This document shows, piece by piece, positions 1-64,000 of a stretch of 64,000 nucleotides of DNA. The notes below the pieces were generated by a model that saw only the letters and a program-made list of their open reading frames with translations, was not told the DNA's origin and did no database searches. Where the stretch lies: assembly GCA_028687575.1 (NCBI GenBank), contig JAQTZW010000001.1:294098-358097 (forward strand), written 5' to 3'. This DNA comes from Gallionella sp. GTDB taxonomy: Bacteria > Pseudomonadota > Gammaproteobacteria > Burkholderiales > Gallionellaceae. Positions within the stretch are counted from its first letter, which is position 1. Every line of letters starts with the position of its first letter. The translations under genes and the position numbers were made by a program.

Positions 1-1
1 T

Positions 2-529
2 CTGGGCGTGGCAGTCTTTATCATCGGTGTGACGATGGTGAAAGGGTATGAGACCGAGCGGGACGTGCGCATGAACGTCGGCGACACGGTGATGGCTGGC
101 GGTTATGAGTTCCGTTTCGATGGTGTGACCGAGAGCGAAGGCCCGAACTATGTGGCGGGCGTAGGTCATGTGACCATCAGTCAGGACGGCAAGGTGGTCA
201 GTGAGCTGAACCCCGAAAAGCGCCAGTACAACGTGTCCGGCATGCCGTTGACTGAGGCTGCCATCCAGCCCGGACTGTTCCGCGACTTGTATGTGTCGCT
301 GGGCGAGCCTATCCCGGAATCGGAAGGTGCCTGGGCGGTGCGCGTCTACATCAAGCCTTTTGTGGACTGGATTTGGGCGGGCTGTTTGCTGATGGGACTG
401 GGCGGCATCCTCGCGATCAGCGACCGCCGTTACCGTATCCACCGCAAGGCTGCTGAGCAAAAGTCAGTTGCCGGTTCGTCGGATTCATCCTCCGTGGTCT
501 ACAACACTCCCCAGGAGCAAGCATCATGA
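2..529 (+). CDS. ccmF: CcmF C-terminal part (5' end outside window)
   Basis: Partial: the frame is open to the left edge, so only the last ~175 residues are seen. CcmF is the large membrane subunit of the haem lyase that attaches haem to apocytochrome c on the periplasmic side. The visible part holds a periplasmic segment with the family-typical run GMPLTEAAI then LFRDLYVSLGEP, followed by AVRVYIKPFVDWIW, a last membrane helix (GCLLMGLGGILAI) and a basic cytoplasmic end SDRRYR. The stop overlaps the ccmG start as ATGA, so it is the first visible gene of a tightly coupled ccm operon. The ORF track start at 8 is an internal codon, not a real start. Confidence 0.93.
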   Translation: MGVAVFIIGVTMVKGYETERDVRMNVGDTVMAGGYEFRFDGVTESEGPNYVAGVGHVTISQDGKVVSELNPEKRQYNVSGMPLTEAAIQPGLFRDLYVSLGEPIPESEGAWAVRVYIKPFVDWIWAGCLLMGLGGILAISDRRYRIHRKAAEQKSVAGSSDSSSVVYNTPQEQAS

Positions 530-1080
530 TGCGTTTCATCCTTCCATTCCTGTTGTTTGCGATTCTGGCAGGCTTTTTGTTCAAGGGGTTGTCCAACGTC
601 AACAACAATCTGGAGCAGGGTAAAGACCCGCGCGAGATCGCTTCGCCGCTGGTGGACAAGGCTGCCCCGGACTTTTCGCTGCCGTTGTTGCACACCCCGG
701 ACAAAAAGTTCGCCCCCGGCGAGCTGAAGGGCCAGGTCTGGCTGCTCAACGTCTGGGCTTCCTGGTGCGGTGCCTGCAAGGACGAGCATCCGGTGCTGAT
801 GGAGTTGTCCAAGCAGAATCTCCTGCCTATCGTCGGCGTGGACTACAAGGACAAGCGTGAAGATGGTGAAGCGGTGCTGAGCAAAGTGGGCGACCCCTAC
901 ACGCTGGTGATCGCCGATGCTGACGGCAAGGCGTTCTTCAATTATGGCGTGTATGGCGTGCCTGAGAGCTATCTGATAGACAAGCAGGGCATCATCCGTT
1001 ACAAGCTGACCGGTGCCATCAATGCGCAGAACTGGAGCGAGAAGTTATTGCCACTGATCAAGGAGTTGCAGGCTAAATGA
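526..1080 (+). CDS. ccmG: CcmG/DsbE thiol-disulfide oxidoreductase of cytochrome c maturation
   Basis: 184 residues. A membrane-anchored periplasmic thioredoxin-like protein that keeps apocytochrome CXXCH cysteines, or CcmH, reduced for haem ligation. An N-terminal anchor helix (FILPFLLFAILAGFLF) precedes a thioredoxin fold. The active site WCGAC has Cys at about 81 and 84, and VYGVPESYLID carries the cis-proline loop characteristic of CcmG. Start and stop both overlap neighbours by ATGA, implying translational coupling with ccmF and ccmH. Length is normal for the family. Confidence 0.95.
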   Translation: MMRFILPFLLFAILAGFLFKGLSNVNNNLEQGKDPREIASPLVDKAAPDFSLPLLHTPDKKFAPGELKGQVWLLNVWASWCGACKDEHPVLMELSKQNLLPIVGVDYKDKREDGEAVLSKVGDPYTLVIADADGKAFFNYGVYGVPESYLIDKQGIIRYKLTGAINAQNWSEKLLPLIKELQAK

Positions 1081-1559
1081 GATATTTCTACATCCTGTTA
1101 ATGTGTCTGTTGCCGGCATTTGCCCACGCCGGTCAGGCCAAGGACATCGCCGACGATCCGGTGCTGGAAGCACGCATGATCAAACTGGCCGAGAAGGTGC
1201 GCTGTCTGGTGTGCCAGAGTGAGCCGGTGTCCACTTCCCATTCCGACTGGTCCAACGACGTGCGTGCCATCATGCGCGACAAGATGAAGGCCGGTGCGAC
1301 CGACCAGGAGATCATGGACATGCTGGTCGAGCGTTTCGGCAAATCAGTGCTGTTCGATCCACCGGTGGACAAGGAGACTATGCCGCTGTGGGCCGCGCCG
1401 TTTGCATTGTTGCTGATAGGCGGTGCGCTGCTGGTTTACCAACTAAGGAAGCGTCGCGGTCTGGTGGCCGAGGCCGAGCTCTCCGCACAGGATGCCGCAC
1501 GTGCGGCGCTGCTGCTGGACGAATCCGCATCAAATCAAGAGAAAGATACCAACGCATGA
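1077..1559 (+). CDS. ccmH: CcmH/CycL cytochrome c biogenesis protein
   Basis: 160 residues. A small periplasmic, membrane-anchored protein that binds and reduces apocytochrome c for the CcmF haem lyase. An N-terminal signal (MRYFYILLMCLLPAFAHA) is followed by the redox motif RCLVCQ with Cys at about 43 and 46. A C-terminal membrane helix (PLWAAPFALLLIGGALLVYQL) ends in a basic flank. After the motif most homologues have NQSIADS-like residues; here it reads SEPVSTSHSDW, a mild divergence. Overlaps ccmG and ccmI by ATGA. This is the short CcmH form, with the TPR part encoded separately as ccmI. Confidence 0.94.
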   Translation: MRYFYILLMCLLPAFAHAGQAKDIADDPVLEARMIKLAEKVRCLVCQSEPVSTSHSDWSNDVRAIMRDKMKAGATDQEIMDMLVERFGKSVLFDPPVDKETMPLWAAPFALLLIGGALLVYQLRKRRGLVAEAELSAQDAARAALLLDESASNQEKDTNA

Positions 1560-2812
1560 CTTCATTCTGGATGCTGAGCGCGCTGCTGGTGCTGGCAGCG
1601 CTGCCATTCGTGGCATGGCCGCTGTTGTGCAAGACGGCTAAGAACAACGATGTGCTGCGCGATGCGGCCAACCTGGAAATCCTGCGCGACCAGGCAGCCG
1701 AACTCGATAAAGACCTGAACAACAGTTTGTTGACCCAGGATGCCTATGATCAGGGCAAGCGCGAATTGCAGGTACGTTTGCTGGACGAGGTTAAATCCAC
1801 TGATAAGCCACAGCTTGAGGCGCGCAACCCAGCCAAGGTGCTGGCAGTAGTATTGATGGCATTGATTCCGCTGGTCAGTGGGGGGCTGTATCTGAAATTG
1901 GGTAACAGCAAGGCTTTACTGCCAGTCTCACAGCAGGGCGTGTCCGCCGAGGGCTTCGGCGTGCTACGTTCGGAAGCAGCGTTGCAGGAGCTGGAAGCGA
2001 AGATGCAAAAGTTCCACGACGACCCCAACGGTTGGGCGGTGCTGGCGCGTTCCTATAGCGAGTTGCAGCGTTACGACGACGCGGTGCGTGCCTACGGCGA
2101 ATTGGTCAAGCTGGTGCCCAACGAGGCGCAGATCTGGACCAATTATGCCGACGCGATGGCGATGAAGAACGGCCAGTCGCTGCTGGGCGAGCCGACCAAG
2201 TTCCTTGCCAAGGCGCTGGAACTTGAGCCTGAGAACACCACCGCGCTGGCGCTGGCTGGTTCGGCGGGCATGGAGCGCGGCGATTATGTCGCTGCGGTTA
2301 CCTACTGGCAGAAACTGCTTACCCTGTTGCCGGCGGATTATCCTGAAATCAACATGGTGCGCGACGGCATCAAGCAGGCGCGCCAGTTCCTGGCCATGCA
2401 GCCGGGCGGCAAGGAGCAGTTGGCCAAGCTCCCTGAACTTGCAGAACCCGCGAAACCGGCTGCCGATGCGGCCAAGGCGATCACCGGCAAGGTGACGTTG
2501 AGCGCAGCGCTGAAAGCCAAGGCATCGCCCGACGATTTCGTGTTCATCCTGGCGCGCGCGGCAGAAGGTCCGAAAATGCCGCTGGCGGTGATCAGAAAAC
2601 AGGTCAAGGACTTGCCGCTGGAGTTCACGCTGGACGACAGCATGGCGATGCAGCCGCAGATGAAGCTTTCCGGTTTCGATCAGGTGGTGGTAGTCGCGCG
2701 CGTCTCCAAGACCGGTACGCCGATGTCGCAGCCGGGCGATCTGGAAGGCACGGCAGGCACGGTCAAGCCGGGCAGCAAAGGGCTGAATATCGTCATTGAT
2801 ACCGTGAAATAA
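1556..2812 (+). CDS. ccmI: CcmI/CycH TPR apocytochrome c chaperone
   Basis: 418 residues from ATG 1556. The ORF track begins too early, at 1388 inside ccmH; ATG 1556 overlaps the ccmH stop and gives the expected MTSFW membrane start. Two membrane helices (about 1-20 and 97-117) flank a cytoplasmic loop. A periplasmic TPR region (about 140-290, WAVLARSYSELQRYDDAVRAY) should hold apocytochrome C-termini. A C-terminal beta-rich domain (about 300-418, from ITGKVTLSAAL) is typical of the long CcmI form. Last gene of the ccm operon; a stem-loop terminator follows. Confidence 0.93.
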   Translation: MTSFWMLSALLVLAALPFVAWPLLCKTAKNNDVLRDAANLEILRDQAAELDKDLNNSLLTQDAYDQGKRELQVRLLDEVKSTDKPQLEARNPAKVLAVVLMALIPLVSGGLYLKLGNSKALLPVSQQGVSAEGFGVLRSEAALQELEAKMQKFHDDPNGWAVLARSYSELQRYDDAVRAYGELVKLVPNEAQIWTNYADAMAMKNGQSLLGEPTKFLAKALELEPENTTALALAGSAGMERGDYVAAVTYWQKLLTLLPADYPEINMVRDGIKQARQFLAMQPGGKEQLAKLPELAEPAKPAADAAKAITGKVTLSAALKAKASPDDFVFILARAAEGPKMPLAVIRKQVKDLPLEFTLDDSMAMQPQMKLSGFDQVVVVARVSKTGTPMSQPGDLEGTAGTVKPGSKGLNIVIDTVK

Positions 2813-2833
2813 CGCGGCAGGAAGAGTAGTGAT

Positions 2834-2860
2834 GGCATCCATGCGTGTGGATGCCGTTTT
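2834..2860 (+). terminator. Rho-independent terminator after ccmI
   Basis: GGCATCCA at 2834-2841 and TGGATGCC at 2848-2855 form a perfect 8-bp stem with a 6-nt loop, followed by GTTTT. It lies 22 bases past the ccmI stop and before the RBS of the next gene, so it should separate the ccm operon from the transporter operon. Confidence 0.75.
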
Positions 2861-2902
2861 GTATTCAGGGGCAGTTTTTCATTCGTTTTACAAGGAGGAG
2901 TT

Positions 2903-3772
2903 ATGTTGCATTTCACTCGAATCATCAAGGCCGCATTGGCCGCCATTACCGCCGCGATGTTGTTGGCACCCGCCGTTTCCAACGCAGAAGCCGTGCTGCG
3001 GGTCTCTGCCATCCCCGACGAATCGCCGACCGAGTTGCAGCGCAAGTTCAAGCCTCTGGGCGAATATCTGGAAAAGAAACTCGGTATGAAAGTCGAATTT
3101 ACGCCGGTGACAGACTATGCGGCCTCGGTCGAGGGGCTGGTCAACAACAAGCTGGACATGGTGTGGTTCGGCGGCTTCACCTTCGTGCAGGCCAAGGTGC
3201 GCAGCCACGATCAGGTGATCCCGCTGGTGCAGCGCGCGGAAGACGAAAAATTCAGGTCCGTGTTCATTACCACCAAGTCCGACATCAACTCATTGGCCGA
3301 CCTGAAGGGCAAGACCTTCAGTTTCGGTTCGGAGTCATCCACTTCCGGTCACCTGATGCCGCGTTACTACCTGTTGGGTGCAAAAATCAATCCCGATCTG
3401 GACATGAAGCGTATCTCCTTTTCCGGCGCGCATGATGCCACCATTGCAGCAGTCGCCGGCGGCAAGGTGGATGCTGGGGCGTTGAATATCTCTGTGTGGG
3501 AAAAGATGCTGGCGCAAGGCAAGGTTGATACCAAACTGGTGCGCGTGTTCTACACAACCCCCGGCTACTTCGACTACAACTGGACGGTACGTGCCGACAT
3601 GAACGCCGCGCTGCGCAAGAAGTTGGCCGATGCTTTCCTGGCGCTGGACATCAACAACCCGCAGGACAAGGAAATCCTCGACCTGCAACGTGCCAGCCGT
3701 TTCATTCCCACCAAGGCCGAGAACTATCGCAGCATCGAAGAGGCTGCACACAGCGCCGGGTTGTTGAAGTAA
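2903..3772 (+). CDS. PhnD-type periplasmic substrate-binding protein of an ABC importer
   Basis: 289 residues with a Sec signal peptide (about 1-29, ending VSNAEA). A strong Shine-Dalgarno AAGGAGGAG lies just upstream of ATG 2903. It belongs to the PhnD/phosphonate-binding superfamily: VLRVSAIPDESPTELQRKF at the mature start, VWFGGFTFVQA in the first lobe, and FSFGSESSTSGHLMPRYYL as the ligand-loop motif. First gene of a four-gene importer with an ATPase and two permeases. From memory, close relatives are often labelled putative selenate-binding proteins; phosphonate, phosphite or another oxyanion is equally possible. No C-P lyase, phosphonatase or selenium genes lie nearby, so the substrate is left open. 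Confidence 0.85.
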   Translation: MLHFTRIIKAALAAITAAMLLAPAVSNAEAVLRVSAIPDESPTELQRKFKPLGEYLEKKLGMKVEFTPVTDYAASVEGLVNNKLDMVWFGGFTFVQAKVRSHDQVIPLVQRAEDEKFRSVFITTKSDINSLADLKGKTFSFGSESSTSGHLMPRYYLLGAKINPDLDMKRISFSGAHDATIAAVAGGKVDAGALNISVWEKMLAQGKVDTKLVRVFYTTPGYFDYNWTVRADMNAALRKKLADAFLALDINNPQDKEILDLQRASRFIPTKAENYRSIEEAAHSAGLLK

Positions 3773-3774
3773 CC

Positions 3775-4587
3775 ATGACCTTCGCCTTGCGTGGAGTCGG
3801 CGTGCGGCGCGCGGGCGCAGTGCGACCCGCACTGAGCGAGGTGACGCTGGGCATCGAGGCTGGTGAACAGGTTGCATTGATCGGGCCATCCGGTGCCGGC
3901 AAGACCACTTTGCTGCATGTGCTGGCGGGCGCAATCCAGCCCTCGGACGGAGAGTTGTCTGCGTTTGGTGAGTTGCCCTGGCAGTTGCCGCATGGCGCGC
4001 GTCACGCCTTGCGCTCACGCATCTTCCTCGCGCCGCAAACCCCGCCCATGCCGCCGCGCCAACGCGTGGTGACGGCGGTGCTGGCTGGCTGCCTGCCGCG
4101 CTGGGGATTCTGGAAGTCGCTGGCTTCGCTGATCAGGCCGGCAGCACCCGATGCCGCCTTTGACGCGCTGGCGCGTTTCAACTTGCAGGACAAGCTCTAT
4201 GAGCGCGTGGACAGACTATCCGGCGGCGAGCGCCAGCGTTGCGGTATGGCACGCCTGCTGGTGTCTGACGCATCCGCACTGCTGGTTGACGAGCCGCTCT
4301 CGGCGCTTGATCCGACGCTGTCGCGGCAGACGCTGGCGGTGTTGCAGCAGGAGGCCGCTACCCGCCGGGCCGTGCTGGTGTGCAGCCTGCATCAGGTGGA
4401 ACTGGCACGTAGCCTGTTCCCGCGCATCATCGGCTTGCGCGATGGTCAGGTGGTGTTTGACGCCGCCCGCGAAGCAGTGACCGACCAGATGATAGATGCG
4501 CTCTATCATCACGCCGCCGTCACGCCTGCGCCGGAAACGGCTGCCGGCGACCTCTCCGCTCAGCCGGTACGGGGCGCCCGTTGCTGA
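3775..4587 (+). CDS. PhnC-type ABC transporter ATPase
   Basis: 270 residues. Cytoplasmic ATPase that powers the importer. Walker A GPSGAGKTT is at about 37-45, signature LSGGERQR at about 148, Walker B ALLVDEPLSALDP at about 168, and the switch histidine in CSLHQVE at about 204. Overall similarity is to PhnC (phosphonate import ATPase), though its N-terminus is short. Begins 2 bases after the binding-protein stop and overlaps the first permease gene by 7 bases. The C-terminal ~30 residues (PETAAGDLSAQP) look disordered. Confidence 0.88.
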   Translation: MTFALRGVGVRRAGAVRPALSEVTLGIEAGEQVALIGPSGAGKTTLLHVLAGAIQPSDGELSAFGELPWQLPHGARHALRSRIFLAPQTPPMPPRQRVVTAVLAGCLPRWGFWKSLASLIRPAAPDAAFDALARFNLQDKLYERVDRLSGGERQRCGMARLLVSDASALLVDEPLSALDPTLSRQTLAVLQQEAATRRAVLVCSLHQVELARSLFPRIIGLRDGQVVFDAAREAVTDQMIDALYHHAAVTPAPETAAGDLSAQPVRGARC

Positions 4588-5414
4588 GTACGGCAGTACA
4601 TCGCCATCCCGACCCGGCTTGGCGTGGACGCGTGATCGGTGCGTTGCTGCTGGCCGTGCTGTGCTGGCCGATGCTGGTCTACACCGAGTTCAACCCACTC
4701 ACCCTGCTGGAAGCGCAGAGCCTTGAGGCGACCTGGCGTTTCCTGTCAGACTTTTTTCCGCCGGCGCATTCGGCAGAATTCCTGATGATGGCGTTGCAGG
4801 CGACCTGGGAAACGGTCGCCATCGCGACCGCCGGCCTGACGTTGGCCTTGCTGGGTGCAGTGCCGCTGACCCTGATGGCGACTTCCATAGTGTCGGTTTC
4901 GCAACTGGAAAGCGGGCGGATGCGGCTGGCTGGCCGCTTGCTGCGGCAGGCGGTGCGCTGGCTGCTGGTGTTGCTGCGCAGTGTGCCGGAACTGGTGTGG
5001 GCCTTGCTGTTCGTGCGCATCGTGGGGTTGGGGCCGACCGCCGGCGTGTTGGCCATCGCGCTGACCTACTGCGGCATGCTGGGCAAAGTCTATGCCGAGA
5101 TCCTCGAATCGTCCGACGGCCACGCGACCGCGACACTGCTTGAGAATGGCGCGGGGCGACTTGCCGCGCTGTGTTACGGCGCATTGCCGGAAGCGGCAGC
5201 GGAATTGCTTTCCTACACCACCTACCGCTGGGAATGCGCGATTCGCGGCTCGGTGGTGATGGGCTTCGTGGGCGCGGGCGGACTGGGGCAGCGCATGGAC
5301 GAATCGCTGAAAATGTTGGCGGGCGGCGAAGTCGCCAGCATGTTGCTGATCTTCGTGCTGCTGGTCGCCTGTGCCGACGGCATCAGTTCGGCGCTGCGCA
5401 AAAGGCTGGGCTAA
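4581..5414 (+). CDS. PhnE-type ABC transporter permease (first)
   Basis: 277 residues from TTG 4581, which overlaps the ATPase gene; GTG 4632 is an alternative start. An integral inner-membrane permease with about six helices. The coupling-loop region TLLENGAGRLAALCYGALPEAAAELLSY contains the EAA-like sequence that docks on the ATPase, and the end motif VMGFVGAGGLGQ is characteristic of PhnE. The two permease genes here are paralogous and probably form a heterodimer. Confidence 0.87.
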   Translation: MLSTAVHRHPDPAWRGRVIGALLLAVLCWPMLVYTEFNPLTLLEAQSLEATWRFLSDFFPPAHSAEFLMMALQATWETVAIATAGLTLALLGAVPLTLMATSIVSVSQLESGRMRLAGRLLRQAVRWLLVLLRSVPELVWALLFVRIVGLGPTAGVLAIALTYCGMLGKVYAEILESSDGHATATLLENGAGRLAALCYGALPEAAAELLSYTTYRWECAIRGSVVMGFVGAGGLGQRMDESLKMLAGGEVASMLLIFVLLVACADGISSALRKRLG

Positions 5415-5417
5415 GTC

Positions 5418-6206
5418 ATGCAAAGACCGCCAGTCCCGCCACTGATGTCACGCTCCACCGCCGCCCTGTTGCTGGGGTTGCTGGCGCTGGTCGCGGCCAG
5501 TTTTCATTCGCTATCCATCAAGTGGGGCGATCTTTTCAGCGCTGATGCGCTGCGCTCCAGCGCCGAATTTGTCGCGGGCTTCGTTCCGCCCGAACTGGCC
5601 TCCGCATTCCTGTCCCGGGTCGGCGGCGCGCTGCTGGAGACGCTGTCCATGTCTGCGCTGAGCACCCTGATCGCGTTCTGCGCCGGCCTGCTGCTGGCCA
5701 TCCCCGCCAGCGGGCGGATGGGCTCGTCGCTGCGTGCCGCGACCCGCTTGCTGCTCAATGTGTTGCGCTCCATCCCGGAACTGGTATGGGCCTCCATCCT
5801 GTTGATCGCGGCCGGTCTGGGGCCGTTCGCCGGCACACTGGCGCTGGCGGCGCACACCGGCGGTGTGCTGGGCAGACTGTTCGCCGATACGCTGGAGAAT
5901 CTGCCGCGCGCCCCGGAGGAAACCTTGCGCATCAATGGCGCAAGCCCGCTGGCGGCCTTTTTGTATGCCGCCTTGCCGCTGGCCTGGCCGCAATTTGTCT
6001 CCTACGCGCTGTATCGCTGGGAAAACAACATCCGCGCGGCGGCCATCCTCGGCGTGGTCGGGGCGGGGGGGCTGGGGCAGATGCTCAAGTACCACCTGTC
6101 GCTGTTCCAGATGCAACAGGCCGCCACCGTGATTCTCGCCATGCTGGTGATGGTGGCGCTGGTGGATGCCATCAGCTTCTGGCTGCGTCATCGTTTGATG
6201 GAATGA
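5418..6206 (+). CDS. PhnE-type ABC transporter permease (second)
   Basis: 262 residues. Begins 3 bases after the first permease. Several hydrophobic helices, the EAA-like loop TLRINGASPLAAFLYAALPLAWPQFVSY, and the family end motif ILGVVGAGGLGQML. Paralogous to the preceding permease, sharing SIPELVWA and RWE.N-R, so the pair likely arose by duplication and forms the channel heterodimer. Last gene of the importer operon. Confidence 0.87.
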   Translation: MQRPPVPPLMSRSTAALLLGLLALVAASFHSLSIKWGDLFSADALRSSAEFVAGFVPPELASAFLSRVGGALLETLSMSALSTLIAFCAGLLLAIPASGRMGSSLRAATRLLLNVLRSIPELVWASILLIAAGLGPFAGTLALAAHTGGVLGRLFADTLENLPRAPEETLRINGASPLAAFLYAALPLAWPQFVSYALYRWENNIRAAAILGVVGAGGLGQMLKYHLSLFQMQQAATVILAMLVMVALVDAISFWLRHRLME

Positions 6207-6229
6207 GCCGCCAACCGCATTCCTTAAAC

Positions 6230-6312
6230 TGACAGGCTGCTGTCAACAACCTGTCTGGCGGAATATCAGAAAATCCATATATAATGTAAGCAAATCGTAA
6301 GCATTCGCTTAC
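6230..6312 (+). promoter_or_regulatory. Possible promoter/operator upstream of the YIGPG gene
   Basis: TGACAG-gctg-CTGTCA (6230-6245) is a short stem-loop after the permease gene. A TATAAT box is at 6280-6285. Just downstream are GTAAGC, GTAAGC and an inverted GCTTAC, the last two forming GTAAGC-attc-GCTTAC at 6297-6312. This looks like a transcription start region with an operator-like palindrome; no good -35 box was found. Confidence 0.35.
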
Positions 6313-6342
6313 CCGCTTGATTTCCCTGAGGTTGTTCGTGTC

Positions 6343-6573
6343 ATGAGAAACAAAACACATAATCTGTTGTTGTGCCTGTTTTCCCTGCTTTTTATGGTGT
6401 ACCCGCCCGTTGCTTCGGCTTATATCGGCCCGGGCCTAGGTGCCGGTGCTGTCACGGTGGTGCTGGGTATCGTTTCAGGCCTGTTGATGCTGGTGGTCGG
6501 TGTGGTCTGGTATCCGCTAAAAAAATTGATCCGTCGTCTCAAGGGCACAAGTGAAGACAAGCGCGAGGAATGA
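6343..6573 (+). CDS. Small YIGPG-motif membrane protein
   Basis: 76 residues. N-terminal signal or membrane helix (LLLCLFSLLFMVYPPVASA), then the striking AYIGPGLGAGAVTVVLG, a second hydrophobic helix (GIVSGLLMLVVGVVWYP) and a basic cytoplasmic tail (LKKLIRRLKGTSEDKREE). Small proteins with AYIGPG right after the signal occur in many bacteria next to surface-polymer or arylsulfotransferase-like genes, but I know no demonstrated function. The arylsulfotransferase-like gene starts 50 bases downstream in the same direction, suggesting co-expression. Confidence 0.8.
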   Translation: MRNKTHNLLLCLFSLLFMVYPPVASAYIGPGLGAGAVTVVLGIVSGLLMLVVGVVWYPLKKLIRRLKGTSEDKREE

Positions 6574-6623
6574 TGCTCTGTTCTGTGCATTTTGCTCTGT
6601 GCCATCCATCTGACTAATACCTG

Positions 6624-8036
6624 ATGGCTAGCCCTTCGCAACTCCGCGCTCATGGCATAGGATTCTGGCTCTGGCTTACCTGCGCCTCGTTGTTGCTGAT
6701 TTTCTTTTCATTTTTCCTCGGTGCATGGGCGGTTCGTCACGCAACCATTGGCGATGGAAATTCGCGTTTCAGCGAACAGCAGGTCGAGATCATCCTGTAT
6801 ATCGCCGATTTCCCTTGGTATGCCCGTAATGCCATCGAAGAACTCTGGTCCCAGCGCAAGGGTGAGGCTGCTCCCCAGTTGATGGAAAGGAAGGTCGTCG
6901 AGCGGCCCGAATGGCAGCGCCATTTTCCAGCTCCAGAAGATAGCGGCTACCTGTTGTTCTCAGGGATAGACCCGATTGCCGGAAAGACGGTCATTAAGCT
7001 GATCAGGGTTGCCGACGGGACGATTATGGGCAGATGGTTTCCGGATGCCGACCGGATCAACGACCACATCACCGGCAACAATGCTCCCAAGGTCAACTGG
7101 AGGCATCTGCGCGCCCAGCATCCGCTGCTGCTGGACGACGGCGACATCATTTACAACACCAGTTTCCTGCTGGTGCGCCAAAAACCTTGCGATACCCGAC
7201 CGGTCTGGGTGTTGGACGAGACCATGCACCACTCGAACGAGATGGATGTTTCCGGCAAGGCGTTCTGGGTGGGGGCGGTGGCCAGGGACAGTTTCCCCGA
7301 GAACTCCTGGTTGCGAGACAAGATTCGCGACGATGCACTGGCGCTGGTTTCGCTGGATGGAAAATTGCTGGAGAAGCGTTCGATACTGAAGATATTGAAG
7401 GACAACGGTCTTGAAGCTATCGCATTGGGAACCTCGGGATTGCAGACGCCCACCGACCCCATCCATGTTAATCAGATACGCGTGGCGCGCATCGATTCCC
7501 GTTACTGGAAGCGCGGCGACCTGCTAGTTTCGGCGCGCAACATCAGCACAGTGTTCCTGTATCGTCCCTCTACCAACAAGATCATCTGGTACAGGATAGG
7601 GCCGTGGCTGAACCAGCATTCAGCCAACTTTATTGATGATCACCGCATATCGGTATTCAACAACAACGTCGTTTCCGGCCCGGAAGAAGAAGGACAGAAG
7701 CTGTTCCTGAATCCACAGGAAACCAGTCAGGTGCAGGTCTACGACTTCGATACCGACAAGGTGTCGCGGCCATTCCAGAAACTGCTCGCCAGCGTCAGGC
7801 TGCGCTCGGTCACGGAAGGGCGTGCGCGGGTGCTGCCGGATGGCGGCCTGTATATCGAGGAGACCAATTACGGCAGGCATCTGCGTTTCACCAAGGATAA
7901 ATTATTGTGGTCGCGGGTCAACGACTATGACGAAGAGCATGTCGGCATGGTGTCCTGGAGCCGTTACCTGACTGCCGATGAAGCGCGCATTCCCCTGCAG
8001 GCGCTGGTGTCTTTGCAATGCAAGCCGCAACAGTGA
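6624..8036 (+). CDS. Membrane-anchored arylsulfotransferase-like (PQQ-propeller type) protein
   Basis: 470 residues. One N-terminal membrane helix (about 12-34, FWLWLTCASLLLIFFSFFLGAW), then a large extracytoplasmic domain. Motifs resemble the bacterial arylsulfotransferase family: ETMHHSNEMDVSGKAFWVG (paired His), DPIHVNQIRVARIDSRYWKRGDLLVSARNISTVFLY, and NKIIWYRIGPWLNQHSANFIDDHRISVFNNN. Each segment looks like a beta-propeller blade. The sulfotransfer reaction is inferred from the family; the catalytic histidine cannot be fixed by eye. Paired with the YIGPG gene upstream. A 5-bp GC hairpin without a T tract follows the stop. Confidence 0.68.
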   Translation: MASPSQLRAHGIGFWLWLTCASLLLIFFSFFLGAWAVRHATIGDGNSRFSEQQVEIILYIADFPWYARNAIEELWSQRKGEAAPQLMERKVVERPEWQRHFPAPEDSGYLLFSGIDPIAGKTVIKLIRVADGTIMGRWFPDADRINDHITGNNAPKVNWRHLRAQHPLLLDDGDIIYNTSFLLVRQKPCDTRPVWVLDETMHHSNEMDVSGKAFWVGAVARDSFPENSWLRDKIRDDALALVSLDGKLLEKRSILKILKDNGLEAIALGTSGLQTPTDPIHVNQIRVARIDSRYWKRGDLLVSARNISTVFLYRPSTNKIIWYRIGPWLNQHSANFIDDHRISVFNNNVVSGPEEEGQKLFLNPQETSQVQVYDFDTDKVSRPFQKLLASVRLRSVTEGRARVLPDGGLYIEETNYGRHLRFTKDKLLWSRVNDYDEEHVGMVSWSRYLTADEARIPLQALVSLQCKPQQ

Positions 8037-8166
8037 CGGGCTGCTACGCTGATAACGGGGTAGTGTTCCCCGGTGACCTGGTCGTGTTGTTCTGCCTGCG
8101 TCGTTCCTTGTACTAAGTCCATTTATTGATCCGGCCAAGTTATGTTTGAACCTGGAAGCTCAACTT

Positions 8167-8259
8167 AACCCCTCCCATGTCCCCTCGCTACGCTTTCCCC
8201 TTATCAGGCGCGGAGCGGACTTGGCTCTCCCTCTGATAAGGGGGAGTTGGAGGGGGTTG
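8167..8259. repeat. Long imperfect palindrome (C-rich/G-rich arms)
   Basis: CCCCTTATCAG at 8197-8207 is matched by CTGATAAGGGG at 8233-8243 (11-bp perfect stem). The outer arms also pair (AACCCCTCC near 8167, GGAGGGGGTT near 8250). No coding frame makes sense. It resembles dispersed intergenic palindromes often seen in beta- and gammaproteobacteria. Confidence 0.6.
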
Positions 8260-8302
8260 AGATTTTGACTTTCTGTCCCCTGCGACCCGCCGAGTAGCCT
8301 GG

Positions 8303-8465
8303 TAGGGCGCAATATCCAACGGGCATTGCGCCGGATGGTTAAAGTCAAAACCGCCGGTGGTTGACCGGCGGCAAGTTACTTCTTCTTGCGTCGCCAAGAA
8401 GAAGTAACCAAGAAGAAGGCGACCCCAGTTTACCGCCGCCTATGGCGGTTCCCTGCGTTGCTCGG
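8303..8465 (+). repeat. Structured intergenic repeat, copy 1
   Basis: Contains two back-to-back hairpins: CCGCCGGT-ggttg-ACCGGCGG (8351-8371) and the perfect 13-bp stem GTTACTTCTTCTT (8375-8387) with AAGAAGAAGTAAC (8396-8408). The same unit occurs in inverted orientation at 8781-8927. The stem sequence differs between copies but pairing is kept, which points to selection on structure rather than coding. REP/BIME-like in organisation. Confidence 0.7.
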
Positions 8466-8607
8466 CTGGTCAGGCGGCTGCGGAACTCGCGCTGCGCGCT
8501 CAGACAGTCCTCGCCGACGACCCCTGACCCGCCTGCGCTACTCGGCGGCGCACAGGGGAGCTTGAAAAGCCGGTTTTGTGTGCGCTGCGCGCACGCCTTT
8601 GGTGGAG

Positions 8608-8633
8608 CGCGAGGAGGGCGCGCCCTCCTCGCG
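8608..8633. repeat. 26-bp perfect palindrome
   Basis: The sequence reads identically on both strands across 8608-8633, with the 20-bp core GAGGAGGGCG/CGCCCTCCTC at 8611-8630. It sits between the two inverted copies of the structured repeat. No T tract follows, so it is not an ordinary terminator. Confidence 0.7.
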
Positions 8634-8780
8634 GGGTGGGGGTTCCGGTTTTGATTTATTTCCCCTGAGAGCCGCCTCGTTCTGGCGCAAACGGGCGGTG
8701 CATTTGGGCGAGCACTGTCTGAGCACGTGGCCGCGTAGCGGATCGTGCGAGTTGCGCAGCCCCGCCCGTTTGCGTCGGAA

Positions 8781-8927
8781 CGAGGGAACCGCCGCAGGCG
8801 GCGGCGAACCGGGGGCGATTTCTTTTGGTTCCTTTTCTTGGCAAGACAAGAAAAGCAACTTGCTGCCGGTCAACCACCGGCGGTTTTGGTCAAGCTATCC
8901 GGCACCATGCCCGCTGGAAATTGCGCC
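8781..8927 (-). repeat. Structured intergenic repeat, copy 2 (inverted)
   Basis: Reverse complement of the 8303-8465 unit with many substitutions. Both hairpins are retained: CTTTTCTTG (8832-8840) with CAAGAAAAG (8847-8855), and GCCGGT (8875-8880) with ACCGGC (8886-8891). Flanking sequence also matches copy 1 (CCGGCACCATGCCCGCTGGAAATTGCGCC against GGCGCAATATCCAACGGGCATTGCGCCGG). Confidence 0.7.
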
Positions 8928-9056
8928 GAACCTTGCTGTTTATGGGGATGGCGGGACAACAGAAAACCGTGGTCTGTCACCTATTATTCTTTTCCTCGAC
9001 CCTGCTCAGGGCAGGTATGGCGACCATGCTACGAAGCTAGACCTGACCCTAGACTC

Positions 9057-9815
9057 CTAGATGCCCCTAGACTCCTGGACTCCTGCATGAAGCCGAATTA
9101 TGTGGCGCATAAAAGATGACGAAATTTCAAACACGAACTCGATTTCTTCCTCCACTACTGCGTCGTCGTGTTTGATGTATGTGTTTTGGTATTTCGCGTA
9201 GTAGTCGATCAGCTTCGAGAACATGTTCGAGAACTCTTTCGATCCACCAGCCTCGCTGACGAAACTGCCGACATTGCCGAGCTGGTTTTCGAGAGACTTA
9301 TCGTTCTTGAAAACACTTTTTAGTAATAGCTCCAAGCTGAGGCGGAGATCATCAAGTAAGTTTCTGCTGAAGATTCCGTGTTTGTATTTGTGAATTGCCT
9401 GCAAATACAACTCTAGTGCATTAGGGAAACTGTCGAGCCAGTGGCGCGTTTCTTCGGTGAGTGTCTCGTTAAGCTTAGAAAACTCGTCTTTGGGGGCTAG
9501 GTGCGCGAATTGGGAGACGAGCTTTACCTTTAGCGATTTCAGCTCGTCGTATTGCTTGTTGGAAAAGGTTCGGTGACTACACAACTCTCGAATAATTTTG
9601 AATTGAAGAGGGGGAGGGAAGCACTTCAGATTTTCTAGCAGCGCAGTTCGTTTGTTTGGGGCTTCAAACGGATAAGCTGCGTGAGGGATATTGATGTTGT
9701 ACTCGACAGCGTAGGCGTTAAAGGCTTTCACAACTTCGTTTCCACTTAAACCTCGGTTGGTATCAGCCAAGATGTCAGAAGCTAAGCTCAGAAAAGGGAG
9801 AGGGATATGCGGCAC
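9057..9815 (-). CDS. Predicted abortive-infection-like (AbiJ/HEPN-like) protein
   Basis: 252 residues from GTG 9815. I do not recognise a named family with certainty. The N-terminal part (SDILADTNRGLSGNEVVKAFNAY, NKRTALLENL) resembles N-terminal modules of AbiJ-type phage-defence proteins. The all-helical C-terminal half (YKHGIFSRNLLDDLRLSLELLLK, LIDYYAKYQNTYIKHDDAVVEEEIEFVFEISSSFMRHIIRL) resembles a HEPN/abortive-infection C-terminal domain, with YIKH as the only possible active-site-like motif. Stands alone on the minus strand between a repeat cluster and an IS1111-type relic. The sequence 19 bases upstream of its start (CTCTAAC then GAATGAAAG) is the same kind of junction as in the cassette array, so it may be a stranded integron cassette. 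AT-rich relative to neighbours. Confidence 0.55.
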   Translation of the reverse strand: MPHIPLPFLSLASDILADTNRGLSGNEVVKAFNAYAVEYNINIPHAAYPFEAPNKRTALLENLKCFPPPLQFKIIRELCSHRTFSNKQYDELKSLKVKLVSQFAHLAPKDEFSKLNETLTEETRHWLDSFPNALELYLQAIHKYKHGIFSRNLLDDLRLSLELLLKSVFKNDKSLENQLGNVGSFVSEAGGSKEFSNMFSKLIDYYAKYQNTYIKHDDAVVEEEIEFVFEISSSFMRHIIRLHAGVQESRGI

Positions 9816-10172
9816 GAGATGTATAGCCTCTAACGAATGAAAGAAACTTCCCCAACCCGCAGGGGCAGTGAAGTTTCGGCGAGCGGCATCGAATGTGCCA
9901 CGATGGAATTTGCAGATTTCATCAAAACCGACGAGAGGGTGGAAGTGGCGGCATTATCACCGTCGGCATCGCGCTTGCCAAGATTGTTTTTTCGGTACAG
10001 GGGGTTAACGAGTCTGCCCGGACGTAACGGTGCAAGTCGAGGGTGGCCGTGAGCCATTGCCGCCGCCGCCCTCTGCGTAGCTGTCACCCGGCCCGCCCGG
10101 CGCTTCGTGCCGATCAGGAACGAACTGTTTGCTATCATGGCGTCCCCGTACCAATCCGACGCATACCCGCCC
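9816..10172. other. Region between the Abi-like gene and rep
   Basis: Filled mostly by the IS1111-type relic (9835-10112). From 10113 to 10172 is the rep upstream region. In-frame codons extend the rep ORF to 10107, but that extension (MPIRNELFAIMASPYQSDAYPP) is not part of the helicase family and overlaps the relic. No other gene is visible. Confidence 0.6.
9835..10112 (+). mobile_element. Decayed 5' end of an IS1111/IS110-family element (copy A)
   Basis: The first 102 bases match, position for position, the left ends at 60807 and 63881 (shared GGCA-N7-TGCC and GATGGAATTTGCAGATTTCATC). Next comes a broken transposase start that translates as IITVGIALAKIVFSVQGVNE; intact relatives read SIITVGIDLAKNVFSVHG. 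The catalytic Asp codon of the first motif has become Ala, a stop follows, and traces of the HHWAR region (CACCCGGCCCGCC) persist near 10090. No right end was found; the relic ends before rep. Confidence 0.7.
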
Positions 10173-12167
10173 ATGTTAAGCAAACTCAATTCCGTGCAGC
10201 GCGAGGCAGCTAAGTATCTCGGCGGGCCGTTGCTGGTGCTGGCCGGGGCGGGTAGCGGCAAGACGCGGGTCATCACCCACAAGATCGCCTATCTGGTCGA
10301 GGAATGCGGCTACGAGGCGCGCAACATCGCGGCGATCACCTTTACCAACAAGGCCGCCAACGAGATGCGCGAACGCGTCGGCCATCTGTTGCAGGGCAAG
10401 AATGCCAAGGGCCTGGTGGTCAGCACCTTCCATTCGCTGGGCATGAACATCCTGCGCCAGGAGGCGAAACTGCTGGGCTACAAGCCGCAGTTCTCCATCC
10501 TGGATGGCAGCGACACCTGGAAAATCATCAGCGAACTTTCCAATTCGACCGACAAGCAGGAGTTGCGCGACATCCAGACGCAACTGTCCAACTGGAAATC
10601 GGCTTTCATCTCGCCGGAGCAGGCCATCGCCCAGCCCGGCAGCCGCGAGGGCGAGGCGCATGCGCGGCTCTACCTGCGCTATCAGGAGACCTTGCGCGCC
10701 TATCAGGCGGTGGATTTCGACGATCTGATCCACCTGCCGGTGGTGCTGTTCAAGGATCACCCGGAGGCGCTGGAGCGCTGGCAGCACAGGCTGCGCTACT
10801 TGCTAATAGACGAGTATCAGGACACCAACGATTGCCAGTATCAGCTGACGCGGCTGCTGGCCGGGCCGCGCGCGGCGTTCACCGCCGTGGGCGACGACGA
10901 TCAGGCGATCTACGCCTGGCGGGGGGCCAGCATCGAGAACCTGCACAACCTGCGCACCGATTATCCCAATCTGCGGGTCATCAAGCTGGAGCAGAATTAC
11001 CGCTCTTCGCAGCGCATCCTCAAGGTGGCGAACCATCTGATCAACCACAATACCAAGGTGTTCGAGAAGCGGTTATGGAGCGAGCACGGCATCGGCGACC
11101 CGATCCGCGTGTATGCGGCGCGCGACGAGGAGCACGAGGCCGAGAGCGTGGTGATGAAGCTGCTGTCGCACAAGTTCGAGTGCAAATGCAAGTTTTCGGA
11201 CTACGCCATCCTGTATCGCAGCAACTACCTGGCGCGCATCTTCGAGGAGCATCTGCGCGCCCAGCGCGTGCCCTACACGGTCAGCGGTGGCACGTCGTTC
11301 TTCGACAAGGCCGAGATCAAGGACATCACTTCCTATCTGCGGCTGATCGCCAATCCGGACGACGACCCGGCCTTCATCCGCGCCATCACCACACCCAAGC
11401 GCGGCATCGGCAACGCCACGCTGGAGAAGCTGGGCAATCTGGCCGGCAGCCGTCATGTCAGCCTGTTCGAGGCGGCTTTCGACGCGCAGCTGGAAGATCT
11501 GCTGCCGCCGCGACAATACGAAGACCTGATGCTGTTCTGCCTCTTCATCAGCCGCATCGCTGACCGGGCAGAGGCCGACCCGTGCGGCGAGTTGCTGGAC
11601 GAGTTGCTGCGCGCCATCCACTACGAAGCTTGGCTGTACGACTCCTTCGAGTCGCGTCAGGCCGAGGGCAAGTGGAAGAACGTGGAAGATTTCACCGGCT
11701 GGTTGAAGCGCAAGGCCGAGGCCGACGACAAGTCGCTGCTGGAGATGGTGCAGACCATCGCGCTGATCAACATGCTGGACGGCAAGGATCAGGAGTCTGA
11801 CGCGGTGACGCTGTCCACGCTGCACGCGGCCAAGGGGCTGGAGTTCCCGCATGTGTTCATCATCGGTGCGGAAGAGGACATCCTGCCGTTCCGCGACAGC
11901 GACGAGAAGGGCATAGAGGAAGAGCGCCGCTTGATGTATGTCGGCATCACCCGCGCCGAACGCAGCCTGCAAATCAGCTACTGCAAGCGCCGCCGGCGCG
12001 GCAAGGACTGGGCGCTGTGCGAGTCCAGCCGCTTTCTGGACGAGATGCCCGAGGACGAACTGGTCTATGCCGGCATCCATGCCGAGGCGGCGCAGACCGT
12101 GACCAAGGAGGAGGGGCTGGACAAGCTGGCCAAACTCAAGGCGATGCTGAACAAGGCGGGGTCGTGA
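10173..12167 (+). CDS. rep: Rep/UvrD-family ATP-dependent DNA helicase
   Basis: 664 residues from ATG 10173 (MLSKLNSVQREAAKYLGGPLLVLAG); the longer ORF-track start at 10107 is rejected because homologues begin here. Superfamily 1A 3'-5' helicase that helps replication forks pass protein blocks. Motifs in order: AGAGSGKTRV (I), TFTNKAANEMRERV (Ia), DEYQDTN (II), GDDDQAIYAWRGA (III), TLHAAKGLEFPHVF (V) and YVGITRAERSLQI (VI). The ~665-residue length and sequence fit Rep rather than UvrD (~720). Overlaps or abuts the DUF455 gene. Confidence 0.92.
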   Translation: MLSKLNSVQREAAKYLGGPLLVLAGAGSGKTRVITHKIAYLVEECGYEARNIAAITFTNKAANEMRERVGHLLQGKNAKGLVVSTFHSLGMNILRQEAKLLGYKPQFSILDGSDTWKIISELSNSTDKQELRDIQTQLSNWKSAFISPEQAIAQPGSREGEAHARLYLRYQETLRAYQAVDFDDLIHLPVVLFKDHPEALERWQHRLRYLLIDEYQDTNDCQYQLTRLLAGPRAAFTAVGDDDQAIYAWRGASIENLHNLRTDYPNLRVIKLEQNYRSSQRILKVANHLINHNTKVFEKRLWSEHGIGDPIRVYAARDEEHEAESVVMKLLSHKFECKCKFSDYAILYRSNYLARIFEEHLRAQRVPYTVSGGTSFFDKAEIKDITSYLRLIANPDDDPAFIRAITTPKRGIGNATLEKLGNLAGSRHVSLFEAAFDAQLEDLLPPRQYEDLMLFCLFISRIADRAEADPCGELLDELLRAIHYEAWLYDSFESRQAEGKWKNVEDFTGWLKRKAEADDKSLLEMVQTIALINMLDGKDQESDAVTLSTLHAAKGLEFPHVFIIGAEEDILPFRDSDEKGIEEERRLMYVGITRAERSLQISYCKRRRRGKDWALCESSRFLDEMPEDELVYAGIHAEAAQTVTKEEGLDKLAKLKAMLNKAGS

Positions 12168-12169
12168 GT

Positions 12170-12976
12170 ATGGAGACACCAGCGGAATTGCGGCAGGCCG
12201 CGCTGTTGTTGCTGCGCGAGCGCGATGTGGCGCAGAAAGCGGCGGGCGTACACCGGATGGCGGAAAACTGGCGTGCAGGAAACATGGCGCTGGACGCGTA
12301 TGGCGAATTGGCTGAGCCGTCGGATATCCCCGGACAGCCCGACAGACCATCGCTGATCGCGCCGATGTCGGTCAAGCGTCGGAAAATGAGTACCCCGGAA
12401 GGCCGCGCCGCGATGATCCACGCCTTGGTGCATATCGAATTCAACGCGATCAATCTGGCGCTGGATGCGGTGTGGCGCTTTGCCGGGCTACCGGAAGCGT
12501 ATTACGCAGACTGGTTGAAAGTCGCCGACGAGGAGGCCTTGCATTTCTCCCTGCTGGCCGGGCATCTACAGTCTATGGGCTACGGCTATGGCGACTTTCC
12601 GGCCCATAACGGCCTGTGGGAGGTGGCTGCCCGAACCAGTGGCGATGTGCTGGCACGGATGGCGCTGGTGCCGCGCACGCTGGAGGCACGCGGGCTGGAT
12701 GCCGTGCCGGTGCTGCGCGCCAAATTATTGCAGGCTGGCGACGAGGCGGCGGGCGCGATACTGGACATCATCCTGCGTGACGAGATCGGCCATGTCGGCA
12801 TCGGCAACCGCTGGTATGGGCATCTTTGTCGGCAGCGGGGCATGGAGCCCGTCGCCACCTATCGGTGTTTGGCGGAGACATATTCCGCACCCTTGCCACG
12901 CGGGCCTTTCAATCTTTCTGCGCGGCAGGCGGCGGGTTTCTCAGAGGCGGAGTTGGCTGACTTGGTGAAACCGTGA
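12170..12976 (+). CDS. DUF455 ferritin-like protein
   Basis: 268 residues from ATG 12170, or 270 from GTG 12164 overlapping the rep stop. DUF455 family, predicted ferritin-like four-helix di-iron protein. Metal-binding type motifs are HALVHIEFNAINLALDAVWRF (Glu/His), ADEEALHFSLL and LRDEIGHVGIGNRWY. The reaction is unknown; relatives are described only as ferritin-like or tRNA-hydroxylase-like. The ORF-track start at 12017 lies inside rep and is not used. Confidence 0.85.
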   Translation: METPAELRQAALLLLRERDVAQKAAGVHRMAENWRAGNMALDAYGELAEPSDIPGQPDRPSLIAPMSVKRRKMSTPEGRAAMIHALVHIEFNAINLALDAVWRFAGLPEAYYADWLKVADEEALHFSLLAGHLQSMGYGYGDFPAHNGLWEVAARTSGDVLARMALVPRTLEARGLDAVPVLRAKLLQAGDEAAGAILDIILRDEIGHVGIGNRWYGHLCRQRGMEPVATYRCLAETYSAPLPRGPFNLSARQAAGFSEAELADLVKP

Positions 12977-13096
12977 GAATAGGCCATTGGATATATAGGA
13001 GAAATGCCTCGCAGGCGGTAGAATCCCGCCTCGCCAGATTCAATCAACAAGATTTTTATGTGATGGCAGGATTTTATTTTGTGTCGGGGGACATCC

Positions 13097-13297
13097 ATGC
13101 TTGATATTGTTAATACGCTTGGTAATTCGTTGATTCCGCATAAGTCGGAAACGTACAGTTGTCCAGTTTGCAAAACATCCCACCTGGGCCGCACCAGAAG
13201 ACGGCTGGTTGATCGTGTGATTAGTCAGTTCGTTCCGGTGAAACGTTGCCGGTGCGAGGTTTGCGGGTGGCAGGGCAACTTCGTTCATATGGGGTAA
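13097..13297 (+). CDS. Small zinc-ribbon protein, unknown function
   Basis: 66 residues from ATG 13097. Two cysteine pairs, YSCPVC and CRCEVCGW, about 28 residues apart, suggest a zinc ribbon. The segment between is basic (GRTRRRLVDRV). Small solitary proteins of this pattern occur in betaproteobacteria. ATG 13079-frame upstream residues (MCRGTS) are an alternative start. No operon partner; the rhodanese gene begins 150 bases later. Confidence 0.6.
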   Translation: MLDIVNTLGNSLIPHKSETYSCPVCKTSHLGRTRRRLVDRVISQFVPVKRCRCEVCGWQGNFVHMG

Positions 13298-13447
13298 TAA
13301 ACGGATTTTTCGGTAAGTTCTTTGGCGGTAACCCTATTTCTTCGTGCATCGTCTCCTTGGCGATGTGTCTGTATTATTCCGTTTCAAGCGTGACGTGACA
13401 GGCTGAGTCGTGATAGATTCCCGGCCTGTTTAGTGCTTGAGGCGATT

Positions 13448-13837
13448 ATGAATTCGAACAAGATTTTCTGGATAATAGCCATCCTGTTGGGCGTGGTGCT
13501 GGTGTCTCAGCGCCTGCAGGCATCTCAGGGCGTTGATGTGAAGCAGGCGCAGGCGATGGTCAGCCAGGGTGCGTTGCTGTTGGATGTTCGTGAACCCGAC
13601 GAATATGCTGCCGTACACGCGGTAAACGCCAAGCTGATCCCGCTCGGTCAATTGAGCTCGCATCTTTCCGACATTGCAGCCTATAAAGATAAGCCCATCG
13701 TGGTGATCTGTCATTCTGGACGTCGCTCTGCAAAGGCCGTTGGATTGCTGCAGGAGGCCGGTTTTACCCGAGTCAGCAATGTTGCCGGCGGCACCAGCGC
13801 CTGGGAGCAGGCCGGTCTGGATGTGGTTCGCAGGTAA
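13448..13837 (+). CDS. Membrane-anchored rhodanese-domain protein
   Basis: 129 residues from ATG 13448. One N-terminal helix (KIFWIIAILLGVVLVSQRL) anchors a single rhodanese domain. LLDVREPDEYA is the CH2-like motif. The active-site loop CHSGRRS carries the catalytic cysteine that would hold a persulfide. Likely a sulfurtransferase facing the periplasm; acceptor unknown. The track start 13433 adds five residues without support. Confidence 0.88.
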   Translation: MNSNKIFWIIAILLGVVLVSQRLQASQGVDVKQAQAMVSQGALLLDVREPDEYAAVHAVNAKLIPLGQLSSHLSDIAAYKDKPIVVICHSGRRSAKAVGLLQEAGFTRVSNVAGGTSAWEQAGLDVVRR

Positions 13838-13916
13838 CACCAATGGCTGTTGCGTGTTTGGCCTATCTGTTGCCGCATGGCACAATCGCCGCCTGTAAAT
13901 ATTCTCCCGAAAATCC

Positions 13917-14762
13917 ATGCTGAGTTATCGCCACGCCTTCCATGCCGGCAATCATGCCGATGTGCTGAAACATTTCGTCGAAGTTCAGTTGTTGCGCTAT
14001 CTGACGCTAAAGGACAAGCCGTTCTGGTACATAGACACCCATGCCGGGGCGGGGTGTTATGCGCTGGATAGCGGTTATGCCGCACAGAATGCCGAGTACG
14101 AAAGCGGCATCGCACGTCTGTGGCAACAGGATGACCTGCCTGCCGCGCTGGCGGGATATCTGGCGCTGGTGAAAAATCTCAACCCAGATGGACAGATGAA
14201 ACTGTATCCCGGTTCACCGCTGGTGGCGGCTGAACTGCTGCGCGAGCAGGACAGGATGCGGTTGTTCGAGCTGCATCCTACCGACAGCGAACTCCTTGAG
14301 CAAAATTTCAGCGGATATGGCGCACAGGTGCTCACACAGCGGGCCGATGGCTTTGGCGCGCTGAAAGCCTTGTTGCCACCGCCGCCACGTCGCGCGCTGG
14401 TGCTGATGGATCCGCCCTATGAAGAGAAACAGGATTACCAGCGCGTGGTGACCGCGCTGGGCGAAGGCCTCAAGCGCTTTGCCAACGGCATCTACGCAGT
14501 GTGGTATCCGCAATTGCAGCGGGCCGAATCGCGTCAGTTGCCGGAGCGGCTAAAGCAGCTGCCGGTAAAGAGTTGGCTGCATGTTGCGCTGACGGTGCAG
14601 CACGAGAGTGAGGACGGTTTCGGGATGCACGGCAGCGGTATGTTCGTACTCAATCCGCCCTGGACGTTGCACGGGGAGTTGCAGGAGGTGATGCCCTACC
14701 TGGTGCGCCTGCTCGGACAGGATGCAGGGGCCGGATTTACGCTGGAACAGCAGGCGGCCTAG
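13917..14762 (+). CDS. rlmJ: 23S rRNA (adenine-2030-N6)-methyltransferase RlmJ
   Basis: 281 residues. Begins with the family signature MLSYRHAFHAGNHADVLKHF. SAM-binding IDTHAGAGCY follows, and the N6-adenine methyltransferase motif DPPYEEKQDY is at about 163. The C-terminal part PWTLHGELQEVMPYL is also family-typical. Methylates A2030 of 23S rRNA. Normal length. Confidence 0.95.
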   Translation: MLSYRHAFHAGNHADVLKHFVEVQLLRYLTLKDKPFWYIDTHAGAGCYALDSGYAAQNAEYESGIARLWQQDDLPAALAGYLALVKNLNPDGQMKLYPGSPLVAAELLREQDRMRLFELHPTDSELLEQNFSGYGAQVLTQRADGFGALKALLPPPPRRALVLMDPPYEEKQDYQRVVTALGEGLKRFANGIYAVWYPQLQRAESRQLPERLKQLPVKSWLHVALTVQHESEDGFGMHGSGMFVLNPPWTLHGELQEVMPYLVRLLGQDAGAGFTLEQQAA

Positions 14763-14796
14763 TTATGAATCGGATATTGACGGAATAGAGGGAAAG

Positions 14797-16929
14797 ATGG
14801 CAGATAAACATATATGGAATTTCTTCCGTGCAGGCGGGTTCGATCAGGTGCAGATAAACAGCGGCGCGGATATGCTGGCGCTGAAGGAACTGAATCAGAA
14901 ACTGTGGGTGGCGTTGAGTTGTCCGACACGCGGTGTTGAGTTCGACTCCCGTACGTTGGATCTGATAGACGGCGACAATGATGCTCATGTGCGCGTAAAT
15001 GAGGTACTTGCGGCAATCGCCTGGGCCGGTGCGCTGCTGAAGTCTGCCGATTTATTGATTGAGGGCTCGGACAGGCTGGCGCTTTCCGACATCAATGACG
15101 ACAGTGCGGAGGGCAAGCAGGTGCGCGTTGCTGCGCAACACATACTTAAATCGCTGGGTAAGGCCGATGTGGGTGAGATCTCGCTGGCAGACATGAGTGA
15201 CAGCGAGAAATTGCTGGCGGCACAGATCTTCAACGGCGACGGCGTGGTCGGGGCTGAACAAACCGAGGATGCCGAGTTGCGCGCCGTCATCGCAGATATC
15301 GCTAAATGCGGTGGGACGTTGACTGGCAAGGGGGGTGACGACGGTATTAGTCAGGAGATATCTGATAAATTTTTTGCTGAGGCCGATGCCTATGTTCAGT
15401 GGCATGCGAAAAGTACCAACGATGCCGCCATTCTGTTCTTGGGAGAACAGACCCATACAGCGGCGGAGGCTTTGCACGCCGTTTTCGACAAGGTGAACGA
15501 TTATTTCACCCGTTGCCAGTTGGCCGCCTATGACACCCGCGCGGCGTTGCCTTTGAGTCGAGCCGTAGAAGACTATCAGCAGATCGCTTCGCAAAGTCTT
15601 TCGGCACAAAGTGCAGAATTGGCCAATTTCCCGCTGGCAACGGTGGCGGCTGACAAGCCGCTGTCGCTGGCGGCAGGCATCAATCCCGCCTGGCAGACAA
15701 AAATGGACGCCTTGCGCACTCAGGTCATCGTGCCGCTGTCCGGCGCCAAGGACAGCCTTGCGGCTGGCGAGTGGGCCGAACTGTGCGCCCGCTTCGCGCC
15801 GTTCGACGCCTGGCTGGCGGCCAAGCCTGCCACACCCGTCGAGCAACTGGGTGTGGCACGCCTGCTCGACTTGCTGGATGGTGGCTGGAAAGCCGCAGTG
15901 GATGGACTGATTGCGCAGGACAAGGCGGTCGAGGAAGAAATCAAAGCGATCAATGAACTCGAAAAACTGCTGCGCTACAAGCGCGACCTGTTTGCGCTGG
16001 TTAATAATTTCGTTTCATTCCGCAATTTTTATACTGGTAAGGACAAAGCCATCTTTCAGATTGGCACGCTGTATCTGGACGGCCGCAGCTGCGAGTTGTG
16101 CGTCAAGGTGGACGATGTGGCAAAACATGCGGCCTTCGCCGCCTCAAGCGGTGTGTGTCTGGTGTATTGCGACTGCGTGCGCAATGGTGGCAAGGAGAAG
16201 ATGAGCATCGCCGCTGCTTTCACAGCAGGCGACTCTGATTACCTGATGGTCGGGCGCAACGGCGTGTTCTACGACCGTAGCGGAGTGGACTGGGATGCTG
16301 GCATCGTGCGCATCATTGATCACCCGATCAGCCTGCGTCAGGCATTTTGGATGCCGTACAAAAAGCTGGCCAAGATGATTAGCGAAAATTTGCAGAAATT
16401 CGCCGCTTCCAAGGCCAGTGCGGCGGAGGGCAATATGCTCAAGGCAGTGGATGCGGGCGGAAAATCTGTCAGTGCCGGGCCAAGCGAGCCGCCCAAGCCT
16501 TTCGATGTGGGTAAGTTTGCCGGTATTTTTGCGGCTATTGGTTTGGCGATTGGTGCCATTGGCGGAATACTGGCCTCCATCGTCAGCGGCTTGGTCAGCT
16601 TGGCGTTATGGCAGATGCCTTTGGCGCTGGCTGGCTTGATGTTGTTGATTTCCGGGCCATCGGTGGCGCTGGCCTGGTTCAAGCTGAAGAAGCGCAGCCT
16701 GGCGCCGATACTGGACGCCAACGGCTGGGCGATCAACGCGCGGGCGCGCATCAATATCCCGTTTGGTACTTCGCTAACCAGTCTGGCAAATTTGCCGGAG
16801 GGGGCGAACCGCTCCCTATTCGATCCCTATGCCGACAAAAAGTCCGTCTGGCCCTACTATGCGCTGGGCCTGCTGACAATCGCGGCACTGGTCGCCCTGT
16901 GGTATTTCGGGATTTTCGGGTCTCGCTAG
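14797..16929 (+). CDS. Large unknown protein with acidic EF-hand-like loops and C-terminal membrane helices
   Basis: 710 residues from ATG 14797, preceded by GAGGGA. Family not recognised. Near the N-terminus DLIDGDNDAHVRVNEVLAAIAWA and later IFNGDGVVGAEQTEDAELR look like Ca-binding EF-hand loops, but this is by eye only. The long middle is soluble, acidic and helical. The region around SSGVCLVYCDCVRNGG is cysteine-rich. From about 590 two or three hydrophobic helices appear (FAGIFAAIGLAIGAIGGILASIVSGL; MPLALAGLMLLISG), with a last one at the C-terminus (YYALGLLTIAALVALWYF). The predicted topology puts the bulk on one side of the inner membrane. Next gene starts 3 bases later. The track start 14722 overlaps rlmJ and is rejected. 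Confidence 0.75.
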   Translation: MADKHIWNFFRAGGFDQVQINSGADMLALKELNQKLWVALSCPTRGVEFDSRTLDLIDGDNDAHVRVNEVLAAIAWAGALLKSADLLIEGSDRLALSDINDDSAEGKQVRVAAQHILKSLGKADVGEISLADMSDSEKLLAAQIFNGDGVVGAEQTEDAELRAVIADIAKCGGTLTGKGGDDGISQEISDKFFAEADAYVQWHAKSTNDAAILFLGEQTHTAAEALHAVFDKVNDYFTRCQLAAYDTRAALPLSRAVEDYQQIASQSLSAQSAELANFPLATVAADKPLSLAAGINPAWQTKMDALRTQVIVPLSGAKDSLAAGEWAELCARFAPFDAWLAAKPATPVEQLGVARLLDLLDGGWKAAVDGLIAQDKAVEEEIKAINELEKLLRYKRDLFALVNNFVSFRNFYTGKDKAIFQIGTLYLDGRSCELCVKVDDVAKHAAFAASSGVCLVYCDCVRNGGKEKMSIAAAFTAGDSDYLMVGRNGVFYDRSGVDWDAGIVRIIDHPISLRQAFWMPYKKLAKMISENLQKFAASKASAAEGNMLKAVDAGGKSVSAGPSEPPKPFDVGKFAGIFAAIGLAIGAIGGILASIVSGLVSLALWQMPLALAGLMLLISGPSVALAWFKLKKRSLAPILDANGWAINARARINIPFGTSLTSLANLPEGANRSLFDPYADKKSVWPYYALGLLTIAALVALWYFGIFGSR

Positions 16930-16932
16930 CTG

Positions 16933-17565
16933 ATGTCCGCTTTATCCTTGGCTAGCAGCCTGATCGAGACACTGCCCTCCGGTTTGCCCGGACTATTCAA
17001 TCCTTGGAAAGCGGGTTGTCCGCATGATGCAGCGGGCAACGGTCCTGCCGAAAAGCTGTCCCGGTTGGCCCTTCATCTGGACTGTGACCCGGAATTTATT
17101 TTGACCGGTGAAGCGCCGGGTTATCAGGGTTGCCGCTACAGCGGCATTGCCTTTACCAGCGAACGGTTGCTGGGTGAGGGGGCGATTCCGCGTATCCCCG
17201 CTTCGAAAAGCCGGCTGTCAGACCGAAGATTGCCGTTTTCCGAGCCCTCCGCTACGATCGTTTGGAAGACGCTTTACCGACTGGGCATAGCCGAACGAAC
17301 CCTGCTTTGGAATGCCTTGCAACTGCACCCTCATCGAGAGGATACGTTGTGGTCGAACAGGACACCGACACCCGCCGAGATTAGTCTTGGCGAACCGGCT
17401 TTGCGGATGCTGGTTGCAGCTTTCCCGGCAGCCCGCATTATCGCTGTGGGCAAGAAAGCAGAAGGGTTGTTGCATGACATGGGCATTCCAGTCGCAGCTG
17501 CGGTGCGTCATCCTGCCAACGGCGGTGCAACTGAATTCTCAAATGGAATAAATAAGTTAATGTGA
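16933..17565 (+). CDS. Uracil-DNA-glycosylase-superfamily protein
   Basis: 210 residues. The motif [19 protein letters not shown] matches the GEAPG active-site motif of family 4/5-like uracil-DNA glycosylases, and HPANGG near the C-terminus matches the HPxxxG leucine-loop motif. No four-cysteine Fe-S set typical of family 4 is present, so the exact class is open. The stop overlaps the uvrC start (GTGA), linking it to excision repair. Confidence 0.75.
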
Positions 17566-19415
17566 GTCAAAAGCCCCTCGTTGCGGATGCTGAGTTGTTC
17601 GATCCCAAGCCAATCCTGGCTGGGTTGCCGCTGTTACCGGGCGTGTACCGTTACTACGACAACAAGGGCGCGGTGCTGTATGTCGGCAAGGCCAAACAAC
17701 TTAAAAAGCGCGTCTCTTCCTATTTTCAGAAGACCACTATTTCGCCACGCATCAGGTTGATGGTGTCACACATTGCGCGCATCGAAACGACTGTGACGCG
17801 CAGCGAAGCCGAAGCCCTGCTGCTTGAGAATAATCTGATCAAGTCGCTGCGACCTCGCTATAACATATTGTTTCGCGATGATAAATCCTATCCCTATATC
17901 GTAATCACTGGCGACGAATTTCCGCGTCTGACCTATTACCGGGGTACACCTGACCGCAAGAAGCAGTACTTTGGGCCGTATCCGAATTCGTATGCGGCCA
18001 AGGAGAGTATCCAGCTGCTGCAAAAGATATTCCGGATCCGCACCTGCGAGGACAGCGTGTTCAACAATCGTACGCGGCCTTGTTTGCAGCATCAGATCAA
18101 TCGCTGCACCGCGCCCTGCGTCGGCCTGATCGGGGTGGAACAGTACCGCGATGACATCCATCATGCCGTGCAACTGCTGCAGGGGCGGCACCGGGAGGTT
18201 GAGCAGACCTTGCGTATGGCGATGGAACAGGCGGCAGAGGTGATGCATTACGAACAGGCTGCCGTGTTGCGCGACCAGTTGAGCGCGCTGCACACCGTGC
18301 AGCAGAAGCAGTTCGTCGAATCCACCGGCGGCACCACCGATGCCGACATCATCGCGGTGGCGCAGTCCGGGAAACATTTGGCCGGGCACCCGCAGGACGG
18401 CATGGTCTGCGTGAATCTCGCCATGATGCGCGGTGGCCGGCATCTGGGCGACAAAAGCTTCTTCCCGGAACATGCCGAGGAACTGTCTACCGAAGAGATC
18501 GTTCAGGCGTTTGTCGCGCAGCATTACCTGAATCGCAGCGTGCCGCCGTTGCTGGTGCTGGCTGCGGAATGCAACGACGGGACGCTGGCGCAGCTGCTGA
18601 GTGAGCAGGCGGGACACACGGTTCACATCAGCACTGCGGCTGGCGGAGAACGCCGAAAGTGGCTGGAGATGGCGCAGCGCAATGCGGTGCTGGCCTTACA
18701 GCAGCGCGTGATTCGGCAAGGCGGCCAGCGGTTGCGGCTGGACAAGCTTCGCGCATGGCTGGATATGCCGGCATTGCAGCGTATCGAATGCTTTGATATC
18801 AGCCACACCATGGGTGAGGCGACCGTGGCCTCCTGTGTGGTCTACGACGAACTGGACATGCGTTCGGCGCAGTATCGCCGTTACAACATTGCCGGCATCA
18901 CGCCCGGCGACGACTATGCGGCGATGCGCCAGGCGCTGACGCGGCGCTACCAGAGATGCGCCGCAGGTGAGGGTGCGCGTCCCGATCTGGTGTTGATAGA
19001 TGGGGGCTTGGGGCAGTTGCATATCGCGATGGAAGTCATGCGGGCGTTGGGGCTGGATTTGGCGTTGGTGGGCGTGGCCAAGGGCGTGGAGCGCAAGGCG
19101 GGCATGGAGCAATTGATCTTTCCCGATGGCAGCGCTCGTCAATTGTCCAGTGACGACCCTGCGCTGCATCTTATTCAACAAGTACGTGACGAGGCGCATC
19201 GTTTCGCCATCACCGGGCATCGTGCCAAGCGCGGCAAGGCAAGGACAGTCTCAAGTCTGGACGCAATCAGCGGAGTGGGAGAGCAGCGCCGGCGGAGTCT
19301 GCTGAGTCACTTTGGTAGTGCGCGCGAAGTCGCTCAGGCCAGCATAGAACAGCTCTGTCAGGTAAAAGGCATTAGCAAATCACTTGCTGAACACATTTAT
19401 CAACAGCTACACTGA
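17562..19415 (+). CDS. uvrC: UvrC excinuclease subunit
   Basis: 617 residues from GTG 17562. Performs both incisions in nucleotide excision repair with UvrB. N-terminal GIY-YIG nuclease ([31 protein letters not shown]), cysteine cluster [16 protein letters not shown] segment (~200), RNase H-like C-terminal nuclease ([30 protein letters not shown]) and a helix-hairpin-helix end ([19 protein letters not shown]). Normal length. Coupled to the glycosylase-like gene upstream; pgsA follows after 4 bases. Confidence 0.97.
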
Positions 19416-19419
19416 ACAC

Positions 19420-19986
19420 ATGTCCATAAATATACCCAATCTGCTCACTTGGCTGCGCATCCTGCTGATACCCGTGTTCGTAACGGTCTTCTACCTGTCC
19501 GACAGTACGATTCCCCCGCCTCTGAAAAACCTGTTTGCGATGTCCGTCTTCCTGCTGGCCTCACTGACCGATTGGCTGGACGGCTATCTGGCACGCAAGC
19601 TGAATCAGACATCTGCGTTTGGTGCATTTCTCGATCCCGTAGCGGACAAACTGATGGTTGCCGCCGCGCTGATTCTGCTGGTCAAACTGGGCCGTGCCGA
19701 TGCAGTCATCGCCTTTATTATCATCGGTCGCGAAATCACCATCTCCGCCTTGCGTGAATGGATGGCCAAGATGGGCGAGAGCAAGAGTGTTGCTGTTTCC
19801 ATGCTGGGCAAGATCAAGACCACCTTCCAGATGCTCGCCATCACGCTGCTGCTGTATCACGAAAATCTATTCGGCATGGATTGTCAGACGGTTGGCTCTC
19901 TGCTGTTGTATATGGCGGCACTGCTCACTTTGTGGTCCATGGGCTACTACCTGATGCTGGCAAAACAGCAGCTCAATAAAATTTGA
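19420..19986 (+). CDS. pgsA: CDP-diacylglycerol-glycerol-3-phosphate 3-phosphatidyltransferase
   Basis: 188 residues from ATG 19420. Inner-membrane enzyme making phosphatidylglycerol phosphate. The CDP-alcohol phosphatidyltransferase signature DWLDGYLARKLNQTSAFGAFLDPVADK is complete (D-x2-DG-x2-AR-x8-G-x3-D-x3-D). Starts with NIPNLLTWLRILLIPVF. The uvrC-pgsA-tRNA order is common in proteobacteria. Confidence 0.94.
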   Translation: MSINIPNLLTWLRILLIPVFVTVFYLSDSTIPPPLKNLFAMSVFLLASLTDWLDGYLARKLNQTSAFGAFLDPVADKLMVAAALILLVKLGRADAVIAFIIIGREITISALREWMAKMGESKSVAVSMLGKIKTTFQMLAITLLLYHENLFGMDCQTVGSLLLYMAALLTLWSMGYYLMLAKQQLNKI

Positions 19987-19994
19987 AATCAGGG

Positions 19995-20022
19995 TTGATT
20001 TATCAGTCTGCGTCTGTATAAT
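19995..20022 (+). promoter_or_regulatory. Sigma-70-like promoter of the tRNA cluster
   Basis: TTGATT at 19995-20000 and TATAAT at 20017-20022 with a 16-bp spacer, followed by a GC-rich GCGCAGCC stretch 10 bases before tRNA-Pro. Placement and boxes fit a strong stable-RNA promoter. Confidence 0.7.
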
Positions 20023-20032
20023 GCGCAGCCTT

Positions 20033-20109
20033 CGGGGTGTAGCGTAGCCTGGTAGCGCGCCTGCTTTGGGAGCAGGATGTCGGGAGTTCGAATCTCTCCA
20101 CCCCGACCA
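20033..20109 (+). tRNA. tRNA-Pro (anticodon TGG)
   Basis: 77 nt. Acceptor arms CGGGGTG and CACCCCG pair, the anticodon loop is TTTGGGA in CTGCTTTGGGAGCAG, the T-loop is GTTCGAATC, and CCA is encoded. First of three tRNA genes. Confidence 0.96.
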
Positions 20110-20164
20110 GGTTCTAGTAGTAAATGTGCTAATCGCGAATTCAATTCGCATAAGAATGGGATTT

Positions 20165-20241
20165 GTGCCCGTAGCTCAACCGGATAGAGCACCAGCCTTC
20201 TAAGCTGGGGGTTACAGGTTCGATTCCTGTCGGGCACGCCA
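20165..20241 (+). tRNA. tRNA-Arg (anticodon TCT)
   Basis: 77 nt. Acceptor arms GTGCCCG and CGGGCAC pair, the anticodon loop is CTTCTAA in CCAGCCTTCTAAGCTGG, the T-arm has GGTTCGATTCC, and CCA is encoded. Confidence 0.96.
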
Positions 20242-20282
20242 GTGTCTGTCAGGTAGCAGGGGGAAATCTCCTAAAGTTCAAT

Positions 20283-20359
20283 GGTGGCTGTAGCTCAGTT
20301 GGTAGAGTCCAGGATTGTGATTCCTGTTGTCGTGGGTTCGAGCCCCATCAGCCACCCCA
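20283..20359 (+). tRNA. tRNA-His (anticodon GTG)
   Basis: Acceptor GTGGCTG pairs with CAGCCAC; the extra G at position -1 (20283) faces discriminator C, the tRNA-His identity element. Anticodon loop ATTGTGATT, T-arm GGGTTCGAGCCCC, CCA encoded. Confidence 0.95.
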
Positions 20360-20366
20360 AATAATC

Positions 20367-20400
20367 AAGCAGTTAGGGAGAATTCCTTAACTGCTTTTTT
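20367..20400 (+). terminator. Terminator of the tRNA cluster
   Basis: AGCAGTTA..GG pairs with CCTTAACTGCT around an AGAATT loop and is followed by TTTTTTG. Directly after tRNA-His. Confidence 0.85.
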
Positions 20401-20524
20401 GTTGCTGTAGCCAATCTTGGCTACCCACAGCATGCAACCCGGAAAACTTCTTAACCTATCCCGCAAAGCGCTCACTGGATAGGTGCGCATACCGCCTATC
20501 AGAAACATCAAGGAAGCGCGGGCG

Positions 20525-22072
20525 TTATGCTTTCAGTCTGAGGACGGTTGCGACGAGACGGCGAGCGATCTTTCGTTCATCCACTTTCAGGGTGGTCCAT
20601 GCCCATCCGCCAAATAGCAAAAGTGCTGCCATGCAAAACAAGGCTTTGAGGCTTAGGGGGTCTATGGCGGCAGCAATCAGTAGTGTGACAGTCATGACCA
20701 AGAGGAACTGGAGGCACTGTCTGATGGCCGGGGTCGCTTCCGGCAGCAAACGTCTGGAAATCAGTAGCAGCACGATGGCATCCACCGCCATGCGTGCCAT
20801 GCTCGCGATGGCGACACCAGTGATTCCGTATGTTTTTAGCAGTACCAGCAAGGCAAGTAGATATAGCGGCAGTTCAGCTAGGTGCAGTTTGGCGACCAGT
20901 TCCGGCCTGCCGTTGCCGTGTATCAGTGCAACCGGCACTTGTGCCAGGCCATTCATGAAGATTCCGACCAACAGCCATTGCACCACCGGCGTGCTGTGGC
21001 GGGCGAAGGTTTCATCGATCCACATCGTCAACACCTCGTGCGCGAAGGTGAAGAGTATCAACACGATCGGGAAGGTCGAATAAATTACATATCTGGTGCT
21101 TCGCTGGAATAGTTGCGCTGCCCGCAATCTGTCTTCCAGCAGATGTCTGACAAAAGTCGGGAACAGTACGCCAACCAGTGCGGCGGGAATGATTGCCAGT
21201 TTGATGATGAGCGAGAAGGGCGCGGCGTAATAGGTGATGGCTGAGACCGAGATCAGGGCGCTGATAAAGAAGCGGTCAAGATAGGAGAGGATGGGCCCGA
21301 TGATGTTGGAAACGGTAATCCAACCTCCAAACGAAAGCAGAGACCGGATGTTTTTCTGGGTGAATTTAACTTTGTCACGCAATGCAGGAAATGCTGCAAA
21401 GCAAATCGTCAGTAATCCGGCGAATTCGATGATACGTCCGGCTAGTAAGATGGATGTCAGTGAAAGTAAGTCGTGAGAAAAGGGTAATACCAGTAATGGC
21501 CCGATAAAGCTGAAAATTCCCATCGGGATTTTGATTAGATTGATGGAGCCGAAACGGTGCAGTGCCTCAAGAAAGCCGCTCAATGCGGCAGTGCAGATAA
21601 CCACGGGCAGGCAGATGGCCAGTAGCTGTAAAGCCGGCAATGCCTCGCTTTTTAATCCATCGGAAGTCTTAAGGAGGTGTTCGATTAGCCAAGGTGAACT
21701 AGTGAATAATAATAAGGTGCCGACCAGGCTGGACATAAATATGACTGTGAGTGCGGTCCAGAAGATGGCCGGTACCTCAGCGCTGTGCTGCGAACTGACC
21801 TTTTCGGCAACCAGTTTCGTTATCGCACGACCTATTCCCAAGTCGAATAATCCGAAATAGCCGGCGACAACCCATATGAGTGTGAAAATCCCAAAGCGGT
21901 CGGCACCGAGGGCGAAAATCATCACCGGTATGGCATACAACGCAGCCAGCAGCGGGATGCCTTGGCCGAGTAGGTTGAAAATGGCGCTATGAGCCAGTTT
22001 TCTGCGGTGGGATAAACCGCTATTCAATCGGATGACTGAGCCGGCAGCTTTTCTGATGAGATGAAATTTCAC
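20525..22072 (-). CDS. Polysaccharide flippase (Wzx/MATE-like)
   Basis: 515 residues from GTG 22072. About 12-14 hydrophobic helices; begins RRKLAHSAIFNLLGQGIPLLAALYAIPVMI with the family-typical FGLFDLGIGRAITKLVAE in the early loop. Likely flips undecaprenyl-linked oligosaccharide across the inner membrane. Overlaps the upstream methyltransferase gene by 4 bases, so the two are co-expressed, divergent from the main polysaccharide operon. Confidence 0.85.
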   Translation of the reverse strand: MKFHLIRKAAGSVIRLNSGLSHRRKLAHSAIFNLLGQGIPLLAALYAIPVMIFALGADRFGIFTLIWVVAGYFGLFDLGIGRAITKLVAEKVSSQHSAEVPAIFWTALTVIFMSSLVGTLLLFTSSPWLIEHLLKTSDGLKSEALPALQLLAICLPVVICTAALSGFLEALHRFGSINLIKIPMGIFSFIGPLLVLPFSHDLLSLTSILLAGRIIEFAGLLTICFAAFPALRDKVKFTQKNIRSLLSFGGWITVSNIIGPILSYLDRFFISALISVSAITYYAAPFSLIIKLAIIPAALVGVLFPTFVRHLLEDRLRAAQLFQRSTRYVIYSTFPIVLILFTFAHEVLTMWIDETFARHSTPVVQWLLVGIFMNGLAQVPVALIHGNGRPELVAKLHLAELPLYLLALLVLLKTYGITGVAIASMARMAVDAIVLLLISRRLLPEATPAIRQCLQFLLVMTVTLLIAAAIDPLSLKALFCMAALLLFGGWAWTTLKVDERKIARRLVATVLRLKA

Positions 22073-22827
22073 GACTTGGTTGCGATTGCGACGAGGTTCA
22101 ACGCCTCTGGTTCGCTCATCTTGATGATGTTGAATCCGCAGTTACTTAAGTAATGCCTGAGCTTTGTCGGTGTGATTATGTTTAGGTGCTGATTGGCTAT
22201 ATTGCCGACATCACCATATATCCAGTGGGTAAATGCATAGATGTCCTTGTGGCCCCAGACATCGGCAGGATTGTGGAAATCCTCATCTTCTGGAAATCCA
22301 CATCTGACGAATTCATCCTTTTCTTGCTCCAAGATCGGTGCGAACCAAAATCCATAAGCCACGCCCAGTGCATTCGGGCATCTGATTGTGAGCAAGCCAT
22401 CGCGCTTCAGAATTCTGCGGAATTGCTGGAGTTGGTCAAGCAACTGATGCTCGGTCAAGTGTTCAATGACGTGGTTTGAATGGATGTGAGTGGCGTAGTC
22501 GGCGGGGATGAAATCCAAGTCGAGAATGTTGGTGACTATTTCGCGCTCGACACTGGGATGAGGGATGAAGTCTATATTGATGAACCCGTCGAGGTTTTTA
22601 TTGCCCCCGCCTATATTCAATTTGCAGTAGCCGGCGCGGATGAATTCCTGAAACTTTGATGTGACATTAAGGGCGGGAGGCTGAAAAACGCGGTCCGGTT
22701 GTGTCGCTGTTCGGAGAATATTCCTGAGTTTTAACGAAAACAGGCGCCAGCGTAATACAAGGAATACCAGTTTGCTGGCTAATAAATTGATGATGGGTGC
22801 CTTCCCGCCCCAATACCCATGCGCCAC
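22069..22827 (-). CDS. SAM-dependent methyltransferase (class I), polysaccharide-associated
   Basis: 252 residues from GTG 22827. Motif I-like NIGGGNKNLDGFINIDF, then HSNHVIEHLTEHQLLDQLQQFRRILKRDGLLTIRCPN, as in Methyltransf_11-type enzymes in sugar or lipid-linked glycan loci. The N-terminal ~40 residues are hydrophobic/basic. It may methylate a sugar or cap the chain; the target is not visible. First gene of a two-gene minus-strand unit with the flippase. Confidence 0.75.
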   Translation of the reverse strand: MAHGYWGGKAPIINLLASKLVFLVLRWRLFSLKLRNILRTATQPDRVFQPPALNVTSKFQEFIRAGYCKLNIGGGNKNLDGFINIDFIPHPSVEREIVTNILDLDFIPADYATHIHSNHVIEHLTEHQLLDQLQQFRRILKRDGLLTIRCPNALGVAYGFWFAPILEQEKDEFVRCGFPEDEDFHNPADVWGHKDIYAFTHWIYGDVGNIANQHLNIITPTKLRHYLSNCGFNIIKMSEPEALNLVAIATKS

Positions 22828-23190
22828 TTTGTTCCCCTTGTTGAATGTTGACTTATGGAATCAAAAAATATTCTCTGGACTGTAAAGTTCCCTTTGAAGT
22901 AGCATTCTAGCGCAATTGCGTTTCGGCATCGGCGAGGGAGGGTGGATGAGCCCAAGCTAAAAGCCATCGGGGCCGCTCAAAATGCCATTTCTACTTTGAC
23001 TTTAATTGATTCTTCCGAAGGTTATCCCTTGAAAAAACTCGGTTTGCGTTCATTTTCTACGGCTACGCACTCTATTTTCTCCCGCCCCTTGTCTAATATC
23101 ACCCAATGCCGTTATACCGTGCTTTGGCTTGTTTAAGTCTGCGGCGAATGATGGTTGCCGTAATCCTTCAGTAGAAATCGGAAATCCACT
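22828..23190. other. Divergent intergenic region of the polysaccharide locus
   Basis: 363 bases between the minus-strand methyltransferase and the plus-strand glycosyltransferase. The one ORF (22942-23136, 64 aa) has no recognisable features and is probably chance. The stretch is AT-rich and likely carries both promoters, but I cannot place boxes with confidence. Confidence 0.5.
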
Positions 23191-24309
23191 TTGAAGATTG
23201 TATTTGTCATTAAAGCATTAAGTTCTGAAGGGGGCGGGGCGGAGCGCGTGCTGGTCGAGGTGGCTTCCGGTCTGGCGCGGCGCGGTCATTCCGTGACTGT
23301 GGTGACCAGTGATGCAATCGGGGCGGTTTCATTCTATCCGCTGGATCCTTGGGTTCGCCAGATAAACCTTGGCATCGGACAGGTTGCTCACAAGACAAAT
23401 GCTATCGAAGCCTTGAAGCGTGTGTTCGCAATGCGCCGGGTCATTGCGAATATCAAACCCGATGTGGTTGTCGGCTTCATGAATAGTTCCTACATGCTGT
23501 TATTTTTTGCCTTGAAAGGGTTGCAGATCCCTTTGATTGCAAGTGAGCATGTGGGGCCTGAATATTACGAAACTCGCCCCTTGCAAAGATTCCTGAGTCA
23601 TTTTATGCCTCTTGTAGCAGAAAAGATCGTTGTGGTTACTGAGCAGGTTAAAATAAAATTTCCTATCAAGGTTCATGGAGTGGTGAGTGTGATACCCAAT
23701 CCGGTTTGTTTCGAGCTTGGTAGTCGTGCGGACTTGTGCGGTGCCACTGACTCACCCAAGATTCTGCTTGCAATCGGAAGTCTGAATGAGGGTAAGAATC
23801 ACAGGGGATTGATTGCTGCATTTCATCAGATAGCCGATGCTGTGCCGGATTGGAATCTGCGCATTGTCGGTGAAGGGGAATTGAGGGCGGAATTGGATGC
23901 GCTAATAAGGGCGTTGCATTTTGAAGGTAGGGTGCAGTTGAGTGGTGCAACCAAAGAAATTTGGAACGAATATCTCAATGCCCAGTTATTTGTTTCTTCA
24001 TCCACTTACGAAAGCTTCGGGCTGGTTGTTGCTGAGGCATTGATTCATGGGTTGCCAGTGGTCGGGTTCGCGGATTGCCCGGGTATAAATCTATTGGTTC
24101 GACATAACGAGAATGGCTTGTTGGTGGACGGAGAAGATCGTGTCCATGCGCTAGCGAAGGCGTTGGAGTCGCTAATGCTGGATACGAATGAACGTAGTCG
24201 ACTCGGATCCGCGCCAGCGGATTGGTTGGTCCAACAATATGACATCAATTACATTCTTGATTTGTGGGAGCAGTTGTTGCATGACTGTATAGAGCCGCAA
24301 CCATGTTGA
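23191..24309 (+). CDS. GT4-family glycosyltransferase
   Basis: 372 residues from TTG 23191 (MKIVFVIKALSSEGGGAERVLVEVASGLARRGH). GT-B fold: Gly-rich acceptor loop at the N-terminus, nucleotide-sugar half with LLAIGSLNEGKNHRGLIAAF and the GT4 donor motif SSTYESFGLVVAEALIHGLPVVGF (E-x7-E). Adds a sugar, with retention, to the growing lipid-linked unit on the cytoplasmic side. Overlaps the next gene by 7 bases. Confidence 0.88.
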   Translation: MKIVFVIKALSSEGGGAERVLVEVASGLARRGHSVTVVTSDAIGAVSFYPLDPWVRQINLGIGQVAHKTNAIEALKRVFAMRRVIANIKPDVVVGFMNSSYMLLFFALKGLQIPLIASEHVGPEYYETRPLQRFLSHFMPLVAEKIVVVTEQVKIKFPIKVHGVVSVIPNPVCFELGSRADLCGATDSPKILLAIGSLNEGKNHRGLIAAFHQIADAVPDWNLRIVGEGELRAELDALIRALHFEGRVQLSGATKEIWNEYLNAQLFVSSSTYESFGLVVAEALIHGLPVVGFADCPGINLLVRHNENGLLVDGEDRVHALAKALESLMLDTNERSRLGSAPADWLVQQYDINYILDLWEQLLHDCIEPQPC

Positions 24310-25433
24310 AAAAGAAGAAGATTGTGATTGCCTTGAATACCGCGTGGAATTTGTTTAATTTCCGGGCGGGTTTGATTCGTGCATTGGTTGCCGCAGGTTA
24401 TGAAGTTGTTGCGGTTGCCCCAAATGATAGTTATGCCCCGCGTTTGGCGGAACTAGGTTGTCGATATATTGCTTTGCCGATGGATAATAAGGGCACAAAC
24501 CCGCTCATGGACACCATATTGTTCTTTAGATTTTTGAGGTTGTTTTGGCAGGAACGTCCTGAGGTATTTCTCGGCTATACCATCAAACCGAATATTTATG
24601 GGTCGCTGGCGGCTCATCTGACGGGAGTGGCGGTAATTAACAATATCGCGGGGCTGGGAACGGCCTTTATTCGGGATGGCTGGCTTACGCGTTTGGTCAG
24701 GCTGCTTTATAAAGTTGCTCTGTCAGGCTCTCGCCATGTATTTTTTCAGAATAACGATGATCTGGCTTTGTTTGTAGGGCGGGGTTTGGTTGCACCGGAC
24801 AAGGTGAGTCGTATACCTGGCTCCGGGATAGATTTGGCGGCTTTTCGCAATCAGGTCAGTAAGCAAGCGCAAAGCCAGTCATTCAGTTTTTTGTTGGTTG
24901 CTCGCTTGTTAAGAGATAAGGGTGTGGGCGAATACGTTGAAGCCGCACGTATTGTCAGGAGAGACAACCCCGCAGTGAAGTTTCAGATTTTAGGGTTTCT
25001 CGATGCACAAAATCCAACAGCGGTGACAAAAGCAGAAATGTCGGCCTGGGTAGAGGAAGGGGTTGTTGAATATCTTGGAGTATCCGATGATGTACGGCCT
25101 TTTCTGGCTGCTGCCGACTGCGTTGTGCTGCCCTCATATCGAGAGGGTGTTCCCCGTTCATTGTTAGAGGCTGCGGCAATGGCAAAGCCCATCGTGGCAA
25201 CAGATGTGGTTGGTTGTAGGGATGTTGTTACCGATAGGGTCAATGGTTTGCTTTGCAAGGTGGCAGATGCTAAGGATTTGGCTGGGAAAATGTTGGAGAT
25301 GTTGCATTTGCCTTATTGCGAACGAAACCAGATGGGGTTGGCGGGCAGAGCAAAAATGGAAGAGGAGTTTGATGAGGCAGTTGTTATTAATCAATATATT
25401 ACAAGAATAAATGGTTTGTCATTTGTTAATTGA
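24303..25433 (+). CDS. GT4-family glycosyltransferase (PglA-like)
   Basis: 376 residues. N-terminal NTAWNLFNFRAGLIRALVAAGYEVVAVAP and NNIAGLGTAFI resemble the PglA/WbpL-associated group that acts on the first lipid-linked HexNAc. Donor motif LPSYREGVPRSLLEAAAMAKPIVATDVVGCRDVV has E-x7-E. It precedes the initiating transferase gene, consistent with adding the second sugar. Donor specificity cannot be read. Confidence 0.87.
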   Translation: MLKKKKIVIALNTAWNLFNFRAGLIRALVAAGYEVVAVAPNDSYAPRLAELGCRYIALPMDNKGTNPLMDTILFFRFLRLFWQERPEVFLGYTIKPNIYGSLAAHLTGVAVINNIAGLGTAFIRDGWLTRLVRLLYKVALSGSRHVFFQNNDDLALFVGRGLVAPDKVSRIPGSGIDLAAFRNQVSKQAQSQSFSFLLVARLLRDKGVGEYVEAARIVRRDNPAVKFQILGFLDAQNPTAVTKAEMSAWVEEGVVEYLGVSDDVRPFLAAADCVVLPSYREGVPRSLLEAAAMAKPIVATDVVGCRDVVTDRVNGLLCKVADAKDLAGKMLEMLHLPYCERNQMGLAGRAKMEEEFDEAVVINQYITRINGLSFVN

Positions 25434-25472
25434 AGATATTAAGGGTGTGCCTGTTTTTTATGGGGCAAAAAA

Positions 25473-26750
25473 ATGCTGATTACGTTGTCTAGTGTCTTGG
25501 TGTCTTTTTTTGTGTGCTATTTTTTGGTTCGGTACCAGGGGTTTCATGCTCGGTTCTCGCATGATCATACCGAAGCCGGGCCGCAAAAGTTTCATGCTCA
25601 ACCTACGCCGCGTATCGGTGGGGTAGGTATTTTCCTTGGGGTCATCGCAGCCTATGCTTATGTCTGGTTGAGTTTCCCGAATGCAGAATGGGTTGCAGAA
25701 TTTGGTTTCCTCGTACTGGCTTCACTTCCCGCGTTTGCCGGCGGTTTGGTTGAAGATTTGACCAAGCGCGTCAGTGTCCTAAAACGACTGATATTGTCGA
25801 TGGTTTCGGCATGTGTTGGTGTCTGGCTGCTTGATGCCGTAGTCACACACCTTGGATTTTTCCTACTGGATTGGATGTTCCAGTGGTCGTTCTTTGCCAT
25901 CGTTTTTACGGTATTTGCAGTGGGTGGGGTGGTCAATGCCGTAAATATTATTGATGGTTTTAACGGCATCGTCAGCGGTTTCGCTGGATTCATGTTGCTT
26001 GCGATTGCAATCGTATCGCTGCAGTTGGATGATATTTTTCTATTGAAAGCCTCGCTGGCCATGCTAGGCGCGATGCTGGGATTTTTATACTGGAATTATC
26101 CTTACGGAAAAATATTTCTAGGTGATGGTGGTTCGTATCTGGTCGGATTCTGGTTGGCTGAAATGGCGGTGCTTATCGTTGCGAGGCATCCTACCGTGTC
26201 GCCTTGGTTTGCTGCATTGCTATTGATACATCCGGTCTGTGAAACCCTGTTTTCTGTCTATCGCCGGAAGTTGCTTTACGGGAAGTCTCCTTGGCATCCG
26301 GATGGTTTGCATCTACATACTCTGATATTCAGGCGCTTAAATCACATCCAGTGGGCATCAAGCGATGCGCGTCACAAGGTTCATTGTAATTCCATGACAG
26401 CCCCATACTTCTGGGTGCTGAAGGCTGCTACGGCACTGCTGGCGGTGTTGTTTTGGAATAATTCTTTTGCGCTAATTCTTTCAACAATGATGTTTGTCAT
26501 GCTTTATGTGTGGCTATACTGGCGCATCGTGAAATTCAGAACGCCACGCTGGCTAGTCAGGAGGGATAGAAGAGGTTCGCGTGTGCGGGAACCTGGCGCG
26601 ACGCGCGACAGGCGGGCACCCTACAGATTTGGCTTTATACAGTTTAGATTGCCTCGTTGGGTGAGACGAAATCGTCGCCGCTTGAGTGAGGGAGAAATGG
26701 TTGTATATGACAGGCGCATGACTGACAAAAGACGTAACACAAATGAATAA
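25473..26750 (+). CDS. WecA/MraY-family undecaprenyl-phosphate sugar-1-phosphate transferase
   Basis: 425 residues. Multi-helix enzyme that starts the repeat unit by moving a HexNAc-1-P onto undecaprenyl phosphate. Catalytic motifs: PTPRIGGVGIFLG (substrate loop), NAVNIIDGFNGI (Asp pair region), YPYGKIFLGDGGSYLVGF (DDG-like GDGG), and HPDGLHLHTLIFRRL (HxH loop). After the last helix (~345) comes an odd, strongly basic 60-residue tail with repeated R(R)xRR (VRRDRRGSRVR; VRRNRRRLSEGE; DRRMTDKRRN), not typical of WecA. Confidence 0.88.
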   Translation: MLITLSSVLVSFFVCYFLVRYQGFHARFSHDHTEAGPQKFHAQPTPRIGGVGIFLGVIAAYAYVWLSFPNAEWVAEFGFLVLASLPAFAGGLVEDLTKRVSVLKRLILSMVSACVGVWLLDAVVTHLGFFLLDWMFQWSFFAIVFTVFAVGGVVNAVNIIDGFNGIVSGFAGFMLLAIAIVSLQLDDIFLLKASLAMLGAMLGFLYWNYPYGKIFLGDGGSYLVGFWLAEMAVLIVARHPTVSPWFAALLLIHPVCETLFSVYRRKLLYGKSPWHPDGLHLHTLIFRRLNHIQWASSDARHKVHCNSMTAPYFWVLKAATALLAVLFWNNSFALILSTMMFVMLYVWLYWRIVKFRTPRWLVRRDRRGSRVREPGATRDRRAPYRFGFIQFRLPRWVRRNRRRLSEGEMVVYDRRMTDKRRNTNE

Positions 26751-26752
26751 GT

Positions 26753-26761
26753 GGGGGGGGG
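26753..26761 (+). repeat. G9 homopolymer upstream of manC
   Basis: Nine consecutive G, 2 bases after the initiating-transferase stop and 83 bases before the manC ATG. Long enough to slip in replication; could alter transcription or leader structure. Confidence 0.6.
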
Positions 26762-26844
26762 TATCCTTGCGACTTAGTACAGCGTGGTTGAATTGTTTTC
26801 ATGTTGTGAATCACATGCAGGTGAGTTATTGAAATGGATAGTGA

Positions 26845-28260
26845 ATGTCTCTGAATGAAAGTGCGATTTTTGCAGTGATTCTGGCGGGAGGAACCGGCAG
26901 TAGGTTATGGCCTTTGTCGAGGCAGAACTGGCCTAAGCAGTTTTTGACACTGGATGGTGACGTATCGTTGCTTCAAACGACCATAGATCGCTTGGCGGGG
27001 TGTATTGCTCCCGAGAATGTTTTGATTGTTACCCAAGAGTCGCATGCAAAAGGTGAGGCATATCATGCGTTGCGTCCCTATGCTTCGCTATTTGAACCGG
27101 TCGGGCGCAATACCGCACCGGCTATTGCTCTGGCTGCGGCAAATCTGATGTTGAATGGTGATGACCCGATTATTGTTGTGTTGCCGGCAGATCATGTCAT
27201 TAAGGACGCAGCGAATTTTCAATTGCGTCTGAAGTTGGCAATCGAGGCTGCTAACCAAGGGAAACTGGTTACATTCGGTATTCAACCCACTAGGCCTGAT
27301 ACGGGGTTCGGTTACATCAAGGCGCATTCATCCGGGGCATCAGAAGTCTTGCAGGTTGAGCGTTTTACTGAGAAACCCACACTGCAAATTGCTGAACAGT
27401 TTCTTGCGGAAGGTAATTATTTCTGGAATTCCGGCATGTTTGTTTGGCGAGCTTCGGTGATTCTGAGTGAGATCAGGGAGCATCTCCCCGCGGTTTATCA
27501 GGTGGTGCAGGATATTGTCGCAGAAAGTGGCCAGTCCGGAGATTTTCAAAGTGCCGTAGAGAAATACTTTGCTTCCATGCCATCCGTCTCTATTGATTAC
27601 GGGGTGTTGGAAAAGTCAGCCAATGTCTCCTTGGTGCCTTGTGATATTGGTTGGAATGACGTTGGTAGTTGGCACGCGGTACATGAGATTACCAACAAGG
27701 ACCAGCATGGCAATGCAGTGTTGGGAAATGTCATTGCTATTGATTGCAAAAATAGCCTAATCAGATCGGAGAAGCGTCTGGTCGCAGCGATTGGGCTTGA
27801 AGATGTCTGTGTGGTTGAAACTGCTGATGCCATTCTTATTGCTAAAAGCGATCAGACGCAGCGTGTCCGGGAAGTTGTTGATGCGTTAGAGCGGCGCGGT
27901 GCTTCGGAGCATATCACGCATGTGAAAGTAAATCGTCCTTGGGGTAGCTACGCCGTGCTTGAAGAAGAGCAGAGTGCTTTCAAAATCAAGCGTATTGAAG
28001 TGGCCCCAGGGGCAAGGCTCAGCTTGCAAAGCCACGGTCAGCGTTCGGAACATTGGGTCGTGGTGTCCGGCACGGCTACCGTGACCAATGGAGAAGAGGT
28101 TTTCACCATACATAAGAATCAGAGTACTTATATTCCTATCGGAACCAAGCATCGCCTTGAGAATCGCGGTGCTGAGCCCCTGCATATCGTAGAAGTTCAG
28201 GTTGGCGAATATTTGGGTGAAGATGATATCCGGCGTTATGAGGATAATTATGGCCGTTAG
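26845..28260 (+). CDS. manC: Mannose-1-phosphate guanylyltransferase / mannose-6-phosphate isomerase
   Basis: 471 residues. Makes GDP-mannose from mannose-1-P and GTP; the C-terminal cupin is the type II phosphomannose isomerase half. N-terminal nucleotidyltransferase motif LAGGTGSRLWPLSR, FTEKP, sugar-site NYFWNSGMF, and SIDYGVLEK. Isomerase half from about 355: VNRPWGSYAVLEE, SLQSHGQRSEHWVVVSGTA (metal His), and TYIPIGTKHRLEN. Shows that the polymer contains mannose or a GDP-mannose-derived sugar. Confidence 0.95.
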   Translation: MSLNESAIFAVILAGGTGSRLWPLSRQNWPKQFLTLDGDVSLLQTTIDRLAGCIAPENVLIVTQESHAKGEAYHALRPYASLFEPVGRNTAPAIALAAANLMLNGDDPIIVVLPADHVIKDAANFQLRLKLAIEAANQGKLVTFGIQPTRPDTGFGYIKAHSSGASEVLQVERFTEKPTLQIAEQFLAEGNYFWNSGMFVWRASVILSEIREHLPAVYQVVQDIVAESGQSGDFQSAVEKYFASMPSVSIDYGVLEKSANVSLVPCDIGWNDVGSWHAVHEITNKDQHGNAVLGNVIAIDCKNSLIRSEKRLVAAIGLEDVCVVETADAILIAKSDQTQRVREVVDALERRGASEHITHVKVNRPWGSYAVLEEEQSAFKIKRIEVAPGARLSLQSHGQRSEHWVVVSGTATVTNGEEVFTIHKNQSTYIPIGTKHRLENRGAEPLHIVEVQVGEYLGEDDIRRYEDNYGR

Positions 28261-28334
28261 CAGCTAAGTGTATTTTCACCGGGCTGTAATATGGAAGCTG
28301 TAGTATGTCTCTTCATTAAATGGTAAGTGAATAA

Positions 28335-29807
28335 ATGAGCAATGCCAGAGCGTTGTGGCGAGAGAAGGCTCAACTGTGGGCTTTTTTTGCTTTAATTGTT
28401 TTTGCTCCGTTACCTCTGGGCGGGAACAGGCCGTGGGCGTTGGCGTTGCTGGGTTTATTCACGGGCAGTTTGCTGTTGTTGAATATTTGGCTGGGGGGGG
28501 GGTGCCAGAATATCTTGCGGGAGCGTTTGCTGCGAGTCCCGCTGATTGCGTCGCTGCTGTGGATTTTGTTGCTGGCAATACAGCTTGTTCCTTTGCCTAT
28601 TGCGTGGGTTGAGGTGCTGGGTCGAAGAGAGTTTTACGGGCCGATAAGGCATGGTGGTGAATTCATACCCATTTCTATAGATGTTTATTCCACACGTCTA
28701 TATCTCGCGAAGGCATGCATTCTTAGTGCTGTGTTCTGGTTGGTGATTGTGCTGGTTAATTCTCGTCGGAGACTGAAGTGGCTGGCGCGGATTATTGTTT
28801 TTTCTGGCTTGTTGCAGGCTGTGGTTGGTATCTTTTTGATGGCCACTGGAACGACCTTTTCAATGTTCTTTGTGGAGATGTCCAATCCGCGCGGGCATGG
28901 GACATTTGTATCGCCCAACAATTTCGCAGGCTATCTGGAACTTACACTGGCAGTCGGTATCGGCTATATGATTGCCAAACTGGATGGTCATGCTGTTTCA
29001 AATTGGAGAGAACGTTTGCATGGCTGGCTCACGGTTCTTATTAGTGAGAAGGCCTTGTTGCGACTATCCTTAATCATCATGGTGGTAGGCTTGGTCGCAA
29101 GTCGTTCGCGCATGGGGAATGCCGCATTCTTTGCAAGTCTGTTAATAGTCGGAACGTTGGCGATTTTTCTGATCAGGCAAGCGGCGAAAAATGTGCAGGG
29201 CGGTCGTGAGAAGAATACTTTGCAGGTCATGATGGTTTTCATCGCCAGCTTGGTCGTGCTAGATGTTTTTATTATTGGCGGAGTTGTCGGCGTTGAAAAG
29301 GTGGTTCAGCGAATTGAAAATACTAATATTGCACTTCTTAACAATCAGCAGGCTGGAAACGCTTCAGGGAGGATTCATCTGCAGGAGCAGTCACTGGAAG
29401 AGCGTGGGGAAGTCGCAGAAGTTTCGCTTCGACTCATAAGGGATTTTCCCTGGATGGGGACCGGTGGCGGAACATTTCATCTTGCCTTTATGCATTATCA
29501 GCCATTGGAAATGAAAGGTTATTTCGATCATCCACATAACGACTTTATTGAATTTCTTAGCGAAACGGGGGTTGTGGGTGGGCTGTTATTACTGGCAATT
29601 TTGTTGCACAGTATAAAATGTTCAGTGTTGCAGTTGATTAGGAGTCATGATCAATATGCAAGAGGTATGGCTTTTGCCAGTCTAATGGGAGTGATTTCGC
29701 TATTAATACATGGTGCCGTAGATTTTAATTTTCAAATTCTAGCCACCTCCATATTGTTTATGGTTGTAGTGAGTCTGCCGTACTTGAGTATATTATTGAA
29801 ACGCTGA
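28335..29807 (+). CDS. Wzy/O-antigen-ligase-like polysaccharide polymerase
   Basis: 490 residues, about 10-12 membrane helices. Wzy_C domain with the large periplasmic loop: RLIRDFPWMGTGGGTFHLAFMHYQ then GYFDHPHNDFIEFLSETGVVGGLLLL, the conserved H-N segment. Probably polymerises the repeat unit in the periplasm; a ligase role cannot be excluded by sequence. A G10 run encodes Gly-Gly-Gly at about residues 54-56, close to the N-terminus, so slippage would abolish nearly the whole protein. Confidence 0.83.
   Translation: MSNARALWREKAQLWAFFALIVFAPLPLGGNRPWALALLGLFTGSLLLLNIWLGGGCQNILRERLLRVPLIASLLWILLLAIQLVPLPIAWVEVLGRREFYGPIRHGGEFIPISIDVYSTRLYLAKACILSAVFWLVIVLVNSRRRLKWLARIIVFSGLLQAVVGIFLMATGTTFSMFFVEMSNPRGHGTFVSPNNFAGYLELTLAVGIGYMIAKLDGHAVSNWRERLHGWLTVLISEKALLRLSLIIMVVGLVASRSRMGNAAFFASLLIVGTLAIFLIRQAAKNVQGGREKNTLQVMMVFIASLVVLDVFIIGGVVGVEKVVQRIENTNIALLNNQQAGNASGRIHLQEQSLEERGEVAEVSLRLIRDFPWMGTGGGTFHLAFMHYQPLEMKGYFDHPHNDFIEFLSETGVVGGLLLLAILLHSIKCSVLQLIRSHDQYARGMAFASLMGVISLLIHGAVDFNFQILATSILFMVVVSLPYLSILLKR
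28493..28502 (+). repeat. G10 homopolymer inside the polymerase gene
   Basis: Ten consecutive G, reading TGG CTG GGG GGG GGG TGC in frame. Insertion or loss of one G would frameshift at about codon 56 of 490. Candidate contingency locus. Confidence 0.65.
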
Positions 29808-29863
29808 GTATTTCAGGTACAATCCGGCGCACAGTTGTTTTGAATTTATTTCGGGGGAAAGTC

Positions 29864-31039
29864 ATGTTACATAAATATTCTGCTATTTCGGTTGCTGTGA
29901 TCGGAGTACTTTTTTCATTATCGTCATCAGCTGTCGAATTTGAGCCGGCTCAGACGAATGCGGGTGGTTTTGAAATAACTCCTTCCGCACGTTTATCTAT
30001 CGGTCGCGATAGTAATGTCGGGTTGACTAACGCTGCGCAAACTGCCACTAATTTTACAATGCTGGAGCCAAGTGTTGAAGTTGCGTTGCCGACCCATGGT
30101 CAGTTGTATGGGGCGAAATACCTCGGGAGATTGGTTCGGTATTCGGGCGGCACAACAGATAATTACAACGATCACAGCTTTAATGTTTTTGCAGATAATG
30201 TCTGGTCATCTAGGTTTAAAACGCTTGTGGATGTTAACTATCTCAAAGGGCATGATGGGAGAAATGCTTTACTTTTTAAAAACAAAGAGCTTTTTCACGC
30301 AACAGGCTTCAATGTTATGGGGCATTACGGCGCGGAAGGTGCGCAGGGACAGTTTGAGTTGTCAGCAGGCCAAGTTTCCAAGCGTTACGATACAAACAAT
30401 AGTGGGGCTACCCAGCTTTATGACAACAATCGGACTGATTTGATAGGAACATTCTTTTATAGAGTGGCTCCGGCAACACAGATGTTTGTCGAGGCAAGGA
30501 ATTCTAAGTTTAGTTATGTTGTGGCTTTGCCGGGAAAGAATCTTGATAGCACTGAGCAGGGCTATATGCTTGGCGTAAAATGGGACGCTACAGCCAAAAC
30601 TACGGGTAATATCAAGCTGGGTTCAATGAAGAAGTCTTTCAATTTGGGCCAGTTGCCTTCTGGTAGTACTGCTGTTTGGGATGTGGGTATTCAGTGGCTG
30701 CCCAAAACTTATTCAAAAGTAGATTTCAAGCTGCAACAAAGAGCAAACGAATACGGTGGTGTTGGTAGTTTTATTATCAGTAATGATAGCAGCCTCGCGT
30801 GGGCTCATGACTGGACTAGCTATGTTACGTCCACGTTGTCGGTTGGTGATGGCTCCGATAAATTTCAGGCATCAACTCGTACCGACAAGCGTCAGACCTA
30901 TGGGGCGCGTCTGACGTATGGTTTCAGGAGTTGGTTGAGAGTGGGCGTTGAATATCAACACAGTCGGAGAACTTCAACTGTTCCAGCAGTGGCTTACACT
31001 AAGGCTGTTACGATGCTGACCTTGGAAGGTTCTTTGTAA
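29864..31039 (+). CDS. Outer-membrane beta-barrel of the polysaccharide locus (EpsL-like)
   Basis: 391 residues from ATG 29864 with GGGGGAAA upstream; the track start 29840 adds residues before the signal peptide. Signal SVAVIGVLFSLSSSAVE, then TPSARLSIGRDSNVGLT as in putative exopolysaccharide barrels of the EpsL/BBP2 type. The rest has alternating hydrophobic strands and ends in LTLEGSL. Likely an outer-membrane pore or scaffold for export. Sits between the polymerase and the Wza-like gene. Confidence 0.78.
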   Translation: MLHKYSAISVAVIGVLFSLSSSAVEFEPAQTNAGGFEITPSARLSIGRDSNVGLTNAAQTATNFTMLEPSVEVALPTHGQLYGAKYLGRLVRYSGGTTDNYNDHSFNVFADNVWSSRFKTLVDVNYLKGHDGRNALLFKNKELFHATGFNVMGHYGAEGAQGQFELSAGQVSKRYDTNNSGATQLYDNNRTDLIGTFFYRVAPATQMFVEARNSKFSYVVALPGKNLDSTEQGYMLGVKWDATAKTTGNIKLGSMKKSFNLGQLPSGSTAVWDVGIQWLPKTYSKVDFKLQQRANEYGGVGSFIISNDSSLAWAHDWTSYVTSTLSVGDGSDKFQASTRTDKRQTYGARLTYGFRSWLRVGVEYQHSRRTSTVPAVAYTKAVTMLTLEGSL

Positions 31040-31047
31040 TTTAATTC

Positions 31048-31719
31048 ATGCTCAAGTTGTTTATGGAAATCCTGTTTTCGGGTAGGGGGTGGCTGTTGTA
31101 CGATTTGAATGCTTGCATACGCAAACTCTGGGCGGTGTTTCGAGGTTGTGGTCGTATTCTTTCGGCTGCATTGATATTGATGGTTATCGCCGGCCTGCAG
31201 GGAGTGTCATGTGGCGCGGTCGAGTTGGTCGGTCAAGAGGCGCAACGTATAGGGGGTGCCCCTAATTTCCACCTTGGACCTGGAGATGTCATCAGCATTA
31301 CGGTGTACGGCGAGGAAGATTTGTCGCGTCAGCATTACCGTTTGCCGGATTCTGGTTTAATAATGTTCCCATTTGGCGAAGTTGCAGCATCGGGCTTGAC
31401 GATTTCTGAGCTTGAGAGTCGAATTGCCGATGGCTTGCGCGGTGGATATTTGGTGAATCCCCGAGTGTCGGTAAGTATTGAGGAGTATCGTCCTTTTTTC
31501 ATTAATGGCCAAGTGGCTCAACCAGGTGCTTATCCTTACAAGAGTGGACTTACGGTGAGAATGGCCGTTTCAATAGCGGGTGGTTTTAAAGAGAGAGCTT
31601 CTGAAAGTAAGATTTATGTCGTTCGTGAATCAGATCCTACTCATCAGCAAGTCAAGATAAGTCTGGATGGGGAAGTGTTCCCAGGGGATGCCGTCACTGT
31701 TGAAGAAAGTTTCTTTTAA
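31048..31719 (+). CDS. Wza-like polysaccharide export protein
   Basis: 223 residues. A long N-terminus with a hydrophobic signal (ILSAALILMVIAGLQGVSCGAVE). Poly_export domain starts FHLGPGDVISITVYGEEDLSRQHYRLPDSGLIMFPFGEV, then an SLBB segment FFINGQVAQPGAYPYKSGLTVRMAVSIAGG. Short form lacking the C-terminal outer-membrane helix of Wza, so the barrel encoded upstream may supply the pore. ATG of the next gene overlaps this stop by one base. Confidence 0.87.
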   Translation: MLKLFMEILFSGRGWLLYDLNACIRKLWAVFRGCGRILSAALILMVIAGLQGVSCGAVELVGQEAQRIGGAPNFHLGPGDVISITVYGEEDLSRQHYRLPDSGLIMFPFGEVAASGLTISELESRIADGLRGGYLVNPRVSVSIEEYRPFFINGQVAQPGAYPYKSGLTVRMAVSIAGGFKERASESKIYVVRESDPTHQQVKISLDGEVFPGDAVTVEESFF

Positions 31720-33920
31720 TGCAACATATTGAAAATATCATTACTGAAAAATCCAGTCAGACAGAAGATGGTGCTATGGATTTGCTGGCTTACTGGCGAG
31801 TAATACAGCGTCGTAAGTGGGGGATATTAGGTTTATCTTTCTTTATCACGCTGTTGGTTGTTGTCATTGTTTATATGATGACGCCGATTTATAGCTCTTC
31901 AGTATCAATGCTGATTGAGCAGAATAAGTCCAAGCTTGCTTCTATGGACGATATTTATTCTGGTCAAAGTTCAGATAAAAATTATTATCAGACTCAGGTC
32001 GAGATGCTTCAATCTCGTGCGCTCAGGGAGGCTGTTGTTGATCGTTTGAAATTGACGAAGAGTTCATTGTTCAACGCACCTGTTAAGCCATCCCTAGTTG
32101 GCTCGCTCAAGACTGCACTAGGCATGGGCGCTGCCAAGGATGTGGTTCGCGATGAGCGGAGAGTACGAGAGGGGGTTGTGGCAGCACTTTCCGGGATGAT
32201 TAAAATTGAGCCGTCCAAGAATAGTCAGTTAGTCCGGATCGTTGTCGAGTCAGTAGATAAGGATTTAGCAGCTACCGTGGCTAACGCTGTTGCCGAAACC
32301 TATATTGATCTGGATCTCGAGGCGCGCTACAAGATGACCCAGAAGGCGACAAGTTGGATGAATGTACGTCTTGTTGCTTTAAAAGATAATCTGGATAAGT
32401 CAGAGCGTGAGTTACAGACTTACCGAGAGCAGCACAATATTATTGATACCAAAGGATTGGAACTCGGCGGGGCGACTAGTCAATTAGGCTCGGCCTTGAG
32501 TAATCTGGCGGAGGTTAGGCTGGCGCGTGCGCAAGCACAGACTAATCTTGAACAAGTCCGGCGCGCAAAAGGTAATGAGGTATCTCTTCCTATCGTTCAG
32601 CGTAATCCCTTGGTGGCAGGCTTGATCAGTGCAGTGGCCGATCACGAACGGAAAGTTTCTGAATTATCTAATCGCTATGGACCTCAGCATCCGAAGTTAA
32701 TTCAGGCGCAGGCCGAGTTAAAACAGGCAAAGGCCAACCTTCATGCTCAAGTCGCCGATGTTGTAAGTGGCTTTGAGCGTGAATATGAGATGGCCAGAGC
32801 GAATGAGGGTGCCATTGCAGGCGCAGTGGCTGAGGCAAAGAACGCCATTCAGGGTTCAAACCGCAAAGAGTATGAGTTGACGGCCTTGGAGCGGGAGGTT
32901 AAAACCAATCGCGAACTTTACGATATGTTTATGGGGCAGTTAAAGGGAACTGCGGCGGTAGGCGATATGCAGACTGTGGTCGCGCGCGTAGTTGACCCGG
33001 CAATTGTTAGTGATGCTCCTATCAAGCCTAGAAAGTTATTGATTGCCGGCTTTACACTTTTAGTTAGCTTGATGCTGGGCGTGGCTGTGGCATTTCTTCT
33101 CGAGTATCTGGATAACTCTGTTAGGTCGGCTCAAGATGCAGAGCGAAAATTGGGCTTGCCGCTTTTGGCTGCTGTTCCGGACATTGAATTGCCCTCAGGG
33201 AAAAGCGCCGGACTTTATTATCGAGATGCGCCGCAATCGTTGTTTGCTGAAGCAATTAAAACGATTCGTACCGGGATTTTGCTATCGGGTATTGATCATC
33301 CTAAGAAGACTTTGCTGGTTACCTCTTCTGTGCCTGGAGAAGGGAAGTCAACCGTGGCAATTGATTTGGCGTTGGCGCATGCTCAGACCAAACGAGTGTT
33401 GCTGATTGATGCTGATATGCGTAGGCCTTCTATTGCCAAGGTTCTTGGCTTGGATAATACCCATCCAGGATTGTCTATGCTGGTGTTGGGAATGGTGAAG
33501 CTTGAGAATTGCGTATACAAGATAGAGGGGTCTACGCTTGACGTGCTAACGGCGGGCAGTATTCCTCCGAATCCATTGGAGTTAATTCTGTCCGAAAAAT
33601 TCAAAGGTTTGCTTGCTGAGCTATCTAAGCAATATGACATCATTATGATTGATTCGCCGCCAGTGCAGTTGGTGAGTGATGCCGTAGTGTTGGCCAGTAT
33701 GGCTACAGGGGTTGTTTTTGTGTTGAAAGCAGACTCAACACCATTCCAGCTAGCTCGTAGAGCGATTTATTCTTTGCAAAGAAGTGGCGCTAATATGTTC
33801 GGTGTGGTGCTGAATAAGGCTAATTTCAGAAACGAGGAATATTACGGTGGTTATGGCAAATATAATTACCATGCCTACTATGGCGAAGATGCCGATAAGA
33901 AGTCTGGCAAGGTTGGTTGA
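31719..33920 (+). CDS. Wzc-like chain-length determinant with tyrosine autokinase domain
   Basis: 733 residues. N-terminal Wzz domain with helix 1 (WGILGLSFFITLLVVVIVYMM, ~30-50) and helix 2 (LLIAGFTLLVSLMLGVAVAFLLEYL, ~430); between them a coiled-coil periplasmic region (~190-400). C-terminal BY-kinase: Walker A SSVPGEGKSTVA, Walker A' RVLLIDADMRRPS, Walker B IIMIDSPPVQLVSDA. The end carries the tyrosine cluster EEYYGGYGKYNYHAYYGED used for autophosphorylation. Controls chain length and export with the Wza-like protein. Confidence 0.93.
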   Translation: MQHIENIITEKSSQTEDGAMDLLAYWRVIQRRKWGILGLSFFITLLVVVIVYMMTPIYSSSVSMLIEQNKSKLASMDDIYSGQSSDKNYYQTQVEMLQSRALREAVVDRLKLTKSSLFNAPVKPSLVGSLKTALGMGAAKDVVRDERRVREGVVAALSGMIKIEPSKNSQLVRIVVESVDKDLAATVANAVAETYIDLDLEARYKMTQKATSWMNVRLVALKDNLDKSERELQTYREQHNIIDTKGLELGGATSQLGSALSNLAEVRLARAQAQTNLEQVRRAKGNEVSLPIVQRNPLVAGLISAVADHERKVSELSNRYGPQHPKLIQAQAELKQAKANLHAQVADVVSGFEREYEMARANEGAIAGAVAEAKNAIQGSNRKEYELTALEREVKTNRELYDMFMGQLKGTAAVGDMQTVVARVVDPAIVSDAPIKPRKLLIAGFTLLVSLMLGVAVAFLLEYLDNSVRSAQDAERKLGLPLLAAVPDIELPSGKSAGLYYRDAPQSLFAEAIKTIRTGILLSGIDHPKKTLLVTSSVPGEGKSTVAIDLALAHAQTKRVLLIDADMRRPSIAKVLGLDNTHPGLSMLVLGMVKLENCVYKIEGSTLDVLTAGSIPPNPLELILSEKFKGLLAELSKQYDIIMIDSPPVQLVSDAVVLASMATGVVFVLKADSTPFQLARRAIYSLQRSGANMFGVVLNKANFRNEEYYGGYGKYNYHAYYGEDADKKSGKVG

Positions 33921-33933
33921 TGCCAGAGTTTGA

Positions 33934-34665
33934 ATGATAGATCTTCACTGCCACTATCTGCCCGCCATTGATGACGGTTCACAATCAATGGCGGAATCTC
34001 TTGATCTTGCAAGGGCTTCTGTCGCAGATGGAATTACCCATGCGGTGATGACCCCGCATATTCACTTGGGGCGCTACGAGAACCTTCGTTCTACGGTTGT
34101 TGCCGCTACCGCAGAGTTCCAGTCGGCACTGATGGAGGCTCATATTCCCTTGCAAGTCTACCCCGGTGGAGAGGTGCGATTAAGCTCGGATATTCTCGAT
34201 TTGCTTGAGCAGGATGAGATTCCTTTTCTGGGTGATTTGGATGGCTATAAGGTACTGTTGCTGGAGTTTCCCTACAGCCAAATTCCAGTTGGAACAGAAA
34301 AGTTGTTGCGCCGCTTGATTGATTTTCGTATCCGGCCATTGATTGCACATCCAGAGCGTAATAAGGTCGTGCTGGCTAATATCGAAAGGATATCGCCGTT
34401 TGTCGGGATGGGTTGTTTACTTCAAGTTACTGCCGGATCTATAACTGGGGCGTTTGGCAAGCCAGTTCAACATGTTGCTGATTTATTGCTGGAACGCGGT
34501 TGGGTATCAGTAGTTGCATCCGACGCGCACAATTTACTGCATCGGGCACCTATTATGACGCAAGCAAGGAGCTTGCTGCGTGCACGTGGTTTCAGTGAGT
34601 TGGCAGACCGGATGACCATGAGGCTACCCGCAAAGATTTTGGGTTTGAAGGTCGGGGACATTTGA
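33934..34665 (+). CDS. CpsB/YwqE-type PHP tyrosine-protein phosphatase
   Basis: 243 residues. PHP-fold metal phosphatase: DLHCHYLPAIDDG (metal HxH and Asp), TPHIHLGRY, GGEVRLS, LLLEFPYSQIP, LIAHPERN and VASDAHN provide the metal ligands. Expected to remove phosphates from the tyrosine tail of the Wzc-like kinase encoded just upstream. Unusual for a proteobacterium only in that low-molecular-weight Wzb is the more common partner. Confidence 0.92.
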   Translation: MIDLHCHYLPAIDDGSQSMAESLDLARASVADGITHAVMTPHIHLGRYENLRSTVVAATAEFQSALMEAHIPLQVYPGGEVRLSSDILDLLEQDEIPFLGDLDGYKVLLLEFPYSQIPVGTEKLLRRLIDFRIRPLIAHPERNKVVLANIERISPFVGMGCLLQVTAGSITGAFGKPVQHVADLLLERGWVSVVASDAHNLLHRAPIMTQARSLLRARGFSELADRMTMRLPAKILGLKVGDI

Positions 34666-35292
34666 TTGAGGCTTTTGGAGGTGGGGTTGTTCAGGAAAAT
34701 CCTTGTTACTTTGCTTGTCCTGCCGGGCTTCGTATTTCTTGTAAAGGCGGGTGTTGCGGACTTCCTGAGATTGGCTCCTTGCTCTTATATTGAATCAATT
34801 CAGCACGGTGCCCGTATCTATCCGACTGAACTTTTTGCCGCGCGTGAACAATTATTATCGGCCCGTCAATGGGATGCAAGCAATCCGATCGTCCCTGAGT
34901 TTTTGGCTCAGATTGCCCTGATTCGCTATCGTTTGGTCAGTTTTAGTCCCAAGTTGCAAGAGATGTTTCTAAATGAAGCCATTGATGAATTGCAACGAGC
35001 GATAGAATTGCGCCCCAATTTACCCCATTTGTGGGCAGCGAGAATGACCGCAGCCAGTTGGTTGATCGCTTCGAATGCACGAGGTGTGGTTGATGAGGCT
35101 CTCGTTAAACGAGAATTGGCTGCTATCAGCATAGCACTGCATCAAGCTTATGTTCTGGCTCCTTCCGAACCCATGGTGCTGCAGCAGATTGCTGTTGTTG
35201 GTCGACTGCATTACTCTGAACTCTCGGTTGAAGATCGCGATGTCATTGATGGTGCTGTGGAACAGGCCGGCAAGCTTAATTTAAAAATTTAA
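34666..35292 (+). CDS. Unknown envelope protein with TPR-like helices
   Basis: 208 residues from TTG 34666; TTG 34687 is better spaced from the GGAG at 34677 and may be the true start. One N-terminal helix (ILVTLLVLPGFVFLVKAGVADFL) and a helical remainder with TPR-like spacing (EAIDELQRAIELRPNLPHLWAARM; ALHQAYVLAPSEPMVLQQIAVVG). Position at the end of the operon suggests a role in assembly of the export machine; no function assigned. Confidence 0.68.
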   Translation: MRLLEVGLFRKILVTLLVLPGFVFLVKAGVADFLRLAPCSYIESIQHGARIYPTELFAAREQLLSARQWDASNPIVPEFLAQIALIRYRLVSFSPKLQEMFLNEAIDELQRAIELRPNLPHLWAARMTAASWLIASNARGVVDEALVKRELAAISIALHQAYVLAPSEPMVLQQIAVVGRLHYSELSVEDRDVIDGAVEQAGKLNLKI

Positions 35293-35385
35293 AAATAATT
35301 TTATTTTGAGGATAAAAAAGTATTTTGCAATGAAGAATGATTTCAAGTACTATCACGCGTAATTAATTCAAATTGAGGTGTCCTA

Positions 35386-35868
35386 ATGAAAAACCTGAAA
35401 CTTATGATGAGTATCGTGCTGCTTTGCTTCTCGCAGTTTGTATTTGCGGCTGCAACTCCAGCACAATTAACTGCCTTGGAAAATGCATTGGCTGCAGTTG
35501 CGCTTGATCCTGCCAATCAGTCCTTGGCAAATGCGGCGGTTCAAGCAGCCGCTAATGCTGATATTGCTGAGAATGATATTGTGACTAGATTGTTTAACTT
35601 GGGCGTTCTGCCTGATGTTATTAGGGCCGCGATGTCAAACAATATTAATATCGGCACCGATGTTAGTGGTGTACAGCAATCATGCTCACCGCTGTGTGGG
35701 CCGGATCACTTGGCGGATGTCTCTTACAAGCTTACTGCCAATCCGATTGTTGAAAATACTCTAGGGCAACTAGCCGCTACTGGGGCGGGTGGTGGTGCTG
35801 GTGGTGGTACTGGTGGAAGTATGCCTGCTACTGGAAGCGGTCCCAATGGTGCTGTTACACCGGGTTAA
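35386..35868 (+). CDS. Small secreted protein with Gly-rich tail, unknown
   Basis: 160 residues. Clear Sec signal (MKNLKLMMSIVLLCFSQFVFA). The mature part is Ala/Asn-rich helical (ALENALAAVALDPANQSLANAAVQAAANADIAENDIVTRLF), has one CysXXXCys (SCSPLCG), and ends in a glycine-rich tail (TGAGGGAGGGTGGS). It has its own AT-rich upstream region and a strong terminator, so it is a single-gene unit. Lies between the polymer operon and lapG/lapD homologues; possibly a matrix or surface protein, but not recognised. Confidence 0.7.
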   Translation: MKNLKLMMSIVLLCFSQFVFAAATPAQLTALENALAAVALDPANQSLANAAVQAAANADIAENDIVTRLFNLGVLPDVIRAAMSNNINIGTDVSGVQQSCSPLCGPDHLADVSYKLTANPIVENTLGQLAATGAGGGAGGGTGGSMPATGSGPNGAVTPG

Positions 35869-35887
35869 TTGTTTTTCTTGTAATTGC

Positions 35888-35920
35888 AAAAGGGGAGCTT
35901 GATGCTCCCCTTTTTGTTTT
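35888..35920 (+). terminator. Strong terminator after the secreted-protein gene
   Basis: AAAAGGGGAGC (35888-35898) pairs perfectly with GCTCCCCTTTT (35904-35914) around TTGAT and continues into T's. Twenty bases past the stop. Confidence 0.92.
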
Positions 35921-35973
35921 TGAATCGCGTATATTTTGCTTTGTTGCGATATGGCTAATGGTGATTTTCTGAC

Positions 35974-36642
35974 ATGCGCCGGTTTTCTCTAATGACGTTG
36001 ATTCTGCTGGCATTGTGTTCTGTGTTGCCGGCGGCGGAGCTTGTACAATTTTCGCCTGGATTGTTGCGGTACGTCGCGATGCGTTGGGGCAGCGATGCGC
36101 CCGAACGGTTGTCTGACTGGCGTACTGAAATTGCTCAACATATCAAGTCGCAACGAGGGGATGCGCCTTCCGCATCCCAAACCATCGATGATCTGGATGA
36201 CTTTAACTGGTACTGGAACAACATCCACTACTATCCGGATATTAGGCATTGGCGTGTCAATGATTATTGGGCTACGCCGGTGGAGTCGCTGGCCTCTGAG
36301 GGGGCAGATTGTGAAGATTATGCTATCGGGAAATACTACAGCCTGAAAGCTTTGGGTGTGCCGGTGCAAAATCTGCGCATCACCTATGTGCGTGCGTTAC
36401 GCTGGAATCAGGCGCATATGGTGTTGGCTTACTATCCAACTGTGGATGCTGACCCTTATATACTTGATAACTTATCCAGAAGTGTTGAGCGCGCTTCGGA
36501 TCGCCCTGATCTGGTCCCTGTATACAGTTTCAATGATGAAGACGTATGGATGGCGGGTGCTGCACAAACAAGCGGTAAATCCAGTCAGATACGTTTGTGG
36601 AGGGAGTTGCAGGATAAGATGGCAAGAGAGCGGGCCATGTAA
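35974..36642 (+). CDS. lapG: LapG-type periplasmic transglutaminase-like cysteine protease
   Basis: 222 residues with a signal peptide (LMTLILLALCSVLPAAE). BTLCP (DUF920) domain with catalytic Cys in GADCEDYAIGKYYSL, His in NQAHMVLAYY and Asp in YILDNL. In Pseudomonas the homologue cuts the N-terminus of a giant adhesin and releases the biofilm when c-di-GMP falls. The receptor gene follows 33 bases later. The adhesin substrate is not in this window. Confidence 0.9.
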   Translation: MRRFSLMTLILLALCSVLPAAELVQFSPGLLRYVAMRWGSDAPERLSDWRTEIAQHIKSQRGDAPSASQTIDDLDDFNWYWNNIHYYPDIRHWRVNDYWATPVESLASEGADCEDYAIGKYYSLKALGVPVQNLRITYVRALRWNQAHMVLAYYPTVDADPYILDNLSRSVERASDRPDLVPVYSFNDEDVWMAGAAQTSGKSSQIRLWRELQDKMARERAM

Positions 36643-36675
36643 TTCATGGGGAATAGATAAGCTAGGGAGATAGGC

Positions 36676-38667
36676 ATGACGTTGTTCAGGCAATTGTTTA
36701 TTGGTACTTCAATTGTTTTTCTGGTGTTAATGGCGCTTGTTGAGGGGGTATATATTACCAATGCGCGCTTTTACTTGCAGGAGCAGTTGGCATCCCACGC
36801 TCAAGATGTGGCAACGTCCTTGGGTATGGTGCTTCCCCCTTCATTGGCAGACAAGGATCTGGTGCGCGCTGATGTCACGGTGAGTGCTGTCTTCGATCGC
36901 GGTTATTATCAATCCATTGTAGTGGTCAGCTCGCGGGGTGAAAAGTTGATCGAGAAGAATCTTGCCGCCGCGCCTCCGGAAGTTCCAGTATGGTTCACGC
37001 AAGTTTTTCCGATACAAACGCCGTCTGCAGAATCGCTGATTACCAAGGGTTGGCAGCAATTGGGCAGGATCATAGTCACCAGTCATCCGAATTTTGCTTA
37101 TAAGCAATTGTGGCGTACTTCGGTGGAGGCTACTGCGGGATTATTCTTGCTATATATTCTGTCTTTGTTCGCGATCCATGCATTTTTGACGAGGGTGCTG
37201 CGTCCACTTAGCGATATTGAACAAGCTGCCAAGGCAATCAGTGAGCGAGATTTTCAGCAAATCAAGACATTGCCGAGTGCGCGCGAGCTAAGGAGTGTCG
37301 TGCTTGCAATCAACTCCATGTCGGCGAAGCTTTTTGACATTATTGCCCATGAGGTGCGTCAGGCAACGCGTTTTCGGGCCGAGTCCCGGAAGGATGTATT
37401 GACCGGGTTGGATAACCGGCGTGGGTTTGAAGAGCACGTCCACGCCTTGCTTGAGCATGGTGCGGATTTGACTTCGGGCGTGATGTTCATGCTGCAGGTT
37501 TCTGATTTCAAATTATTCAATATGAATAATGGGTATCAGGAGGGGGATGTGCTTTTGAAGGACATCGCTACTTGTTTGCGCGGCATCGGTGCTGAGCGCG
37601 AACTGCTGAGATGTCGTATCAATGGGGCTACGTTTGCCGTGATTGCGTTCAATATTGGTCGCGAGGAGGCGGATCAGTTGGGTAAGTCGCTGAGTACTGG
37701 AGTATTGGGTGTCATTGAATCTCGCAGTGCGCTGCCCGTGCTGACCTTGGGTTGTGGCGGGGTATTTTTCTCTGGTAATAAAGCGACTTTGAAGGCTTTG
37801 CTTGCGCAGTCGGATCGGGTGGTGTTGCAATCGGCATCCACTGGTACGGGTGCAAGCTTGCTAGAGGATCTACTTGGGGATGAACATGGCAAAGGGTCAC
37901 AGTATTGGCGGCAGTTGATTCAGGAGGCAATTAGCGAAGAGCGTATCGTGCTGTTCGCTCAGTCCGTGAAATATTTTGCTACTGACAAGCGCCCACTTTC
38001 TGAGGTGGTAGGTCGCCTGAAAAATGCGCAAGGGGAGTTAGTTCCAGCGGGTCAGTTCATCCCAATGGCGGATCGTTTTCAGCTTACCCCCATATTTGAC
38101 TTGTCGGTGCTGAAAAGATTGTTGGGTCGAATGGCTAGCCAAGGTGGGGACGACCAGGTTGCAATCAATCTCTCGATTCACTCCATTTGCAGTGAAGAAT
38201 TATTGAACTGGTTGACTCCTGTCCTGAAGAAATATCCGAGCATAGCAAATCGGCTGGTATTCGAATTTACGGAATTCGGCATCGTACAGGATCGTATTGG
38301 CATTGAGAAATTTGTCACTCAGATACGCAGGTATGGGGCGGAATTTGCAGTTGACAATTTTGGCTTACATCATTCGGCATTTGAATACCTGCAGCGACTC
38401 AAGCCCGTGTATGTGAAGTTGAGTCCAGCCTATATTCGTGGTTTGCATATTAATCATGAAAATCAGTTCTTTATTTCCTCGGTGGTGAATATCACTCGGT
38501 CGCTGGATATCCAGGTATTTGCTTTGGGTGTCGAAGAGTTGGAAATGCTTCCTTTGTTGCAGGAATTAGGTGTTGAAGGTATTCAGGGATATGTCAATGG
38601 TGGTCTGGTTGAGTCAATTTCCCCAGCTCCAGATGAAGTAGCCCGTCACTTGAGTATCGATCCATGA
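36676..38667 (+). CDS. lapD: LapD-type c-di-GMP receptor with degenerate GGDEF and EAL domains
   Basis: 663 residues. Helix 1 (~9-29), periplasmic LapD/MoxY-type domain (~30-155), helix 2 (~157-178), HAMP (~180-230), GGDEF (~238-400), EAL (~425-660). The GGDEF signature is replaced by INGATF at about 315, so no cyclase activity is expected. In the EAL domain the EAL motif reads EVV and DDFG is DNFG, so it should bind but not cut c-di-GMP. This is the expected inside-out receptor that sequesters LapG. Operon with lapG. Confidence 0.9.
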   Translation: MTLFRQLFIGTSIVFLVLMALVEGVYITNARFYLQEQLASHAQDVATSLGMVLPPSLADKDLVRADVTVSAVFDRGYYQSIVVVSSRGEKLIEKNLAAAPPEVPVWFTQVFPIQTPSAESLITKGWQQLGRIIVTSHPNFAYKQLWRTSVEATAGLFLLYILSLFAIHAFLTRVLRPLSDIEQAAKAISERDFQQIKTLPSARELRSVVLAINSMSAKLFDIIAHEVRQATRFRAESRKDVLTGLDNRRGFEEHVHALLEHGADLTSGVMFMLQVSDFKLFNMNNGYQEGDVLLKDIATCLRGIGAERELLRCRINGATFAVIAFNIGREEADQLGKSLSTGVLGVIESRSALPVLTLGCGGVFFSGNKATLKALLAQSDRVVLQSASTGTGASLLEDLLGDEHGKGSQYWRQLIQEAISEERIVLFAQSVKYFATDKRPLSEVVGRLKNAQGELVPAGQFIPMADRFQLTPIFDLSVLKRLLGRMASQGGDDQVAINLSIHSICSEELLNWLTPVLKKYPSIANRLVFEFTEFGIVQDRIGIEKFVTQIRRYGAEFAVDNFGLHHSAFEYLQRLKPVYVKLSPAYIRGLHINHENQFFISSVVNITRSLDIQVFALGVEELEMLPLLQELGVEGIQGYVNGGLVESISPAPDEVARHLSIDP

Positions 38668-38721
38668 TGATGGGTTGATGGTTATATGCTGATAATTTTT
38701 TAATTTCATAGCGCATTCATC

Positions 38722-40248
38722 ATGACTGTTATTCGCCAGCAGGATTTTATTGACAGCGTCGCAGACGCATTGCAGTTCATCTCTTACTACCATCCGAGCG
38801 ATTTTGTCTCGGCAATGGCAGATGCCTATCATCGAGAGGCATCGCCTGCGGCCAAGGATGCTATGGCGCAGATTCTGACCAATTCGCGGATGTGTGCGGA
38901 AGGGCATCGTCCCATTTGCCAAGATACAGGTATTGTCGTGGCTTTCGTCAAGGTGGGGATGTCGGTACGTTGGGAGGCAACTCTCGATGTCGCGGGTATG
39001 GTCAATGAGGGAGTGCGCCGTGCATATCTTGATCCGGATAACAAACTGCGTGCTTCTATCGTCTCTGATCCAGCGGGAAAGCGTACTAACACCGGAGATA
39101 ACACGCCAGCCGTGGTGCATGTCGAGTTGGTGCAGGGCGATCGGGTTGAGGTGAGCATCGCGGCAAAAGGTGGCGGCTCGGAAAATAAGGCTGTGCTGGA
39201 GATGCTGAATCCAGGAGACGACATCGTTGAGTGGGTGATGCAGCGTGTCGAGGGGATGGGGGCGGGATGGTGTCCGCCGGGTATGCTCGGTATCGGCGTC
39301 GGCGGGACGGCTGAGAAGGCGGCGCTTCTGGCGAAAGAAGCGCTGATGCAGCCTCTCGATATGCACGAACTCAAGGCGCGTGGCCCGCAGAATCGCCTGG
39401 AAGCGTTGCGTGTCGAGTTGTACGATAAAATAAATGCTTTAGGCATAGGCGCACAAGGGTTGGGAGGGCTGACGACCGTAATGGATGTCAAGATTCTCGA
39501 CTATCCGACACATGCTGCGTCAAAGCCTATTGCAATTATCCCCAATTGTGCGGCAACGCGGCATATCCATTTTGAATTGAACGGGGAGGGGCGGGCAGAA
39601 TTTTCGCCACCGAAAATATCGGACTATCCGGACGTACAGTGGCAACCATCTGCTGAAGCGCGACGCGTCAATTTGAATGGTGTAACCCGCGAACAGATTG
39701 CGCAGTGGCAGCCCGGTGAGACGATTTTGCTATCAGGAAAATTGCTGACAGGGCGCGACGCAGCGCACAAGCGTATCGCCGATATGCTGCGACGCGGAGA
39801 AAAGTTACCTGACGGCGTGGATTTTACTAACCGCTTCATTTATTATGTCGGACCGGTTGATCCGGTGCGTGATGAGGTGGTGGGGCCAGCTGGTCCAACG
39901 ACGGCGACACGAATGGATGGTTTCACCGAGATGATGTTGGCGCAAACCGGCTTGATGGGTATGGTAGGGAAGGCCGAACGCGGTGAGGCGGCAATCACTT
40001 CCATCAAGAATCATGGTGCGGTATATCTGATTGCGGTAGGTGGTGCTGCGTATTTGGTATCTAAAGCAATTCGTCATGCCAGAGTGGTCGCGTTCGCGGA
40101 CTTAGGCATGGAGGCAATCTACGAATTCGATGTCGAAGATATGCCGGTAACGGTTGCTGTCGATTCAAGAGGTCGCTCCGTGCATGACATCGGCCCTGGT
40201 GAGTGGCGAAAGCGTATAGGAGTGATACCACTGAAAGTGGTTTCCTGA
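38722..40248 (+). CDS. Class I (iron-sulfur) fumarate hydratase
   Basis: 508 residues. Interconverts fumarate and malate using a [4Fe-4S] cluster. Alpha-domain motifs NSRMCAEGHRPICQDTGIVVAF and GENTPAVVH-like TGDNTPAVVHVEL; cluster cysteines in MCAEG, GWCPPGM-like and IPNCAATRHIHFEL. Beta-domain motifs TTATRMDGFTEMML and IKNHGAVYLIAVGGAAYLVSKAI. Single-chain form of normal length. TCA-cycle enzyme (fumA/fumB type). Confidence 0.94.
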   Translation: MTVIRQQDFIDSVADALQFISYYHPSDFVSAMADAYHREASPAAKDAMAQILTNSRMCAEGHRPICQDTGIVVAFVKVGMSVRWEATLDVAGMVNEGVRRAYLDPDNKLRASIVSDPAGKRTNTGDNTPAVVHVELVQGDRVEVSIAAKGGGSENKAVLEMLNPGDDIVEWVMQRVEGMGAGWCPPGMLGIGVGGTAEKAALLAKEALMQPLDMHELKARGPQNRLEALRVELYDKINALGIGAQGLGGLTTVMDVKILDYPTHAASKPIAIIPNCAATRHIHFELNGEGRAEFSPPKISDYPDVQWQPSAEARRVNLNGVTREQIAQWQPGETILLSGKLLTGRDAAHKRIADMLRRGEKLPDGVDFTNRFIYYVGPVDPVRDEVVGPAGPTTATRMDGFTEMMLAQTGLMGMVGKAERGEAAITSIKNHGAVYLIAVGGAAYLVSKAIRHARVVAFADLGMEAIYEFDVEDMPVTVAVDSRGRSVHDIGPGEWRKRIGVIPLKVVS

Positions 40249-40304
40249 TGTTGCTTTATGAATTTTGAAGTGCCTTGCGGATTTGTTGCGGGGTTTAATG
40301 AATT

Positions 40305-40401
40305 GGCGGGTCTCCCCGCATTGCAGGGTGGTGAATCTGGTCAGGTCCGGAAGGAAGCAGCCACAACTACTTGCTGCAAGTGCCGGGGGTAAGGCTCGCC
40401 T
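40305..40401 (+). ncRNA. ffs: 4.5S signal recognition particle RNA
   Basis: About 97 nt. Contains the universal SRP domain IV core GTCAGGTCCGGAAGGAAGCAGC and the partner GTGCCGGGGGTAAGGC. The ends (GGCGGGT with GCTCGCC) close the hairpin. Position just upstream of dnaX (with one gene between) is typical. Exact ends are inferred from pairing. Confidence 0.93.
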
Positions 40402-40429
40402 CCTTATGTGTTGTCACGGGAGAATGATA

Positions 40430-40960
40430 ATGAAGAAGTTCGGCGGTTTTCTTTGTGCACTATTGCTCAGTGGCAACGTCTTGGCCGTGGATGGCGTTTC
40501 TGTAGAGCTAGGCAATGGCGACTACACTGACACCGCACGCGTCGGTGCGATTTGGAAATGGGATAAGCAGTGGTTCACCGAGGGTGATTGGCTGGTGACT
40601 GGCTTCTGGGAAGCGACTGTCGGTTCGTGGAAAGGCCGTAGCTCAATCGGAAATAACCAGACCATTACTGACTTGGGTTTGACTCCCGTATTTCGGTTAC
40701 AAGAAAAATCTCCTTCTGCCATTGCCCCCTACTTGGAAGGCGCTATCGGTTTTCACATGATTACGCCGACATTTGTGTATGCAAATCGTCAATTTGGCAG
40801 CGCATTCCAGTTTGGTGATCATGTCGGTTTTGGTGTCCGTTTTGGCGAACATCAGCAATTTGATTTGGGCTACCGTTATCAGCATCTATCCAATGGCGGC
40901 ATCAAGAAGCCCAACCAGGGCATCAATCTGAATCAAGTACACTTCGCCTATCACTTCTAA
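40430..40960 (+). CDS. PagL-like lipid A 3-O-deacylase (acyloxyacyl hydrolase)
   Basis: 176 residues from ATG 40430 (GGGAG eight bases upstream); ATG 40424 is also possible, while the ORF-track start lies upstream of the SRP RNA and is wrong. Signal FGGFLCALLLSGNVLAVDG. Outer-membrane barrel with the catalytic motif YQHLSNGGIKKPNQGIN, the His-Ser of PagL, and a Phe C-terminus (VHFAYHF) for barrel assembly. Removes the 3-position acyl chain of lipid A. Twelve bases separate it from dnaX. Confidence 0.85.
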   Translation: MKKFGGFLCALLLSGNVLAVDGVSVELGNGDYTDTARVGAIWKWDKQWFTEGDWLVTGFWEATVGSWKGRSSIGNNQTITDLGLTPVFRLQEKSPSAIAPYLEGAIGFHMITPTFVYANRQFGSAFQFGDHVGFGVRFGEHQQFDLGYRYQHLSNGGIKKPNQGINLNQVHFAYHF

Positions 40961-40971
40961 CGTGGCTTAAC

Positions 40972-42612
40972 TTGTCAGACATATCGGTACTGGCGCGTAA
41001 ATGGCGACCTAGGAATTTCTCGCAACTGGCAGGCCAGGAGCATGTGGTCAGGGCGCTAAGTAATGCGTTGGTGCAGAATAGGCTGCATCATGCCTATCTG
41101 TTTACCGGGACGCGTGGCGTTGGAAAAACCACCATAGCCCGTATTTTTGCCAAATCCCTTAATTGCCTGACAGGCATCACTGCAACTCCCTGCGGAGAGT
41201 GCAGTGCCTGTAAAGAGATTGACAGTGGCCGTTTTGTTGACTTGGTTGAGTTGGATGCGGCTTCCAATACACAAGTGGACAATATGCGCGAGTTGTTGGA
41301 AGGGGCGTTATATGCACCCACCAGCGGTCGTTTCAAGGTGTATATCATCGACGAAGTGCATATGCTGTCTAAGTCAGCCTTTAATGCGATGTTGAAGACG
41401 CTTGAGGAGCCGCCACCGCATGTGAAATTCATACTGGCGACTACGGATCCGCAAAAAATTCCAGTCACGGTTCTATCGCGTTGCCTGCAGTTCAACCTCA
41501 AACAGTTGCCATCGGGACTGATTTCAACACACCTCCAGTTTGTATTGTCAGAAGAGGGTATTTCTTTCGAGCAAGGGGCAGTTAATCTGGTCGCGCGGGC
41601 AGCACAAGGTAGTATGCGTGATGCGCTAAGCCTGATGGATCAGGCGATCGCCTTTTCTGCAGGAAAAATCGAAGAGGTGGCGGTACGTGCGATGCTGGGG
41701 GCAATGGATCAGGGGTGTTTGTTCGATTTGCTTACGGCCCTGAGTGATTGGAATGGTGTGGCGATGCTTCAGGTCGCCGATGCGATGGCCACGCGCAGCG
41801 TGGCGTTTGAATCAGCCTTGCAAGAGTTGGCAGCCTTGTTACACCGAGTTGCCTTGGTGCAAACTGTGCCAGAGGCGATCCCCGAAGATGAGCCGGAGCG
41901 CGCAAGGCTGCTGGAGTTTGCTGCGATATTTGCTCCTGAAGATCTGCAATTGTTCTACCAGATTGCTATTCATGGCCGCGCTGAGATTGATTTGGCTCCC
42001 GATGAATATGCGGGGTTCACCATGACTTTGTTGCGTATGCTGGCATTTAGCCCATCGGTTGGTGTTGCAAGCAGGGGGCTAAGTGTGCGAGTCAGTTCGC
42101 AATCTGCAGTTGTGGGTGTCAGTGCGGTGGCTAAGGCATCTGCAGAGCCTCCGCTAATGCCGCTAGCGCCTGTTATGGGGAGAGATTCGGGTGAGGCGCA
42201 GCCAGCAAAGTCTGGCTTTACCAGTCTGAATGGAGCGCAGCCAAACTGGGCGTCATTGGTTGCGCAGTTGAATATCCAAGCCATGGCACAACAATTAGCC
42301 AAGCATTGTTTGTTGGAGGAGTTGGCGGAACAATTGGTAGTATTACGTTTGGCACCTGAATTCAAGCACCTACAGACGCGATTGGCAACAGAAAATTTGC
42401 AAGCTGCACTGGCGGAGTATTTTGGCAGGCCGCTCAAGCTCAGCATTCTGCTGGGCAAAGCTGTTGAGGCAACCCCTGCTAAGATCGAGCATCAGGCTAA
42501 GCAGAATAAACAACAGCAGGCAAGTGAGTCTATACAGGGCGACACTTTTGTAACAGATGCTCAAGAGGAATTGGATGCAACGCTGCTAGTTGAGTCAATT
42601 AAATCGAACTAA
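40972..42612 (+). CDS. dnaX: DNA polymerase III tau/gamma subunit
   Basis: 546 residues from TTG 40972. Clamp-loader ATPase. Walker [15 protein letters not shown], zinc module [16 protein letters not shown], Walker [11 protein letters not shown], sensor [17 protein letters not shown]. The C-terminal part after ~400 is shorter than the E. coli tau tail. I saw no A-rich slippery run for programmed frameshifting, so a gamma form is not predicted here. Confidence 0.94.
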
Positions 42613-42632
42613 CAAGCAAGAAGGGAAAGCAT

Positions 42633-42956
42633 ATGATGAAGGGTGGATTGGGCGGCTTGATGAAGCAGGCCCAGCAGATGCAAAAAAATGTTCAGAAAGC
42701 CCAGGCCGAGCTGGCTTTAGTGGAAGTGGATGGGCAGGCAGCATCCGGCATGGTTAAAGTAACGATGACCTGTTCGCACGAGGTGCGTCGAGTTGCGTTG
42801 GATGACAGTATTTTGTCTGACAAGGAAATGCTAGAGGATCTGCTAGTGCTGGCTTTGAATGATGCGGTAAAGAAGGCCGCAGAATTGACCGAGCAGCGTA
42901 TGAGTGCATTCAGTGCTGGCATGGGACTGCCTCCCGGGATGAAGTTGCCGTTTTAA
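42633..42956 (+). CDS. ybaB: YbaB/EbfC nucleoid-associated protein
   Basis: 107 residues. Family signature [36 protein letters not shown] and [21 protein letters not shown]. Small DNA-binding dimer. Between dnaX and recR as usual; its stop overlaps the recR start. Confidence 0.95.
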
Positions 42957-43552
42957 TGACTGTTTCGTATCTGGATAACTTGATGGCGGCATTGCGCTGT
43001 TTGCCCGGAGTGGGGCCGAAATCGGCGCAACGCATGGCCTACCATTTGTTGCAGCGAGACCGGGTGGGAGCGTTGCAACTTGCGTCTGCCTTGCAAAAGG
43101 CGGCAAGTAATGTTCAGCATTGTTCGAAGTGCAACAATTTTTCCGAGCTGGAAGTGTGCGAGCTTTGTGCTTCGACTAGGCGTGACGAGGGGCAGTTGTG
43201 TGTGGTCGAGATGCCGGCAGATCTTTTGATGATCGAGCAGGCGCAATGCTATCGTGGTATGTACTATGTGCTGATGGGGCGTTTATCACCGTTGGATGGC
43301 ATAGGGGCCAAACAATTGCATTTGGAGCGATTGGTAAAACGTGTGCAGCAACATCCTTGTGAAGTCATACTGGCGACCAATTTTACGGTTGAAGGTGACG
43401 CAACTGCGCACTATTTGGCAACATTATTGCAGTCTCTGGGCGTTAGAGTGTCAAGAATTGCTAGGGGTTTGCCGGTTGGTGGTGAGTTGGAACAGGTAGA
43501 TAGTGGCACATTGGCGCAAGCCGTATTGGAGAGGCGTGAGTTAACGGTATGA
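42956..43552 (+). CDS. recR: Recombination protein RecR
   Basis: 198 residues. Works with RecO/RecF to load RecA. HhH start ([18 protein letters not shown]), zinc finger [16 protein letters not shown], and Toprim domain with [13 protein letters not shown] and [16 protein letters not shown]. Overlaps ybaB by one base and the next gene by 4 bases. Confidence 0.95.
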
Positions 43553-44451
43553 ATGAGCAGGGCGAAAAACTACAGAAAGTCATGGCTCAAGCCGGATATG
43601 GTTCACGTCGCACGATGGAAGAATGGATTGCTGCCGGGCGTGTGAGTGTCAATGGTGAAACAGCCACCTTGGGGATGCGCGTGTTGCCAGGGGATATGGT
43701 TAAATCCGCCAATCGTACGATACGTGTCGGCGAGCGCGCTCAGACGGTACGCGTATTGTTGTACCATAAGCCGGAGGGCGAAATCGTCAGTCGGGATGAT
43801 CCTGGTAAGCGTGCCAGTGTGTTTGATAAGCTGCCCAGGCTGCGTGGTCAAAAATGGATAGCTATCGGGCGTCTGGATTTTAATACGAGTGGCTTACTCG
43901 TATTCACGACCTCTGGTACATTGGCGAACCGTTTGATGCACCCTCGTTTCGAAGTTGAGCGCGAATATGCTGTTCGGGTGCAGGGTAGCATGTCGGATGA
44001 ACAGATTCAGTCGACATTAGGTGATGGGGTCGAGTTGGAGGACGGTCCGGTGACCTTCGTTAAACTCGAGGATCATGGCGGAGAAGGCTTTAACCACTGG
44101 TATCGTGTGATACTGAAGGAAGGCCGAAATCGAATAGTAAGGCGTACTTTTGATGCACTGGGTTTTCCGGTGAGTCGATTGATACGGGTACGTTTCGGTA
44201 TAATCAACCTTCCTCCCCGACTGAAACGTGGCATGATGGCAGAGTTGGGTGATGGGGAGGTTGAGCAGGTGCTCAATTGGGTCGGGGAGACTGATATTGC
44301 TGTATTGGATGATGGGGCTGAGGAATCCTCTGGTGCTGAGCAAAGTCGGAATGATGATTCATTATCTCCTGCCACTCAAGTAAAGCCTGCTAGGCGGGTA
44401 GGTCGATTTGGTGGTCCAGTACGAACTGGCAAAAGTAGTGTGCGTCGCTGA
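43549..44451 (+). CDS. RluB-type 23S rRNA pseudouridine synthase
   Basis: 300 residues. N-terminal S4 domain ([31 protein letters not shown]), then RsuA/RluB catalytic motif [17 protein letters not shown] with the essential Asp, and [15 protein letters not shown]. The sequence fits RluB (Psi2605) best among the RsuA family. The disordered C-terminal tail is variable in the family. Overlaps recR by 4 bases. Confidence 0.88.
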
Positions 44452-44511
44452 GTTACGATGGCTGTTATAGAATGCCGTGCAATAAAAATTATCGGTGTAA
44501 TGAAAAGCTGA

Positions 44512-45798
44512 ATGGAAGAACGCAGTAACAAAACAATCATGAGCAGTGTGCTCTTTTTGGATATTGTCGAATATTCAAAAAAGTCTGTCTCAGGCCAAAT
44601 TTCCTTGAAAGAAAGGTTCAATACCTATCTTGCCAAGGCAATTCAGGACGCACCCGTCATTGATCGCATCATTCTGGATACCGGTGATGGCGCTGCAGTC
44701 AATTTCTTGGGGGATGTAGAAGATGCCCTGAAGGCTGCGCTCAGTCTGCGTGAAAGTCTGCTTAATGAGGAACCCGACCTTGAGCCAGAGTTGCTGGTAA
44801 GAATTGGCATCAATCTAGGGCCGGTCAGGTTGATGCGAGATTTAAATGGTCAACCGAATATCGTTGGTGATGGTATTAACGTTGCACAACGCGTAATGGG
44901 CTTTGCGGATCCGAGCCAGATACTGGTTTCTAGGTCATATTTTGATGCGGTATCACGTCTCTCTCCCGAATATGCCGGAATGTTCCACTATCAGGGTTCG
45001 CGTACCGACAAGCACGTTCGTGAACATGAGGTTTACGCCATTGGTTATCCGGGGGACTATACGACCAAGCGGTCGGCAGCCCATTCGGAAATAGATCAAG
45101 CTCAGAAAACTGGCGTTTGGGGGCAATTCCAGGCAGCTTGGGGCGCTTTGCTGGCGGGAGGGCATAATGATTCCCAAGGTTTTCTTGCACGCCTCAAAAA
45201 AGCTGATGGCAAACAGCAGGCTTTTTATGCAATCGCTTTGATAGTGCCTGTGTTGCTTATTGCCGTGATGTTCGTGAAAGATGGGGGGGGTGATAAGCAG
45301 CAAGTTACCAAAGCCGAAATCATGGAGCCATCGAGTGCGGTGCCTAGTGCGCCTACAATCAGCACGCCAGAAGTGGTGCCAGTCGCAAAGGAACATAGTG
45401 TTCCCGTAGACCAGAAAGCTCAGCCTGGCAAAGTAAACACTGAAGTGGTTCAGAAATCACATCCTACTACTGGAAAGACGAGTGCCTCGTCCAAAACGAC
45501 TGAAATCAAGTCTCAAGGCGTTAAGTCTGGCGTGTCCGGATCGGACAAGACGGCGGCTCCCGCAAATGATGCGCCAGTCGTAGTAGATGCCTACATGTTG
45601 GTCAATTGCGTGGATGGCGCACAAGTATTTCTGGATGGCCTGCTTAAGGGAACTGTCACCAATGGCGCTTTGACGCTTACTGCTAAACCTGGCAAGCATA
45701 AATTGATTATTAGTCATACCAGTTTTGGGTTGTACACTGACGAAGTTGAGCTTGAGTCGGGGAAAACTGAACGGGTGAAGCCTAGAGTGTGTAGGTAG
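44512..45798 (+). CDS. Class III nucleotidyl cyclase-like protein with membrane helix and PEGA-like domain
   Basis: 428 residues. N-terminal cyclase homology domain (~8-180): metal-binding FLDIVEYS, second acidic site DTGDGAAVNFLGD, GINLGPV, and GDGINVAQRVM, which retains Asn and Arg. Then a linker, one membrane helix (FYAIALIVPVLLIAVMFV, ~240-258) preceded by basic residues, a Pro/Ser/Lys-rich stretch (~270-350), and a C-terminal PEGA-like beta domain (VNCVDGAQVFLDGLLKGTVTNG). Cyclase would be cytoplasmic and PEGA periplasmic. A G8 run encodes the residues just after the helix. The kinase gene follows in the same direction. Confidence 0.82.
   Translation: MEERSNKTIMSSVLFLDIVEYSKKSVSGQISLKERFNTYLAKAIQDAPVIDRIILDTGDGAAVNFLGDVEDALKAALSLRESLLNEEPDLEPELLVRIGINLGPVRLMRDLNGQPNIVGDGINVAQRVMGFADPSQILVSRSYFDAVSRLSPEYAGMFHYQGSRTDKHVREHEVYAIGYPGDYTTKRSAAHSEIDQAQKTGVWGQFQAAWGALLAGGHNDSQGFLARLKKADGKQQAFYAIALIVPVLLIAVMFVKDGGGDKQQVTKAEIMEPSSAVPSAPTISTPEVVPVAKEHSVPVDQKAQPGKVNTEVVQKSHPTTGKTSASSKTTEIKSQGVKSGVSGSDKTAAPANDAPVVVDAYMLVNCVDGAQVFLDGLLKGTVTNGALTLTAKPGKHKLIISHTSFGLYTDEVELESGKTERVKPRVCR
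45283..45290 (+). repeat. G8 homopolymer inside the cyclase-like gene
   Basis: Eight consecutive G encoding Gly-Gly just after the membrane helix. Shorter than the other G tracts; slippage would remove only the periplasmic part. Confidence 0.4.
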
Positions 45799-45851
45799 AG
45801 AGCTTATGTTTGGGATGATGACAATAAACACGGGGTCGGTAGGTGGTTTTG

Positions 45852-47096
45852 ATGATTAGTCAGTTGGGGCGCTATGAAGTCCTTGGCGAACTCGGTCAGG
45901 GTGCAATGGGTGTGGTCTATAAGGCCAAGGACCCGTTGATTGATCGTCAGGTGGCTATCAAAACTATCAGTCTGAGTCTGGCTGGCGATGAGATTGATGA
46001 GTATGAAGGGCGCTTCTATCAGGAAGCCAAAGCTGCTGGGCGACTGAATCATCCTAACATTGTTACCATTTACGATGTGGGTAAGAGTGATGATATTGCC
46101 TATATTGCCATGGAGTTCCTGCAAGGACGCGAGTTGCGCGACATTATGCGTGACGATGGTGATATGCCGGTGGAGCAGGTGCTGGATATTGTTGCCCAGG
46201 TGGCGTCTGGACTGGCTTATGCGCACGAACACGGAATTGTTCATCGGGATATCAAGCCATCGAATATCATGGTAATTCGAGACGGCCTTGTCAAAATCAC
46301 GGATTTCGGAATTGCTCGCATGGCATCTTCTGCCGTCCGTACTCAGACCGGAATGGTGCTGGGCTCTCCAAAATACATGTCGCCTGAACAGGTGTTGGGC
46401 AAGGATATTGATCAGCGATCAGATATTTTCTCGTTAGGTGTGATGCTTTACGAGATGTTGACACGGGAAGCACCATTCTCCGGTGAAAACGTCAATGCCA
46501 TCATGTACCAGACACTGAACGCCATACCGAAATCTCCCAGCCAACTGAATAGTGGCGTGCCTGAAATGCTCAATTTCATCGTGGCAAAGGCACTGGCCAA
46601 AGAGCGGGATGATCGCTATCAGAATGCCAAAGATTTGGCTTCTGATTTGCGTGCTTGCCGTGAAGTGCTGCCACGATTCAGTCGGCCTGCTGATTCCGCA
46701 TCAGCAGGTGGTAAGAAGAAGGCACTTGATGCAATTGTTGCGACCTCTCGAAACGAGTCTGAGAGCACAGGCGAAGAGCCTGTTACTTCTTTAGGCTTGT
46801 CTAATGCGTTCGATTCCAATGAGGCGACCATGCGTCTTGCAATCATGACGGCTGATGTAATAGAAGTGGATGAGTTGGCGAGAACTTTGAAAATGGCCGT
46901 GCCTGTGATACCAGTTGTAAAGCCTGAGGCCGTCAAGTCGAAAGCTAAGACTTCCGTCAAATCCGGTAATGCACCGAAAGTTTCAGCGGCACCTGTAAAG
47001 GCCAAAACAGCGGAAAGTTCAGATGGTAGTAATTTCAAGTTTCTTATCCTTTTTCTAGTGCTGATTGTGCTTGTCGTGGTGCTCTACGTTTCCTGA
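45852..47096 (+). CDS. Tail-anchored Hanks-type Ser/Thr protein kinase
   Basis: 414 residues from ATG 45852; GTG 45843 is an upstream alternative. Kinase domain ~8-270: Gly loop LGQGAMGVVYKA, Lys in VAIKTI, catalytic loop HRDIKPSNIM, DFGIAR, SPEQV and DQRSDIFSLGVMLYEML. A low-complexity Ala/Ser/Lys linker (~280-390) leads to one membrane helix at the very C-terminus (FLILFLVLIVLVVVLYVS), so the kinase faces the cytoplasm with almost nothing outside. Probably co-transcribed with the cyclase-like gene 53 bases upstream. Confidence 0.9.
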   Translation: MISQLGRYEVLGELGQGAMGVVYKAKDPLIDRQVAIKTISLSLAGDEIDEYEGRFYQEAKAAGRLNHPNIVTIYDVGKSDDIAYIAMEFLQGRELRDIMRDDGDMPVEQVLDIVAQVASGLAYAHEHGIVHRDIKPSNIMVIRDGLVKITDFGIARMASSAVRTQTGMVLGSPKYMSPEQVLGKDIDQRSDIFSLGVMLYEMLTREAPFSGENVNAIMYQTLNAIPKSPSQLNSGVPEMLNFIVAKALAKERDDRYQNAKDLASDLRACREVLPRFSRPADSASAGGKKKALDAIVATSRNESESTGEEPVTSLGLSNAFDSNEATMRLAIMTADVIEVDELARTLKMAVPVIPVVKPEAVKSKAKTSVKSGNAPKVSAAPVKAKTAESSDGSNFKFLILFLVLIVLVVVLYVS

Positions 47097-47116
47097 AAAC
47101 CCTTCGAGCAAACCTG

Positions 47117-47527
47117 ATGCTCGATCATTACTTCCTCAAGTCTTCTAGGATTTTCACTTTATTGTTGGTCGCCATGCTTGGGTTGGTGACAATCTCGGTT
47201 TGGCTTACTAATTTTTATTATTGGTGGCGGCTTGTGCTCGTCATGGTGGTTTGGCTTGGGGTTCTTGACGTGTTTTGGCGCGAAGTGTTGTTGAGACATG
47301 CGTCCTCATGGCAGTTTTTTTCCCTGACGGGGCGGCAACTTCAAGTCCGCATGCGTCGGGGTGAGGAGGTGCATGGTGAGGTTATGCCGTGCACGATAGT
47401 TACTTCCCTTTGCGTCGTATTGTGGGTTCGGCCGCAGCAGGGAGCACCTGTGAAACAGGTGATTTTTAGGGATGCCCTGCCAGAGGGTGCATTTCGTGAG
47501 TTGTGTGTGCGCTTGAAGTATTGCTAG
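47117..47527 (+). CDS. YgfX-like membrane protein
   Basis: 136 residues. Two adjacent N-terminal helices (IFTLLLVAMLGLVTISVWL; WWRLVLVMVVWLGVLDVFW) and a soluble C-terminal half (LTGRQLQVRMRRGEEVHGEV... VIFRDALPEGAFRELCVRLKY) as in YgfX/CptA. Homologues sit beside nadB, sdhE or rpoE, as here. The stop overlaps the convergent nadB stop through a shared CTAG. Confidence 0.7.
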   Translation: MLDHYFLKSSRIFTLLLVAMLGLVTISVWLTNFYYWWRLVLVMVVWLGVLDVFWREVLLRHASSWQFFSLTGRQLQVRMRRGEEVHGEVMPCTIVTSLCVVLWVRPQQGAPVKQVIFRDALPEGAFRELCVRLKYC

Positions 47528-49104
47528 CGGGTCTGGGGCGTAAGGATGGTCGGTTGTGGGTGTTCCAGCATTTCCGGGTAATCCTTGCTGTAATGCAAGC
47601 CTCGGCTTTCGTGACGCGACAAGGCACTTTGCACAATCAAATCTGCGTTGGTGACAAGGTTGCGAAGTTCAAGCAAGTCGGCGCTGATATGGAAGTGTGA
47701 GTAGTACTCATCAATTTCACTTTGCAGCAGTTGGATGCGGCGCTGGGCACGCTGTAAACGCTTGTTGGTGCGAACGATTCCGACATAATCCCACATGAAA
47801 TGGCGAAGTTCCGCCCAGTTGTGTGAGATCACGATCTGCTCATCAGCATCGGTTACTTTGCTGGCATCCCATGAAGGCAATGGCCGCGCTGCTTCACGCG
47901 ACTGAGTGAGGATGTCCTGTGCGGCATCTTCGGCAAATACCAAGCATTCCAAAAGGGAGTTGCTGGCGAGGCGATTGGCTCCGTGCAATCCGCTATAGGC
48001 TGTTTCACCTATCGCATAGAGATTCATTACGTCGGTTCTGGCGTGCGAGTCGGCGACTACGCCGCCGCAGGTGTAGTGTGCTGCGGGTACCACAGGGATG
48101 GGTTCTTTGCTGATGTTGATGCCCAAGCTGAGGCAGCGTGCAAAGATGTTAGGGAAGTGCTCTTGCAGAAACTCGACTGATTGATGCGAAATATCCAGAT
48201 AGACACAGTCCAGCCCACCTTTTTTCATCTCATAGTCTATTGCTCTTGCCACTATGTCTCTAGGAGCCAACTCTGCACGGTCATCATGCTGTGGCATAAA
48301 GCGTGTGCCATTGGGCAGTTTCAGAATGCCCCCCTCGCCGCGCACAGCTTCACTGATCAGGAATGATTTGGCGTTTTGGTGGTACAGGCAGGTCGGGTGG
48401 AACTGGATGAATTCCATGTTGGCCACTCGACAGCCGGCTCGCCATGCCATGGCAATGCCATCGCCAGTCGAGGTGTCCGGGTTGGTGGTGTACAGGTATA
48501 CCTTGCCACATCCTCCGGTTGCTAATACGGTGTATTGGGCCGAGATTGTGATGACGTCATCCGTTTCGGTGTTTAACGCATACGCGCCAAAACAGCGGTT
48601 ATCTGCAAGTCCAAGCTTATGGCCGGTTATCAGATCTACTGAAATATGCTTTTCGAGTACGGTGATGTTGGGGTGCTGGCATACTTTGGCTGAGAGTGTT
48701 TGCTGCACTGCGCGTCCAGTTGCATCGGCGACGTGAATGATGCGACGTTTGCTGTGTCCGCCTTCGCGGGTAAGGTGATAGCCGAACTGACTGTCGCTGT
48801 CTTGCGTAAAAGGCACACCCTGAGAAATGAGCCAGTTAATTGCATCTCTGCCATGCTCAACGGTGTGGCGGGTTGCCTCTTGGTCGCACAAGCCAGCACC
48901 GGCCAGTAAGGTGTCCTGGGTGTGTATCTCAGGGGTGTCTTCTCCCGAAAGCACTGCCGCAATCCCGCCTTGCGCCCAACTACTGGCGCCATCCATGAGC
49001 GTTCTTTTGGTGATCAGCCCAACTTTCTGGTGATCGGCCAGTTTCAGCGCCAGAGTAAGTCCGGCAAGGCCGCTGCCGATGATCAGCGTGTCGAATTGCA
49101 GCAA
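47524..49104 (-). CDS. nadB: L-aspartate oxidase
   Basis: 526 residues from TTG 49104; no ATG lies upstream in frame. FAD enzyme that makes iminoaspartate for NAD synthesis. FAD motif LIIGSGLAGLTLALKLAD, the signature GASSWAQGGIAAVLSGEDTPEIH, TGGCGKVYLYTTNPDTSTGDGIAMAWRAG, and HYTCGGVVADSHART at the active site. The C-terminal helical domain is complete. Divergent from rpoE. Confidence 0.95.
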   Translation of the reverse strand: MLQFDTLIIGSGLAGLTLALKLADHQKVGLITKRTLMDGASSWAQGGIAAVLSGEDTPEIHTQDTLLAGAGLCDQEATRHTVEHGRDAINWLISQGVPFTQDSDSQFGYHLTREGGHSKRRIIHVADATGRAVQQTLSAKVCQHPNITVLEKHISVDLITGHKLGLADNRCFGAYALNTETDDVITISAQYTVLATGGCGKVYLYTTNPDTSTGDGIAMAWRAGCRVANMEFIQFHPTCLYHQNAKSFLISEAVRGEGGILKLPNGTRFMPQHDDRAELAPRDIVARAIDYEMKKGGLDCVYLDISHQSVEFLQEHFPNIFARCLSLGINISKEPIPVVPAAHYTCGGVVADSHARTDVMNLYAIGETAYSGLHGANRLASNSLLECLVFAEDAAQDILTQSREAARPLPSWDASKVTDADEQIVISHNWAELRHFMWDYVGIVRTNKRLQRAQRRIQLLQSEIDEYYSHFHISADLLELRNLVTNADLIVQSALSRHESRGLHYSKDYPEMLEHPQPTILTPQTR

Positions 49105-49300
49105 TTGGATATTCCAGTGTTCATGACAATGGCAGGACTATAGCAAAACTGGGGTGAGTGAGAGGCAATATTTACAGTTTGGATGCTGGCGCAGATGAGA
49201 TTAAGTGAGTACGTTGGCTGACGAGTGTTGGTGCTTGCAGTTATACTGCGACCCTTTGCCAGTATTAAGTTGGCATGGATAACTATTGGAATTATCGAGG

Positions 49301-49900
49301 ATGGTGGATAGGGATATTGATCAACAGTTGGTAGAGCGCGTACAGCGTGGGGATAAGCGCGCCTATGACCTGCTGGTGGCGAAATATCAGCGGAAACTGG
49401 GGCGTTTGATTTCCCGTTTTGTGCGAGATCCTGCCGAGGCTGAAGATGTCACCCAGGAGGCCTTTATTAAGGCGTACCGCGCTTTGCCCGGCTTTCGTGG
49501 GGATAGTGCCTTCTATACTTGGTTATATCGTATCGGTATCAATACTGCCAAAAATTACCTGTTGGCAAACAAGCGGCGCGCACCTACCAGTACCCCTTTT
49601 GATGCCGAAGAGGCGGAGGCATTTGATGAGGCAGGATTGTTGCGTGAAGTTAGTACGCCAGAAAATGAACTCATGAGCAAACAAGTTGTCAACGTCGTGC
49701 AAACAACATTGCAGGAGTTGCCCGAAGATTTGCGTAGCGCTTTGACTTTACGTGAAATTGAGGGATTGAGTTATGAAGAAATCGCCAGTGTGATGAATTG
49801 TCCTATCGGCACGGTGAGATCGAGAATCTTTAGAGCACGTGAAGCGGTCGCCGAGAAGTTGCGTCCGTTATTGGGAACCAGCCAAGGTAATAGGTGGTAA
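49301..49900 (+). CDS. rpoE: RNA polymerase sigma-E factor (RpoE/AlgU)
   Basis: 199 residues from ATG 49301 (MVDRDIDQQLVERVQRGDKRAYDLL); GTG 49304 is an equal alternative. ECF sigma factor for envelope stress. Region 2 FVRDPAEAEDVTQEAFIKAYRALPGFRGDSAFYTWLYRIGINTAKN and region 4 REIEGLSYEEIASVMNCPIGTVRSRIFRARE. Starts the rpoE-rseA-rseB-rseC-degP operon. Confidence 0.95.
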   Translation: MVDRDIDQQLVERVQRGDKRAYDLLVAKYQRKLGRLISRFVRDPAEAEDVTQEAFIKAYRALPGFRGDSAFYTWLYRIGINTAKNYLLANKRRAPTSTPFDAEEAEAFDEAGLLREVSTPENELMSKQVVNVVQTTLQELPEDLRSALTLREIEGLSYEEIASVMNCPIGTVRSRIFRAREAVAEKLRPLLGTSQGNRW

Positions 49901-49902
49901 TT

Positions 49903-50403
49903 ATGAAGCATCAAATTTCAACATTAATGGATGGCGAGCTGTTTGAGGATGAGGCTGACATCTTGTTCGATCAAATCAAGCGTGATGAAGAAGCGCAATG
50001 TGATTGGGCTATGTACCATCTGATTGGTGATGCGTTACGTCAGCCCGAATACATCCATCAAGACATCACTGCCAAGGTGATTGAGCGTTTGCAGAACGAA
50101 CCTACCGTGTTAGCGCCTCGTGGCAATGTGCTGAAGCAAAAAGCAAGAGTTTTGGCCTTGTCCGCTGCGGCTTCCGTACTGGCGGTTGGGGTGGTGGCGT
50201 GGATGTCATTGCAAATTACGCCTGAAGCTGCGCCGCAGATGGCAATGCAGCAATCCAATATCCGTCCCGTAAATATGCAGATTCAGCCAAAATCAAACGA
50301 TTACCTGATGGCGCATCAAGAGTTTTCTCCCAGTAACGATATGAACGGCGGCGCTTCCTACATCCGTACCGTGACATATACCCCAGAGGAAAAATCTCAA
50401 TGA
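49903..50403 (+). CDS. rseA: Anti-sigma-E factor RseA
   Basis: 166 residues from ATG 49903. N-terminal sigma-binding domain (QISTLMDGELFEDEADILFDQIKRDEEAQCDWAMYHLIGDALRQP), one membrane helix (VLALSAAASVLAVGVVAWMSL, ~88-108) and a short periplasmic tail. Holds RpoE until proteolysis in stress. Stop overlaps rseB by ATGA. Confidence 0.93.
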   Translation: MKHQISTLMDGELFEDEADILFDQIKRDEEAQCDWAMYHLIGDALRQPEYIHQDITAKVIERLQNEPTVLAPRGNVLKQKARVLALSAAASVLAVGVVAWMSLQITPEAAPQMAMQQSNIRPVNMQIQPKSNDYLMAHQEFSPSNDMNGGASYIRTVTYTPEEKSQ

Positions 50404-51377
50404 GGTTGTGGGTGGGGGTGTGTGCGATGCTGTTGGCTGTCAATGTACAGGCTGCCGACGGGAAGTTCAGGCTGGATTGGTTGAAGACGGTTGCTTTTGC
50501 GGCTCACCAGACGGATTACAGCGGAGTATTCATTTATCAATACGGCAGCCACGTTGAAACTTCGCGAATTGCGCATATCACCGAGGCGGATAGCGAATAC
50601 GAGAAGTTGGAAAGTCTGGATGGCCCCAAGCGTGAGATCATCCGTCATCACGGTCAGGTATGGTGCTATAGCAACCACAAGATGGTGCAGGTGATGAGTC
50701 AGCCGGGCAAGGGGCGGTTTCCCGCGTTGTTGCCGGATCAGTTGTCAAATCTAGGTGAAAACTACCAAGTACAAGATGCCGGGGTTGAGCGTGTTGCTGG
50801 TTATCCAGCTCAGGTTATTCTGTTTCAGCCCAAAGATAATTTCCGCTATATCCACAAAATTTGGGTTCATACCGACTCCGGTTTGTTACTTAAGTCCGTC
50901 GTGCTCAATGACAAGAACCAGGTCGTCGAGCAGTATTCCTTTACGCAATTGAAAATCGGCCCCGAGGCAGACCGTTCATGGCTGACTTCCAACGAGGCGA
51001 TGGCGGCAACCACTACGGGTACCGGAAAGCCGGTCGTAGCAGCGGGTGGGCAAGCAAATACTGTGAAGAGCATCAATAGCGGCTGGGTAGTGGACGCCAT
51101 GCCGAGTGGCTTCAAAAAAACCATGGAGATATTGCGTCCCATGCATGGCAAGCATGCACCGGTGATACAGCTGGTGTTCTCGGATGGTTTGAGTGCTATT
51201 TCAATCTTCATTGAACCAGCCGACTCGGACGAGGATGACAACGATGGTTTGTCCAGTCGGGGTGCGGTCAATCTTTATCATAAGGTGGTGAACAAGACGC
51301 TGTTCAATGTGGTTGGCGAAGTTCCGCCGCTGACCGTTATGCAAGTGCTTGATTCTGTTCGATATAATGGGAAGTAG
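50400..51377 (+). CDS. rseB: Sigma-E regulator RseB (MucB)
   Basis: 325 residues with a signal peptide (LWVGVCAMLLAVNVQAADG). Two-domain periplasmic protein that shields RseA from proteolysis and senses mislocalised lipids. N-terminal LolA-like sheet (TDYSGVFIYQYGSHVETSRIAH; LESLDGPKREIIRHHGQVWCY) and C-terminal MucB/RseB domain (VDAMPSGFKKTMEILRPM). Next gene follows after 2 bases. Confidence 0.92.
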   Translation: MRLWVGVCAMLLAVNVQAADGKFRLDWLKTVAFAAHQTDYSGVFIYQYGSHVETSRIAHITEADSEYEKLESLDGPKREIIRHHGQVWCYSNHKMVQVMSQPGKGRFPALLPDQLSNLGENYQVQDAGVERVAGYPAQVILFQPKDNFRYIHKIWVHTDSGLLLKSVVLNDKNQVVEQYSFTQLKIGPEADRSWLTSNEAMAATTTGTGKPVVAAGGQANTVKSINSGWVVDAMPSGFKKTMEILRPMHGKHAPVIQLVFSDGLSAISIFIEPADSDEDDNDGLSSRGAVNLYHKVVNKTLFNVVGEVPPLTVMQVLDSVRYNGK

Positions 51378-51379
51378 CC

Positions 51380-51817
51380 ATGCTGGAGACGCGTGTGGTT
51401 GTGGTGCAATTACTGAATGAAGAATTTGCACTGGTTCAGGCCAGTCAGGGCGGTGGTTGTGGCCAGTGCAGTGGCAAGGGCTGTGGCGCAAGCAAACTTT
51501 CTCAGGTTTTTTGCAGCAAGCCACGTCAATTCAGGGTGGTGAATGGCATAGCTGCGGTTGTCGGTGACGAAGTGATAGTCTCGTTAGTCGAAGGGACGGT
51601 GCTGCAAGGCATAGGGCTTGTCTATCTATTGCCCTTGTTGATGCTATTGGTCGGGGCGGCCCTGGCTGGTTATGTTGCACCTCATGCCGATCAGCATGAC
51701 GGATATGCCGCGTTTGGTGCTTTATTTGGCTTGATAGCCGGATTCGGCTGTGCCAAGTGGATTTCATCCCGTCAAGCATTCCAGAAGCCCTATATCGCAA
51801 GGAAGGTTCTCGATTAG
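51380..51817 (+). CDS. rseC: RseC/MucC family sigma-E positive regulator
   Basis: 145 residues. Cys-rich N-terminus (GGGCGQCSGKGCGASKLSQVFC) and two membrane helices (LVYLLPLLMLLVGAALAGYV; AFGALFGLIAGFGCAKW). The family modulates sigma-E and may take part in redox or Fe-S matters. Standard position before degP. Confidence 0.92.
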   Translation: MLETRVVVVQLLNEEFALVQASQGGGCGQCSGKGCGASKLSQVFCSKPRQFRVVNGIAAVVGDEVIVSLVEGTVLQGIGLVYLLPLLMLLVGAALAGYVAPHADQHDGYAAFGALFGLIAGFGCAKWISSRQAFQKPYIARKVLD

Positions 51818-51862
51818 TCGGGTTGTCCTTGTATTTGAATTTTTTAATATGAGGAGGTTTGC

Positions 51863-53257
51863 ATGCTAAAAAAATTTATCGTTTCTGCTGTTTTTTCACT
51901 TGGAATTCTCTTCAGCAGTCTTGCGCCAGCGACGAACTTGCCTGACTTTACAGGGTTAGTAGAAACGCAGGGTGCGGCGGTGGTGAATGTCAGTACCACC
52001 CAGGTCATCCGTAATGCGCATGGCTTTCCCAATATTCCCGAAGGCGATCCTTTTTTTGAATTCTTTAGGCGTTTCGCGCCGCAAATGCCGCAATATCAAG
52101 AGTCCCAGTCCCTGGGCTCCGGTTTCATCATCAGTTCGGATGGCTACATCCTGACCAACGCGCATGTGGTGGACAGCGCCGAGAAAATTACTGTGCGTCT
52201 GACAGATAAACGCGAATTTTCTGCCAAGGTCATCGGCGCGGACAAGCGCACCGATGTGGCGCTGCTGAAGATAGAAGCCAAGAATCTACCTAAGATCACG
52301 GTTGGTGACCCGAACAAACTCAAGGTCGGTGAATGGGTGCTGGCCATCGGCTCGCCATTCGGTTTTGACAGCAGCGTGACTGCGGGCATAGTCAGCGCCA
52401 AGGGGCGCTCCTTGCCAAACGATAATCTGGTGCCCTTCATTCAAACCGATGTCGCCATCAATCCCGGCAATTCGGGTGGTCCGCTGTTCAACATGAACGG
52501 CGAAGTCGTTGGCATCAATTCGCAAATTTATACCCGTTCGGGTGGTTCCATGGGCTTGTCATTTGCCATCCCGATTGATGTTGCCGCGCAGGTTGCGGAG
52601 CAGTTGCGCACGACCGGCAAGGTGACGCGTGGCCGTATCGGCGTGACGATACAGGAAATGACACGAGAGTTGGCCGAGTCGTTTGGGCTGAAAACTGCAG
52701 ACGGTGCTTTGGTAAGCAGCGTAGAAACGGGTGGGGCAGCCGACAAGGCGGGTATCGAAGTCAGCGACGTGATCCTGAAGTTCGATGGCAAGGACGTAGC
52801 CGGCTCCACTGATCTGCCCCGTATCGTGGCGGCAACCAAGCCTGGCAGCAAGGTGGCTGTGGTGCTGTGGCGCAAAGGCGCCTTGAAAGAATTGACGGTC
52901 GTAGTCATGGCAATTCCCGAAGACGCTAGGGTGGTTGCTGCCGTGAAGCGCTCGGCAGAGGATGAGTTTACGAGGATAGATCGTCTTGGCATTGCGGTCA
53001 GTGAATTGAGCAATGAGCAATTGGCTGAATTGAAAATTAACGGTGGCTTGCTGGTTGAAGAGGTTAGAGGTGCTGTTGCTCATGTCGCAGGCTTGCAGCG
53101 TGGCGATGTGTTGCTGGCGGTGGGCAATATGCCGATCCGTAGTTTGAAGCAATTCGATGAGTTGATTCGCAAGTTCCCTGTCGGTCGCAACGTCGCGCTT
53201 TTGGTGCGCCGGGGCGAGAATGTCTCCTATATAGCCATCAAGCTGGATGAAAAATGA
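51863..53257 (+). CDS. degP: Periplasmic serine protease DegP/MucD (Do family)
   Basis: 464 residues preceded by a GAGGAGG ribosome site. Signal peptide (IVSAVFSLGILFSSLAPA). Trypsin-like domain with triad His in TNAHVV (~101), Asp in RTDVALLKIE (~130) and Ser in NPGNSGGPLF (~203). Two PDZ domains follow (~260-350, 370-460). Degrades misfolded envelope proteins. As mucD in pseudomonads, it ends the sigma-E operon. Confidence 0.94.
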   Translation: MLKKFIVSAVFSLGILFSSLAPATNLPDFTGLVETQGAAVVNVSTTQVIRNAHGFPNIPEGDPFFEFFRRFAPQMPQYQESQSLGSGFIISSDGYILTNAHVVDSAEKITVRLTDKREFSAKVIGADKRTDVALLKIEAKNLPKITVGDPNKLKVGEWVLAIGSPFGFDSSVTAGIVSAKGRSLPNDNLVPFIQTDVAINPGNSGGPLFNMNGEVVGINSQIYTRSGGSMGLSFAIPIDVAAQVAEQLRTTGKVTRGRIGVTIQEMTRELAESFGLKTADGALVSSVETGGAADKAGIEVSDVILKFDGKDVAGSTDLPRIVAATKPGSKVAVVLWRKGALKELTVVVMAIPEDARVVAAVKRSAEDEFTRIDRLGIAVSELSNEQLAELKINGGLLVEEVRGAVAHVAGLQRGDVLLAVGNMPIRSLKQFDELIRKFPVGRNVALLVRRGENVSYIAIKLDEK

Positions 53258-53423
53258 TTCTAAAAATCATCAGAGTCCAGCGTATTGTGGCCAATTAGGC
53301 TAAAATCCGCGCTTTACGAACATACCGTACGTCCGTTGTTCAGTCACCCGCATCGGCAGTCAGGCAATCTGCTGTTGATGTGGCGGTGGCATGCGCGGGC
53401 TGTCGGTTTTTATTTGGAATTTC

Positions 53424-55214
53424 ATGCAGCTAATCCGTAACTTTTCCATCATCGCCCATATTGATCACGGTAAATCTACGCTGGCTGATCGCATCATCCA
53501 TTTGTGCGGCGGCTTGAGTGATCGCGAAATGGATAAGCAAGTGCTTGACTCCATGGATATTGAGCGTGAGCGTGGTATCACCATCAAGGCGCAGACCGCC
53601 GCGCTGAACTACCAGGCCAGGGATGGCAAGGTCTATAACCTCAATCTGATCGACACGCCCGGACACGTGGATTTTTCCTACGAGGTTTCGCGTTCACTGT
53701 CCGCTTGCGAAGGCGCGCTGCTGGTGGTGGATGCGTCGCAGGGGGTTGAGGCTCAGACCGTGGCTAACTGCTACACGGCGTTGGATTTGGGCGTCGAGGT
53801 TGTGCCCGTGCTGAACAAGATAGACTTGCCTTCTGCCAATCCTGATAACGCCATCGAGGAGATCGAGGAGGTTATTGGCATTGAGGCGCACGATGCGGTG
53901 CACTGTTCTGCCAAAACCGGTGTGGGCATTGAGGATGTGCTCGAATCCCTGATCGTTAAAGTGCCCCCACCCAAAGGTGACATCAACGCGCCGTTGCAGG
54001 CATTGATTGTCGACTCCTGGTTCGATAATTACGTGGGTGTGGTGATGCTGGTGCGGGTGATAAACGGCACACTCAAGCCTAAAGAGAAGATTCTCTTTAT
54101 GGCGACTGGGGCGAATCATTTGACCGAGCATGTCGGCGTATTTACGCCGAAATCACAACCGCGAGAATCCTTGAGCGCGGGGCAGGTGGGTTTTGTCATC
54201 GCCGGTATCAAGGAACTGAAATCCGCGCGGGTGGGCGATACCATCACGCATCAGGCAAGACCGGCAGCCGAAGCATTGCCGGGTTTCAAGGAGGTGCAGT
54301 CGCAGGTATTCTCTGGACTATTCCCGGTTGAATCCAATCAGTACGAGGCGCTACGCGACTCGCTGGAAAAGCTGAAGCTTAACGATGCGGCCTTGATGTA
54401 TGAGCCGGAAGTCTCACAGGCACTGGGTTTTGGTTTCCGCTGTGGTTTCCTGGGTTTGCTGCACATGGAAATTGTCCAGGAGCGGTTGGAACGCGAGTTC
54501 GACATGGACTTGATTACCACCGCGCCAACCGTGATTTACGAGGTGGTGTTACGTGATGGCACGACCATTTCGGTGGACAACCCCTCCAAGATGCCCGACC
54601 CGTCCAAGATTGAACAGATCCGCGAGCCGATAGTGACGGTCAATTTGTACATGCCAAATGAATATGTCGGTGCGGTCATTACGCTGTGTACCCAGAAACG
54701 CGGTTCGCAAATCAACATCAGCTACCACGGCAAGCAAGTGAAGTTGGTGTACGAGATGCCGATGGCCGAGATCGTGATGGACTTCTTTGACAGATTGAAG
54801 TCGGTATCTCGCGGCTACGCTTCGATGGATTACGAGTTTAAGGAATACCGTTCTGCCGATGTGGTCAAGGTGGATATGCTGATTAACGGCGACAAGGTGG
54901 ATGCGCTGGCGATCATCGTGCATCGTGCCAACAGCCAGTATCGTGGGCGTGAAGTGGCGGCCAAGATGCGGGAGCTGATCCCGCGCCAGATGTACGATGT
55001 GGCGATCCAGGCGACCATAGGTTCCAACATCATCGCGCGCGAGAACGTCAAGGCGATGCGCAAGAACGTGTTGGCCAAGTGTTATGGTGGCGACATATCA
55101 CGCAAGAAAAAACTTCTTGAAAAACAAAAAGCTGGCAAGAAACGCATGAAACAGGTGGGCAATGTTGAGATTCCGCAGGAGGCTTTCCTGGCGATCTTGC
55201 GTGTGGATGATTAA
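53424..55214 (+). CDS. lepA: Elongation factor 4 (LepA)
   Basis: 596 residues from ATG 53424 ([23 protein letters not shown]); the longer track start is not conserved. Ribosomal back-translocating GTPase. G1 [10 protein letters not shown]2 RERGIT, G3 DTPGHVD, G4 NKIDLPSA. LepA-specific C-terminal end ([37 protein letters not shown]). Precedes lepB by 3 bases. Confidence 0.97.
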
Positions 55215-55217
55215 GGG

Positions 55218-56024
55218 ATGACGATGGATTTTGCACTGATACTGTTTTTGTTGTTGCTGGTCACCGGTGGTGTTTCGCTGCTGGATCGTTACGCGCTGTC
55301 CGCAAAACGTGCCAGCGGTGTCGTAGAACCTTGGTGGGTGGAGTATGCCAAGAGCTTTTTTCCGGTCATCCTGATCGTCTTTTGCATACGCTCGTTTCTG
55401 GTTGAACCTTTCAAGATCCCTTCCGGTTCGATGATTCCCACCTTGCAGGTGGGCGACTTCATTCTGGTCAACAAGTTCACCTACGGTATCCGTCTGCCCA
55501 TCATCAATCAGAAACTGGTGCAACTGAACGATCCGCAGCGTGGCGATGTGATGGTGTTTCATTATCCGGAAGACCCTTCGGTGGACTACATCAAGCGCGT
55601 GGTCGGTGTGCCGGGCGATGTGATCGAATATCGCCATAAGCATCTGTCGATCAATGGTGTCGAACAGGTTCAGCAATCCGTGGGGCAGTATAACTATCTG
55701 GAGAGCGGGCTGAATATCGTTCATACCGAGAAATATGCCGAAACCCTTGGGGCAGTCACTCACGATATGCTGGTCAATCCAGATATGCCCAATGTGCACA
55801 TGGGGTCAGTAGCGGAATTCAAGGGCCGGGAAAATTGCAGCTACGACGAAGATGCGGTGCGCTGCACCGTGCCTCAAGGCAGCTATTTCATGATGGGCGA
55901 TAATCGCGATAATAGTCGAGACAGTCGTTACTGGGGCTTCGTGCCGGATAATCTGATTGTCGGCAAGGCATTTTTTGTGTGGATGAACTTTTCAGATATG
56001 AAACGTATTGGTCTGTCTATATAA
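55218..56024 (+). CDS. lepB: Signal peptidase I
   Basis: 268 residues. Inner-membrane protease that releases Sec and Tat preproteins. One N-terminal helix, then a second anchor (FFPVILIVFCIRSFLV). Catalytic Ser in PSGSMIPTL (~71) and Lys in DYIKRVVGVPGD (~126). Box E GDNRDNSRDSRYWG. ATG 55218 or ATG 55224 could start it. Confidence 0.96.
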   Translation: MTMDFALILFLLLLVTGGVSLLDRYALSAKRASGVVEPWWVEYAKSFFPVILIVFCIRSFLVEPFKIPSGSMIPTLQVGDFILVNKFTYGIRLPIINQKLVQLNDPQRGDVMVFHYPEDPSVDYIKRVVGVPGDVIEYRHKHLSINGVEQVQQSVGQYNYLESGLNIVHTEKYAETLGAVTHDMLVNPDMPNVHMGSVAEFKGRENCSYDEDAVRCTVPQGSYFMMGDNRDNSRDSRYWGFVPDNLIVGKAFFVWMNFSDMKRIGLSI

Positions 56025-56037
56025 CGATGGAGGGCAT

Positions 56038-56412
56038 ATGAAGATCGCATTACCAGTGAGTCAGCGCGGCCTGAGTTTTTGGGGATTCCTGCTTGGAGCT
56101 TTCATCCTGGTGCTGATCAGCATTACCGCGTTGAAGGCGATTCCGGCTTATGTTCAGAATGCCGAGATTAAGCAGATACTCGTGGAGATTGCCAAGGATA
56201 CCGATATGCGTGAGGCCTCCCTGCACGATCTTCGCGAATCTTTCAACAAGCGCGCCGGGATAAACAATATTACCGTCATTCAAGGGTCGGACATCGACAT
56301 TTCCCGCAATGACGGGGTTCTGGTACTGAGCGCCGATTACGCCGTAAAAGTGCCAATCATCGCCAATGTCAGCCTCTACCTTGAGTTCAGCCCAAGTAGT
56401 GCGGCTCACTAA
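56038..56412 (+). CDS. DUF4845 membrane protein
   Basis: 124 residues from ATG 56038 (GGAGGG upstream); the ORF-track start lies inside lepB. One N-terminal helix (GFLLGAFILVLISITALKAIPAYV) then a small extracytoplasmic domain. A recurring neighbour between lepB and rnc in betaproteobacteria; function unknown. Overlaps the rnc start. Confidence 0.9.
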   Translation: MKIALPVSQRGLSFWGFLLGAFILVLISITALKAIPAYVQNAEIKQILVEIAKDTDMREASLHDLRESFNKRAGINNITVIQGSDIDISRNDGVLVLSADYAVKVPIIANVSLYLEFSPSSAAH

Positions 56413-57097
56413 GGGGCATGACCATCTGTGCCAGCAACTGGGATATGTCTTCACCGATCCCCAGTTGTTGCAGCGCGCCCTTACGCACCGCAGTTATTCG
56501 GCGGATCATTATGAGCGCCTCGAATTCCTTGGTGACAGCATCCTCGGTTGTGCCATCGCCAAATACCTGTTTAATGCTTACCCTGATTTGAGCGAAGGTG
56601 AGTTGTCGCGCCTGCGTTCAAATCTGGTCAAGGAAGCTACGCTGGTGATCTTTGCCCAGCAACTCCATCTGGGCCGGCTGATGTTGCTGGGCGAGGGAGA
56701 AATGAAGAGCGGCGGTTCCCGTCGCCCCTCTATTCTGGCTGATGCGGTAGAAGCGTTGATCGGTGCGATCTGTCTGGACGGCGGTTACCCGGCTGCCGAG
56801 CAGGTAGTGCTGAAGCTGTTCATCCCTTATCTTGATCAGGCGGATGTCAGGACCTTCGGCAAGGATGCCAAGACCTTGTTGCAGGAATATTTGCAGGCGC
56901 AGCGGCTGGTATTGCCGAACTACACCGTTACCGATACGCAAGGCGAGGCACACGCGCAACTATTTCGGGTGGAATGTGTCATTGCGCCACTCGGTATAAC
57001 GACCCGGGGCGAAGGCACCAGCCGGCGCAACGCCGAACAACAGGCCGCACAAGCGGCCTATCAATTGATTTGCCAAAAGACTGGAAACGAAAAATGA
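56399..57097 (+). CDS. rnc: Ribonuclease III
   Basis: 232 residues from GTG 56399 ([18 protein letters not shown]); ATG 56366 (243 residues) is possible but overlaps DUF4845 by 47 bases. Double-strand-specific endoribonuclease. Signature [12 protein letters not shown] with catalytic acids, second acid set in [18 protein letters not shown]-terminal dsRNA-binding domain ([19 protein letters not shown] to [14 protein letters not shown]). Overlaps era by ATGA. Confidence 0.94.
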
Positions 57098-58020
57098 CGG
57101 AAATATCACACGATGATCAGCATGATGCCGGGCAGGATGTACCCTTTCGCTGCGGCTATGTCGCTATCGTCGGGCGTCCCAATGTGGGCAAGTCCACGCT
57201 GCTCAACCACCTGATCGGACAGAAGATCAGCATCACCTCGCGCAAGGCGCAGACCACGCGCCACCGCATACACGGCATTTTTACCGACGAGCATTCGCAG
57301 TTTGTGTTTGTGGATACGCCGGGTTTTCAGACCAAACACCTCAACGCCCTGAATCGCGGCATGAACCGTGTCGTCACGACCAGTTTGCGCGATGTGCAGG
57401 TGGTGTTGTATGTGTTGGAAGCGATGCGTTATGACGAGCGCGACAAGGAAGTGCTGAAACTGCTGCCGAAAGATCAGCCGGTCATTCTGGTCATCAACAA
57501 GATAGATGAAGTGGCGGACAAGGGGAAATTGTTCGATTTCGCCGAGCGCGTGGCTGAAGATTTCAATTTCACCTCTATCGTCCCGGTCAGCGCCAAGCTG
57601 GGCAAGAAGGTGGACGAACTGCGCGAGGCGATACGCGGCCTGTTGCCGGAAAGCGAAATGATCTACGAAGAGGACGACATCACCGACCGCAACGAGCGTT
57701 TCCTGGCCTCTGAACTGCTGCGCGAGAAGGTATTTCGTTTCACTGGCGACGAGCTGCCCTATTCGGTCAGCGTGGTGATCGAGCAGTTCAAGATGGAAGG
57801 CACTATGCGCCGCATCAGTGCCGCCATTTTGGTGGACAAGGACGCGCACAAGGCCATGCTGATCGGCAAGAAGGGCGAGAAACTCAAGGAAATCGCCACT
57901 CAGGCGCGGCTCGACATGGAAAAACTGTTCGACGGCAAGGTGTTCCTCGAAGTGTTCATCAAGGTGCGCAGCGGCTGGGCCGACAGCGCACAAATGCTCA
58001 AGACGCTGGGTTACGAATGA
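57094..58020 (+). CDS. era: GTPase Era
   Basis: 308 residues from ATG 57094. Assembles the 30S subunit by binding the 16S 3' end. G1 [12 protein letters not shown]3 DTPGFQ, G4 NKIDE; C-terminal KH domain with [24 protein letters not shown]. The track start lies inside rnc and is not used. Confidence 0.97.
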
Positions 58021-58064
58021 GTGTCGTGCGGTATCGGTGATGAATCAAGGTTAGCCAGTTTGAG

Positions 58065-58793
58065 ATGACTGCAGCCAGCCGGCAAAACAGGCAACAGGAC
58101 GAATTGGCGTTCATCCTGCACAGCCATCCGTTTCGCGAGACCAGCCTGCTGCTGGATGTATTCAGTCGCCACCACGGCCGGCTGGCCATCGTGGCGCGCG
58201 GTGCGCGTCGCCCCCGTTCCGCCTTGCGCGGCGTGCTGATGGGCTTCCAGCCGGTGACGCTGTCTTGGTTTGGCAAGGGCGAGGTGCGCACTTTGCACAG
58301 CGCCGAGTGGCAGGGCGGCCAGCCCTACTTGCAGGGTACGGCGCTGATGTGCGGCTTCTACCTGAACGAATTGCTGGTCAACCTGCTGGGGCGCGACGAT
58401 GCGCACGAGCAGTTGTTCGATTATTACCGCGCCACCCTGCAGCGTCTGGCGCACGAGGCCGATCACGCCGCCACCCTGCGCTGTTTCGAGAAGCACTTGT
58501 TGCAGGAACTGGGCTACGCGCTGGAGTTGGAACGGGAGGCGGGTAGTCGCCAGCCGGTTCTGGCAGAAGCCCGTTATCGGTATGTCATCGAGCATGGTGT
58601 GGTTGCGGATGACGGTCGCATGGACGGCTTCCCGATATCGGGCAAGACGCTGTTGGCGATGACGGCGGACGACTACAGTGACCCGCAGGTGGCGCAGCAA
58701 AGCAAGCAGTTGATGCGCGTCTTGATCAACCATCATCTTGGCGGCAGGGTGTTGCATACGCGGGAACTGGTCAAGGACTTGCAGAAACTATGA
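58065..58793 (+). CDS. recO: DNA repair protein RecO
   Basis: 242 residues. N-terminal OB fold (EFRETSLLLDVFSRHHGRLAIVARGARRPRS) and helical C-terminal part (LYLNELLVNLLGRDDAHEQLFDYY). Anneals ssDNA and helps RecR load RecA. Forty-four bases after era. Confidence 0.93.
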   Translation: MTAASRQNRQQDELAFILHSHPFRETSLLLDVFSRHHGRLAIVARGARRPRSALRGVLMGFQPVTLSWFGKGEVRTLHSAEWQGGQPYLQGTALMCGFYLNELLVNLLGRDDAHEQLFDYYRATLQRLAHEADHAATLRCFEKHLLQELGYALELEREAGSRQPVLAEARYRYVIEHGVVADDGRMDGFPISGKTLLAMTADDYSDPQVAQQSKQLMRVLINHHLGGRVLHTRELVKDLQKL

Positions 58794-58817
58794 AGTATTT
58801 GAAAGAAGGATTTACTG

Positions 58818-59534
58818 ATGAAAAAACTCGGACTGAATATTGATCATGTCGCCACCCTGCGCCAGGCCAGGGGCGCGCGTTATCCCAACGTGGTACGCGC
58901 CGCGCTGATCTGCGAGGAGGCGGGCGCGGACGCGATCACGCTGCATCTGCGCGAAGATCGCCGCCACATTCAGGACCGCGATGTCGAGATATTGCGCGAC
59001 ATGCTGCAAACCCGCATGAACCTGGAATGCGCCGTCACCGAAGAGATGGTCGCCAACGCCTTGCGCATCAAGCCGCACGACCTGTGTCTGGTGCCGGAAC
59101 GCCGCGAGGAATTGACCACCGAGGGCGGGCTGGATGTGGTGCGCTACTTCGATACCGTCAAATCCGCCTGCGAGCGCTGCGCCGAGGCCGGCATCCGCGT
59201 CTCGCTGTTCATAGACGCCGACCCGCGTCAGATAGACGCGGCGGTGCGCGCCGGCGCGCCGGTGATCGAGCTGCATACCGGCAAATATGCCGATGCCGAC
59301 AGCGTGCCTGCTCGGGAATTCGAGCTGGAGCGCATCCGCAAAGGCGTACACCACGCCCACGCGCAGGGCTTGCAGGTCAATGCCGGTCATGGCCTGCACT
59401 ACCACAACGTGCAGGACATCGTCGCCATCCCCGACATCGTCGAGCTCAACATCGGCCACGCCATCGTCGCCGAATCGGTGTTCATCGGGCTGGACGCGGC
59501 GGTGCGCAGGATGAAGGCGCTGGTGACGGCATAA
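58818..59534 (+). CDS. pdxJ: Pyridoxine 5'-phosphate synthase
   Basis: 238 residues. Final ring-closing step of DXP-dependent vitamin B6 synthesis. Starts [23 protein letters not shown]; other motifs [51 protein letters not shown] and [11 protein letters not shown]. Preceded by GAAGGA. Upstream of acpS as in many proteobacteria. Confidence 0.97.
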
Positions 59535-59538
59535 CAAC

Positions 59539-59919
59539 ATGATATTTGGAGTCGGAACCGACATCGTCGAATATTCCCGCATCGAAGAGATGTGGCAGCG
59601 GCACGGGCTGCGGCTGGCCGAGCGCCTGCTGAACGCGGGCGAATTGCCGGAATTCCATGCCCACGCGCATCCCGCCCGCTTCCTCGCCAAACGCTTCGCC
59701 GCCAAGGAAGCCTTCGCCAAGGCGGTCGGCAGCGGCCTGCGCCATCCGGTCAGCCTCGGTCGCATCGGCGTCACCCACGATGGCCTAGGCAAGCCGGTGT
59801 TGCAATTCGACGCTGAATTGCGCACCTATCTGGCGCAACTGGGCATCAGCGGTCATCACCTTTCCATCAGCGACGAACGCAGCATGGTGGTCGCCTTCGT
59901 GGTGCTGGAAACGCTTTAG
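59539..59919 (+). CDS. acpS: Holo-[acyl-carrier-protein] synthase
   Basis: 126 residues. Transfers phosphopantetheine from CoA to ACP. GVGTDIVEYSRIEEMWQRHG carries the metal Asp; RFLAKRFAAKEAFAKAVGSGLRHPVSLGRIGV carries the catalytic Glu. Last core gene before the cassette region. Confidence 0.96.
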   Translation: MIFGVGTDIVEYSRIEEMWQRHGLRLAERLLNAGELPEFHAHAHPARFLAKRFAAKEAFAKAVGSGLRHPVSLGRIGVTHDGLGKPVLQFDAELRTYLAQLGISGHHLSISDERSMVVAFVVLETL

Positions 59920-60008
59920 TGCGTGGGTCGGGGTGAGGTAGGGCGTCAACAGCGTTGCCTACGTTGGCGCGGCTGGTCAGGTTCAACGAAAACCGCCGTG
60001 GGGGGCAC

Positions 60009-60116
60009 TCGCAAGGAATAGGCCGTGTTGAAAGGGGCTAAAGCTCCACCAAATACGCTGTCAGGTCGCCAATTACTTCTGCCATCCTACCTCTATGCTC
60101 GCCTATTGAGTTGGCC
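60009..60116 (-). other. Possible decayed attC site
   Basis: GTTGGCC at 60110-60116 resembles an R-box, and AATAGGC (60017-60023) pairs with GCCTATT (60101-60107) next to it. The opposite core box is degenerate (TCGCAAG). It sits at the 3' side of the minus-strand lipoprotein gene, where an attC is expected. Weak. Confidence 0.3.
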
Positions 60117-60131
60117 ATAGCAGTAGCGATG

Positions 60132-60779
60132 CTACTTGCTTCCGTAGTTTTCAATCTCTCGAAGCAGGTCTCTAAGCACAAGGCGCAAGCTGTCTGCCAT
60201 AGCCACTCGCATCGCTTGTTCGATGAAGCTTACCTGGCTTCCACTGTAGTCTGGATCATTATCGGTAACGACATGCTCGATTTTGCGTTCCCATACGACA
60301 TTCCCGTTCCGTTCCAACCAGAACCGTACGGCAGCGATTCCTTCCACACGAACAATGAGGAAGCCATGGGTTTTCGAGCAAAATGCATATATTTCTGATT
60401 TAAGTGTGAGCCGCTCTGGTGGGGGCGAGGTTGAAAGCGCCTGCTCGATCAAGCGGGACGAGGACAGTTCCTGATTTACTCGTTCGTAGAGGATGGAAGA
60501 GGCAGTGTCTAGCCATAATGCATCTGTATCACAGTCTTTGGATGATGATCCAGCGACCCACTCACCATAATGTTTTGACCTAGAGTCAATCGGTTGTTGC
60601 ACGTCAATTGCCAGAGCAAGCGGTTGTTTCGCCGTGAAGCCTGTAGCGGTTTTTGGAAACGAAAACGAGGCACCTGGAATGCGTAGTGCTGATCTGTTGG
60701 AGCTACAACCAGCTATGAATGCACAGGCTATGAGGATAGAGAGCAGTAGACGGAAATTCAATCTGGTAGGTTGGCGCAT
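60132..60779 (-). CDS. Predicted lipoprotein, unknown
   Basis: 215 residues. Lipoprotein signal RLLLSILIACAFIAGCSS with lipobox IAGC at about 22. The remainder resembles no family I know; it has two cysteines (KDCDT, AFCSK) and a conserved-looking WLERNGNVVWERKIEHVV, the pattern of lipoproteins predicted to act near the envelope. Same strand and size class as the cassettes to its right, and its 5' side meets an AAC|GAA junction, so it is probably a cassette gene. Confidence 0.65.
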   Translation of the reverse strand: MRQPTRLNFRLLLSILIACAFIAGCSSNRSALRIPGASFSFPKTATGFTAKQPLALAIDVQQPIDSRSKHYGEWVAGSSSKDCDTDALWLDTASSILYERVNQELSSSRLIEQALSTSPPPERLTLKSEIYAFCSKTHGFLIVRVEGIAAVRFWLERNGNVVWERKIEHVVTDNDPDYSGSQVSFIEQAMRVAMADSLRLVLRDLLREIENYGSK

Positions 60780-60806
60780 GGCGAGGTGTGTTTACGATGG
60801 GTTAAC

Positions 60807-60963
60807 GAAAGAAAGGGATTTTCCTGTTCCGTCGGGGCGGTGAGGTTTTAGCGAACGGCAGCGAAAGTGCCGTGATGGAATTTGCAGATTTCATTAAAAA
60901 CAACGAGTGAGCAAAGTGGTGGGCATTATCCCCATCGGCATTGATCTTGCCAAGCGCATGTAG
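60807..60963 (+). mobile_element. Truncated IS1111/IS110-family left end (copy B)
   Basis: The first 102 bases align with copies at 9835 and 63881. A GTG start then reads SKVVGIIPIGIDLAKRM and stops at TAG 60961, so only the first DEDD-type motif (GIDLAK, with its Asp intact) survives. The flank is GGTTAAC directly before GAAAG, the same kind of junction as the other copies. Confidence 0.72.
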
Positions 60964-60984
60964 GCGCGATTGGCGTAGCGTAGC

Positions 60985-61234
60985 CTTCTTCAAAGGCAAA
61001 GCGGGGCAAGAGAGTTATACCGAGCAGATGAAGCGACGCATCGACAGCGCCGAGGGACGTGCACGTTATGGCAGACGCTTCGCCACCGTGGAGCCGGTAT
61101 TTGGCAACCTGCGACACAACAAGCGGCTGGATCGCTTCACGTTGCGCGGGCGGAAGAAGGTGGACGGACAGTGGAAGTTATATTGCCTGGTACACAACAT
61201 CGAGAAACTGGCGCATCACGGCTATGCGCAGTAG
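60985..61234 (+). pseudogene. C-terminal remnant of an IS1182-type transposase
   Basis: Reads AFFKGKAGQESYTEQMKRRIDSAEGRARYGRRFATVEPVFGNLRHNKRLDRFTLRGRKKVDGQWKLYCLVHNIEKLAHHG, the typical end of IS1182/DDE transposases with catalytic Glu in VEPVFGN. The N-terminal ~350 residues are missing; the piece is fused to the IS1111-type relic. Confidence 0.85.
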
Positions 61235-61312
61235 GGAGTGAGAAAGGCAGCAATGCGGCTGCATTGAAGCGCAAGCATCGGAATATCGTCTGACATAAGA
61301 GAAGCGAAAAGT

Positions 61313-61342
61313 AAAAAAGCGCGGGAGTGGCCGCGCTTTTTT
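61313..61342 (+). terminator. 12-bp stem-loop with A/T flanks
   Basis: AAAAAAGCGCGG (61313-61324) and CCGCGCTTTTTT (61331-61342) pair fully. Functions in either direction; may be the end of the IS1182-type element or a terminator. Confidence 0.75.
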
Positions 61343-61379
61343 GGGACTGACGTTTCGTGAAAAAAGGGTTTTTCTACAG

Positions 61380-61457
61380 CGTCAACGTGGAGCTGAGGGG
61401 CGCGCCGTAGGCGCGTCCCAGCCCCCGAAGGGGGCGAACTCGAGCGTAGGGTTAGCC
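61380..61457 (-). other. attC site 1
   Basis: Bounded by CGTCAAC and GTTAGCC, with paired inner arms around GGGGCGCGCC/GGCGCGTCCC and the array-specific GAGCGTAGGGTT also found in attC 2. Its GTTAGCC box is the exact complement of GGCTAAC at 62197-62203, the other end of the same cassette. Confidence 0.72.
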
Positions 61458-61464
61458 CTCTTTT

Positions 61465-62175
61465 TCATTTTGGCTCAGGCATCTTTTCTTCAAGGGCTTT
61501 AATGAACTGCGGAGGGAATTGCGCACCTCGCGATCGGGCGGCACTTACCTTTTGCCACGCTTCGGCAAAGCGACCTTCGAAATACAAAGACCTTGCCCAG
61601 CTGCGCCAAGAGTTCGGATACGTAGCATCAAGCGTAGTGCTTTCCTCGAAGAACTGATTCGCTAGCGAGAAGTACTTCGTGCGCTCGTTGGAGCCATTCG
61701 CACTGTTGTTTGCTTTCACCGAATAAACCGTGGCAGTGTCCGCAAGCAAAGCAACTTTTTGATACTCATCGTCAACGAGTTGATTGGCCTTCTCGAGGTA
61801 ACTGATAGAGTCATCAATCTGCCCTTGCTCAAGTAAGACACGCCCAAAACCCCAATAGGGGCGGAAGCTGTTTGGGTTTAGCAACCATGACTGATTGTAT
61901 CGACGCATGGCGTAGTCGAGGTTGCCCTCTCTCATATATTTGTCGCCTTCCATCCACCAAGCCACGCTTGCCTTTTCTCGACTTCCGATGCCTTCGGATG
62001 CTGTCTTAACAAACGCTTCGTCAGCGAGCTTCAGTGCCGCCGGTCGTTCAATGGCGGGTTGTCCGTACATTGGAACATTGTCTATTCGAGTGCCGCCTGT
62101 CGTTTCGCAACCAGACAGAAGGCCGACAGCAGCGAAAGCAGCGATTAGAAATTGCGGAGATAGTAATTTAGGCAT
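61465..62175 (-). CDS. Cassette lipoprotein with TPR-like repeats
   Basis: 236 residues. Lipoprotein signal LIAAFAAVGLLSGCETT (lipobox LSGC). Tetratricopeptide-type helices: GDKYMREGNLDYAMRRYNQSWLLNPNSFRPYWGFGRVLLEQGQIDDSISYLEKANQL and STTLDATYPNSWRSWARSLYFEGRFAEAWQKV. Suggests a protein-interaction role in the envelope. Flanked by attC 1 and attC 2, a complete integron cassette. Confidence 0.8.
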   Translation of the reverse strand: MPKLLSPQFLIAAFAAVGLLSGCETTGGTRIDNVPMYGQPAIERPAALKLADEAFVKTASEGIGSREKASVAWWMEGDKYMREGNLDYAMRRYNQSWLLNPNSFRPYWGFGRVLLEQGQIDDSISYLEKANQLVDDEYQKVALLADTATVYSVKANNSANGSNERTKYFSLANQFFEESTTLDATYPNSWRSWARSLYFEGRFAEAWQKVSAARSRGAQFPPQFIKALEEKMPEPK

Positions 62176-62196
62176 GGCGTTGAAGTTCCTAAAGAG

Positions 62197-62268
62197 GGCT
62201 AACGTGCAAGCTCAGGGGCGCGGAGCCGGCTTGCCGGCGTAGCGTCCCTCTGGAGCGTAGGGTTGGGC
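62197..62268 (-). other. attC site 2
   Basis: GGCTAAC ... GTTGGGC, 72 bp, with inner arms GCTC-AGGG-GCGC and GCG-CCCT-GAGC pairing apart from a few unpaired bases, as in attC folds. Separates the TPR lipoprotein and membrane-protein cassettes. Confidence 0.85.
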
Positions 62269-62270
62269 AG

Positions 62271-62753
62271 CTATAGCCATTTCAAACCAGCAATGCCAAC
62301 GTAGGCGAAGATCAAGAGCACATGCATTCCGATGAAGAACCGCACGGATGTGGGTGCTTTGACTGGCAACGCCATCAAGCCAACAGAAAGTAGCGGACCT
62401 TGACCATCGACAGATTGAAGCTTCGCTCCATCGAAGCAACCAAGTAGGTTTTCAAGACGAATCATTCGCTCAATACATGCAGCGTAAAGATTGAAAAGCG
62501 TTCTTGTCAGAATAATGCCGATGGTGGCCATACCGATAGGGATCGCCATGAGCGCCACAGACTGAGCAGCAGTAACTTTGTCACCGAATGCCAGCCCGAC
62601 GAATATGAGACATGCAGAAACGATGAGAACGTTTGCATTTACGATCAATTGCTCGTAGTGGCGAGTCCAGTTCTGGGCTTCTGAATACAACTGGCGAACT
62701 GTCGCCACGTCGTGATCATCGAGAGGAGGGCGGAATGTGATGGGTGAGGTCAT
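62271..62753 (-). CDS. Cassette membrane protein, unknown
   Basis: 160 residues from ATG 62753 (MTSPITFRPPLDDHDVATVRQLY); the track start extends into attC 3. Three or four helices (VNANVLIVSACLIFVGLAFG; SVALMAIPIGMATIGIILTRTLF; VRFFIGMHVLLIFAYVGIAGL). Similar in layout to small four-helix cassette proteins of unknown role. Flanked by attC 2 and 3. Confidence 0.75.
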   Translation of the reverse strand: MTSPITFRPPLDDHDVATVRQLYSEAQNWTRHYEQLIVNANVLIVSACLIFVGLAFGDKVTAAQSVALMAIPIGMATIGIILTRTLFNLYAACIERMIRLENLLGCFDGAKLQSVDGQGPLLSVGLMALPVKAPTSVRFFIGMHVLLIFAYVGIAGLKWL

Positions 62754-62759
62754 GGTGAT

Positions 62760-62822
62760 GCCCAACGTAAAAGTGAGGGGCTGCGCGCTTCTGCGCAGTC
62801 CCTCTCGACTGATGGGTTGGGC
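62760..62822 (-). other. attC site 3
   Basis: GCCCAAC ... GTTGGGC, 63 bp, perfect core boxes, inner arms AGTGAGGG-CTGCGC and GCGCAG-CCCT-GACT. The stop of the next cassette gene is directly adjacent. Confidence 0.88.
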
Positions 62823-63404
62823 TTATTGGAGTTCAACTTCAATTTCTCCAGCCGGACCAGTGCGGGTATATAGGTAGCCTCCAGGCTGATCGTGATCTCG
62901 CATACGCATCGTCCGGCTACGCTCCATATCGCTGGTATGAACGATTACATAATTCGCTTGAGGAGGAATAGGCAAATCGACTCTCCAAGCAGATTCCCCG
63001 ATTCCGTATCGAGGGCCTTGAACAGTGAACTCTGGCGAGATTGACGAGATTACGCTGTAGCTACTAGATAAGAATGTGATGCGAGGAACAAATACATGGC
63101 CGTCAGGGTTGTAGAGCATGTTCTGGGGGTATGTGCGAATAATGAGTGTCGAACTATCGCTGACCCGATTAAGACGGACGGCTAAGAAATAGCTCTTTCC
63201 TTCCGGGAACAAAAACGTAGGTGTGTCAGGGCCGACGAATGCTCGAATTGGTTGGCCCATATTAAGGGCGCGGAATGGCAAATCTGAAAATGTTTCGCAG
63301 CATGGACGGGTACTCGCCAACGTAGCCTCATGCTTTGGCGGAAGGAAACCTGTACACCCCGTGAGAATCAGTACAGATGCAATGATGATAAAGAGAGTTT
63401 TCAT
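62823..63404 (-). CDS. Cassette lipoprotein, MalM-like C-terminus
   Basis: 193 residues. Lipoprotein signal FIIIASVLILTGCTG (lipobox LTGC). The end YVIVHTSDMERSRTMRMRDHDQPGGYLYTRTGPAGEIEVEL recalls the MalM-type periplasmic family, which is itself poorly understood. Flanked by attC 3 and 4. Confidence 0.75.
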   Translation of the reverse strand: MKTLFIIIASVLILTGCTGFLPPKHEATLASTRPCCETFSDLPFRALNMGQPIRAFVGPDTPTFLFPEGKSYFLAVRLNRVSDSSTLIIRTYPQNMLYNPDGHVFVPRITFLSSSYSVISSISPEFTVQGPRYGIGESAWRVDLPIPPQANYVIVHTSDMERSRTMRMRDHDQPGGYLYTRTGPAGEIEVELQ

Positions 63405-63411
63405 AGATTAG

Positions 63412-63471
63412 GCCCAACGTTGGAGTTCAGAGGCCCGCCGAAGGCGGGTCCGCTGGAACGGATTGTTGGGC
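63412..63471 (-). other. attC site 4
   Basis: GCCCAAC ... GTTGGGC, 60 bp, perfect core boxes, inner arms GTTCAG-AGG-CCCGCC and GGCGGG-CC-CTGGAAC. The last codons of the ankyrin gene run into it, as is common for cassette genes. Confidence 0.9.
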
Positions 63472-63867
63472 ATAGTTACACTCCTTTTCCAGCAATCCTT
63501 CTAGCGCTTCAATTTCTTCCCCAAGCCTTAGAAAATGAAGCGAATTTTTCTCGGCATCGAACTTTTCGGGGGCGTCCACAGCTGCCGAATCAGCACCATT
63601 GGCCTTTAAGTATTCGGTTATTGAATTGTGACCAAAATCAACTGCGACTCTCAATGGCGTAAACCCAAGCTCGCCTTGTTGATTTACGTTGATGCCATTT
63701 TCGACAAGTAGTTTTGCGGCCTCTAAGTCACCCCAGACACAAACGCAGTGAAGAGCGTTGTCGCCAAGTTCATTTGTGGCGTTGATAGAGTCAAATTTAA
63801 CGTAGCCAAAGTCAGCTGTACTTTTGACTTTTTTAAGTAACTCAACGACGCGCTCGTTCAGTGACAT
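63427..63867 (-). CDS. Cassette ankyrin-repeat protein
   Basis: 146 residues from ATG 63867. Two clear ankyrin units: LGDNALHCVCVWGDLEAAKLLVENGINVNQQ and LGFTPLRVAVDFGHNSITEYLKANGADSAAVD. Cytoplasmic, no signal. The C-terminus (PADPPSAGL) is encoded by the attC 4 sequence. The cassette's 5' core box is GCCCAAC at 63874-63880, where an IS1111-type element is inserted. Confidence 0.82.
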   Translation of the reverse strand: MSLNERVVELLKKVKSTADFGYVKFDSINATNELGDNALHCVCVWGDLEAAKLLVENGINVNQQGELGFTPLRVAVDFGHNSITEYLKANGADSAAVDAPEKFDAEKNSLHFLRLGEEIEALEGLLEKECNYAQQSVPADPPSAGL

Positions 63868-63880
63868 GGTTAGGCCCAAC

Positions 63881-64000
63881 GAATAAAAGGGACTTCCCCG
63901 TCCTGAAGGAGCGGAGAAGTTACCGCGACCGGCAACAAAAGTGCCAAGATGGAATTTCTGGATTTCATCTAAACCTACGAGAGGGGGAAGTCATGAGCAT
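63881..64000 (+). mobile_element. IS1111/IS110-family element at an attC core site (copy C, right part outside window)
   Basis: Begins directly after GCCCAAC at 63874-63880. Its first 102 bases align without gaps to copies A and B. A transposase start ATG 63993 (MSI...) follows GAGGGGGAAG and runs off the edge; it matches the expected MSIITVGIDLAK start. Position at the core-site boundary is that of the IS1111-attC group, which targets integron recombination sites. Confidence 0.75.

Follow-up and report, generated by a model that had tools for sequence, protein, structure and literature searches.

A wzy-like gene in an exopolysaccharide cluster of a Gallionella genome carries a tract of exactly ten G in frame, close to its 5′ end. 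We regard this G10 as a real, mutable homopolymer of ordinary chance origin, with a probability of about two in three (0.66); it encodes part of a loop that is not conserved in this Wzy-like membrane enzyme. A chance origin accounts for the evidence no less well than a switch kept by selection. The sequence-only reading of the 64,000-nucleotide stretch that was analysed (the window) had called the tract a classic slipped-strand site and a candidate phase switch. The first description holds to the extent that the length is within the published hypermutable range. The evolved switch is not supported: the tract lacks conservation in orthologs, the genome shows no clear excess of long G runs, such runs are no commoner than expected at polysaccharide loci across the genus, and mismatch repair is present.

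The tract occupies positions 28493–28502 of the forward strand (flanks ...TTTGGCT-GGGGGGGGGG-TGCCAG...). It consists of the third base of Leu53 and the GGG codons of Gly54–56; codons 53–57 read CTG GGG GGG GGG TGC. It is the longest homopolymer of the window, followed by a G9 (26753–26761) and a G8 (45283–45290), and is one of two G10 runs genome-wide. At ten G, the reading frame is open from its ATG at 28335 to 29807 (forward strand, 490 codons). Sequence and translation thereby confirm both the in-frame position at codons ~54–56 of 490 and the intact gene that had been reported. It had also been claimed that gain or loss of one base truncates the polymerase. In silico, this is correct: a change of one or two G in either direction yields predicted products of 69, 70, 91 or 92 residues instead of 490, which would comprise at most the first two helices and some out-of-frame residues. 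Tracts of more than seven G form a hypermutable class with 1e-5 to 1e-2 mutations per division (PMC4235727), and a Neisseria survey set the cut-off for phase variation at G ≥9 (PMC5953494). Because G10 is longer than these published cut-offs, the run is probably slippage-prone. The proposed mechanism is physically plausible, and any G10 is likely to slip, if only at a low rate. Actual slippage rates depend on host repair, and the genome has uninterrupted genes for both MutS and MutL. Loss of mismatch repair was considered and rejected, given these two intact genes.

The 490-residue protein is a member of the Wzy_C/O-antigen ligase-polymerase superfamily, with a PF04932 domain (E=2.8e-22), a WaaL-like fold and the conserved C-terminal GxGGGTF and HxHND motifs. 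Its sequence profile matches the WaaL structure 7TPG (E=3.9e-7), and the predicted model (pLDDT 82, pTM 0.86) matches the same structure in Foldseek (E=8.5e-8). This structure, a ligase, is the sole close solved one. The G10 codes for part of a loop that forms a low-confidence gap of the model between helix 2 (residues 33–52) and helix 3 (residues 67–84). Fold and family do not separate a Wzy polymerase from an O-antigen (WaaL) ligase. The likeliest role, predicted from gene context, is that of an exopolysaccharide polymerase, because the neighbours are WecA-like, manC, EpsL-, Wza-, Wzc-, CpsB-like and Wzx-like genes; this context suggests a polymerase, which would join undecaprenyl-linked repeat units supplied by its own cluster, more than a lipopolysaccharide ligase. 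The earlier designation "polymer polymerase" is therefore likely from gene context.

The gene belongs to a wecA/manC/wzy/epsL/wza/wzc/cpsB cluster on the forward strand. Upstream lie a WecA-like undecaprenyl-phosphate sugar transferase (Glycos_transf_4, 25473–26750; PF00953, E=3.1e-30) and manC, encoding a mannose-1-phosphate guanylyltransferase/mannose-6-phosphate isomerase (26845–28260; TIGR01479, 570.9 bits, above cut-off). Downstream follow an EpsL-like outer-membrane β-barrel protein (29840–31039; PF10082, E=6.4e-24, with the EpsL model below cut-off), a Wza-like polysaccharide export protein (31048–31719; PF02563, SLBB), a Wzc-like chain-length determinant/tyrosine autokinase (31719–33920; PF02706 and PF13807, with TIGR01007 above cut-off) and a CpsB/CapC-like phosphatase (33934–34665; PF19567, E=1.5e-49). 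A Wzx-like flippase (Polysacc_synt) is encoded on the reverse strand at 20525–22072 (PF01943, E=4.5e-21). The G9 at 26753–26761 (forward strand) is untranslated and is a possible second mutable site. It begins two bases past the stop codon of the WecA-like gene and lies 84 bp upstream of the manC start, and no promoter-like site was found around it. The host genome is a 2.9-Mb draft of 29 contigs that is 99.97% complete. A link to the iron stalks was also considered; it is not to be assumed, because the clusters named in the literature (xag, sfz/sfb) are absent from the genes of this cluster.

To place the tract against expectation, G runs were counted by pattern searches on both strands, with composition and Markov training taken from a 464-kb sample of the genome. 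Runs of eight or more G number 42; 7 of these reach nine or more, and 2 reach ten or more (51, 9 and 2 as overlapping matches). Markov models of orders 1–5 expect 12–49, 2–12 and 0.4–2.7 runs per genome, respectively, and those of orders 3–5 expect 22–28, 4.7–6.5 and 1.0–1.5. Runs of eight or more are thus up to about twofold over orders 3–5, and the counts for nine or more and ten or more fit; over orders 1–5 there is no clear genome-wide excess of either of the two longer classes. In a 2.9-Mb genome of ~53% GC (the value of the window), a G10 is to be expected by chance about once or twice. "More than chance" is true only locally, in the window, where six overlapping G8 matches compare with 1.97 ± 1.59 in shuffles. 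Synonymous codon shuffles of 272 genes (344 kb) gave 0.23 expected G10+ runs against 1 observed, and 0.44 against 0 for C10+. When the synonymous codons of the wzy-like gene itself were shuffled, a G10 arose in 294 of 20,000 trials (1.5%); GGG makes up 30% of the glycine codons in this gene versus 17% in the sampled genes. The six G9+ runs other than the G10 in wzy are located in a recX-like ORF, in a sensor-kinase-like ORF, in the T arm of a tRNA-Leu, just ahead of a start codon and in intergenic DNA. Surface genes thus do not dominate among the G9+ runs. The two further Wzy_C genes of the genome are on contigs free of G9+ runs. In the 464-kb sample, A/T runs drop sharply above 7 with a maximum of 8, and G/C runs taper slowly to 10; A/T tracts seem to be purged and G/C tracts not.

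A single-protein query of the genome collection returned no relative, and relatives were recovered by an alignment-based scan. Relatives in the public record are Gallionella and Gallionellales metagenome-assembled genomes (MAGs), together with Ferriphaselus sp. R-1 at ~50% identity. None of the aligned orthologs of the same genus (49–65% identity) has a G run at this site. The loop between helices 2 and 3 differs in length and residues among them, and a Gly-Gly in this loop, where present, can be encoded by GGC GGG. The tract is not retained as the orthologs drift in sequence; among the genomes compared (one per species), the G10 at wzy codon 54 is private to this lineage. Gallionella sp. STC_80 (G050) also has a G10 in wzy, but at another site.

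Two of the seven G9+ runs of the genome, the G9 at 26753 and the G10 at 28493, are 1.7 kb apart in the wzy cluster; the Poisson probability of two such runs in a 17-kb span is ~9e-4, for a site that was picked post hoc because of its run. In STC_80, three of eight G9+ runs fall within 8 kb in the homologous cluster (P ~3e-5 before correction for ~10 genomes). These G9–G10 sites (L079:9218, 11356 and 17235) are in manC, wzy and the gene after cpsB. In a further relative (G060), an in-frame G9 lies in the variable C-terminal tail of the WecA-like gene. Across ten orthologous clusters (152 kb, with the present genome excluded), 4 G9+ runs compare with 0.56 expected (P ~0.003), and three of these four come from STC_80. 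The 35 other Wzy_C loci of the genus contain 1 in 585 kb versus 2.2 expected. Genus-wide, Wzy_C loci thus show no surplus of G9+ runs; the orthologous cluster of STC_80 alone stands out. The concentration of G9+ runs in the cluster is one hint for a switch, with a signal that comes from one relative, STC_80, and it may reflect GGG-rich codon usage. We also observed that in the G060 cluster (L248, C83, minus strand) the manC frame ends after ~30 residues, with wzy immediately next; judged from sequence, manC seems to be lost or truncated there.

These data bear on several readings of the tract. It could be a contingency locus, in which slippage at the G10 toggles Wzy, and hence long-chain polysaccharide, at high frequency, and selection, for instance from phage or from alternating attached and free life, maintains it. 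We consider this unlikely. An in-frame G10 early in a surface-polysaccharide gene, placed such that a change of one or two bases truncates the product, is what such a locus looks like. The length beyond the published thresholds (PMC4235727, PMC5953494), the additional G9 1.7 kb upstream and the independent runs in STC_80 (including the one in wzy) and in the WecA-like gene of G060 point the same way, and homopolymers are known to switch genes of capsule synthesis, meningococcal siaD being an example cited in PMC8893959. However, the tract is not conserved in orthologs, G9 and G10 tracts are not in excess genome-wide, and they are no commoner than expected at the other Wzy_C loci of the genus. 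None of the tracts checked in the exopolysaccharide clusters of relatives leaves its gene in a frameshifted OFF state, as all are in frame. The wzy run of STC_80, moreover, has a coding reason, because it encodes the conserved GxGGGTF motif. Broader still is the proposal that phase-variable poly-G tracts arise anew at differing sites in Gallionella exopolysaccharide clusters, namely wzy codon 54 here and wzy, manC and a downstream gene in STC_80, so that matrix formation in this uncultivated lineage of iron oxidisers would be a stochastic on/off trait; we hold this to be rather improbable.

A codon-usage or mutational bias, with a G-rich coding strand and a GGG-rich, horizontally variable cluster, would, in some species, make G runs more numerous in this cluster with no switching function involved. 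Such a bias falls under the chance reading and overlaps it; taken by itself it is a tentative explanation. GGG accounts for 20–32% of the glycine codons in the transferase, manC, wzy, epsL and wzc versus 17% in sampled genes, and for 36–56% in the run-bearing genes of STC_80, in which wzc has 12%. The excess in STC_80 is, however, partly the runs themselves, which makes the argument partly circular, and 8 of 11 related clusters are free of G9+ runs. A length error in the assembly, with a true tract of 9 or 11 G, is very improbable. The genome is a draft of 29 contigs, and homopolymers are error-prone, but at ten G the frame continues through 430 more conserved codons to a full-length Wzy_C protein. 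Because 9 or 11 G would break this frame, ten G is at least the majority state.

The closest known systems are the poly-G and poly-C loci of Campylobacter jejuni and Neisseria, such as siaD. As in those loci, an in-frame tract of at least nine G/C lies toward the 5′ end of a gene for surface polysaccharide, and a change of ±1 gives a truncated product. Unlike them, the present tract is known from one genome sequence alone, run numbers are at the genome background, and Gallionella is a free-living iron-bacterium lineage, whereas theirs are host-adapted. C. jejuni is without mismatch repair, and its tracts mutate at rates of 4e-4 to 4e-3 (PMC4235727); the Gallionella genome has MutS and MutL. 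Orsi et al. 2010 reported that poly(A) and poly(T), not poly(G), are over-represented in prokaryotes with a 5′ bias (PMC2831843). The G10 resembles their tracts in its closeness to the 5′ end and in the early inactivation that a frameshift would cause. It differs from them in its setting, in that A/T runs above 8 are absent (464 kb) and G/C runs reach 10. Literature searches brought up no account of phase variation in Gallionellaceae, nor of homopolymer contingency loci in free-living freshwater iron bacteria.

Other long tracts were noted in the genomes searched. In Gallionellales GWA2_54_124 (G006), three sites have the arrangement CTTGAC-N17-(T/C)TA followed by a long C tract, of 12+, 23 and 26 bases respectively. 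Two of the sites precede chemoreceptor-like genes that contain PAS domains, and one precedes a Gcw_chp gene. One of these copies contains Ns in the tract. A fourth site of the same geometry, with C12, is found in another genome (G027), ahead of a gene whose product begins with a signal-peptide-like stretch. The sites of this geometry are at L071:5559–5607, L071:13193–13244, L254 (reverse strand, ~1500) and L255 from 1501. A reversed-pattern control gave no match in 76 genomes. From their arrangement, these CTTGAC-N17-(T/C)TA-C(12 to 26) sites look like candidate promoter-linked poly-C contingency tracts, and as a lead this class is worth more than the G10 finding. At another site (L256 from 1501; G042:C241:19789–19831), TTGACA runs straight into C10 and on into GCCGTGC-TACGGT, which leaves a mostly-C spacer of 17 bases between a −35-like hexamer and a weak −10-like hexamer. 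The fim genes of Bordetella have poly-C promoters, which this site resembles. A G9 at L033:1501–1509 (G000:C13:83193–83201) stands immediately 5′ of TATG where a small outer-membrane-barrel-like ORF begins, and a change in its length would alter the ribosome-binding region. C/G runs of 23–24 at a contig end (L072) or beside Ns (L073:2682) in MAGs are probably sequencing or assembly artefacts.

On our preferred reading of the G10 as a chance homopolymer, the tract would have arisen in a gene rich in GGG glycine codons. At ten G, replication slippage would be more frequent than in average sequence, so that rare Wzy-off cells with frameshifted products of 69–92 residues, together with revertants, are to be expected in a growing population. 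Both the rate at which the tract slips and the failure of polymerisation are inferred. The tract need not have been retained for switching. It does offer a cheap and concrete test site. If it switches, it would explain how clonal populations of iron oxidisers mix matrix-making and bare cells, and homopolymer contingency loci would be extended to free-living freshwater iron bacteria.
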